Below are positions 1 to 35,599 of a stretch of 35,599 nt of DNA, piece after piece. Below the pieces are notes generated by a model that worked only from the letters and a program-made list of their open reading frames with translations, was not told where the DNA came from and made no database searches. The DNA is from Candidatus Kuenenia stuttgartensis (lineage in GTDB: Bacteria > Planctomycetota > Planctomycetia > Planctomycetales > Planctomycetaceae). Position numbers and translations under genes: made by a program. Numbering within the stretch: the stretch's first letter is position 1; the number at the start of each line of letters is the position of its first letter. The stretch lies in assembly GCA_945906725.1 (NCBI GenBank), contig CAMDRI010000044.1, positions 1 to 35,599 of the forward strand, in the 5' to 3' direction.

Positions 1-1
1 C

Positions 2-631
2 GCGAAACTCAATCCTTGCCGAGACACCAACGACACGGCCTCGACCTTGAACTCCCTCGTAAAAACTCGACGTCTTGACATGAACTTCGCTCCTTACGCG
101 TCACATTACGCGCTACGTTGCGCGCACGCAAAACGTGGGCTAGTCCACACCGTCTTCGGCAACATTGTCGTATCGACGGTATTGGGCGGCGTCGCACTCC
201 CGGTGGGTAATCCAAAGAACAATCGGATCGAGAATAACATCTTCGTCGGAAGCAGTGGGAATCAGATTGATCTGCGACTCAGCGGCGTCAACAATCGCTT
301 CTCGCGGAATATCATCTACTATTCCGATGCCGCAGCCAGGCTCTTCGCGGCGAACGCGTCAGCCAGGTCGTCGATCTCCGAGTTTGATCACAATCTCTAT
401 TTTCTCGCTGCAAATCAGGAGCCTCAGATTCGCGGCATCGGATCAATCAGCGATTGGAAAAAACTCGGATTCGACCAGCATTCCCTCGTCGCCGACCCGC
501 TGTTCGTTGACGTCGGGAACGGTGATTACCGGTTGCGTCCCGAGTCGCCCGCATTCACCCTGGGATTCCAGCCCATCCCCGTGGACAAGGTCGGCCCGAG
601 GACCAGGTTGCGTCCACGCAATGCGCAGTGA
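2..631 (+). CDS. Right-handed parallel beta-helix protein, C-terminal part (5' end outside window)
   Basis: The frame is open to the left window edge, so this is the 3' part of a longer gene; an internal TTG at 47 or ATG at 80 could be starts but nothing supports them. From about position 200 the protein has the Asn-rich rungs of a parallel beta-helix ('NNRIENNIFVGSSGNQIDLR', 'NNRFSRNIIYY', 'FDHNLYF') and ends with the usual cap 'ADPLFVDVGNGDYRLRPESPA', seen in pectate-lyase-like secreted proteins of planctomycetes. The first 45-60 residues are rich in Arg, Ala and His and do not look like beta-helix, so the 5' portion may be frameshifted or degraded. Likely role is polysaccharide binding or cleavage outside the cytoplasm; the substrate is unknown. 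It heads a plus-strand block of carbohydrate-type genes. Confidence 0.6.
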   Translation, partial: AKLNPCRDTNDTASTLNSLVKTRRLDMNFAPYASHYALRCAHAKRGLVHTVFGNIVVSTVLGGVALPVGNPKNNRIENNIFVGSSGNQIDLRLSGVNNRFSRNIIYYSDAAARLFAANASARSSISEFDHNLYFLAANQEPQIRGIGSISDWKKLGFDQHSLVADPLFVDVGNGDYRLRPESPAFTLGFQPIPVDKVGPRTRLRPRNAQ

Positions 632-769
632 CCAGACCCTCGACGAGCGGACGCCAGGACCGCGCCGTCAAATGAGTTCAACCAGAGTACCATCAGCATC
701 AAAGTGCCATCCACCATCGTTGCGTTACTGCCATCTCGCTCGCCCTCGTTTGATCTCCGGAGTCTGCTC

Positions 770-1816
770 ATGGAACTGTTAAATTCCTGGATCAAGGAAG
801 AGGGCCCGCGATTGCAGGGCTCGCGCGAACTCGACAGTTCCAAACTGCAGTCGCCGTGTATCGTGCGACTTCTCTCGGGCGGGTATCGGCTGTTTTACAC
901 CGCTGTCGGGCCCGCGAAGCCGTTTCAGGATTGCCAGGGTTACATCCTCAGTGCGGTCTCTGAGGACGGGCTGACCTTTCAGAAGGAACCGGGGATTCGA
1001 CTGGTGCCCCAACCGAAGATCCCGCACATGTCATTACGCGTGCTTTCCCCTTCGGTGGCCATGTGTGCGGACGGGCGTTGGCGAATGTACTTTGAATCGC
1101 GAGGCCCCGCTTCCATTCCGACAGTCATTTGCAGTGCGATTTCATCGGACATGCTGAACTGGGAACTGGAGGATGGGATTCGGTGGCAAGCACCAGGCGG
1201 GGTGGGCGGCGTGCGGTACCTGGCCTTGCCCGATGGTCGGGGTCGCTTCTATTGCTTCGAGTCGGTGTATGGTCCTGGCGGCCCCTCCCATGGGACTCGG
1301 ATCTCTCAAGGCATTGTGAGTGCCATCACCTCGGATGGACTCCAATTCGAGCGGGAGCCGAATGTCCGCGTGCCCGATAAACAGTCGGAGTACGATTCCG
1401 CCGGGATCACCACCGGAGAGGTGCTGGCCCCGACGCAAGCGGGCGGCCCGTGGACAATGTTCCTTTCCGCCTGGCAGGTTCCGAATTCGGGGACCGCAGT
1501 CCCGGTCCACCCGAGCCATGACGTCGAGGCCATCGCGAATGGCCGCAGTGCTGACTTCGCCGCGGCCTCGATTGCTGCGGACATGTCGGGGTTCCGGTCG
1601 CGGATCTTCGTGGCCTATTCCGTGGATGGACTGAAGTGGGGACCTCTGGAACTAGTTCTGGAAGGGACGGGGTACGGTGGTGAGGGACTGGACGCCGTCC
1701 ATGCGGAGGACATGTCACTCATCCAGATCGCACCGGGCCAGTATCGCATGTACTATGCTGCGTGTGATGCGCGGGGGCAGTGGTGCGTCGCCAGTGCGAT
1801 CCATTGTGTCCCTTGA
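770..1816 (+). CDS. GH43/GH130-like five-bladed beta-propeller protein
   Basis: 348 residues, no signal peptide, so probably cytoplasmic. The ATG at 770 is chosen because GGAG at 759-762 lies 7 bases upstream; the frame is open further back but without a ribosome site. Four blade-like repeats are visible, each with the pattern Ser-x-Asp-Gly-Leu-x-Phe/Trp: 'AVSEDGLTFQKEPG', 'AISSDMLNWELEDG', 'AITSDGLQFEREPN', 'AYSVDGLKWGP'. Other strands read 'YRLFYTAVG', 'WRMYFESRG' and 'YRMYYAACD'. This is the glycosyl hydrolase 43/32/62/130 propeller superfamily. I cannot identify the catalytic acids with certainty, so hydrolase or phosphorylase activity is inferred from the fold only. It precedes the M81 gene by 69 bases and probably shares its transcript. 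Confidence 0.72.
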   Translation: MELLNSWIKEEGPRLQGSRELDSSKLQSPCIVRLLSGGYRLFYTAVGPAKPFQDCQGYILSAVSEDGLTFQKEPGIRLVPQPKIPHMSLRVLSPSVAMCADGRWRMYFESRGPASIPTVICSAISSDMLNWELEDGIRWQAPGGVGGVRYLALPDGRGRFYCFESVYGPGGPSHGTRISQGIVSAITSDGLQFEREPNVRVPDKQSEYDSAGITTGEVLAPTQAGGPWTMFLSAWQVPNSGTAVPVHPSHDVEAIANGRSADFAAASIAADMSGFRSRIFVAYSVDGLKWGPLELVLEGTGYGGEGLDAVHAEDMSLIQIAPGQYRMYYAACDARGQWCVASAIHCVP

Positions 1817-1831
1817 AGCCATCAATATGGC

Positions 1832-1850
1832 CGAGTCGCTCCGCGACTCG
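1832..1850. repeat. Short perfect hairpin between genes
   Basis: Arms CGAGTCGC (1832-1839) and GCGACTCG (1843-1850) pair perfectly around a 3-base loop. It lies in the 69-base gap between the propeller gene and the M81 gene. No T-run follows, so it is not a standard terminator; it could be an attenuating hairpin or a reduced member of the palindrome set described elsewhere in the window. Confidence 0.5.
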
Positions 1851-1885
1851 CCCAGAAGACGACCCCAGCTCGAGGAGTGACCGCA

Positions 1886-3376
1886 ATGCGTATCGCCGTC
1901 GGCGGGATTGAGCACGAGACCTGTGGCTTTGCAGCACCGTCTCCCACTGCGGACGTGACGACACTGATGTCAGTCACTCGCACCTTGAAGTACGGCGAGG
2001 AACTCCGCCCGCTCGGAGACGCGAACACGATTGTCGATGGATTGGTACGCGGCGTCCGAGAGTCCGAGCATGAACTCGTTCCGCTGTTGTGGATCGATGC
2101 CAACACGAGCCCCCCGGTCTCACGAGAGAGCCTGGACTGTGCCATCGAAGACTTGCTGGACCGGTTGCGAAAGGCTCTGCCCGTGGATGGTGTCCTGCTC
2201 AGCCTGCACGGGGCATTCGCCGCCGAGGGCGTGGATGATGCCGACGGAGAAGTCTTGTCCCGTATCCGCGAACTGGTGGGGCTGCAGGTTCCCGTGATCG
2301 CGGTGCATGACCTGCACTGCAACATCTCACCCGTCATGGAACAGGCCGCGACAGTGATGGTCGTCGAACGGACCTATCCGCACATCGACATGGCAGAACG
2401 GGCGATGCACGCCGCCCAGATCATGGCTCGCACCGTCACTGGCGAGGTCCGGCCCACGATGGCGGTGCGCTACCTGCCCTTGCTGTGGTCGGCCGCGCGG
2501 ATGATTGATGCCGAACCGCCCATGAGTGACGCGGTGCGAAAGCTTCGAGAACTCGATCAGCGTCCCGGCGTCTTATCGGCCAGCATCGGCGTGGGGTACC
2601 AGTGGATCGACAATCCGACGGTCGGCGTTTCAGTGGTCGTCGTCACAGACGGCGATGAAACGCTGGCCCGGCGCTATGCCGATGAGTTGGCTGAATGGGT
2701 CTGGGAACGCCGAAGCCAATGGCAGCGCGATCTCCTGACGCCGCAAGCGGCACTCGCTCAAGGGGAGCAACTCGGAAAATTCCCGATCATTCTCGCGGAG
2801 CAGGGTGACAACACGGGCGGAGGAGCTGCGGGGGACGCGACAGAGCTGTTGCGGTTGTTGATCGAACACAAGCTGGTTCCTTCGGCAGTGCTCTACATGG
2901 TCGATCCGGACGCGGCGGCCCAAGCGATCTTGGCGGGCGTGGGAGCGGAGATTGACATACTCATTGGTGGCAAATCTCAGCCGCTGGTCGGGCCTCCGGT
3001 GCCGATGCGGGTCCGAGTTCGAGGTGTTTCAGACGGGCGGTTCACCTACGATGGCCCGATGTGGGCGGGAGTGGTCGGCGAAATGGGGCCATCGGCCTGG
3101 CTGGAACAGGATGGCGTGCATGTCGTCGTGATCAGCGACCGTCATCAACCGATCGATCTGGCGTTTTGTCGTAGCCTGGGCCTCGATTGTCGCCAGATGA
3201 GATATCTGGCAATCAAGTCGACGGGGCACTTCCGTTCCGGATTCGCTCCCATCGCGGGTTCGATCTTCAACGTCGATACGGCCAGTACGCTCTCACATGA
3301 TTTTCGTCGTCTGCCCTACACCCGCCTGGGCCGCAAGATGTACCCGATCGATCCGGATGTGGAGTGGAACCCATGA
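1886..3376 (+). CDS. M81 family metallopeptidase (MlrC-like)
   Basis: 496 residues. The ATG at 1886 has GAGGAG (1872-1877) 8 bases upstream; an in-frame GTG at 1877 overlaps that site and is less likely. The N-terminal domain is the MlrC/DUF1485 domain: start 'MRIAVGGIEHETCGF', and the expected zinc ligands D142 and H144 in 'AVHDLHCNIS' and H166 in 'TYPHIDMAE'. The C-terminal MlrC domain has 'DNTGGGAAGD' and 'KSTGHFRSGF'. The founding member MlrC cuts the linear tetrapeptide made from microcystin, but most family members have unknown substrates. Here the gene sits beside a transporter, a DHDPS-family lyase and an amidohydrolase, so amide-bond cleavage of an imported small molecule is the likely role. 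Its stop overlaps the next start (ATGA), implying translational coupling. Confidence 0.88.
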   Translation: MRIAVGGIEHETCGFAAPSPTADVTTLMSVTRTLKYGEELRPLGDANTIVDGLVRGVRESEHELVPLLWIDANTSPPVSRESLDCAIEDLLDRLRKALPVDGVLLSLHGAFAAEGVDDADGEVLSRIRELVGLQVPVIAVHDLHCNISPVMEQAATVMVVERTYPHIDMAERAMHAAQIMARTVTGEVRPTMAVRYLPLLWSAARMIDAEPPMSDAVRKLRELDQRPGVLSASIGVGYQWIDNPTVGVSVVVVTDGDETLARRYADELAEWVWERRSQWQRDLLTPQAALAQGEQLGKFPIILAEQGDNTGGGAAGDATELLRLLIEHKLVPSAVLYMVDPDAAAQAILAGVGAEIDILIGGKSQPLVGPPVPMRVRVRGVSDGRFTYDGPMWAGVVGEMGPSAWLEQDGVHVVVISDRHQPIDLAFCRSLGLDCRQMRYLAIKSTGHFRSGFAPIAGSIFNVDTASTLSHDFRRLPYTRLGRKMYPIDPDVEWNP

Positions 3377-4659
3377 GTGACGTCGGTGAAGTGTCGATCC
3401 CCGTTGCCGACCAGAAACGCAATGGGCTGGTGTTTATGACTTCGATGTCATTGATCTATTTGATCGCCCCCGTGACTTATGTGGGGGTGTTGCACGCCAC
3501 GATTATCGATTCGCTCGAGGCCAGCGATACGGTAGCCAATCTGCCTGAAGCTGTTTACTTGTGGATGTCTCCTTTGCCGGTACTGATTGCCTGGTTCTGG
3601 CCCTCGCCCCAACTGTTGCGACCGATGTTGACCTGGGCGCTGATTGTGAAGGGGGCTGCGGGAGCAATAGCAGCGCTGGTGTTTGCGTTTGCTCCCAAGA
3701 CGTTCTGGATTCCAGTCCTGATCATCCATCCGGCAATCATTGGGATTACCGGAGGCGTCCAAAACATGTGTCTCTGGGAGTTAATCGGCCGCGGCATGAC
3801 TCCGAAAATGCGAGGCCTCACTCTCGGCTGGACCTTCGGTATTGGGCCGATCTTTGCGGTGTTGGGGTCATGTGCTTCGCAGTTGGTCTTGAACGGTGAC
3901 TTCCTGGGAATGCTGAAGGTGACGCCGATCCCGCAGCCGTGGAGTTATGTTCTCTTATTTGGTGTGTCGTGTCCTGCGATGTGGCTGTCTGCAGTCCTGG
4001 TCCAAATGGCTCGGGTGCCCCAAGTACCTGAGTCCGCATCTGAATCGCAGTCCGGAGCACAATGGAAGGAAATTCTGCGAGGACTGCGGTCTTACTTCCT
4101 GAATCCTCTGATCGTCACAGCAGCCATCGGCTTCCTGCTGACTTATGGAGGCACGATGATCATGAACAACATGTCTCTGTATGCCCGCGAGACACTGGGT
4201 GAAGCCCCCGAGAAATACGCGGGAGTTCAGTTGGCGTTGCGATTCGGATTCAAATGTCTGATGGGCTTTGGATTGGGCTGGCTCGTGACAAGGATGCATG
4301 CCAGGGCCTCGCTGTTGGCAACGACCTCCATCTGCATCGCAGGAATTGCATGGGCACTGATCGTTCCGGGGAAATGGTATCTGCTTGGTTTCGGACTGCT
4401 CGGCGGTGGCGAGCTATTCTATGTCTACTACCTGAATTACATTGTCAGTTGCTCGAAGCCGGAACGGATGCGTGAGAATACGGCCTACACCAACCTGATC
4501 ACTGTCACCATCGGAATGATGCCGATTGTTTTTGGGCTGGTGTCTGATCGATACGGCTTGCGAGCGAGTTTCATGACGGCGATTGGCATTCTTGTGCTGG
4601 CACTGATCCTGGTGCAGTCACGACTGCCGAAGCAGCCAACGATTTCTGACGTGAGATAG
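3373..4659 (+). CDS. Major facilitator superfamily transporter
   Basis: 428 residues, inner-membrane. The ATG at 3373 overlaps the M81 stop (ATGA) and has GGAG at 3361-3364; a GTG at 3364 is an unlikely alternative. About twelve hydrophobic segments are visible in two halves separated by a charged loop near residues 220-235 ('PESASESQSGAQWKE'). The second half begins at 'YFLNPLIVTAAIGFLLTYGG'. The usual MFS loop 2-3 motif appears only in weak form ('GRGMTPKMRGLTLG'). Coupling to the M81 gene suggests that it imports the substrate of that enzyme or of the lyase downstream. The substrate cannot be read from the sequence. The TAG stop lies inside the left arm of a palindrome (4655-4710). Confidence 0.85.
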   Translation: MSDVGEVSIPVADQKRNGLVFMTSMSLIYLIAPVTYVGVLHATIIDSLEASDTVANLPEAVYLWMSPLPVLIAWFWPSPQLLRPMLTWALIVKGAAGAIAALVFAFAPKTFWIPVLIIHPAIIGITGGVQNMCLWELIGRGMTPKMRGLTLGWTFGIGPIFAVLGSCASQLVLNGDFLGMLKVTPIPQPWSYVLLFGVSCPAMWLSAVLVQMARVPQVPESASESQSGAQWKEILRGLRSYFLNPLIVTAAIGFLLTYGGTMIMNNMSLYARETLGEAPEKYAGVQLALRFGFKCLMGFGLGWLVTRMHARASLLATTSICIAGIAWALIVPGKWYLLGFGLLGGGELFYVYYLNYIVSCSKPERMRENTAYTNLITVTIGMMPIVFGLVSDRYGLRASFMTAIGILVLALILVQSRLPKQPTISDVR

Positions 4660-4710
4660 GCTTCCAGCCTGTCAATTTCGGCGTGAACCCAGACTGACTG
4701 GAAACCTATC
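4655..4710. repeat. Imperfect palindromic element overlapping the MFS stop codon
   Basis: Left arm 4655-4674 (GATAGGCTTCCAGCCTGTCA) pairs with right arm 4695-4710 (TGACTGGAAACCTATC) with one mismatch and a 4-base bulge. The TAG at 4657-4659 is the stop of the transporter. The core TTCCAG and the terminal TAGG are shared with the palindrome at 20938-21018, so the two look like members of one family. It fills most of the gap before the next gene. Confidence 0.6.
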
Positions 4711-4739
4711 CCACTCGACAAATGACAAGGACCAACCCG

Positions 4740-5651
4740 ATGTCGAACAAACGCTACCCCAGCGGAATCATGGCCACCTGCTGCATCCCGTGGGACGAGA
4801 ATGGTCGTTTTGCGGAACGCATCTTCCGCCGCAATGTGCAGCACGCCCTGCACGGGACGAAGCTCCTGTATGTCTTTGGCACCGCAGGAGAAGGCTACGC
4901 CGTCACGGATCACCAGTTCGATGAAATCGTCACCGCCTTTGCTGACGAAATGCGTCAGGAAAAAGCCGAGCCGATCGTCGGCGTCATTGATCTGTCGATG
5001 GCCACGATCATCGATCGCATCAAACGGGCTCGTGATCGGGGTGTCCGTCAGTACCAGATCTCGTTGACCAGTTGGGCCGCCCTCAGCGAAAAAGAGCTGT
5101 TCAGCTTCTTCCAACACGTGTGCGGCAGTTTTCGCGATTGCCAGTTCATCCATTACAACCTGCCGCGAACCAAGCGAATGGTCACCGGCAAGGAGTATGG
5201 GCGACTGGCGGAAGAGCACCCGAATCTGGTGGCGACCAAGAACTGCGGCGATTCACAATCGCACCTGCGGAGTTTGATCGAGGACTCGCCCCAGTTGCAG
5301 CACTTTCTTTCCGAGGCGGGATATGTGTATGGATCGCTGTTTGGAGAATGCGGCATCTTGGTTTCGTTCATTATGAACTGGCCAAAGATCAAAGCGCTGT
5401 TTGAAGCGGGACAGCGCCGCGATGTGGCCACGATGGTCGCCATCCAGCGTGAAGTGGACATCGTAATTCAGACTCTGTTTGAGACGATTCCCGATAATCG
5501 TATCGACGGCAGTTACGACAAGCTCTTCGAGAAAATGTACGAACCCGACATGCCACTGCGACTGCTGCCTCCGTACATCGGCTCGAGTGACGAGGAGTAT
5601 CAGAACTTCGTGAGTCTGCTGAAACAGCGGCTCCCGGAATGGGTGCCTTAA
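4740..5651 (+). CDS. Dihydrodipicolinate synthase/N-acetylneuraminate lyase family protein
   Basis: 303 residues from ATG 4740, which has AAGG (4727-4730) 9 bases upstream; an ATG at 4722 has no ribosome site. The family is a class I aldolase TIM barrel working through a Schiff base. Visible signatures are 'GTAGEGY' (residues 47-53, normally GTTGE), the proton-relay tyrosine Y139 in 'FIHYNLP' and the Schiff-base lysine K167 in 'LVATKNCGD'. True DapA enzymes carry GTTGE, so the T-to-A change and the catabolic neighbourhood argue for another 2-keto acid lyase, for example of keto-deoxy sugar acids. Co-directional with the transporter (80-base gap holding a palindrome) and followed by 318 bases without a gene. 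Confidence 0.82.
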   Translation: MSNKRYPSGIMATCCIPWDENGRFAERIFRRNVQHALHGTKLLYVFGTAGEGYAVTDHQFDEIVTAFADEMRQEKAEPIVGVIDLSMATIIDRIKRARDRGVRQYQISLTSWAALSEKELFSFFQHVCGSFRDCQFIHYNLPRTKRMVTGKEYGRLAEEHPNLVATKNCGDSQSHLRSLIEDSPQLQHFLSEAGYVYGSLFGECGILVSFIMNWPKIKALFEAGQRRDVATMVAIQREVDIVIQTLFETIPDNRIDGSYDKLFEKMYEPDMPLRLLPPYIGSSDEEYQNFVSLLKQRLPEWVP

Positions 5652-5793
5652 TCTCCCTAGTGTGTCTTCAGGACTAAAAATGCCAGTCATCGCCATTGAA
5701 GCTTGATGTGCCAGCGATGTATCTGGTGCGAGTTTCCTTCGGTGGCGCATCAGGCTTCAGCCCCATCAGAAGGTGAATAATGGGCCGATGATC

Positions 5794-5873
5794 CCCACGG
5801 ATGGCATGGCGATACCACGGATAAAACAGTGCTTGTCGTTCTTCATCCGTGGTATTGCCATGCCATCCGTGGG
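5794..5873. repeat. Near-perfect 80-bp palindrome
   Basis: Arms 5794-5822 and 5845-5873 (29 bases each) are reverse complements except at one position, which becomes a G-U pair in plus-strand RNA; the loop is 22 bases. Each arm contains ATGGCATGGC and ends in CCACGGAT. The element lies in the 318-base gap between the DHDPS-family gene and the amidohydrolase. Its stem is strong enough to end or stabilise the upstream transcript, but no T-run follows. In the remainder of 5652-5969 I see no gene and no clear promoter. Confidence 0.8.
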
Positions 5874-5969
5874 AAGTCGGGTTTCATGACACGTTAATTC
5901 CGAGTTGTGGCACATCTCGTTGACCGCGTTCTCTAACTTCGATGTGTACTCATTTGAAAGACTCATACC

Positions 5970-6779
5970 ATGGATGCCATCGCTTCGATCTCCGCGATCG
6001 ATGTTCACGGCCATTACGGGGTGTACATCCAGTCTGACAAGGCTCCGCTTTACAATCAGATGATGACCGGAGACGCCGCTGAAGTGGTCCGGCGGGCCAC
6101 GGCGGTCAACGTCGGCTTAACGATCGTCTCGCCGCTCCTGGCTCTGCTGCCCCGGTTCAAGGCCAACGCCGCGGTGGGGAATGAAGAAGCGGCGAGGATC
6201 GTGGCCCAGACACCGGGTCTCAAGCAGTATGTCGTCATCGATCCCCGTCGACCGGAGACATACACGCAGGCCGACGAGATGCTGAAGCAGCCTCAGTGCG
6301 TGGGGATCAAACTGCATCCCGAAGAGCACGGGTACCCGATTCGCGACCACGCCGCCCCGCTCTTCGAGTTCGCTGCAGCACGGAAGGCAATCGTGCTGAC
6401 GCACACCAGCGAGCAAAACAGCTTGTGCGAGGACTTCTTCCCTTGGGCGAACCGGTTTCCTGAAGTCCGGTTGATTCTGGCTCATATCGGCAACGGGTGG
6501 GACGGGGATATCTCCCACCAAGTGCGAGCGATCCAGAAGAGCCAGCACGGCAATGTGTACGCCGACACGTCCAGTGCCCGTTCAATCACGCCGAACTTGA
6601 TCGAGTGGGCGGTGAAGGAAGTCGGGGCCGAGCGGGTACTGTTCGGCACGGATACTCCCCTCTACAGCACAGCCATGCAGCGGGCTCGCATCAACCATGC
6701 CGACTTGTCCGACGCCGACAAGCGGCTGATCTTGCGAGACAACGCGGTGAAGCTGTTCGGGTCCCTGATTCGGTGCTGA
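5970..6779 (+). CDS. Amidohydrolase family protein (COG2159-type TIM barrel)
   Basis: 269 residues, cytoplasmic. Metal-binding signatures of the amidohydrolase superfamily are present: HxH in 'IDVHGHYG' (residues 10-17), 'GIKLHPEEHG', 'LTHTSEQN', 'LILAHIGNG' and the late aspartate in 'LFGTDTPLY'. Short members of this group act as hydrolases or as metal-dependent decarboxylases on ring or lactone substrates. The start at ATG 5970 has only a weak GAAAG upstream; no better start exists. It probably acts in the same pathway as the lyase before it, but the 318-base gap suggests its own promoter. Confidence 0.82.
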   Translation: MDAIASISAIDVHGHYGVYIQSDKAPLYNQMMTGDAAEVVRRATAVNVGLTIVSPLLALLPRFKANAAVGNEEAARIVAQTPGLKQYVVIDPRRPETYTQADEMLKQPQCVGIKLHPEEHGYPIRDHAAPLFEFAAARKAIVLTHTSEQNSLCEDFFPWANRFPEVRLILAHIGNGWDGDISHQVRAIQKSQHGNVYADTSSARSITPNLIEWAVKEVGAERVLFGTDTPLYSTAMQRARINHADLSDADKRLILRDNAVKLFGSLIRC

Positions 6780-6870
6780 GCAATTCGCGCGCACGATCGG
6801 GTGATTTGCGGGCGTCGGTTCCGCTTCAACCTCTCAGAAACCTCCACCTCTCACATTACTGGAGCCCTCG

Positions 6871-8358
6871 ATGTCCCCCTCGCGAATTCGCGTTGCCTGC
6901 TATCTGCTGCTGATCGTTTGCCCTTCCTACACGCCCGCGATCTCGCAGGAACCCATCGCTGTCGGCTCCCGCAGGGAGCTCTTTGTCGACGATTTTCTGA
7001 TCGATAAACTCGACAACGTCCGCCTCGAATTACAGCACCCGCAACCGCAGGAAATCGCGTTCGCCTGCGACAAACCCTGGGAAGGGAACACCTGCATCTA
7101 CTTCCGTATCATTCCCGAGGCCGGCAAGTTCCGCATGTGGTATCAGGGAGCCCACTGGCAGCTCGATCCCAACGACCCAAGGAAGACGCATCCCTATCAC
7201 ATCTGCTATGCCGAGAGCGCGGACGGCATTCACTGGACGAAGCCTAACCTTGGCCTCATCGAAGTTGACGGATCGAAGGAGAATAATATCGTCGTCACGG
7301 GCGTGTACGACAACTTCACTCCGCTCCGCGACGACAATCCGAAATGTGATCCGCAGTCGAAGTACAAGGCGCTCGGCCAGTCCAAGGACGGCCTCCTCGC
7401 CTGGCAATCACCCGATGGCATTCATTGGAAGCGCCTGGGGGACAAGCCGGTCATCACGAAAGGGGCATTCGATTCACAGAACGTCGCCTTTTGGGATGCC
7501 CCGTCGAACAAGTATCGCGCCTATATCCGCGACTTTCATGACGGCCTGCGCGACATCCGGCTGGCGTTCTCCGACGACTTCCTCACCTGGACGACGCCCG
7601 AACTGCTGAAGGTCGCGCCGGCGGTCGAGAAAGAACAGTTCTATGTCAACTGCATCGCCCGGTATGAACGGGCCCCGCATCTGTTTCTTGGGTTTCCCGT
7701 TCGTTATGTCGAACGCCCCTGGTCGCCGTCGATGAAGGCGCTGCCGGATCGGAAGCATCGGGAACTCCGCGCCAAAGCCGGCGAACGCATTGGCACGGCG
7801 ATCACCGATGGTGCGTTCATGTCGAGCCGCGACGGTCTCCAATTTCATCGCTGGACGGAAGCGTTTCTCCGCATCGGCCCGGAACGGCCCGGCTCGTGGG
7901 TTTACGGTGATTGCTATCCCGCGCACGGTCTCATTGAAACCGAAAGCAAACTGCCCGGCGCACCGAAGGAGTTTTCCTTCTTTATCGCCGAGCACTATTG
8001 GCGTACGGAAGAAGCCCTCCGCCGCTGGACGCTCCGCATCGACGGCTTCGTCGCCGCCAAAGCCCCTCTCACAGGCGGCTACCTGCTGACCAAGCCATTC
8101 ACGTTCAGCGGTCAGAAACTGTCGCTCAACTTCGCGACCTCGGCCGCCGGAAGTTTGCACGTCGAACTAACCGACGCCCAGGGCAAACCGCTACCCGGCT
8201 ATTCCTTCGCCGACAGCGACGAACAGTTCGGCGACAGCCTGGACCGCACCGTCACGTGGAACGAGAAAAGCGACGTCTCTTCCCTCTCCGGAAAACCGGT
8301 GCGTCTGCGGTTCCGCTTGCGCGATGCGGAGATTTACGCATTCCAGTTCGTGGAGTGA
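6871..8358 (+). CDS. Secreted glycosyl-hydrolase-like five-bladed beta-propeller protein
   Basis: 495 residues. ATG 6871 has GGAG (6861-6864) 6 bases upstream. A Sec signal peptide covers about residues 1-26 ('[18 protein letters not shown]'). The mature start '[19 protein letters not shown]' is a recurrent N-terminus of planctomycete propeller proteins. Blade motifs follow: '[10 protein letters not shown]', '[15 protein letters not shown]', '[13 protein letters not shown]', '[15 protein letters not shown]', '[11 protein letters not shown]'. The last 130 residues ('[12 protein letters not shown]' onward) look like a beta-sandwich that could bind carbohydrate. It is related in fold to the protein at 770-1816 but is exported and longer, so one cluster contains an external and an internal propeller. 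Substrate unknown. Confidence 0.8.
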
Positions 8359-8404
8359 TGGCGGGCAGTGGTTTCCAAGCCGTTGCGTGCGTCTGTCTGC
8401 AGGA

Positions 8405-8672
8405 GAGGATTTCCCGCACCACGCGGCCGTGGACATCAGTGAACCGGTGGTCGCGGCCGCCGTGGCGGTAGGTCAGACGCTCGTAATCGATGCCCAAAAG
8501 TTACAGAATCGTGTCGCGTATGTCGTGGATCGTGGCGGGGTTCTCCGCGACCGCTTCACGGAAGTCGTTGGTCGTTCCGAAGGTCATGTCGCCGCGGATG
8601 CCGCCGCCCGCCAGAAAGATCGAGTAGCCGTTGATGTTATGATCGCGGCCGTCCTTGAGCGAGTCGGAACTC
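8405..8672 (-). pseudogene. DUF1501 gene remnant (C-terminal end only)
   Basis: Minus-strand reading gives 'GRDHNINGYSIFLAGGGIRG', 'HDIRDTIL', then an in-frame TAA (8501-8503) where the family has a histidine (ILHLLG), then '[20 protein letters not shown]' and '[12 protein letters not shown]'. This is the well-known C-terminus of DUF1501 (sulfatase-like, usually Tat-exported) proteins, which in planctomycetes are normally partnered with DUF1549/DUF1553 genes. The N-terminal ~350 residues are missing, a stop interrupts the rest, and the reading runs on without the normal stop into the 3' end of the neighbouring gene. It is clearly dead. Confidence 0.82.
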
Positions 8673-8673
8673 G

Positions 8674-9052
8674 GCATGCCGCGTAGCCACATCGGGGCGA
8701 TCCTGTTCGGCCGCATGAATGACTTTTTGAAGCTGTACTTCAACGTCCGCAGGGCCACCGACAAGGTTTGCAGGCTCAACGAGACCCCCAATTCCTCTCG
8801 CAGTTCTCGCAACGTGATGTCGGGCCGCTTCTGCACAGACGCCTCGATCTGCGACGCATACAACCGCCACTTCGGAGGAGTCTTTCGGCGGGGTGGCCGC
8901 GGAGTAATCTCCCCCTTCTCGCGACGACGCTGCTTCAATCAAGGCACCCAGGCCGTGCTCACCTGATGCTTGATCGACACCGCCAGCGTACCCATCCCGG
9001 CATCACAAGCCGCCAACACCGCTGCCCGCTTCGTCGGTGACATCGCTTCCAT
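8674..9052 (-). pseudogene. IS630-type transposase remnant, N-terminal half
   Basis: From ATG 9052 (minus) the reading is 'MEAMSPTKRAAVLAACDAGM', then 'VSTAWVP', an in-frame TGA at codon 38, then 'LKQRRREKGEITPRPPRRKT' and a helix-turn-helix 'DITLRELREELGVSLSLQTL'. Near 8725 the frame shifts by one base to reach the expected 'KVIHAAEQDRPDV', and the sequence stops matching near 8674 where it joins the DUF1501 remnant. The DDE catalytic domain is absent. One nonsense codon, one frameshift and a truncation make it an old, inactive copy. The junction with DUF1501 points to an insertion followed by deletion. Confidence 0.75.
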
Positions 9053-9104
9053 CGGCAACCTCCGTGATTTTAGATTGCCTAATCTAATCATCTTCGCCAG
9101 AGGG

Positions 9105-9134
9105 CGCTAGAGCTTCGCGTGATGCGCTCTAGCG
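9105..9134. repeat. Hairpin between the IS630 remnant and the helicase gene
   Basis: CGCTAGAGC (9105-9113) and GCTCTAGCG (9126-9134) pair perfectly over 9 bases with a 12-base loop. On the minus strand it follows the helicase stop by 16 bases and could help end that transcript, although no clear T-run follows. It could also be the outer end of the IS630 copy. The rest of 9053-9149 contains nothing I recognise. Confidence 0.45.
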
Positions 9135-9149
9135 GGGGGGCCAATTAGC

Positions 9150-11174
9150 TCATTCTTCAAGCGGGGTGAGTTCAGCCGCAGCGTCCACATCGGCCGGTAG
9201 CTCGTTCTCAGCGAGGAGTTCTTCGTCGAACATCTCGTGCAGGAATCGGGATGGCGATGTCTCGCGGAGTTTGCCCCACTTCTTCCGGAAGAGCGCGCGA
9301 GTCAAAGTCAGCGAGTCTTTGGCTCGGGTGACTCCGACGTAGCAGAGGCGGCGTTCTTCGTCGATGCTTTGCGGAGTCGCGTCTTCGGCATCGACGGAAC
9401 GACGATGCGGCAACAAGCCTTCTTCGAGTCCGACGAGGTAGACGCGATTGAATTCGAGGCCCTTCGCCGAGTGGATCGTCATCAAGCGCACGCCGCGTTG
9501 TTTGAGTTGCTCGTCTTTGTCCGATTCGCTGTCGCGGTCGGAGAGAGTGATGTTGTCTAGGAAGTCGCTCAACGACGGATCGTCGGTGTTGGAGACGTAC
9601 TCTTTGACCGTGTCAATCAATTGTTCGACAGTGCCCTGTCGCGCAAGTTGTTGCGTTGGCTCTTTGTATTGCCGCTGGATTTCGAGGTCGTAGTTGATCG
9701 TTTCGAGCAGTGTGTGAAACGTTTCGGCCATTTGCTTCGGAGCTTCTTCGAATCGGCGGCGAAAGTCGGTCAACTGTGCTGCGAAGGCTTCGACTGCGGC
9801 CGCGGTTTTTACGGTAAGCTCCTTCTCATCCCGAAGTTCGGGAACAGCATCGAAGAAGCGGCCTTTGCGTTGCACGGCTCGTGCGAGGATCTTTTCGACA
9901 GAAGCGTCACCGATGTTCCGGGCTGGAGTGTTGATGATCCGCAGCAGCGATTGTTCGTCGAGCGGCTGCGAAAGAACCCGCAAATAGGCCAGCAAATCGC
10001 GGACTTCCTTGTTGTCGAAGAACGACCGCTGGCCCAGCAGCACGTACGGAACTTTGAAGCGGCGGAACTGCACCTCGAACACGCGCGGCTGCTCGTTGGT
10101 GCGGAACAGGATCGCGAAGTCGTCGGGCTTCGCACGTTCGTGGCGGAGGTTGAAGTCGATCTCGCGAACGACTGTCTCGGCTTCGAGCTCTTCGTTTTCG
10201 TACTCGCGATAGCGAACCGAACCGGGCAGAGTTCGCGACGCGAAGAGTTGCTTCTCGTGCCGATTGCGGTTGTGTTTCACGAGACTGTTGGCGAGTCCGA
10301 TGATTTGCTCGGTGCAGCGATAGTTCTCTTGCAGGCGGACGACCTTCGTGCCGAGGAAGACCGTCGGGAATCCGAGGATGTGCGCGATGTCCGCTCCGCG
10401 CCAGCCATAGATCGACTGGTCATCGTCGCCGACGACACAAAGATTGCGATGCGGACGGACGAGGCTCTCGATCAAATCGAACTGCGAGCCGTTTGTGTCT
10501 TGGTACTCGTCGATCTGCACATGGTCGAAACGCCGCTGATGTTTTTCGAGCACATCGGGATGCTCGTCGAACAGCCGGTTCGTCAGCAACAACAGGTCGT
10601 CGAAATCGACCGAGCCGGAGGACTTCAAAATCGACTGGTACTTTTTGTAGCCCATCGCCGCAACCACATCACCGTCGTGTTCGACGTACTCGCTGGCCTC
10701 GGCGGCCAGAACGCCCTGAGTCTTCCATTGGCTGATGCGATTAACGAGGTCGCTCGGCCGCATCTGTTTCTCGCCGACGCGCAAGTCGCGCAAGGCGCGG
10801 CGCGCGGTGGATTCTTGATCGCCTCGGTCGTAGATCGTGAAGTTGCTCGGATAGCCGAGCGCTTCGATGTCTTGCCGCAGCACGCGGACGCAGAAACTGT
10901 GAAAGGTCGAAATCCACGGCTTGCGTTTGGGTTTGCGGCCACTCGGTCCTGTCAGGAGAGCGATCGCTCGTTCCTGCATTTCTCGCGCGGCTTTGTTCGT
11001 GAACGTGACCGAGAGAATTCGTTCGGGATCAACGCCGTGCTGAATCAGGTTCGCGATGCGAAACGTAATGACTCGCGTCTTGCCCGTGCCGGCCCCCGCG
11101 AGCACCAGCAGCGGGCCGGACAACGTCGTGACCGCATCGCGCTGAGCGGCGTTGAGTTTTGAGAGATCGTCCAT
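9150..11174 (-). CDS. uvrD: ATP-dependent DNA helicase, UvrD/PcrA/Rep family
   Basis: 674 residues, superfamily 1A 3'-5' helicase acting in nucleotide excision and mismatch repair and in clearing replication blocks. Motifs in order: Walker A 'LAGAGTGKTRVI' (about 25-36), Ia 'VTFTNKAA', Ib 'STFHSFC', II 'VQIDEYQDTN', III 'VVGDDDQSIYGWRGAD', IV 'LQENYRCTEQI', V 'LMTIHSAKGLEFNRVYLVG', VI 'RRLCYVGVTRAKD'. All are intact. Length is a little below the usual 720-740 and the C-terminal tail is short and acidic, ending in 'AELTPLEE'; the PcrA/UvrD C-terminal Tudor-like patch is not evident. The name uvrD is by family; pcrA would be equally fair. It is the last gene of the minus-strand block, 57 bases after the kinase. 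Confidence 0.93.
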   Translation of the reverse strand: MDDLSKLNAAQRDAVTTLSGPLLVLAGAGTGKTRVITFRIANLIQHGVDPERILSVTFTNKAAREMQERAIALLTGPSGRKPKRKPWISTFHSFCVRVLRQDIEALGYPSNFTIYDRGDQESTARRALRDLRVGEKQMRPSDLVNRISQWKTQGVLAAEASEYVEHDGDVVAAMGYKKYQSILKSSGSVDFDDLLLLTNRLFDEHPDVLEKHQRRFDHVQIDEYQDTNGSQFDLIESLVRPHRNLCVVGDDDQSIYGWRGADIAHILGFPTVFLGTKVVRLQENYRCTEQIIGLANSLVKHNRNRHEKQLFASRTLPGSVRYREYENEELEAETVVREIDFNLRHERAKPDDFAILFRTNEQPRVFEVQFRRFKVPYVLLGQRSFFDNKEVRDLLAYLRVLSQPLDEQSLLRIINTPARNIGDASVEKILARAVQRKGRFFDAVPELRDEKELTVKTAAAVEAFAAQLTDFRRRFEEAPKQMAETFHTLLETINYDLEIQRQYKEPTQQLARQGTVEQLIDTVKEYVSNTDDPSLSDFLDNITLSDRDSESDKDEQLKQRGVRLMTIHSAKGLEFNRVYLVGLEEGLLPHRRSVDAEDATPQSIDEERRLCYVGVTRAKDSLTLTRALFRKKWGKLRETSPSRFLHEMFDEELLAENELPADVDAAAELTPLEE

Positions 11175-11184
11175 GAGGGGAGGG

Positions 11185-11210
11185 CGGAAGTCGGAAGTCA
11201 GAAGTCGGAA
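11185..11210. repeat. Short tandem words (GGAAGTC) upstream of the helicase
   Basis: CGGAAGTCGGAAGTCAGAAG continues to TCGGAA, giving three near-identical copies of a GAAGTC word in the 57-base gap between the kinase stop and the helicase start. The helicase has no Shine-Dalgarno sequence in this space. Comparable runs of other words occur at 12741-12761 and 24684-24712, also just upstream of minus-strand genes. Confidence 0.6.
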
Positions 11211-11231
11211 TGAAGAGCGATCGCATTCTCG

Positions 11232-12740
<1,509 letters not shown>

Positions 12741-12761
12741 GATGAGGGATGAGGGACGAGG
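12741..12761. repeat. Short tandem words (GATGAGG) upstream of the kinase
   Basis: GATGAGGGATGAGGGACGAG is three near-copies of one 7-8-base word immediately before the kinase start. A very similar run, GACGAGGGACGAGGGAAGG, occurs inside the DUF1549/1553 coding region at 17528-17546, so the same word has been used in coding DNA. Confidence 0.6.
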
Positions 12762-12785
12762 CGTTTGATTTCACTCGCCCCTCAT

Positions 12786-13619
12786 TCATGCTCCGCAGTA
12801 ATCTATAATGCGGGCGATTTCGGTGCGCAGGTGTTGGCGATCGACGATGCGATCCACGAAGCCCATTTTCAACAGGAATTCGCTGGTCTGAAAATCTTCC
12901 GGGAGTTTTTGCTTCACGGTGGCGGCGACCACGCGCGGGCCAGCAAAGCCGACGAGGGCTTTCGGTTCGGCGAGCGTGATATCTCCCAGCGATGCGAAAC
13001 TGGCGGCGACGCCACCCATCGTGGGGTTGGTCAACACCGAGATGAACAGTCCACCGGCATCGTGAAATCGGCCGAGAGCGGCGGAGACTTTGCCCATCTG
13101 CATCAGCGACAGGATGCCCTCGTGCATCCGAGCACCTCCGCCGGAACCGCTGACGATCACCAGCGGCAGTTTGAATTCGGTGGCTTGCTCGATCGCGCGC
13201 GTCAACTTCTCACCGACGACCGAACCCATGCTGCCCATGATGAACGCCGAGTCGGTCAATCCGAGCACCAGCGACCGGCCACGCATGTAGCCTTTGCCGA
13301 CGACACAAGCGTCCGTCAGCCCGGTCTTTTTCTGTTCCTCTTTCAAGCGATCTTTGTACGGCTTCTTGTCGGCGAACCCCAGCGGGTCCACGGGCAGGAT
13401 GTTCGTAAACCACTCTTCGAAGCTCTCTTCGTCGAGCAGTTGCTCGATGCGAGCTTTCGCCGGCACATAAAAGTGGTGATTGCACTCCGGGCAGCAATAC
13501 AAATTCTGCTGCATCTGCTTGTGATAGACCGTCGCCTTACAACCATCACACTGAATCCACAGACCTTCGGGCACGCCGCGTTTTTGACGCTTGCCGCCGG
13601 TATTGTCTGAATCACTCAT
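12786..13619 (-). CDS. accD: Acetyl-CoA carboxylase carboxyltransferase subunit beta
   Basis: 277 residues, close to the family norm of 280-300. Carries the N-terminal zinc ribbon (C24, C27 in '[11 protein letters not shown]'; C43, C46 in '[10 protein letters not shown]') and the crotonase-fold carboxyltransferase core with '[20 protein letters not shown]', '[16 protein letters not shown]' and '[15 protein letters not shown]'. With AccA it transfers the carboxyl group from biotin to acetyl-CoA, giving malonyl-CoA for fatty acid synthesis. Its ATG overlaps the stop of the upstream phosphatase-fold gene by 4 bases, so the two are translationally coupled. No accA is present in the window. Confidence 0.96.
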
Positions 13620-14245
13620 CGGTGCGTGTCTCCGGCCTCGGATTCCGGGTTGAGGCTGCCCCGGACAAACTCGCCGTCGCGTCCGGAGGACTCAAAAACG
13701 TCGATTTGTGGATCGCCATGCTCCTCTGAAAACGCGGACGTCAGGTCAGGAGGCTCGCCGGTCAGCACGGAAGATACAAGACTCGCCAAAGGCTCGGAAG
13801 CGACGATCACCAGCGAGTCAAATTTGCGGAGCGGCTTCCTGAGTGCTCGCCGAACACGATCGACCGCGTCTTCCCACGGCTCTCCTTCGGGCGGGCAAAT
13901 CGTTTCGGGAGCCTCTTGCCACTGATTGAACACACGCGGCATCCGCCGGCCGATGTCTTCGATCGTCGAGCCTTGCCACAACCCTTGATTGAGGTTCGAC
14001 AATTCTTCCGATTTGCGAGTTGTCAAATCGAAGGCAGCGGCAATTGCGTCGGCCGTGCAAGTGGCCGGCTGAGCCATGCCGCACAAGACGACTTCAGGCA
14101 ATACGGAAAGCATCCGCAACTGCTCGATCAATGCCGCGACCTGAGGAGTGCCTCGTGCGTTGAGTGGCAATTCCAGGGTGCCAATCAGCCGATGCTGCTC
14201 GTCGAAGTCGGTCCAGCCGGGACGAACCACGGCGACAATCGTCAT
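13616..14245 (-). CDS. Phosphoglycerate-mutase-fold protein lacking catalytic residues
   Basis: 209 residues from ATG 14245; the frame is open to 14317 but that would overlap rpe. The histidine phosphatase pattern is recognisable in order: '[20 protein letters not shown]' (strand 1 and the 'RHGxT...' site), '[20 protein letters not shown]' (second site), '[19 protein letters not shown]' and '[19 protein letters not shown]' (last histidine site). At each active position the residue is lost: the RHG histidine is Pro9, the second arginine is absent and the final histidine is Ser. It therefore appears to be a pseudo-phosphatase, perhaps a binding or regulatory partner. The last ~40 residues are polar. 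Coupled to accD by an ATGA overlap and 34 bases after rpe. Confidence 0.75.
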
Positions 14246-14279
14246 GTTGTCACGCTCGATCAGAGCGCCTCGAAGGAAA

Positions 14280-14966
14280 TTACCGCCCGGCCAAGCGGCC
14301 GAGTTCGTGAACTGCACTCACGTAATCACTCTGATCGAAAATCGCGCTGCCAGCAACGAACAGGTCGGTTCCCACAGCGGCGCATTCGGCGATCGTCTTT
14401 GTCCCGATGCCGCCATCGACCGACAGAATTGTCTCGGATGAGATCATCTTCCGAGCGTCCCGCAACTTCTCGACCGACGTCGGAATGAACGATTGCCCGC
14501 CGAAGCCCGCCTGCACGCTCATCACCAGCAGCAAATCGATTTCGGCGACAAATGGTTCTACCGCCGACAGCGGTGTCTGTGGATTCAGCGCCAATCCGGC
14601 GACTCGCCCGGCGTCCCGAATGCGACGCAACAACGACGCCGGCTGCGGCACCGCTTCGATGTGAACCGTGATCGCCTCGCAACCCGCCTTGAGGTACTCG
14701 TCGAGAAAACGATCCGGCTCAGAGATCATCAGATGTGCGTCAAAGACCAACTGGGACAGCGGCCGAACCCGCTCGATCACCATCGGACCGTACGACAAGT
14801 TCGGGACGAAGTGCCCATCCATCACGTCCCAGTGCAACACTTTCGCATTCGCGGCCGAGAGCCGTTCGACCTCGCGAGCCAAATCTCCGAAATCGCACTT
14901 GAGCATCGACGGCGCAATAATCGGCCGAGCCGCTCGCAGTCGTTGCAGAATGTCGGTTCGATTCAT
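14280..14966 (-). CDS. rpe: Ribulose-phosphate 3-epimerase
   Basis: 228 residues, TIM barrel. Interconverts ribulose-5-phosphate and xylulose-5-phosphate in the pentose phosphate pathway. Signatures: 'IIAPSMLKCDFGDL', metal site 'HWDVMDGHFVPNLSYGP', 'DAHLMI', 'SVQAGFGGQSFIP', and the phosphate loop with catalytic Asp in 'LSVDGGIGTKT' followed by 'VAGSAIF'. All expected catalytic residues are present. It lies 20 bases after the small membrane protein and precedes the phosphatase-fold gene, within a single probable operon down to the helicase. Confidence 0.95.
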   Translation of the reverse strand: MNRTDILQRLRAARPIIAPSMLKCDFGDLAREVERLSAANAKVLHWDVMDGHFVPNLSYGPMVIERVRPLSQLVFDAHLMISEPDRFLDEYLKAGCEAITVHIEAVPQPASLLRRIRDAGRVAGLALNPQTPLSAVEPFVAEIDLLLVMSVQAGFGGQSFIPTSVEKLRDARKMISSETILSVDGGIGTKTIAECAAVGTDLFVAGSAIFDQSDYVSAVHELGRLAGR

Positions 14967-14986
14967 AGTTGCTTCTCAATTCACAG

Positions 14987-15607
14987 TTACTTCTTACCCG
15001 GCAACTTCCAGCCGAAGGCCGAGGCCAACACCAACGCGGCCACCACAGCCGCCAGCATCCAAGCATCCACCAGATTCCAAATCCAATGCAGCACGACCGC
15101 TGACAGCGTCAACGTTCCGGCGCTCACCAGAGCCAATCGCTCCACCGTCTCGCAGCGACGCAGCCACGACAGAAAAAAGCCCCAGCCGGTCAGCGGTCGA
15201 AACACGAGCAAGCCGCCACCCCAGAACAGACCGAGTGCCACAAACGTCCCCAACCCTTCCTTCATTTTCTCCAGCATCTCGGAGGATTGCTCCGTGGATG
15301 CTTTTTGAACAGCCGCTTGCCGCGCCGTCAGCGTCGATGCGAAAGCGACTCGCTGATCCTGAATCCACCAGACGACCAGCCAAGCCAGCACCCACACGAC
15401 CAAGCCCGCGACGAACTGCCGGCGAGGCTCGGCCGGTGCGCCGGCAACGGAAGGTCGAAACCAGTCCAACGGATTGAACGCCATGCGGAACTTGTAACGG
15501 CCTTTCGGAAGGCTCGACAGTTCGGCCGCTCGGCGCTGATAGACGGCGAACATTACAGAGAGCGTGAGAGAATCAGTCATCAATGTGGCGACAGCATGGC
15601 GCGACAT
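14987..15607 (-). CDS. Small membrane protein of unknown function
   Basis: 206 residues at most. Three to four hydrophobic segments are visible: 'FVAGLVVWVLAWLVVWWI', 'GTFVALGLFWGGGLLVF', 'LALVSAGTLTLSAVVLHWIW' and 'AWMLAAVVAALVLASAFGW'. The first two are separated by a polar helix ('TARQAAVQKASTEQSSEMLE'). The start is uncertain: ATGs at 15607, 15581, 15555 and 15484 are all in frame and none has a ribosome site; 15484 ('MAFNPLDWFRPS') is plausible as the conserved start. I do not recognise the family. First gene of the minus-strand block; 15608-15760 upstream is the divergent promoter region shared with the cytochrome gene. Confidence 0.65.
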   Translation of the reverse strand: MSRHAVATLMTDSLTLSVMFAVYQRRAAELSSLPKGRYKFRMAFNPLDWFRPSVAGAPAEPRRQFVAGLVVWVLAWLVVWWIQDQRVAFASTLTARQAAVQKASTEQSSEMLEKMKEGLGTFVALGLFWGGGLLVFRPLTGWGFFLSWLRRCETVERLALVSAGTLTLSAVVLHWIWNLVDAWMLAAVVAALVLASAFGWKLPGKK

Positions 15608-15760
15608 TTTTCAGACTGCCAGAGAAACAGCATCTGTAATCAACGCATCCTTGTCGTCGCCGGTTCGCTTTCCCTATTTGAACCGTGAAATCCGTGCCAG
15701 CCCTCAGTTATGATGACGCCGCTTCAGAATCCTGGCTGTCTGAGACCTTTACAAATCACC

Positions 15761-18724
15761 ATGCGGAATCGAATCCTCGCTCTTGCTCTCATCGCGTTTG
15801 GCCCGTTGTCGTCGGTGGGCTGGACCGCTGACGAACCGACCGGCATTGAATTCTTTGAGAAGAAGATTCGTCCGGTGCTCGTCCAGCATTGCTACGAATG
15901 CCACTCCGCCGACGCGAAGGCGCTGAAGGCGGGGTTGCTGCTCGACAGCCGCGACGGTTGGAAACAGGGTGGCGACTCCGGGCCAGCGATTGTGCCTGGC
16001 AAGCCGCAAGAGAGTCTGCTGATTCAGTCGCTGAAATACGCAGACGGCATGGAGATGCCCCCCAAAGGCAAACTGCCAGACGAAGTCGTCGCGGACTTCG
16101 TGAAGTGGGTCGAACAAGGTGCTCCCGATCCGCGCAACGCTCCTGCGAAGGCGATTGCTCGGCGCGAGATCGACATCGAGGCCGGCAAACGGTTGTGGTG
16201 TTTCAAGCCGATCGTTTCCCCAATTCCGCCAGTCGTGAAGATCGTCTCGTGGCCGACATCCGATCTCGACCGTTTCATTCTCGCCAAACAAGAAGCGGCC
16301 GGCCTTCGCCCTGTCGGTGACGCCGATCGAGCAACGTGGCTACGGCGGGTCTCGTTCGACTTGATCGGTCTGCCGCCGACTCCGGCGGAGATCGACGACT
16401 TCGTTTCGGATTCGTCGCCGGATGCTCGCGAGCAAGTCGTGGATCGACTGCTGGCCTCACCGCAATTCGGCGAGCGGTGGGGCCGACACTGGCTCGACAT
16501 CGCACGCTTCGCGGAATCAAGCGGCGGCGGTCGGTCGATGATTTTTCCCGAGGCCTGGCGGTATCGCGATTACGCGATCCGCTCGTTCAACGACGACAAA
16601 CCGTTCGACCGCTTCGTGCTGGAACAACTCGCTGGGGATTTGCTGCCGTTCGATTCGCCGCAGCAGCAAGAGGAACACCTCGTCGCAACGACGCTGCTGG
16701 CGCTCGGTCCAACGAACTACGAAGAGCAAGACAAGCAGGCGTTGGAATTCGACGTCGTCGACGAGCAGATCGACACGCTGGGCAAGGCACTGCTGGGAAT
16801 GACGATCGGGTGCGCTCGTTGCCACGATCACAAGTTCGATCCCATCCCGCAGCGCGACTACTACGCCCTGGCTGGCATCTTCCGCAGCACACACTTGCTC
16901 GATCATGACAATGTCTCGAAGTGGCTCGAACGCCCACTGCCGATCACGGCCGAACAAGCCGTCGCCGTCAAACAGCACGAACTTGCAGTCGTGGACCTCA
17001 AGAAACAGATCGACGCCACGAAGGTGGAAGAGAAGCGATTGGCCTCGGCCAAAAAGAACGCGGCCGGCGAAGACGACGCCTCGCCCGGCACTCCGCGCGG
17101 GCCGATTAAGCTCAAGGCGTTCACGGGCATCGTGCTGGATGACTCGGATGCAAAGAAGGTCGGCGACTGGACCAACTCGCAATTCAGCCGGCACTACATC
17201 GGCGACGGCTACACGCATGACGGCAACAAAGACAAAGGCCAAAAGACGCTGACGTTCACTCCAACCGTCCCGAAGGCCGGCGTGTATGAGGTTCGTTTAG
17301 CGTACAACGCAGGCGACAGCCGAGCGACCAACGTGCCGATCGAAATTCTGGACCTCGACGGCGAGCACGACATCAAGATCAACCAGCGCACACCGCCGCC
17401 GATCGACCATCGTTTCGTGTCGCTGGGCAAATTCCACTTCGACGAGTCGGGCCAGTGGTACGTCCTGATCAGCAATGAAGCGACCGACGGCCACGTCATC
17501 GTCGATGCCCTGCAATTGCTGCCGGCGGACGAGGGACGAGGGAAGGACAATTCGGCCATCGGCACGACCGACAAAACACAAAACACCAAGGACAAACTCC
17601 CCGATCTCAAAGTCCTGGAAAAACAACTTAAAGAACTCAACGAGCGTGCTCCTTACCGCCCGATGGCGATGTCGGTTGCAGAGGCCAAGCAATTTGAAGA
17701 CACGAACATCCGCATCCGCGGCAACGTCCACTCGAAAGGGGACAAAGTCCCGCGCGGATTCTTGCAAGTGGCCAGTTACGGCTCGCCGACACTGCCTCCG
17801 GCTAAGGAAAGCGGTCGCCGCGAACTGGCCGAGTGGATCACCAGCTCGACGAACCCGTTGACGGCTCGCGTGCTGGCCAATCGTGTCTGGCATCATCTGT
17901 TCGGCGTCGGCATCGTTCGCACCGTGGACAACTTCGGCACGACCGGCGAAACGCCATCGCACCCGGAATTGCTCGACCATCTCGCGATGCGGTTGACGAG
18001 TCACGGCTGGTCGGTGAAGTCGCTGATCCGCGAGATCGTGCTGTCGAGAACGTATGGACTGAGCAGTAGGGTGGGTCGAGTCCGCGAGATCCACCAATCC
18101 GGCACGACAAAAAATGGTGGGTCTCGCGGACTCGACCCACCCTACGCCGCCGATCCTGAAAACCGTCTGCACTGGCGACAGAACCGCCGCCGGCTCACGG
18201 CCGAGGCGATTCGCGACGCGATGCTGCTGACGAGCGATTCTCTGGATCGCACGATGCTTGGCCGCACGCTCCGCAACCCGAAACAGGATGGCCCGAACGC
18301 GAACATCGGCGAGATGACCTACGTCTTCGACGACTCGCGCCGCAGCGTCTACACCCCGATCTTGCGGAACCGTCTGCTGGAGTTGTTCGAGGCGTTCGAC
18401 TTCGCTGATCCGAACCTCTCAATCGGCCGCCGCAACATCACGACCGTGTCGACACAGGCGCTCTACCTGATGAACTCACCATTCGTCATGGACGAGTCCC
18501 GCGACGCCGCCCGCGAACTGCTCACGCAACCGAATCTCACCGACGAGCAGCGCGTCGCAGCGGCCTATCGGCAGACGCTCGGCCGCCAGCCAACCACGCG
18601 CGAACAGGACATCGCTCTGCGTATCATTTCGCCCACTGCCGAGAACACCGTCCCAAGTCCGATCGCCTGGGAGCGTCTGTTCCAAGCGTTGTTCGCAAGT
18701 GTCGATTTCCGATACTTGGAATAA
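15761..18724 (+). CDS. Planctomycete cytochrome C / DUF1549 / DUF1553 protein
   Basis: 987 residues from ATG 15761, chosen because the protein then begins with a signal peptide ('RILALALIAFGPLSSVGWTA'). Order: PSCyt1 cytochrome-like domain with haem site C44-x2-C47-H48 ('HCYECHSADA'); DUF1549 at about 165-390 with a second CxxCH at 351-355 ('GCARCHDHKFDP'); a beta-rich insert at about 450-588 resembling golvesin/xanthan-lyase C-terminal domains ('AGVYEVRLAYNAGDSRATNV'); DUF1553 at about 690-980 ('LANRVWHHLFGVGIV', 'RLHWRQNRRRLTAEAIRDAM'). Exported, and in the phylum generally paired with DUF1501 genes, but no intact partner is here. Residues about 769-795 are encoded by an 80-bp palindrome inserted between 'YGLSS' and 'DPENRL'. 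Function in the family is unproven; redox-linked polymer degradation is often proposed. Confidence 0.92.
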   Translation: MRNRILALALIAFGPLSSVGWTADEPTGIEFFEKKIRPVLVQHCYECHSADAKALKAGLLLDSRDGWKQGGDSGPAIVPGKPQESLLIQSLKYADGMEMPPKGKLPDEVVADFVKWVEQGAPDPRNAPAKAIARREIDIEAGKRLWCFKPIVSPIPPVVKIVSWPTSDLDRFILAKQEAAGLRPVGDADRATWLRRVSFDLIGLPPTPAEIDDFVSDSSPDAREQVVDRLLASPQFGERWGRHWLDIARFAESSGGGRSMIFPEAWRYRDYAIRSFNDDKPFDRFVLEQLAGDLLPFDSPQQQEEHLVATTLLALGPTNYEEQDKQALEFDVVDEQIDTLGKALLGMTIGCARCHDHKFDPIPQRDYYALAGIFRSTHLLDHDNVSKWLERPLPITAEQAVAVKQHELAVVDLKKQIDATKVEEKRLASAKKNAAGEDDASPGTPRGPIKLKAFTGIVLDDSDAKKVGDWTNSQFSRHYIGDGYTHDGNKDKGQKTLTFTPTVPKAGVYEVRLAYNAGDSRATNVPIEILDLDGEHDIKINQRTPPPIDHRFVSLGKFHFDESGQWYVLISNEATDGHVIVDALQLLPADEGRGKDNSAIGTTDKTQNTKDKLPDLKVLEKQLKELNERAPYRPMAMSVAEAKQFEDTNIRIRGNVHSKGDKVPRGFLQVASYGSPTLPPAKESGRRELAEWITSSTNPLTARVLANRVWHHLFGVGIVRTVDNFGTTGETPSHPELLDHLAMRLTSHGWSVKSLIREIVLSRTYGLSSRVGRVREIHQSGTTKNGGSRGLDPPYAADPENRLHWRQNRRRLTAEAIRDAMLLTSDSLDRTMLGRTLRNPKQDGPNANIGEMTYVFDDSRRSVYTPILRNRLLELFEAFDFADPNLSIGRRNITTVSTQALYLMNSPFVMDESRDAARELLTQPNLTDEQRVAAAYRQTLGRQPTTREQDIALRIISPTAENTVPSPIAWERLFQALFASVDFRYLE
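17528..17546. repeat. Tandem word GACGAGG inside a coding region
   Basis: GACGAGGGACGAGGGAAGG lies in frame in the polar linker after the golvesin-like domain of the cytochrome gene (encoding 'ADEGRGKDN'). It closely matches the intergenic run at 12741-12761. It may be a chance product of a low-complexity linker. Confidence 0.45.
18066..18145. repeat. 80-bp palindrome inside the DUF1553 coding region
   Basis: Arms 18066-18096 and 18115-18145 (31 bases each) are reverse complements with one mismatch that is G-U in RNA; the loop is 18 bases. The arms begin GTAGGGTGGGTCGAGTCCGC. In the gene's frame it reads through without a stop and encodes 'RVGRVREIHQSGTTKNGGSR' followed by 'GLDPPYAA', which is unlike the DUF1553 sequence on either side. 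The element has the same design as the intergenic palindromes of this window. Confidence 0.9.
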
Positions 18725-18748
18725 GTCCTAGATCTCGACAGTACTCGG

Positions 18749-19195
18749 CTAAGGCGCTCCCGCTTTGCACTTGAAGTAGTGCCGCTGAATCTCGCCGACG
18801 CACGATTGCCCGTTGGCCGACATTGCCGAGCATCTCGCGTCCGGGGACTTCGCTCGTTCGACCGCCGCTCGCGTGCGAGCAACGCTTCCATCGGCGACGT
18901 CAGCTTCGATGTCGCCGCAGGTCAGTCCGAAGCAACCGCAGATCGGAGCATCCGCCGACTTCGGGTACGCTGGCCGAGTCAGCTTGTCGATCGTCACGAC
19001 TCGCTCGAACGAGTCGAAGTAGGCGACCTCGCACTGCGGCTGAATGCAGAACATCGCCGACTCGCCGATCTGCCCGCGAAACTCCGGCTTCAGCCACGCA
19101 TCAAGCGTGACTCGCCCGACCGCCGACCCCAGCGAGCCGCAAAACGGACAGTGACGCACATCAGAATCAGATTCACGAACGAATGCCTTGTTCAT
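18749..19195 (-). CDS. CopZ-like zinc/[2Fe-2S] metallochaperone-type protein
   Basis: 148 residues, soluble. N-terminal cysteines C16 and C19 ('RHCPFCGSLG') and C50, C55 ('MFCIQPQCEVAYFDS') match the zinc-binding domain found before the HMA domain in Archaeoglobus-type CopZ. The second half has C86-x-C88 ('PICGCFGLTCGDIE') and C122, C132 ('ARCSAMSANGQSCVGEIQR'), like the BFD-type [2Fe-2S] domain of that protein. The copper-binding HMA domain itself is absent. Related stand-alone proteins are annotated as putative iron-sulfur-binding metallochaperones, often near mercury or copper genes; none are visible here. Only 24 bases separate its 3' end from the convergent cytochrome gene. Upstream lies an IS110 remnant, which may have displaced its original promoter. 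Confidence 0.68.
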   Translation of the reverse strand: MNKAFVRESDSDVRHCPFCGSLGSAVGRVTLDAWLKPEFRGQIGESAMFCIQPQCEVAYFDSFERVVTIDKLTRPAYPKSADAPICGCFGLTCGDIEADVADGSVARTRAAVERAKSPDARCSAMSANGQSCVGEIQRHYFKCKAGAP

Positions 19196-19228
19196 GGAAA
19201 CTCACACGCGGAGTAGATGGAGATAATC

Positions 19229-19298
19229 GTCTGAGGCTCTGACGGGAGAGTGGTGTTTTTTGTGACGAATCATCACCTCTCAAACAGAAGCCTCAGAC
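19229..19298. repeat. Inverted repeat upstream of the IS110 transposase (possible left-end/bridge-RNA remnant)
   Basis: GTCTGAGGCT (19229-19238) and AGCCTCAGAC (19289-19298) are perfect reverse complements, and an inner imperfect pair joins GAGAGTGGTG (19246-19255) with CATCACCTCTC (19271-19281). The structure ends 15 bases before the transposase start. In IS110-group elements the non-coding end before the transposase encodes the bridge RNA, so this hairpin is in the right place, but it is too short to be a complete bridge RNA. Confidence 0.5.
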
Positions 19299-19313
19299 AG
19301 GACGACTTTAGCA

Positions 19314-20009
19314 GTGTTCGTGGGACTGGACTATCACCAGGCGTTTGTGCAGATGTGTGTGTTGGATGCGAGCGGAACACTGTTGATGAATCGGAAATGT
19401 GCCAACTCGGCGGCGGCATTGGCTCATGCGACCTACGTTCATAAGCTGAAGCAAAGTCCCGACAAGACGGACTGGAGCGACGCACGGCTGTTGGCAGACT
19501 TGTTGCGAGTGGGATACTTGCCGAAGGCCTGGCTGGCACCGGCGAGTCTGCGTCAACTGCGGCATGTGGTTCATCATCGCCAGCAGTTGGCTCAGGCGCG
19601 TCGGCCGGCGAAGCTGCGAGTGACGGCCTTGTTGCGGTCCGAGCGGATTGAGTTCACGGGTTCGCGTTGGACGAAGTCCTGGATCGCGGCCGTGCGGAGC
19701 TGCGAAGCACTCGGCGAACAAGGGTGTTGGGTTGCGAATCAACTCTTGGACGAGATCGAGCATCTGCAATCGCGGATCACTCACGTCGAGTCGCGTCTGG
19801 CGGCGCTGACGCAAGACGCGAGGTTCTGCGGAGTGACGCCGCGCAACGCCTCCATCGGACTCAAGCAAGCCGATGCCGGCCTAGTCCGTGCGAGCAACCC
19901 GGCCTGCGTCACCGCCGGAGCGATCGCCAACCGCTGGGTCCGCCGGCATGGTCGGATAGAAGATTGGAAACCCACGAATCTCGATCTCTTCCCACCACCA
20001 TCGACTTGA
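19314..20009 (+). pseudogene. IS110 family transposase with two internal deletions
   Basis: 231 codons from GTG 19314, against 330-420 for intact members. The start 'FVGLDYHQAFVQMCVLDASG' contains the first acidic residue of the DEDD RuvC-like site, and 'KQSPDKTDWSDARLLADLLR' contains the later Asp pair. About 40-50 residues between 'NSAAALA' and 'HATYVHKLKQ', which should carry the catalytic Glu, are missing. About 35 residues before 'ARFCGVTPRNAS', which should hold the helix-hairpin-helix 'PGVG' of the transposase_20 domain, are also gone, and the serine-containing C-terminus ('KQADAGLVRASNP...') decays. Both losses keep the frame. Cannot be active. Confidence 0.82.
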
Positions 20010-20034
20010 CGAACCAAACACTTTCCTAGAAGGA

Positions 20035-20104
20035 TGGGACCAGCGCAGCGACGGCCCAACACGTCTACGAAAACAAAAGGTGGGCCGGTGCTGCGCTGGT
20101 CCCA
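20035..20104. repeat. Imperfect 70-bp palindrome 3' of the SDR gene
   Basis: Left arm 20035-20060 begins TGGGACCAGCGCAGC and right arm 20079-20104 ends GCTGCGCTGGTCCCA; these outer 15 bases pair perfectly, then GGCCCA/TGGGCC pairs after a short mismatch. The loop is 18 bases. It fills the gap between the IS110 remnant and the end of the SDR gene, 10 bases past its stop, and could end that transcript. Read on the minus strand it starts GTAGTGTGGGACC; the GTAG edge recurs in two other palindromes here. Confidence 0.75.
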
Positions 20105-20114
20105 CACTACGAAC

Positions 20115-20924
20115 TCACCAGTGCATCACAAACCCTCCATCGACGTTGATCGTCTGGCCGGTCACATGCGCCGCTCTCGTCGACGACAGGAACACGATCA
20201 TGTCGGCGATGTCTTCCGGCTGCTGCCATTGGTTCAGCGGCACGACCGCACGAATCTTCGCAGCCGCCCAATCGAGATAGCTCAGCCGCTGGTCTTCCGG
20301 TTGTTGATCGCACCATGCTCGCCAAACCGCTTCGTTGAGCGGCGTCTGCACCATGCCGGGACAAACCGTGTTCACTCGGATGCCATGCGGAGCCAAATCC
20401 TTTGCGAGGCACTGCGCGAAGTTGATGTTTGCCGCCTTCGACGCGCTGTACGGCGGATCGGACTGCGAACCGACCTGTCCTGCCACCGACGCCACGAACA
20501 CCAGCGTCCCGCTCCGTTGCGAGACCATCACCGGCGCAACCGCGTGTGCGACATTCACCATCCCCAGCACATTCACTTCCAGCACGCGCGGCCAATCGCT
20601 CGGCGAGAGGTTCGTGAACGGAAACCCGAACTTTCCCGAACCGATCGCCGCCCCGTGAACCAGATGGTCGATCGAGCCAAGCGTCTCGACGGTCGTTTGT
20701 GCCGCGTGGCTGACGGCCTTCGAGTCGGTCACATCCACTCGGCAGCCGACGGCCGACACTCCGAACTGTTCAGCCAATTGCCGTGCGACCTCATCGACAT
20801 TCGAGGCGACGTCCCACATCGCGACGCGGCATTTCTCAGCCGCGAAAGCTCGGCACGTCGCCAACCCGATGCCGCTGGCCCCGCCTGTGACGACGGCCGT
20901 CTGTCCCGCAAGATGAAGTTCCAT
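20115..20924 (-). CDS. Short-chain dehydrogenase/reductase (SDR) family oxidoreductase
   Basis: 269 residues from ATG 20924, which has GGGAG 6 bases upstream; the ATG at 20936 is less likely. Classical SDR: Rossmann signature 'TAVVTGGASGIGLATCRAF' near the N-terminus, 'DVTDS', 'HGAAIGSG' in place of the common NNAG, 'NVLGMVNVAHAV', catalytic Ser in 'FVASVAGQVGS', catalytic 'YSASKAANI' and 'VNTVCPGMVQTPL'. The residue after the second beta strand is Asp ('MWDVAS'), which favours NAD(H). The substrate is not predictable. Same strand as endonuclease IV, separated only by a palindrome. Confidence 0.9.
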   Translation of the reverse strand: MELHLAGQTAVVTGGASGIGLATCRAFAAEKCRVAMWDVASNVDEVARQLAEQFGVSAVGCRVDVTDSKAVSHAAQTTVETLGSIDHLVHGAAIGSGKFGFPFTNLSPSDWPRVLEVNVLGMVNVAHAVAPVMVSQRSGTLVFVASVAGQVGSQSDPPYSASKAANINFAQCLAKDLAPHGIRVNTVCPGMVQTPLNEAVWRAWCDQQPEDQRLSYLDWAAAKIRAVVPLNQWQQPEDIADMIVFLSSTRAAHVTGQTINVDGGFVMHW

Positions 20925-20937
20925 GATGGCTCCCAAA

Positions 20938-21018
20938 GTAGGTCAGCCTTTCCAGGCTGACCCGATCAACAATCGAGGTAGTTTTCCAATTCGGGTCAAG
21001 CTGGAAAGCCTGACCTAC
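20938..21018. repeat. 81-bp palindrome between endonuclease IV and SDR genes
   Basis: Arms 20938-20965 and 20991-21018 (28 bases) match at 25 positions; loop 25 bases. The left arm begins GTAGGTCAGCCTTTCCAGG and contains its own small inverted repeat (GTCAGCCT/AGGCTGAC), so each arm can fold alone. On the minus strand the element opens with GTAG, and this TAG is the stop codon of endonuclease IV (21015-21017). It fills almost all of the 90-base gap. Same family as 4655-4710 by its TAGG edge and TTCCAG core. Confidence 0.82.
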
Positions 21019-21869
21019 GGCATCAGCGACCGCAGAGTCTCCAAATTCACCGCGTCCATTTCGTGGCCGTCCCGTTGTTCCTTCGCCGTTTCGAGGTACA
21101 TCGGCAGCTTAGCGAAGCGCGGATCGTTGACGATGTGCCGGAACGGTTCCAGGCCAAGGCAGCCTTCACCGATGTGCTCGTGCCGATCGACTCGGCTGCC
21201 GAGCGGTTTCTTGCTGTCGTTGAGATGAAAACAGCGAATGCGGTCGAGGCCAATGATTCGATCGAACTCGCTCATCGTGGCGGCGTACTCGGCCGGCGTC
21301 GCGAGCGGATATCCGGCGGCGAAGATGTGACAGCTATCGACGCACACCGCCAAGCGGTCGGGGTGCTTGACGTGCTCGATGATCCACGCGAGGTGCTCGA
21401 ACTTTGCGCCGAGATTTGTCCCTTGCCCGGCGGTCGTTTCGAGCAGCGTCAGCGTTTTAAACTTCGGCGTCGCTTTGTGGACTGCATCCAACGCTTTGAC
21501 GATTCGATCCAATCCTGATTGCTCGTCCGAATCGACGTAGCTGCCGGGGTGCATCACCACGCCGATCAAGCTGAGCGCCTCGGCTCGTTGCAGCTCGACG
21601 ATGAACGCCTCCAGCGATTTGTTCCATAGCTCATCCTTCGGGCTGGCGAGGTTGATGAGGTAACTGTCATGCGCGACCGGCTGCTGAATCCCGGTTCGCT
21701 CGATCGCGTCGCGAAACGATTTCACATCGACGGCCGACAACTCCTTCGCCGCCCATTGATTGTTGTTCTTCGTGAAAAGCTGCACGGCCTGCATGCCCAA
21801 CTCGGCGGCGGCCTCGACCGCTTTGTAGTACCCGCCGGCAATCGACAAGTGCGATCCAAACAACGGCAT
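21015..21869 (-). CDS. nfo: Deoxyribonuclease IV (endonuclease IV), AP endonuclease
   Basis: 284 residues, full length. Zinc-dependent TIM-barrel enzyme that cuts 5' to abasic sites in base excision repair. Signatures in order: 'PLFGSHLSIAGGYYKAVE', 'AVQLFTKNNNQW', 'VAHDSYLINLASP', 'VMHPGSYVDSD', 'LLETTAGQGTNLG', 'AVCVDSCHIFAAGY', 'CFHLNDSKKPLGSRVDRHEH' followed by 'IGEG', and the final Glu in 'YLETAKE'. All nine metal ligands expected of the family appear to be present. Its start overlaps the stop of the upstream membrane protein by one base (TGATG), so it is coupled to it, and its stop codon is part of a palindrome. Confidence 0.95.
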   Translation of the reverse strand: MPLFGSHLSIAGGYYKAVEAAAELGMQAVQLFTKNNNQWAAKELSAVDVKSFRDAIERTGIQQPVAHDSYLINLASPKDELWNKSLEAFIVELQRAEALSLIGVVMHPGSYVDSDEQSGLDRIVKALDAVHKATPKFKTLTLLETTAGQGTNLGAKFEHLAWIIEHVKHPDRLAVCVDSCHIFAAGYPLATPAEYAATMSEFDRIIGLDRIRCFHLNDSKKPLGSRVDRHEHIGEGCLGLEPFRHIVNDPRFAKLPMYLETAKEQRDGHEMDAVNLETLRSLMP

Positions 21870-23341
21870 CAGTTCTTCTCCGGTAGTATGGTTTCTGACG
21901 GCATCGGATTCAGCGAGTTGGTTGGTCGTTTGGCCCGGACACCTTGGTCGGGAGCTTCATTGGGATTGGCTCCCACAGCATCGCCGATGTTGCCGCCGTC
22001 GTCATTACTATTGAGTCCGACGCTGTAAATCACGAGGTCTTCACCGTCTCGCTTCAGCCGCATCAGCTCGCCCGATTTTCCGAGCGGATCGCCCGGAGGC
22101 TCGGCGAGTGTGTCAGGCACAAGGTCCCCCACTTTTTCCGGCCAATCCCCGTGTAATCGGTGATGCAGTTGACAGGTCAGCAGCAGCGACACCGCCGCTC
22201 GCCGCGCGGCCTCGCGGTCCATTGCGTCGCCGACTTGCTGGTACGCTGGCAACGTCGATCGAGCCAGGTAGGCCGAAAAGGTGACCGTGTCCAATTCGCG
22301 AGCGGTCAAACAACGGGACATACCCGGTGGCAGATCGTACAAGTTGAAGCGTCCACCGGCCGAGGGAGCGCGGTCGCACTTTGGCTTGTCAATCTCGCTC
22401 AGGAGATTGGCGAAGACGTGTTGAAAGGCTTTCAACGAGAGCTCTGGATCGCCCATGACGTACAACGCCGTGGATTGAAGCACCGGCGGGAAATGGATGC
22501 CCAAGCCATATTGCATCAACTCGTGTCGCGAGGTTTCCGTCACCGTGTTTGTCAGGCAGAGGTACTCGGTCTTCAGCGCGATGGAGTTTGGCGGAGTGAG
22601 CCGATCCGCATCACGGAATTCGGTGAGTGCCTTTCGCAACTGATCTGGCGTGACGGCCGGATGCGCTGCCCAGCGTTTGATGCCGGCTACTGAGTTGTAA
22701 AACATTGCCATGCCAACTAACCGCTGAATCAGCGCACCATTCTGCTGCACATGCCGGCTGGCTCGGACAGAGGCCCGCAACCAGTCCCAGGCGTTGTCGA
22801 GATCGCTTTCGTGAGCGCATCGCTCGGCCTGCAAAATGGCCAATCGGGTCAGCTCGCGAGACTCGGAAGTCACCTTAATGAGTGTGCTGAAGCGGAAGTC
22901 TTTCGGCGGAATCTCGGCGGCTTGCGAGCGCTCGGTTCCTTTCCGCCATTCGGCCAACGCCACTTGGTTGTCAGCCAGCCACTTTCGGAGCGGCTCGGAA
23001 GTCTGTGTCCAACCGTGTTCCAGAGCTTTTTCAAAATCGTCGGAGGCGACCCCTGTTGGCTTGCGAAGCGATTTCACGGCCAAGGCGTATTGCGTCATCG
23101 CGTTGTCGATCGGAGGGATCGCCACCGTGCCGAAGGCTTCGACGTCGAACGGATCGCCGATGTCCGGGATTCGGGAGATGCAGTAGCCTCGGTACAAAAA
23201 CGGCGCGACCAGCAACAAGCCGAGCAGCGTCAGCGGTAATGCAACTTTGGGATGCAGCCACCACAGCAGCCGGCTGGTCCTTTCGGCCGCTGTTTCCGTG
23301 GGGAGCGGATTCAGGTCTGTTGGTTGTTGTGGGCTGGTCAT
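21869..23341 (-). CDS. Membrane-anchored protein of unknown function
   Basis: 490 residues from ATG 23341; the frame continues upstream to 23611 through sequence that overlaps the rpsT start and looks non-coding. One membrane segment at about residues 30-55 ('KVALPLTLLGLLLVAPFLY') after a short cytoplasmic N-terminus, leaving a large outer domain. The outer part is mostly helical and reads 'FGTVAIPPIDNAMTQYALAV', 'LLTCQLHHRLHGDWPEKVGD', and near the end 'PGDPLGKSGELMRLKRDGED', 'LVIYSVGLNSNDDGGNIGD'. That last stretch resembles the C-terminal region of planctomycete type II pseudopilin-like proteins. No catalytic motif seen. Coupled to nfo by a 1-base overlap. Confidence 0.75.
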   Translation of the reverse strand: MTSPQQPTDLNPLPTETAAERTSRLLWWLHPKVALPLTLLGLLLVAPFLYRGYCISRIPDIGDPFDVEAFGTVAIPPIDNAMTQYALAVKSLRKPTGVASDDFEKALEHGWTQTSEPLRKWLADNQVALAEWRKGTERSQAAEIPPKDFRFSTLIKVTSESRELTRLAILQAERCAHESDLDNAWDWLRASVRASRHVQQNGALIQRLVGMAMFYNSVAGIKRWAAHPAVTPDQLRKALTEFRDADRLTPPNSIALKTEYLCLTNTVTETSRHELMQYGLGIHFPPVLQSTALYVMGDPELSLKAFQHVFANLLSEIDKPKCDRAPSAGGRFNLYDLPPGMSRCLTARELDTVTFSAYLARSTLPAYQQVGDAMDREAARRAAVSLLLTCQLHHRLHGDWPEKVGDLVPDTLAEPPGDPLGKSGELMRLKRDGEDLVIYSVGLNSNDDGGNIGDAVGANPNEAPDQGVRAKRPTNSLNPMPSETILPEKN

Positions 23342-23427
23342 TCCGGCGGGCTGTTGGCGTGGTTGGCGGACTCGCCAGCCAACGTAGCGGCGAGGCTTTG
23401 GTTCGAAAAGCGGATCGCGGTGATTCG

Positions 23428-23457
23428 CTGGCAATTGGGAAAGGCGCTGCCTAGAAT
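23428..23457 (+). promoter_or_regulatory. Candidate sigma-70 promoter for rpsT
   Basis: CTGGCA (23428-23433, 4 of 6 to consensus) and TAGAAT (23452-23457, 5 of 6) are 18 bases apart, leaving an untranslated leader of roughly 70 bases before rpsT. It lies in the 195-base divergent region with the membrane-protein gene. Inferred from sequence match only. Confidence 0.35.
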
Positions 23458-23536
23458 CCTGCCCCTTCGCCGGGGCGGATGGCCCGAAGTTCGGCGAGGT
23501 TTTCTGTCCGATTGACCTCGAACCCGTAAGCTCGAC

Positions 23537-23815
23537 ATGCCTAACAATGCCAATGCCGCCAAGGCGGATCGCCAATCTCAAAAACGCCGCCTGCTCAATC
23601 GCTCGCAGCATTCGTCACTGAGGACGCTGGTCAAGAAATTTAGGACCGGTCTGGAAGCCACCACCACCGAAGTTGCCGCGCCGGCTGTGACGTTGGCCGA
23701 AGTCTCCAAGCGATTGGATCAAGCCGGAGCCAAGCGGCTCATCCATCCGAAAAAAGCCTCGCGCCTGAAATCGCGATTGGCGAAAGCCCAGAACAAGCAA
23801 GTGGCGGCAAAGTAG
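23537..23815 (+). CDS. rpsT: 30S ribosomal protein S20
   Basis: 92 residues, the normal length. Lys/Arg/Ala-rich with the family pattern: N-terminus 'MPNNANAAKADRQSQKRRLL' followed by 'NRSQHSSLRTLVKKF', and C-terminus 'GAKRLIHPKKASRLKSRLAK'. It binds 16S rRNA in the 30S subunit. No clear Shine-Dalgarno sequence precedes the ATG; S20 is translationally autoregulated in other bacteria, often through a weak start. It is a single-gene unit bounded by a promoter-like site upstream and a strong hairpin downstream. Confidence 0.95.
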   Translation: MPNNANAAKADRQSQKRRLLNRSQHSSLRTLVKKFRTGLEATTTEVAAPAVTLAEVSKRLDQAGAKRLIHPKKASRLKSRLAKAQNKQVAAK

Positions 23816-23843
23816 TTCGTCGTTCGCATTCAGAAAAAATCAG

Positions 23844-23888
23844 ACGCCCCAGCGGGCCACGGTCAACGATCGTGGCCCGCTGGGGCGT
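23844..23888. terminator. Strong hairpin terminator between convergent rpsT and cyclophilin genes
   Basis: ACGCCCCAGCGGGCCACG (23844-23861) and its exact reverse complement (23871-23888) form an 18-bp perfect stem with a 9-base loop. On the minus strand it is followed by TGATTTTTTCTG, a proper T-run, so it should end the cyclophilin transcript. On the plus strand it is followed by a weaker TGTTGTTGG and can also serve rpsT. Confidence 0.85.
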
Positions 23889-23912
23889 TGTTGTTGGCAC
23901 TGGTTTGTGAAG

Positions 23913-24668
23913 CTACGACTTCTCGCCTTCGACCGGCTTGTTCTCATCAGGTTTGGCTTCGTCCGATGAAGACTCTGGTTCGATGAAGTTTGCCTTCTTG
24001 ATCGAGTCGAGTCCCGGAAAGGCTTTGTCCAAGAATGCGTTGCCTTGCTCTTGGATTCGTCCCTGCTGCTGGCTGGCTTCCTCGCCGTATTTCGAGTTCA
24101 GACTTTCGAGAACGTCCATTCCGGAGAGCACTCGGCCGAAGGGGGTGAATCCATCGGGATCGAGTCGGCTGTTGTTGGCGTAGCTGGCAAAGATTTGCGT
24201 GCTGCGCGAATTCGGCTGTCCCGATTTCGCGAAGGTCACCATGCCGCGGACGTTGGATTGGCGATTGGCTCCGCTGGGGCGGTCATCCGGGATGTTGGCA
24301 TCACGCCATTTGTCCATGACCTTGGGATCGCCGTGGATACCCCATTGCGCCATGAACCCCGGCAAAACTCGGAAGAAGCGGCAGTCGTTGTAGAAGCCGA
24401 TTTTGACAAGCTCATGAAACCGCGCGGCTCCGTGCGGTGACCAGTCGCGATGGACCTCGATGACGAAATCCCCCTTCGTCGTTTCAAACTTCACTTGAAA
24501 CGTGGCCGGGATGTCGCCGGCATCCGCGGCTTGAGCATCCTGGGTGTCAACCTTTGGCAACGGGGCACCCATCGGCAACGGCGGGTCGGTCTGTTGCGAC
24601 TGAGTACATCCCGCCAAGGCCGAGATGGCGAGCAGTCCCCAAAAATGTCGTCGAGTCATACCGAACAT
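23913..24668 (-). CDS. Cyclophilin-type peptidylprolyl isomerase, Tat-type lipoprotein
   Basis: 251 residues from ATG 24668, with GAGG 5 bases upstream; GTG 24674 is an alternative. Exported by a twin-arginine signal (R6-R7 in 'TRRHFWGLLAISALAGC') with a lipobox ending at C21, so it is a membrane-anchored lipoprotein outside the cytoplasm. The cyclophilin domain covers about 55-225: 'FVIEVHRDWSPHGAARFHEL', the catalytic Arg/Phe/Gln set in 'CRFFRVLPGFMAQWGIHGD', and 'NSRSTQIFASYANN'. The tail is acidic and lysine-rich. It assists folding at proline bonds. It lies 56 bases after a closely related copy on the same strand. Confidence 0.9.
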   Translation of the reverse strand: MFGMTRRHFWGLLAISALAGCTQSQQTDPPLPMGAPLPKVDTQDAQAADAGDIPATFQVKFETTKGDFVIEVHRDWSPHGAARFHELVKIGFYNDCRFFRVLPGFMAQWGIHGDPKVMDKWRDANIPDDRPSGANRQSNVRGMVTFAKSGQPNSRSTQIFASYANNSRLDPDGFTPFGRVLSGMDVLESLNSKYGEEASQQQGRIQEQGNAFLDKAFPGLDSIKKANFIEPESSSDEAKPDENKPVEGEKS

Positions 24669-24683
24669 GAGCACCTCGTCTTG

Positions 24684-24712
24684 AAGATTTGAAATTTGAG
24701 ATTCGGAATTTC
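24684..24712. repeat. AT-rich tandem words upstream of the first cyclophilin
   Basis: The stretch contains overlapping near-copies of GAATTTGAAATT-type words (AAGATTTGAAATTTGAGATT then CGGAATTTC). It stands out as AT-rich in a GC-rich genome and fills the gap between the two cyclophilin genes. Similar in position to the word runs at 11185-11210 and 12741-12761. Confidence 0.5.
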
Positions 24713-24724
24713 ATAACGGGCGCG

Positions 24725-25384
24725 TCACTTCTTGGCTTCCACGATCGTTGCCTTCTTGATGAAGTCCAGTCCGGGATAGGCCTTGTCGAGAAAGGCATTG
24801 CCTTCGCGCTGGATGCGAGGCTGTTGATCGCTGGGGGCTCCTTCGTACTTGGCGTTGAGCTTGTCCACCACGTCCATGCCTTCAATGACCTGTCCAAACG
24901 GTGAGAAGCCGTCTGCATCCAGCCGGGCATTGTTGCCGAAGTTGATGAAGAGTTGCGTGGTCCGCGAGTGCGGCTTGCCTGACTTGGCGAACGTGATGAA
25001 GCCGCGTGTGTTCGAGGCCCGCTCCTTGGCCGGAACGACGTCATCTTTGATTTCCGCTTCGCGCCACTTCGATTGCACCTTGGGATCGCCGTTGATGCCC
25101 CATTGCACCATGAAACCGGGGATGACTCGGAAGAAGCGGCAGTCGTCGTAGAAGCCCGCTTTGACCGCGTCGTAAAACCGAGCGGCTCCGTTCGGCGACC
25201 ACGCGCGAGTGACTTCGATCACGATGTCTCCCTTCGAGGTCTCGATCTTCACCTGAAATGTTTCCGGGATGCTGTCCGGCTTCGGCGGCTTGGGATCTTT
25301 GTCGTCGGCATGCGCCGGTTGAATGGCCGAGCCAAGAACCGCGGTCGTTGCGACCGCGCCGCAAAACTGTCGTCGAGAAAACAT
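24725..25384 (-). CDS. Cyclophilin-type peptidylprolyl isomerase, Tat-exported
   Basis: 219 residues. Twin-arginine signal 'MFSRRQFCGAVATTAVLGSA' with cleavage likely after 'QPAHA', so soluble and exported, unlike its lipid-anchored neighbour. The domain matches the neighbour closely: 'IVIEVTRAWSPNGAARFYDA', 'CRFFRVIPGFMVQWGINGD', 'HSRTTQLFINFGNNARLD', 'GFSPFGQVIEGMDVVDKLN', 'GNAFLDKAYPGLDFIKKA'. Both copies share a long C-terminal block not found in minimal cyclophilins. The pair arose by tandem duplication; this copy is first in the transcript. Confidence 0.92.
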   Translation of the reverse strand: MFSRRQFCGAVATTAVLGSAIQPAHADDKDPKPPKPDSIPETFQVKIETSKGDIVIEVTRAWSPNGAARFYDAVKAGFYDDCRFFRVIPGFMVQWGINGDPKVQSKWREAEIKDDVVPAKERASNTRGFITFAKSGKPHSRTTQLFINFGNNARLDADGFSPFGQVIEGMDVVDKLNAKYEGAPSDQQPRIQREGNAFLDKAYPGLDFIKKATIVEAKK

Positions 25385-25449
25385 GAGAGTCCTTTCAAGA
25401 AATTATTGTGAGACGGAGAAAAATCGTAGACAGGACACCTTCGTCCAAA

Positions 25450-26388
25450 CTACTTCGTGTCGTCGGCCGTTTTCAAAAACTGAGCGTTCACGTCGGACAA
25501 CTTCGCCGACGCGGCGTCACCGGTGTGGAAGAAGATGCCGTAGCGCATCCGCAGCTCCGAGCCTTTCGGGAAGACGTCATCGATCGGCTTCTCGGCATTG
25601 TTCGTGTAGGCCGCTTCGCCGAATGGGCTGACCGAGAAAAGGCCGTAGTTGCGGACGTGATAGCGGCTCGGCCGGAAGTTCTTCGGGTGATCGAAGATCG
25701 TCACGCCGAAAGTTTTGCCATCGACGGGGCCGACGTAATCGACCCAGGCGGAGCGTTGTCCCCAGCACTCTTTCGAGCCGTTCTTGCCGTCGGCGTTAGT
25801 GATGATGCCGCTCCCTTTGTCCTCGCGCATCGACTCGGCGATGCGGAAGCCGAGCAGTCCTTCCTTCGTGTCTTTAAAATGGACGTCGCCGCTGGCCATC
25901 TTGAAGCGGATGTCGTAGTTCAGCAACCGATTCGCGTGGATCGCGATGGTGGTGGTTTCAATCAGCACCGCCTTGCCGTCTTCGCCGAGCCAATGCGTCT
26001 CAGTCTTGAGCTTCGCCGGATTGCCTTCCGCGACGACGAGTTCAACGCCGCGATTTTCGAGCTTGCCTTTTTCAGCCCAGAACTTGATGTCGTTGACTTC
26101 ATCAACCGAGACCCAGATCCCTTTGTGATGCGGGTGGTCCCCTTTGTAGTCCTCGCCGACGATCGGTCGCGAGAGTTGCGTCCCGGCCAGCTTCACCGGC
26201 GAGAAGTACGGCTTCGGCAGCGACTTGGCGAATTGATAGGTCGCGAACTCTTCGCCGTTAATCGTGACGCCGACCGTGTCGCCATTGCGCGCCAGCTTGA
26301 CGGAGTCGGCTGCCCAGCCGCCGGTGGCCGAGACAATCGTGAATAATCCCCAGACAATCGACCGTGTGTACCAAGTTCGCAGGTTCAT
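25450..26388 (-). CDS. PmoA-like family protein, secreted
   Basis: 312 residues from ATG 26388, with GAGGAG 9 bases upstream. Signal peptide about 1-26 ('SIVWGLFTIVSATGGWAA'). The family signature is the His-rich 'YKGDHPHHKGIWVSVDEVND', followed by 'LLGFRIAESMRE', 'WVDYVGPVDGKTFGVTIFDH', 'PSRYHVRNYGLFSVSPFG' and 'LRMRYGIFFHTGD'. Despite the database name 'methane oxygenase PmoA', these secreted proteins are unrelated to methane monooxygenase subunits and are common in planctomycete sugar-degradation loci. The fold is probably a galactose-mutarotase-like beta-sandwich. Function unknown. Followed by the two cyclophilins on the same strand (65-base gap). Confidence 0.85.
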   Translation of the reverse strand: MNLRTWYTRSIVWGLFTIVSATGGWAADSVKLARNGDTVGVTINGEEFATYQFAKSLPKPYFSPVKLAGTQLSRPIVGEDYKGDHPHHKGIWVSVDEVNDIKFWAEKGKLENRGVELVVAEGNPAKLKTETHWLGEDGKAVLIETTTIAIHANRLLNYDIRFKMASGDVHFKDTKEGLLGFRIAESMREDKGSGIITNADGKNGSKECWGQRSAWVDYVGPVDGKTFGVTIFDHPKNFRPSRYHVRNYGLFSVSPFGEAAYTNNAEKPIDDVFPKGSELRMRYGIFFHTGDAASAKLSDVNAQFLKTADDTK

Positions 26389-26430
26389 CAGCAGTGGCTC
26401 CTCGACAAGGACGAGTTTATTGTGCTGCTT

Positions 26431-26492
26431 GTGGTGCGGGCGGCTCGCCTGCATCGCAACGACGTTTGGTTCAGGCGAGCCGCCCGAACCAC
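26431..26492. repeat. 62-bp palindrome in a divergent promoter region
   Basis: Arms 26431-26451 and 26472-26492 (21 bases) match at 20 positions; loop 20 bases. The arm reads GTGGTGCGGGCGGCTCGCCT. It lies in the 142-base region between the starts of the PmoA-like gene (minus) and the unknown membrane-protein gene (plus), so it must be close to or inside one of their promoters. Confidence 0.82.
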
Positions 26493-26530
26493 GAATGCGT
26501 TGGCTCCAGTATGGTCGGTGAGCTTTCAAA

Positions 26531-28003
26531 ATGAAAAGTGATGCGACGTCCGGTCCCGAACAACCTCCCGTGCTTCGTGAGAAACGGCCGCTGAATCCGT
26601 GGCTGTTGGTTTTTATCACGTTTGGCATGTTCCTCACGTTGGTCATTGTCGGGTTACTGCTGATGGCGCTGTTGGGGCCCACGCAGTCGCTGCGAAACAA
26701 CGAATTCCTAATGCCCGACGGCAAAGTGCTGCGGATCGAAGGGGTGACTTGGGGCAAAACTCATCGGCTGGATTTCGAATACCAACCGATAGGACCGTGG
26801 GGATTTTGGGATCGCCGCCGGCAGCCAATCACGCATGGGCTCGGCATCGATCAACTGACAGTGTGGATGACTTGCCACGACGCTCGGACTGGCCGGTCGG
26901 TCGATTTCGATTGGTGGTCAGAGAGTGTCGCGGTCGATGCCCATGGCGACGAGATTCCCGATAACAATCCGCAGTTCTGGCAAATGGGACCACGCGGAAC
27001 CGGCGCTGGTGGCGGCTCCCGCCCGTTTCACGCAGATCGCACCGGCTACGACTCTTGGCTCGTCTTCAGCTCCTTTCCGGCGTTTCGCACCGACCAGGGG
27101 CGATTCAAGCTGCAACTGAAGAATCTCGCGGGAGACGTCGCGACGACCATCGAGTTGACTCACCCGTCGCCGCCGGTCGCTCAAACCTGGCGCGCCGAGG
27201 AACTGCCGGCAACGAAGACCAGCGGCGATCTTGCGGTGACTCTGAAAAGTCTGCGTGCCGATTTTCACTGGAACACGAGCAATGGCGTGAAGAAGAAGTA
27301 TTGGTACTACTCACCCGAAACCACGGTCAGCGTGAACGGTCAACCTGCCGCGGATTGGTACGTCTCTCTGATGGAGACCACTGATCCGCTGGGAAACAAT
27401 CAGAACTACGGGCAATCGCTTTCGATCCGCGAGCCAACCTGGAAGGTTCGTTTGGCGGCGTGCCGCGCTCAGACCTCCAAGTTCTCGACGGCCGAAACTT
27501 GGACGCTGACAGACGTGCCAATCCCTGAAAAGGACACGGCTCCGCCGCGCAGCGACTCGCAGACAATTGACGGAGTGACCGTGACGCTTGTCGCGCTGGC
27601 CGGTTCTGGCAAGACGAGCTACTCGATCGTGACGGCGAGTCTCGCGGGATACGGCAATTTTAATCACAGTTCGGGAGGCTCGGCGTTTGGATCGACTACG
27701 AAAGTCGAGTCCAAGCGCAGCGGTTCGACCGCAACGAGCAGCGTTGAGGCGAACTGGCCGCACCTGACATTGGACGCCACCGGACTGACACCGTTGCATC
27801 GGATGTACCTCTTGGCCGTGGATGACCAGGGCCGAAGCGTTGAGACTCAGCAGGCGTACCACTACGGATCATTGCAGTCGTTCTTCTTCAAAACCGAACC
27901 GGACGCCAAGTTGCTGACGCTGTCGGTCGTCGTCCACAAAGGTCACGGGTTCGAGTTCTTCGTCAAGCCGCCAAAGTTGCCCGAAGACAAACCGATGCCG
28001 TGA
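26531..28003 (+). CDS. Single-span membrane protein of unknown function
   Basis: 490 residues. One membrane segment at about 25-48 ('WLLVFITFGMFLTLVIVGLL') with a short cytoplasmic N-terminus; the remaining 440 residues face outwards and are beta-rich. Recognisable internal features are limited: 'RIEGVTWGKTHRLDFEYQPI' after the membrane span, aromatic-rich 'FDWWSES', a Ser/Gly/Thr stretch 'NFNHSSGGSAFGSTTKVESK', and a C-terminal 'DPLGNNQNYG'-type loop earlier in the domain. No catalytic motif, and I do not recognise the family. The only plus-strand gene between two minus-strand neighbours. Confidence 0.78.
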   Translation: MKSDATSGPEQPPVLREKRPLNPWLLVFITFGMFLTLVIVGLLLMALLGPTQSLRNNEFLMPDGKVLRIEGVTWGKTHRLDFEYQPIGPWGFWDRRRQPITHGLGIDQLTVWMTCHDARTGRSVDFDWWSESVAVDAHGDEIPDNNPQFWQMGPRGTGAGGGSRPFHADRTGYDSWLVFSSFPAFRTDQGRFKLQLKNLAGDVATTIELTHPSPPVAQTWRAEELPATKTSGDLAVTLKSLRADFHWNTSNGVKKKYWYYSPETTVSVNGQPAADWYVSLMETTDPLGNNQNYGQSLSIREPTWKVRLAACRAQTSKFSTAETWTLTDVPIPEKDTAPPRSDSQTIDGVTVTLVALAGSGKTSYSIVTASLAGYGNFNHSSGGSAFGSTTKVESKRSGSTATSSVEANWPHLTLDATGLTPLHRMYLLAVDDQGRSVETQQAYHYGSLQSFFFKTEPDAKLLTLSVVVHKGHGFEFFVKPPKLPEDKPMP

Positions 28004-28013
28004 CGTCGCAACA

Positions 28014-28071
28014 TGGAGCACGTTTCCAACGTGCTCGCTTCGGGCAACGGGCACGTTGAAATCGTGCCCCA
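28014..28071. repeat. 58-bp double-hairpin palindrome between convergent genes
   Basis: Arms 28014-28037 and 28048-28071 (24 bases) match at 20 positions. Each arm also folds by itself: GAGCACGTT/AACGTGCTC around TCC, and GGGCACG/CGTGCCC around a 7-base loop. It occupies the 70-base gap between the plus-strand unknown gene (stop 28003) and the minus-strand BatA gene (stop 28074-28076), where it could act as a two-way terminator. Confidence 0.75.
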
Positions 28072-28073
28072 CG

Positions 28074-29924
28074 TCAGGTGCGTCGCCCGACCGGCCGCAG
28101 CACATGCCAGTCCGCAAAAGCGGCCAGCACGATCAGCGCGATGCCGACGAGGATCATCCAAGTCAGTGGCTGATCGATTTGAAATCCGCTCGATGCGGCC
28201 TCTTCGGCCGGATCGCGGCGGCCGGGACGAAGGCCGGTGAGCGTCGATTCTTCGGAGTCGAAGAAGTTGACGGCGAACTCACCGATCGGTCGCTCGCCGT
28301 CGAGGATCGTGTAGACGTCCGCCTCGTCGAGCGGCGGAACCTCGACGATCGGCGCTCGCGCGAGCGGTCGCTTCTGGCCGCGATGTTCCAGCAGCAGCGG
28401 ACGAGTATCGGTCGATTCATTCTCGGTGGTTGTTGCGGGGGCGTCGTCGAGCAGCCGAAAGCGAATCTCTTCGTTGAGCCGATAATTCCAGCGACGCAGC
28501 CCCGGCAGATTGTCGCGCCGCAGTTCGATCAAATTACTGAGCAAGATCGGCCAGTCCGGGCTGTCGGCGAGATTCGACTTCGCGAAGTCGAGGTTCAGCA
28601 GATACGCCGTCGTGCGGGTGCCGTTCAATCGCGAGAGCAACGGCTGTTGTCCGGCGGTGATGATGGGCGCGACATCCAGTTTGAGCGGTTGCACGCCTCC
28701 CCAAATGACGCCGCTGAGGGTCAGCCCGTCGAGCAACAGGTTTTGCTTTTCGAGAATGTACGGCCCTCCCAAATCCTGAGCGGACTTGCGTGCCTCATCG
28801 CTGGGATCGAGCGGGCCGATTCCCAACCACGCCAATTCGCGTCGCGACGGCGGCAGCGGTTGAGCCGATGCGATGACCAACTCCGCCGAGTCGGCATTCG
28901 TCAGCGACACATCCGCGATGCCGCGCAGCGCTCGCTGCACCGCTTTCATTGCTGGAGATTCCTTCGGCAGCGTGAGCGCGACGTGCAGCGTGCGGATCTT
29001 CGGCTCGATCAGTTCGATGCGATTGTCGAGCGACAGTCCGTCGCCGATGTTCTCGGTCGTGACGCTCAGCCGCCCCAAGCCGCCAGGGACTTCGACTTCG
29101 AGCGGCGAGGCAACTCCGGCGGCAAGCGCCATCGTTTCTTGAAAGATCGTCCGCTCGCCGACGGAGCCAGCGACACGCACGGTCGCGCCGCGCTTGCCGT
29201 GATTCGTCAGCCGCAGGAAGACTCGACCTTTCGCCGTTTGCGAATTGAAATCCCAGCGCGCGGCGGAGATTGAGACGTTCTCCAACTCGCGGCCGACGGA
29301 GACGACCTCCATGAACTTCGGGACCGCAACCTTTTCGTCTGGAACGACGTCGGTCAGGAACAGCAACTCGCCAGTCTCAGCCGCGAGTTGCGAGGCCAAG
29401 TCCCACGTCGGCTGAAAGTCATGCTTGGGCAGTGCTGGGCGCCACTCATCGAGCTTCGGCTTTGCCTCGTCCCACGGCACGGCTGGTCCCGCGAGCATCT
29501 CCGGCCGCCGCGCCGTCCGCAGCAACGTGACGACGCTGCCACGCGGGAGTTGTTTCGCTCGGCGATCAAGCTCTGCGACCGCCGCGTCGCGAAAAGAGTT
29601 TTCGTCCAAGCCCGGAGGTCGCGACGACATCGACGCCGAGTTGTCCAGTACGACAACCAGATGCACGACTTTGCCCACATCCCCCCAACGTGGATCGGCC
29701 AACAACAGCGACATTACCAATGCGGCCAGCAACTCGCAGATCAGAGACTGCGTGATGGGCAGCCGCTCGCGAGTGCGACCGGCCGTGGTCGTGTGTGTCT
29801 CGATGCCCCACAGATGCAGCCCGGCCACCAACAGAGGTGGGTAACGCCGGTGGTACAAGTGGATGACCACGATCGCCGGCAACGCGAGCAGCCCCAGCAG
29901 GCCCCACGGATTCGCGAAGTACAT
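28074..29924 (-). CDS. BatA/VWA-domain membrane protein
   Basis: 616 residues. N-terminal BatA region 'MYFANPWGLLGLLALPAIVV' then 'IHLYHRRYPP', a second membrane segment at about 60-76 ('LICELLAALVMSLLLADPRW'), then a von Willebrand factor A domain with the metal site D94-x-S96-x-S98 ('VVVLDNSASMSSRPP'). A further membrane helix is at the C-terminus ('PLTWMILVGIALIVLAAF'). BatA proteins in planctomycetes usually accompany a MoxR ATPase and a DUF58 protein, none of which is in the window. The middle has beta-rich repeats and 'FRDAAVAELDRRAKQLPRGS'. Role is probably assembly or surface-associated complex formation. Confidence 0.88.
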   Translation of the reverse strand: MYFANPWGLLGLLALPAIVVIHLYHRRYPPLLVAGLHLWGIETHTTTAGRTRERLPITQSLICELLAALVMSLLLADPRWGDVGKVVHLVVVLDNSASMSSRPPGLDENSFRDAAVAELDRRAKQLPRGSVVTLLRTARRPEMLAGPAVPWDEAKPKLDEWRPALPKHDFQPTWDLASQLAAETGELLFLTDVVPDEKVAVPKFMEVVSVGRELENVSISAARWDFNSQTAKGRVFLRLTNHGKRGATVRVAGSVGERTIFQETMALAAGVASPLEVEVPGGLGRLSVTTENIGDGLSLDNRIELIEPKIRTLHVALTLPKESPAMKAVQRALRGIADVSLTNADSAELVIASAQPLPPSRRELAWLGIGPLDPSDEARKSAQDLGGPYILEKQNLLLDGLTLSGVIWGGVQPLKLDVAPIITAGQQPLLSRLNGTRTTAYLLNLDFAKSNLADSPDWPILLSNLIELRRDNLPGLRRWNYRLNEEIRFRLLDDAPATTTENESTDTRPLLLEHRGQKRPLARAPIVEVPPLDEADVYTILDGERPIGEFAVNFFDSEESTLTGLRPGRRDPAEEAASSGFQIDQPLTWMILVGIALIVLAAFADWHVLRPVGRRT

Positions 29925-30146
29925 CAGGACGACTCCGAACCGACGACTCCTCAGCGAGTCGTGACGAACGTCAGTGTTGCGAGGCTGGTTCCGAACGGCA
30001 ACCGGCGGCCTCGGCGAGCCGAAACTCGATGTTTTTCAACAAACAGGTGACGCCAGACGAATTAGCGGTTAGCCTGCTGTCCCAATGCCCCGCCTCCGCC
30101 GCATCGTGCGGCTGCGGTTTCTGACCTGTCACGCTGGAGATTCTTT

Positions 30147-31145
30147 ATGTCTCGCGTCGTTCGTCCGCTCAGTGGCTGTTGCCAGTTCAGCGCGTTTCGT
30201 CATGCCACAGTTGTCACAGGAATTCTGTCGCTTTCGCTGGCAGGAATGGGGCTCATGGGCTGTTCGTCGGAGGAGCCAGCACCGGCCGCGAACCAAGCTC
30301 AAGGCAACCCAGCACCAGCCGGTGCTGCTGGTGGAATGCCAGGTGGTGGCGGAATGGCCGGTGCTGCTGGTGGAATGCCAGGTGGTGGCGGAATGGCCGG
30401 TGCTGCTGGTGGAATGCCAGGTGGTGGCGGAATGGCCGGTGCTGCTGGCGGAATGCCAGGTGGTGGCGGAATGGCCGGTGCTGCTGGCGGAATGCCAGGT
30501 GGTGGTGGCAAGGGTGGCATGCCTGCGGGAATCGGTGGATCGGCATCAGGTGCGACGCTGGCTAGCGCCGCTCCGGCAGGTGCTGGCGTGCCAGGAGGTG
30601 CTGGAGCGCCAGGAGGTGCTGGTGTGCCAGGAGGTGCTGGTGTGCCAGGAGGTGCTGGAGCGCCAGGAGGTGTCGGTGCGAAGGGAGCTGGTGCGGCAGG
30701 TGCTGGTGCGCCAGGCGGTGGTGGTGCGCCAGGCGGTGGTGGTGCGCCAGGCGGTGGTGGTGCGCCAGGTGGTGGTGGTGCGCCAGGTGGTGCTTCTCAG
30801 AATCCGCAGTCTCAGGCAGGCACGGCTGAGTTCGCCGCCGAGTCCATTGTGGTTCAGATTCTTAAGGGCGAGGCCTCCGGCTTGGAAGAATTCATCAGCC
30901 CGAAATGCAAAGGCGTTCTGGGAGACATTCGCGACGGCAAGGCCACCGAGAAACAAATCGACGATCTCAAGAAACAGTTCACGGGCGTCAAAAAAGTCGG
31001 GTCGAGAACGGAAAACGGAGTGAAAGTTCTGACGCTGCGCAATGCCGAAAGCTTGACCATCACCTTCCGTGTTAAGAAGGAAGGCGAAGACTTCAAGGTT
31101 ATCGAAATGACGGTCAAGGCTGGCACAGGCAAGAAGGGCCGCTGA
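30147..31145 (+). CDS. Gly/Ala/Pro-rich repeat lipoprotein
   Basis: 332 residues from ATG 30147, with GGAG (30136-30139) 7 bases upstream. Lipoprotein signal ends at C39 ('ILSLSLAGMGLMGCSSEEP'). Residues about 50-216 are low complexity in three blocks: five copies of 'AGAAGGMPGGGGM', five of 'GAGVPG/GAGAPG' and five of 'GAPGGG'. The last ~115 residues form a normal, charged domain: 'FAAESIVVQILKGEASGLEE', 'KVLTLRNAESLTITFRVKKE', ending in 'KKGR'. The repeat region should be a long flexible or collagen-like spacer holding the C-terminal domain off the membrane. Repeat units are multiples of 3 bases, so copy number can change without breaking the frame. Function unknown. Confidence 0.82.
   Translation: MSRVVRPLSGCCQFSAFRHATVVTGILSLSLAGMGLMGCSSEEPAPAANQAQGNPAPAGAAGGMPGGGGMAGAAGGMPGGGGMAGAAGGMPGGGGMAGAAGGMPGGGGMAGAAGGMPGGGGKGGMPAGIGGSASGATLASAAPAGAGVPGGAGAPGGAGVPGGAGVPGGAGAPGGVGAKGAGAAGAGAPGGGGAPGGGGAPGGGGAPGGGGAPGGASQNPQSQAGTAEFAAESIVVQILKGEASGLEEFISPKCKGVLGDIRDGKATEKQIDDLKKQFTGVKKVGSRTENGVKVLTLRNAESLTITFRVKKEGEDFKVIEMTVKAGTGKKGR
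30318..30512 (+). repeat. Tandem repeat, 39-bp unit, 5 copies
   Basis: Five head-to-tail copies of a 39-base unit starting GCCGGTGCTGCTGGTGGAAT; the copies differ at one or a few bases (GGT to GGC) and the fifth ends in AAG instead of ATG. Near-identity at the DNA level means recent expansion or gene-conversion-like homogenisation. Confidence 0.92.
30579..30668 (+). repeat. Tandem repeat, 18-bp unit, 5 copies
   Basis: Five copies of GGTGCTGGNGNGCCAGGA, alternating codons for GAGVPG and GAGAPG, in the same lipoprotein gene. A sixth, diverged unit follows. Confidence 0.85.
30705..30794 (+). repeat. Tandem repeat, second 18-bp unit, 5 copies
   Basis: Five copies of GGTGCGCCAGGCGGTGGT encoding GAPGGG; the third positions GGC/GGT vary in the last copies and the final copy ends in GCT. 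Confidence 0.85.
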
Positions 31146-31246
31146 CCCGTGAAGTTGGAAACTGAATTCGGAAGCCGGACATCCGCGGCCAGTGCTCCTC
31201 GCGACGGCATTTTTTCGCGGCTCAGTCGCTGCGTCTCGGTTGGGTC

Positions 31247-31387
31247 ATGCCTCACGATTACCGCGCGACGTTGCTGCACCTGGTCGGGATCGATCCAAAA
31301 AAACTGACGTTCACCCGCAACGCCGCTCCGCAATCGCTGATCTACGCCAATGCGACGGCGCGGAGTGTCACCGAAGTGTTTGCCTGA
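31247..31387 (+). pseudogene. DUF1501 C-terminal fragment
   Basis: A 46-codon reading starting at ATG 31247: 'MPHDYRATLLHLVGIDPKKL' followed by 'TFTRNAAPQSLIYAN' and ending 'VTEVFA' at TGA 31385-31387. The pattern H-x2-ATLLHLxGID with a final 'TEVFA' matches the very end of DUF1501-type proteins. There is no N-terminal part upstream in any frame, so it is a stranded tail, not a gene. It is 100 bases after the lipoprotein and 13 bases before the convergent P450 stop. The sequence 31146-31246 holds nothing else I recognise. Confidence 0.6.
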
Positions 31388-31400
31388 CGTGCCCCCACGA

Positions 31401-32831
31401 TCAAGCCGCCGCGCGGCGTTCGTGAGCGGCCTCCGGCAGATCGATCAGCGTATGAATGTTGCCCCACACCGGCGACGCCGCGAAGCGACCGTCCTGCCGA
31501 GCGACTTCCATTGGCAATCCCCCAATCGGGTTGAGCATCGTCGAGACGACTCGGCCCGTGATCTCGGCACCGGCCGCGACGCTCAGCCGATACCGTCGGA
31601 GAATGCGCGGCAGAATCGACTTCATCGTCATCAGCGCCAGCGGCGCGCCGAGACACAGCCGCGGGCCGGCTCCAAACGGCAAGTACTCGTAGGGAGACGG
31701 CGTAATCGACAGCCAGCGGTCTGGATCGAAGGTCTCCGGGTTCGGAAACAGGTCCGGTCGGTGTTGGGTCATGAATTGGCTGAAGATGATCACCGTGTTT
31801 CTCGGCAATGACAGCGGCCCCAGTTCCATCGGGACGGCATTACTGCGCTGCGAGTAACTCGAAGCCGGCAGTACACGCATGCTTTCGCGAAGCACGCGGT
31901 CCAGCAACAACCCTTTGCCGCTGTCGAACGCGGCCAGCGGTTCGTCGTAAGCACCGGCGAGCAGTTCGCGGAAGAGCGATCGCATCACGTCCGGATGTTG
32001 AGCCAACAAAAACAACGTCCAACCCAGTGTCAGGGCCGAAGTCATGTGTGCCGCGCCAAACAGCACTGCGACATGCCCGACGAGTTGTTCGTTCGAGACC
32101 CCTGTCTGATCGTGACCTCGGATCAGTTGTGACAACAAGTCTGAGCCAAGTTTGCCCGCCTCGCGTCGGAAGCGAATCAGGTCGAGAATCCGCGACTCCA
32201 ACCGTTCGGCCAGAGCCAGCAGTTCCTCGTAGCGCGGCATGAAATCTTCTGTCGGCAGAAATGCGCCGAGACTGAGGTGATGGTTCACCTCAACCCACGG
32301 GTCGAGCATTTCGCCGATCTCCAAAGCGATCTCCATCTGATCCGCACCGAACAGAATTGAGCTGGTGATGCGCCGCATAAGCACGGTCATCTCTTGAGCC
32401 AAATCCAGCGTTGTTCCGGGCTGCCAAGCATCGAGCATTTCGTCCGTCAGCGAGGAAATCGTGTCGTGATAAACACCGATCGTCCGCTTCTCGAACGGAG
32501 CGGCGACCAGTCGCCGTTGCTGCTTGTGTTCGTCACCATTCATGGTCAGCAGGCCACTGGTCAGCCGACGCAGAGCCGACTTCTTGGGGCCGCGCAGCGC
32601 GAAGAATCGCGAGTGGAACAACTTTGAATCGCTGAGAACTTGATGGTTCAACTCCGGGCTGAAGATGAACACGAGCTGTTGCTCAGATTCGCGCAGGGCG
32701 GCGATATCACCATGTTCTCGATGCAGCTTTCGCATGCATGCAATCGGGTCGGCGACAAAGTCTTGGAGCCGTCCGTCCGTGATCGGAGGGCTCCCCGTCC
32801 AGAGGCTGATGTCGGTAGCGGGTCGATCCAT
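31401..32831 (-). CDS. Cytochrome P450
   Basis: 476 residues, no membrane anchor. Haem thiolate C393 in 'YLPFGAGPRLCLGAPLALM', the K-helix ExxR in 'VLRESMRVLP', the meander 'FDPDRWL', and an I-helix 'FGAAHMTSALTLGW' in which the usual (A/G)GxxT is AHMTS. The C-terminus runs about 45 residues past the typical bacterial end ('QDGRFAASPVWGNIHTLIDL'). It would need ferredoxin and reductase partners, which are not in the window. Substrate unknown; terpene or fatty-acid oxidation are common roles. Divergent from the thioredoxin-fold gene across a 205-base region (32832-33036) in which I see no clear promoter. Confidence 0.93.
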   Translation of the reverse strand: MDRPATDISLWTGSPPITDGRLQDFVADPIACMRKLHREHGDIAALRESEQQLVFIFSPELNHQVLSDSKLFHSRFFALRGPKKSALRRLTSGLLTMNGDEHKQQRRLVAAPFEKRTIGVYHDTISSLTDEMLDAWQPGTTLDLAQEMTVLMRRITSSILFGADQMEIALEIGEMLDPWVEVNHHLSLGAFLPTEDFMPRYEELLALAERLESRILDLIRFRREAGKLGSDLLSQLIRGHDQTGVSNEQLVGHVAVLFGAAHMTSALTLGWTLFLLAQHPDVMRSLFRELLAGAYDEPLAAFDSGKGLLLDRVLRESMRVLPASSYSQRSNAVPMELGPLSLPRNTVIIFSQFMTQHRPDLFPNPETFDPDRWLSITPSPYEYLPFGAGPRLCLGAPLALMTMKSILPRILRRYRLSVAAGAEITGRVVSTMLNPIGGLPMEVARQDGRFAASPVWGNIHTLIDLPEAAHERRAAA

Positions 32832-33036
32832 GAGGTCAGTCTTTCTCTTCTCTGAACCAGAGAATTGGAATCTGTATCTGGTTCTTGGGAATTACCGCTA
32901 GACGAGTTCGTCGAAATTCTTCGTCTTGCCTCGGCAAAATGGATTGACCTAAAACCCGCTGAGCATGGGAGTTCGTTTTCGGTAGCTCCCCGACGGATCA
33001 ACCCTCGAAACTTGCCCACGGACGGATGGTGTCATA

Positions 33037-34371
33037 ATGAAAATCAGCTGGCGGCTTGGAAGCTGGATGCTGGCAACAACGATGCTTTCGGGATGTGGAG
33101 GCGGCTCAAGCTCAGGGCCACTCGTGGAGCAAGACCTCGATTCGACCACCCTGCAAAAATCACTGGCGTTGATGGAGAACAATGACGAGACGCCTGCCAA
33201 GAGCGGCATTGTGCCAACCTCCGCCGTTGGCGGACCAGTCCAGAAAACGGATGTGGACGACGGCGAACTCAAGATCGCTGTGCCGGAGAAGGATTCTCCA
33301 GAATGGTTCATCCTGCAAATCACGCGGCTCAAGCTGCGACCGCTCGGAGACGACGTCGATGCCTTCTCGCAATCGCCTGACAAACAAGCTGAGTTGCGAC
33401 GCGAACGGAATGAGCAGTTGGTGAACCTCGCTACCGAGGCCATTGCTCGAACTCACAAAAACAAGACCGAAGCTGGTCAGCGAGTTTTTGGCTTGGCAGT
33501 CCATCATCTGCTGGAAGCCGAACTGCAACTGGCTCTCACGGGCGACAAAGAACACATCGATGCAATTTACGAACACGCCAGTTCGTTGCACGAACGCGAT
33601 CCCAAGTCCAAATCAGCCATCGAAGCGGGACAGGTTTTGATTTCGTTTGCGCGACTGAACGCTCAGCGGTTTGGTCAGCAGGAACCAAAATGGCTCGAGG
33701 AATACGGCCGGCTGGCGAGACAATTTGCCAAGAGTTTTCCACAAGAAGAACGGCAGGCGATCCCGATCCTCCTCGCTTCCGGCCAAAGCTGTGAATTCCA
33801 CGGTCTGACGACGGATGCCATCCAATGCTACGCGACAATCCGCGACCAATTCCCTGAGAATCCTGCCGTGGATCGCGTCACCGCCATCCTGCGACGACTA
33901 AACCTGAAGGGTCAACCCATCGAACTCACCGGCCCCACTCTTCGCGGCGGCTTCGTCAACGCCACGGAGATGACCGGCAAACCATTGCTGGTGGTGTTTT
34001 GGACGACACAAGCACAGCCATTCGTTAAACAACTTCCACAGTTGCGGGACCTGCTCAGCCTGATCGACTCCGAACGATTGAATGTCGTGAGCGTGAATCT
34101 TGACGACGACGACAACGAATCCGCCGTGCAGGCTTTCCTGGAAACCAACGGTTTGAATTGGGAGACAATCTTTCAAACGGATGCCGAGAAGCGAGGTTGG
34201 AATAATCCCGTCGCGACGTACTACGGAATCCAGTCAGTGCCGCTGTACTGGGTGGTGTCGTCGAAAGGAAACGTTGTCGAAACCTCCAACAACGTGCAAC
34301 AGATTGAGCCGCTGCTCAGAAAACTCATGGTCTCCAAGAAGACTTCGGAGAACGAGCAGAATTCGCGATGA
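33037..34371 (+). CDS. Lipoprotein with a TlpA/thioredoxin-fold domain lacking the cysteine pair
   Basis: 444 residues. Lipobox ends at C20 ('GSWMLATTMLSGCGGG'). The middle (about 85-300) is helical and tetratricopeptide-like ('KTEAGQRVFGLAVHHLLEAE', 'LTTDAIQCYATIRDQFPENP'). The C-terminal domain (about 300-435) has the TlpA order: 'KPLLVVFWTTQAQPFVKQLP', 'LNVVSVNLDDDDN', and the cis-proline loop 'YYGIQSVPLYWVV'. At the redox site the canonical W-C-x-x-C is Q325-A326-Q327-P328-F329, so both cysteines are missing and thiol chemistry is not possible. It probably serves as a binding or scaffold domain. The start at 33037 has only a weak GGATGG upstream. Confidence 0.85.
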   Translation: MKISWRLGSWMLATTMLSGCGGGSSSGPLVEQDLDSTTLQKSLALMENNDETPAKSGIVPTSAVGGPVQKTDVDDGELKIAVPEKDSPEWFILQITRLKLRPLGDDVDAFSQSPDKQAELRRERNEQLVNLATEAIARTHKNKTEAGQRVFGLAVHHLLEAELQLALTGDKEHIDAIYEHASSLHERDPKSKSAIEAGQVLISFARLNAQRFGQQEPKWLEEYGRLARQFAKSFPQEERQAIPILLASGQSCEFHGLTTDAIQCYATIRDQFPENPAVDRVTAILRRLNLKGQPIELTGPTLRGGFVNATEMTGKPLLVVFWTTQAQPFVKQLPQLRDLLSLIDSERLNVVSVNLDDDDNESAVQAFLETNGLNWETIFQTDAEKRGWNNPVATYYGIQSVPLYWVVSSKGNVVETSNNVQQIEPLLRKLMVSKKTSENEQNSR

Positions 34372-34389
34372 CAGCCATCAAACAAAAAA

Positions 34390-34414
34390 GCACCAACGAA
34401 TCTTTCGTCGGTGC
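34390..34414. terminator. Bidirectional terminator between thioredoxin-fold gene and lexA
   Basis: GCACCAACGAA (34390-34400) pairs with TTCGTCGGTGC (34404-34414) with one mismatch and a 3-base loop. On the plus strand it is followed by CGGTTTGTTTTGG; on the minus strand by TTTTTTGTTTG. Both convergent genes can end here. Confidence 0.8.
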
Positions 34415-34467
34415 CGGTTTGTTTTGGTCCGATTCTTGCGCGAGCCATCGATTGGCGTGCCGTGGAG

Positions 34468-35082
34468 CTAGATCCTTCTGATCACGCCGATCACCATGCC
34501 GAGAATGTTGACGTTGTTTGTATAGATAGCTTTTTTAGGAGGGCTGATCGTCTCCAACCGAATGCGATTTCCATCTTGGAAGAATTTCTTGTAGTGGGTT
34601 TCTTTATTTTCGATGACCGCGATCACTCGGTCTCCATCTCGATAGAACTGCTGCATCCGACAAAGCAAGTAATCGCCCTTGATGATGTGCTCTTCGACCA
34701 TCGAATCATCTGCCGCACGGTAGAGAAAATGGTCGCCAGAACCCAGCAGATCCATGAAGTCGATCTGCTCTCTGTCCTTGTTCTCTTTCAATCTCGTCCC
34801 TTGGCCAAACTGGCCGCGGAGATTAACAGCCGTCTTTCGTTGCGGCTTGTCAGACAACTGGATTGCGCGTGAGAGATTTGGTTTGCGAGTGATCAACCCC
34901 TTTTTTTCCAGCGCCTTCAAGTGACACATCACGCCATTCGGTGATTTGATGTCAAACTCCTCACCGATCTCACGCACCGTCGGTCCATAGCCACGGTTCA
35001 TGATGTTGCCCTTCACGAATTCATAGATCTCTCGTTGGCGTGGAGTGAGATTCGAAGTCTTCACCATCAATACGTTTGCCAA
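34468..35082 (-). CDS. lexA: LexA-type repressor with altered cleavage site
   Basis: 204 residues. TTG 35082 is chosen because AAGGA lies 8 bases upstream; ATG 35067 has none at the right distance. N-terminal winged helix: 'LTPRQREIYEFVKGNIMNRG', 'TVREIGEEFDIKSPNGVMCH', 'LKALEKKGLI'. The S24 peptidase domain keeps the catalytic pair S127 ('AADDSMVEEHI') and K165 ('ETHYKKFF'). The scissile Ala-Gly is replaced by Gln94-Gly95 ('NLRGQFGQGTRLKE'). LexA represses SOS genes until RecA-stimulated self-cleavage; here cleavage may be slow or absent. Base composition is richer in A+T than the neighbouring genes. Ends at the hairpin shared with the thioredoxin-fold gene. A perfect 42-bp palindrome lies 91 bases upstream. 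Confidence 0.9.
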   Translation of the reverse strand: MANVLMVKTSNLTPRQREIYEFVKGNIMNRGYGPTVREIGEEFDIKSPNGVMCHLKALEKKGLITRKPNLSRAIQLSDKPQRKTAVNLRGQFGQGTRLKENKDREQIDFMDLLGSGDHFLYRAADDSMVEEHIIKGDYLLCRMQQFYRDGDRVIAVIENKETHYKKFFQDGNRIRLETISPPKKAIYTNNVNILGMVIGVIRRI

Positions 35083-35173
35083 GTTCAGGTTCCTTAGGTT
35101 TGGAGTGTTCCGATTAATGGTGTAAATTTGGTGAGACTATCCTACCTTGGAGCACAACGCCCAGACTGGTAGC

Positions 35174-35215
35174 CAACAACTGTACATCAATAGAACTATT
35201 GATGTACAGTTGTTG
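35174..35215. promoter_or_regulatory. Perfect 42-bp palindrome upstream of lexA, candidate operator
   Basis: Arms 35174-35193 (CAACAACTGTACATCAATAG) and 35196-35215 are exact reverse complements around AA. With so short a spacer it suits a dimeric DNA-binding protein better than an RNA hairpin. Autoregulation is usual for LexA, so this is a candidate LexA operator, but it is far from the start and much longer than known SOS boxes. A recombination or insertion-element end is also possible. Confidence 0.55.
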
Positions 35216-35276
35216 CGAGCACCCTGACTCCTCGTCGCAAAGTTTTCCAGTCTTTTTCAAAAGTACGGTTTACCGT

Positions 35277-35300
35277 AGACATTCAATGGGCTGAATGTCT
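35277..35300. other. Hairpin in the non-coding right end
   Basis: AGACATTCA (35277-35285) and TGAATGTCT (35292-35300) pair perfectly with a 6-base loop and are followed by TCTGTTTTGTG, which resembles a weak terminator on the plus strand. It overlaps a second small inverted repeat TACGGT/ACCGTA. No plus-strand gene ends here. The whole stretch 35083-35599 has no convincing gene. Confidence 0.4.
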
Positions 35301-35502
35301 TCTGTTTTGTGAGGGGCACGAATTGTCCTGGGATGAACATACCTGCCGATGAACCGGCGATTGCTGATACGCGAAAGCCATCGCGGCCGGTCAGTCATCT
35401 CAAATCAACTTGGAGTAGTCAGGCGCGGAAAGGCACTTCTGTTTAGGACTAAGTTCGACTTTTGCAGTTTTTAGAGTGTTGAGAACTGATCTACGGAAAA
35501 AG

Positions 35503-35563
35503 CGCGAGCCTCCACGACAATGCTTGGGACATCACTCTCAGGCATCGAGCAAGGAGGCTCACG
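35503..35563. repeat. Inverted repeat at the right edge, possible end of a mobile element
   Basis: CGCGAGCCTCC (35503-35513) and GGAGGCTCACG (35553-35563) pair with one mismatch, and AATGC/GCATC pair inside. The sequence becomes A+T-rich around it and no gene is visible. It may be the start of an insertion sequence or a structured RNA that continues beyond the window. Confidence 0.35.
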
Positions 35564-35599
35564 ATGTAACTTGTACCCAGTTTTGCGGTTTTGTTGCAG

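Follow-up and report, generated by a model that had tools for sequence, protein, structure and literature searches.

The window analysed here (the whole stretch of 35,599 nucleotides) contains a gene in which the sequence of a DUF1553 domain is interrupted by a palindrome that is translated together with its surroundings, which raises the questions of what kind of element this is, how it may have reached the gene and why it was kept there. Rickettsia palindromic elements are in-frame palindromes in unrelated genes, and a preliminary description of the locus had taken them as its precedent. The features discussed are as follows (positions in the window):

15710–18724, + strand: host gene, 1004 aa (ORF with Pfam domains)
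17813–18622, + strand: DUF1553 (PF07587) domain, split by the element (Pfam)
18066–18145, + strand: probable REPIN of 80 nt, in frame, touching ORF codons 786–812 (related copies found)
18066–18096, + strand: 5' REP with GTAG foot and hairpin arm, CG variant (GTCCGCGAG for the usual GTCATCGAG) with one further change
18097–18114, + strand: loop between the REPs, like the loops of the same-site copies in the related genomes G008 and G002
18115–18145, − strand: 3' REP, inverted, CG variant, having GGA at the place of the TGA that is usual in this frame

Palindrome, frame and host gene

The preliminary description had reported an 80-bp palindrome with 31-base arms, a kept frame and no stop, all of which was confirmed. 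The arms (18066–18096 and 18115–18145, 31 nt each) differ from perfect complementarity by one mismatch (97%) and are separated by 18 nt, and the element begins with GTAG and ends with CTAC. Each arm starts with GTAG and is itself foldable, as is the structure of REP sequences, and the whole thus shows the paired inverted REPs and short loop of a REPIN. The ORF from 15710 to 18724 reads through the element; since a length of 80 nt is not divisible by three, the open frame depends on the flanks as well. A palindrome scan of 814,291 bases of the window's genome returned 120 palindromes with a score of at least 15, compared with one in a single order-2 Markov control, and the element (score 28.5) exceeds chance expectation. 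Within long ORFs (picked by length) lay 28 of the 120, and a clear 7/8-base arm period was seen in only two. Grouping by shared 10-mers placed 106 of the 120 in one group and was not used to define families. A search of the element against Rfam gave five matches, with E-values up to 1 and all under the gathering score.

Pfam domains of the host protein comprise PSCyt1 (residues 61–120), DUF1549/PSCyt2 (186–395), Golvesin_C (475–603) and DUF1553/PSD1 (702–971), with the element inside the last of these. The segment reported previously as residues 769–795 is the same as codons 786–812, having been counted from an internal start at position 15761. The element does code for the 27 residues that had been attributed to it, but the net gain is 19, with 41 residues from motif to motif against the usual ~22 in paralogues. 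Likewise, conservation applies, as claimed, to the motifs that border the loop, whereas the loop itself is variable throughout the family. Structure prediction for residues 661–1004 gave a mean pLDDT of 47, too poor for placing the loop; its position is probably exposed, and the added residues may be neutral. An artefact of assembly or frame, that is, a pseudogene or a chimeric palindrome, might be suspected in an assembly fragmented into 268 contigs, yet it is scarcely credible given the intact ORF with its four Pfam domains and the presence of a copy at the same site, with an open frame, in both G008 and G002 (locus L194 being a named record of the G008 copy).

A dispersed repeat family and its candidate mobiliser

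We assign a probability of about 0.9 to the reading that the palindrome is a REPIN, i.e. a pair of GTAG-tagged REPs in inverted orientation around a short loop, which belongs as a non-autonomous element to a RAYT (TnpA-REP) system of this planctomycete genus. REPINs usually, if not by strict definition, lie between genes; the window's copy and others are intragenic. A spreading palindrome had been proposed before, and a dispersed repeat family was indeed found. In the window's genome, a 92-base query matched in 38 rows at 20 places, the two strands of a palindrome often giving separate rows; the half-site GTAGGGTGGGTCGAG was found 21 times as an exact match. Family matches with an E-value of 1e-7 or better were obtained in 11 of the 12 genomes of the genus. 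Of the usual 30-nt arm, 252 exact copies were present in the 12 genomes together (G008, 83; G002, 75; G006, 40; G007, 19; G010, 15; window's genome, 9; the other six, 0–5 each). Occurrences of the exact CG arm numbered 13 in the genus, spread over four genomes, and the window's exact 30-nt CG arm occurred a single time in its own genome. A pattern scan of public genomes, which may omit near relatives of the window, yielded at least 114 stretches, in records titled Planctomyces sp., Planctomycetota or Candidatus Kuenenia.

A candidate for the mobilising enzyme is encoded by a 186-aa ORF (locus L156, SXKJ01000504.1) that is flanked by a REP and, at its opposite side, by a complete REPIN, both belonging to the window's family. 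The protein (P0002, from L156/G008) scored 184 bits with NF047646 (cut-off 80) and matched PDB entry 4er8 (TnpA-REP) with an E-value of 1.1e-41, the alignment covering the PDHLH and VDYLHWNP regions, which we take to hold the catalytic residues of E. coli TnpA-REP (HuH and Tyr). By these matches, the ORF encodes a RAYT related to E. coli TnpA-REP. G008 carries a gene that is 99% identical and has the same flanking REPs (L231); among the 12 genus genomes, it alone contains such a near-identical RAYT. The next RAYTs, in G004 and G001, were 64–65% identical, with no GTAG hairpin seen nearby, and in the high-copy genomes G002 and G006 the evidence for a RAYT consisted of weak hits and a fragment (59%) located where a contig ends. 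A search with P0002 gave matches in 63 of 79 genomes, many of them weak. Within about 500 nt on either side of the gene, a GTAG hairpin was found at 21 of the 30 RAYT-hit loci listed, compared with 83 of 465 control windows of 1.6 kb, all taken from one REP-rich genome, that of the window. The other nine listed loci showed none, with the gene of L258–L260 situated at a contig end, outside the tested stretch. The hairpin sequence varies by locus and is often equal on both sides of one gene, as expected of co-evolving pairs.

No close relative of P0002 was detected in the window's genome (92% complete; best E-value 3.9e-5). Four distant Y1_Tnp proteins encoded there (57–68 bits, under the NF047646 cut-off) were considered as mobiliser and rejected, with the window's REP in none of their loci. 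Several repeat copies lie at contig ends; given this and the 92% completeness, a RAYT may have been lost or may have gone unassembled.

A Rickettsia-type palindromic element, or an analogue with a mobility of its own and no relation to RAYTs, would lead to an equal outcome, namely a palindrome of similar size placed in frame in unrelated genes. This alternative was rejected as very improbable, because the outer ends are GTAG/CTAC and not the CGTC given for R. conorii in the available text of PMC3733652, whose Table 1 lists those elements as a separate CGTC-tagged class without transposase-gene association, and because the RAYT of G008 is flanked by REPs of the window's family. The Rickettsia precedent thus stands for the comparable in-frame effect, but the closest precedent is provided by the GTAG REPs of the same source, as far as its available passages go.

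Traces of insertion were sought with 98 queries (duplicates included), eight of which gave a row; one of these rows was an empty site, that of L141 (a DUF1549 gene) compared with contig C8 of the window's genome, where the aligned flanks are 90% and 89% identical. The spacing corresponds to an added length of exactly 87 nt without target duplication, as judged from equal length, with 21 nt left of the element unaligned. In three of the seven remaining rows the DUF1553 site had different content, in three a REPIN was present on both sides, and one lay in a repeat array. MITEs of DDE insertion sequences are short, non-autonomous elements with inverted repeats that usually leave target duplications. 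The window's element is like them in being short and non-autonomous and in its inverted repeats, and it may differ in lacking a duplication, none being seen at one empty site of another locus with 21 nt unaligned on one side. CT immediately precedes GTAG at the L141 empty-site locus, and CA precedes it in the window's copy; as described in the accessible part of PMC8266576, CT is the cutting site of E. coli TnpA-REP, and a Marinomonas enzyme cuts at CT and CA.

Most likely, the gene received its copy in a common ancestor of several species, by the action of a RAYT, a single-strand DNA transposase of the HuH/tyrosine type. The copy would have survived because it fell in a DUF1553 loop that tolerates inserts and because its reading frame was stop-free (where the usual arm has TGA, GGA stands here and AGA in G008 and G002). 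For the lineage of the window, we infer both the transposition step and its agent; the mobility that had been suggested is still reasoned from sequence, now with a REP-flanked RAYT in the relative G008 beside it.

One loop with several kinds of insert

The preliminary description had raised the question whether the segment is an insertion only in this strain. In an alignment of 30 homologues (the window's protein and 29 others, among the matches listed), the segment indeed proved to be an insertion: it was absent from all 18 aligned homologues outside the genus, which have a short loop at this point. The limitation to one strain was not borne out, as two of the 11 relatives from the same genus (G008 and G002, which are other species) carry the same insertion with palindromic DNA. 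The orthologous loop thus holds a REPIN of the window's family in three of the 12 genus genomes. In G006, it is occupied by a different GTAG palindrome, which also represents a dispersed family (matches in nine of 12 genomes, some of one arm only), and in G003 by a third palindrome without GTAG. AAATCTC-like tracts fill it in six genomes (G011, G007, G005, G010, G004 and G001, mixed in the last), and in G009 it is short, so that five kinds of content are distributed over 12 species. No clean empty DUF1553 site was found in the 11 other members of the genus, each having the same REPIN, other content or a short loop.

In the gene tree, the states of the loop alternate between two clades and are not the same in G002 and its sister G010 (support 0.999). 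When the loops between the REPs were compared (54 loops, including that of L194, which is the G008 copy), those of the copies in the window, G008 and G002 proved alike (score 14), the best other loops scoring 9, 7 and then at most 3. Most simply, these three copies represent one old insertion that was later replaced elsewhere; separate insertion events are possible. Local gene transfer as the source of the same-site copies in the window and G008 was rejected, the identity of the 60-nt flanks not being raised (0.82 and 0.85).

The DUF1553 paralogues of the window's genome were aligned as 90 of 91 domains (98 matches, with seven pairs merged and fragment C181:3-158 left out), at least one of which (L379) stops short of the loop. 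An expansion of at least 16 residues at the loop was seen in nine of the 90 domains, including that of the window, and the other 81 were without one of such size. Palindrome scores reached at least 11 in eight of the nine expansions and at least 17 in seven, the ninth (L306) scoring 9; among 360 control segments, 95% had a score of at most 10.5 and 99% of at most 17. The sequences of the expansions appear unrelated, except for the pair L345/L350 (GATGGGCACTCTTGC type). A second loop, located upstream, had 12 inserts (five with a palindrome score of at least 11.5), a third position had 35 (one above 10.5), and a lone insert elsewhere (L377) scored 20.5. The split PF07587 matches L349–L352 were considered as further cases at the same loop and rejected, since the alignment puts their inserts ~25 columns upstream, L350 having inserts at both loops. 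The DUF1553 loop is a hot spot for inserts, and the meeting of unrelated elements in it may be explained best by tolerance of the loop and not by a sequence target.

The presence of other palindromes, several without GTAG, in the same loop of paralogues and of G003, together with the alternating states in the gene tree, would also fit an origin without a transposase, in which templated quasi-palindrome synthesis or the recombination of existing copies built the palindrome where it stands and gene conversion then carried it to this site across species. We consider this improbable, as the sequence belongs to a dispersed family with a cognate RAYT and the flank identities between the window and G008 reveal no local transfer.

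Stop-free arms, inheritance and meaning

In one frame of the 3' copy, the usual REP arm reads TCT CGA TGA. Among the copies listed, 19 of 54 unique full copies lie in ORFs of at least 200 aa, and the 3' arm lacks TGACTC in 14 of these 19 compared with five of the 35 others (Fisher P 2e-5); moving L144, L222 and L228 to the non-genic side changes the proportions to 14/16 and 5/38. Because the calling of open frames favours stop-free copies, the association was retested first on the flanks alone. Coding-like flanks on one strand were found for 11 of the 12 CG-arm copies, compared with 25 of the 46 that have no such arm, and for 23 of 27 copies with a TGA-less arm against 13 of 31 in which both arms are usual (P 0.001). 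A frame open straight through the element was present in 20 of 58 copies examined, with a TGA-less arm in 19 of the 20 (L222 counted among the 19) and eight of the 38 others; this count still uses the open frame, includes non-independent copies at orthologous sites and is drawn from pattern scans and the matches listed rather than a full census. With the copies combined into events by our own grouping, the proportions are 9/11 and 5/38 (P 4e-5).

Real genes serve as hosts of the REPIN. When 17 host ORFs were scanned with Pfam, the element interrupted a match to DUF1549 (L003, L141, L199, L204 and L211), a kinase (L163, L171 and L212), DUF7133 (L160) or an FAD oxidoreductase (L180). It lay between domains in a proline dehydrogenase/aldehyde dehydrogenase (L132) and a GlnD-like protein (L140), at a domain edge in UvrA (L207), between weak matches in L177 and ahead of the sole match in L144 and L222; L228 had no Pfam match.

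Stop-free copies in genes are inherited, as is evident from one DUF1549 site at which four species (that of the window, G008, G006 and G002) carry copies that are all 84 nt long. Their arms are 98–100% identical, their flanks 86–89% and their loops 55–77%; 0–1 differences in 62 nt have a simple binomial probability of 0.003–0.001 at 12–14% divergence. In the more distantly related gene L141 of G006, the same DLLP position is likewise occupied by a copy, the loop of which is different. The identity of the DUF1549 arms could stem from selection acting on the hairpin, from insertions that recurred or from conversion among copies. At the DUF1553 site, the contrast is weaker (arms 92%, flanks 83–84%, for the window compared with G008 or G002), and the window's copy departs from both others at two positions, which are the same in each arm. 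For the kinase copies, the arms are 84–98% and the flanks 69–79% identical. Arms were more alike within than between copies in the window's genome (eight copies; 8 of 2000 permutations reached this likeness), and no such likeness was seen for the 47 copies of the named loci (reached by 1837 of 2000 permutations). Since the two sets disagree, no general within-copy effect is claimed.

The conserved arms of the DUF1549 site, set against its flanks and loops, and the paired changes in both arms of the window's copy would be accounted for if the palindrome were not a passenger but were kept for a function of the RNA or DNA hairpin in place, for instance in mRNA stability, translation pausing or as a gyrase site. 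This seems unlikely, as the DUF1553 arms are just 92% identical, conversion by the many identical copies elsewhere explains the identity of arms equally well, tracts without a strong hairpin occupy the site in six of 12 species, and 81 of 90 paralogous domains have no expansion of such size.

The kind of element, a REPIN, is known. In PMC3116915, as far as its available text goes, REPINs are defined and compensatory changes on both sides of the hairpin are noted. The REPINs treated there (P. fluorescens SBW25 and others) are like the window's family in the inverted REP doublet, the hairpin, their dispersal and a RAYT near its own REP. They are described in that text as extragenic, whereas 20 of the 58 copies examined here are open straight through, mostly with TGA-less arms, and the window's family differs from them in having a new REP sequence and lineage. 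That no equivalent was described in planctomycetes, as the preliminary description had held, did not stand: according to the accessible sections of PMC3733652 (2013), GTAG REPs occur in Planctomycetes, with R. baltica named, and are associated with RAYTs. The same sections report intragenic REP dimers that encode 20–30 residues in other bacteria (Opitutus terrae, Thauera and others), the authors' suggestion that linkers or loops may accommodate such insertions in a neutral way, and two Xanthomonas recB genes with different REPs at about one site. The window's element resembles these GTAG dimers in adding 20–30 residues inside genes. Two features seen here have no counterpart in those sections: several elements without relation to one another occupy a single loop in different species and in paralogues, and copies within genes carry an altered arm stop. 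In the open-licence literature, we found no report linking DUF1553 with palindromes and none of a palindromic in-frame insertion in planctomycetes, and PMC3733652 alone on an intragenic REPIN with a RAYT. The window's family, its stop-free copies in genes and the reuse of one loop by unrelated palindromes look new.

As a tentative idea, to which we give a minor share of belief, a REPIN lineage may have adapted to genes through a stop-free (CG-type) arm, with in-frame placement in tolerant loops, inheritance to the depth of the genus and arms matched by conversion, the ~90 DUF1549/DUF1553 copies serving as a refuge. If such a lineage is gene-adapted, a mobile element would supply protein segments routinely. 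The locus links a classical single-strand transposition system with new protein segments in a little-examined phylum, and the loop provides a natural experiment in which one position, in many species and paralogues, has received several kinds of insert. It thereby becomes testable whether mobile palindromes evolve readability as protein and whether gene conversion holds their arms alike.

Other contents of the DUF1553 loop

At the site occupied by the in-frame REPIN, the DUF1553 loop of five loci (L332, L339, L344, L347 and L062) contained palindromes without GTAG. Judged by eye, the arms of these palindromes seem to be made up of short imperfect repeats, and neither a mobiliser nor a mechanism was found for them. 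In six members of the genus (L063, L064, L065, L068, L069 and L070), the same loop carried AAATCTC-like tracts that lacked a strong hairpin.

Further palindromes and repeats

Five additional palindromes were recorded in the window at a cut-off score of at least 18.5:
5794-5873, palindrome
20035-20104, palindrome
23844-23888, palindrome
26431-26492, palindrome within an ORF
35174-35215, palindrome

Direct and tandem repeats were also present, the direct copies being 80% identical at a spacing of 758 nt and the ORFs with tandem repeats appearing Gly/Met-rich by eye:
24319-24513 and 25077-25271, direct repeat, two 195-nt copies
30279-30828, tandem repeats with 39-nt and 18-nt units, located in ORFs that overlap

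On contig C13 of the same genome, three in-frame palindromes each were observed in a DEAH-type helicase gene with DUF3418 (L422:12647-16921; each score at least 18.5), which we take to be HrpA-like, and in a DUF6797/cytochrome c gene (L423:15350-19960; each score at least 16.5).

A second GTAG inverted pair

Another inverted pair spanned the ends of two convergent ORFs:
20938-21018, GTAG...CTAC inverted pair, GTAGGTCAGCC...CCTGACCTAC

This pair apparently represents a second REPIN family, separate from that of the element in the DUF1553 gene.
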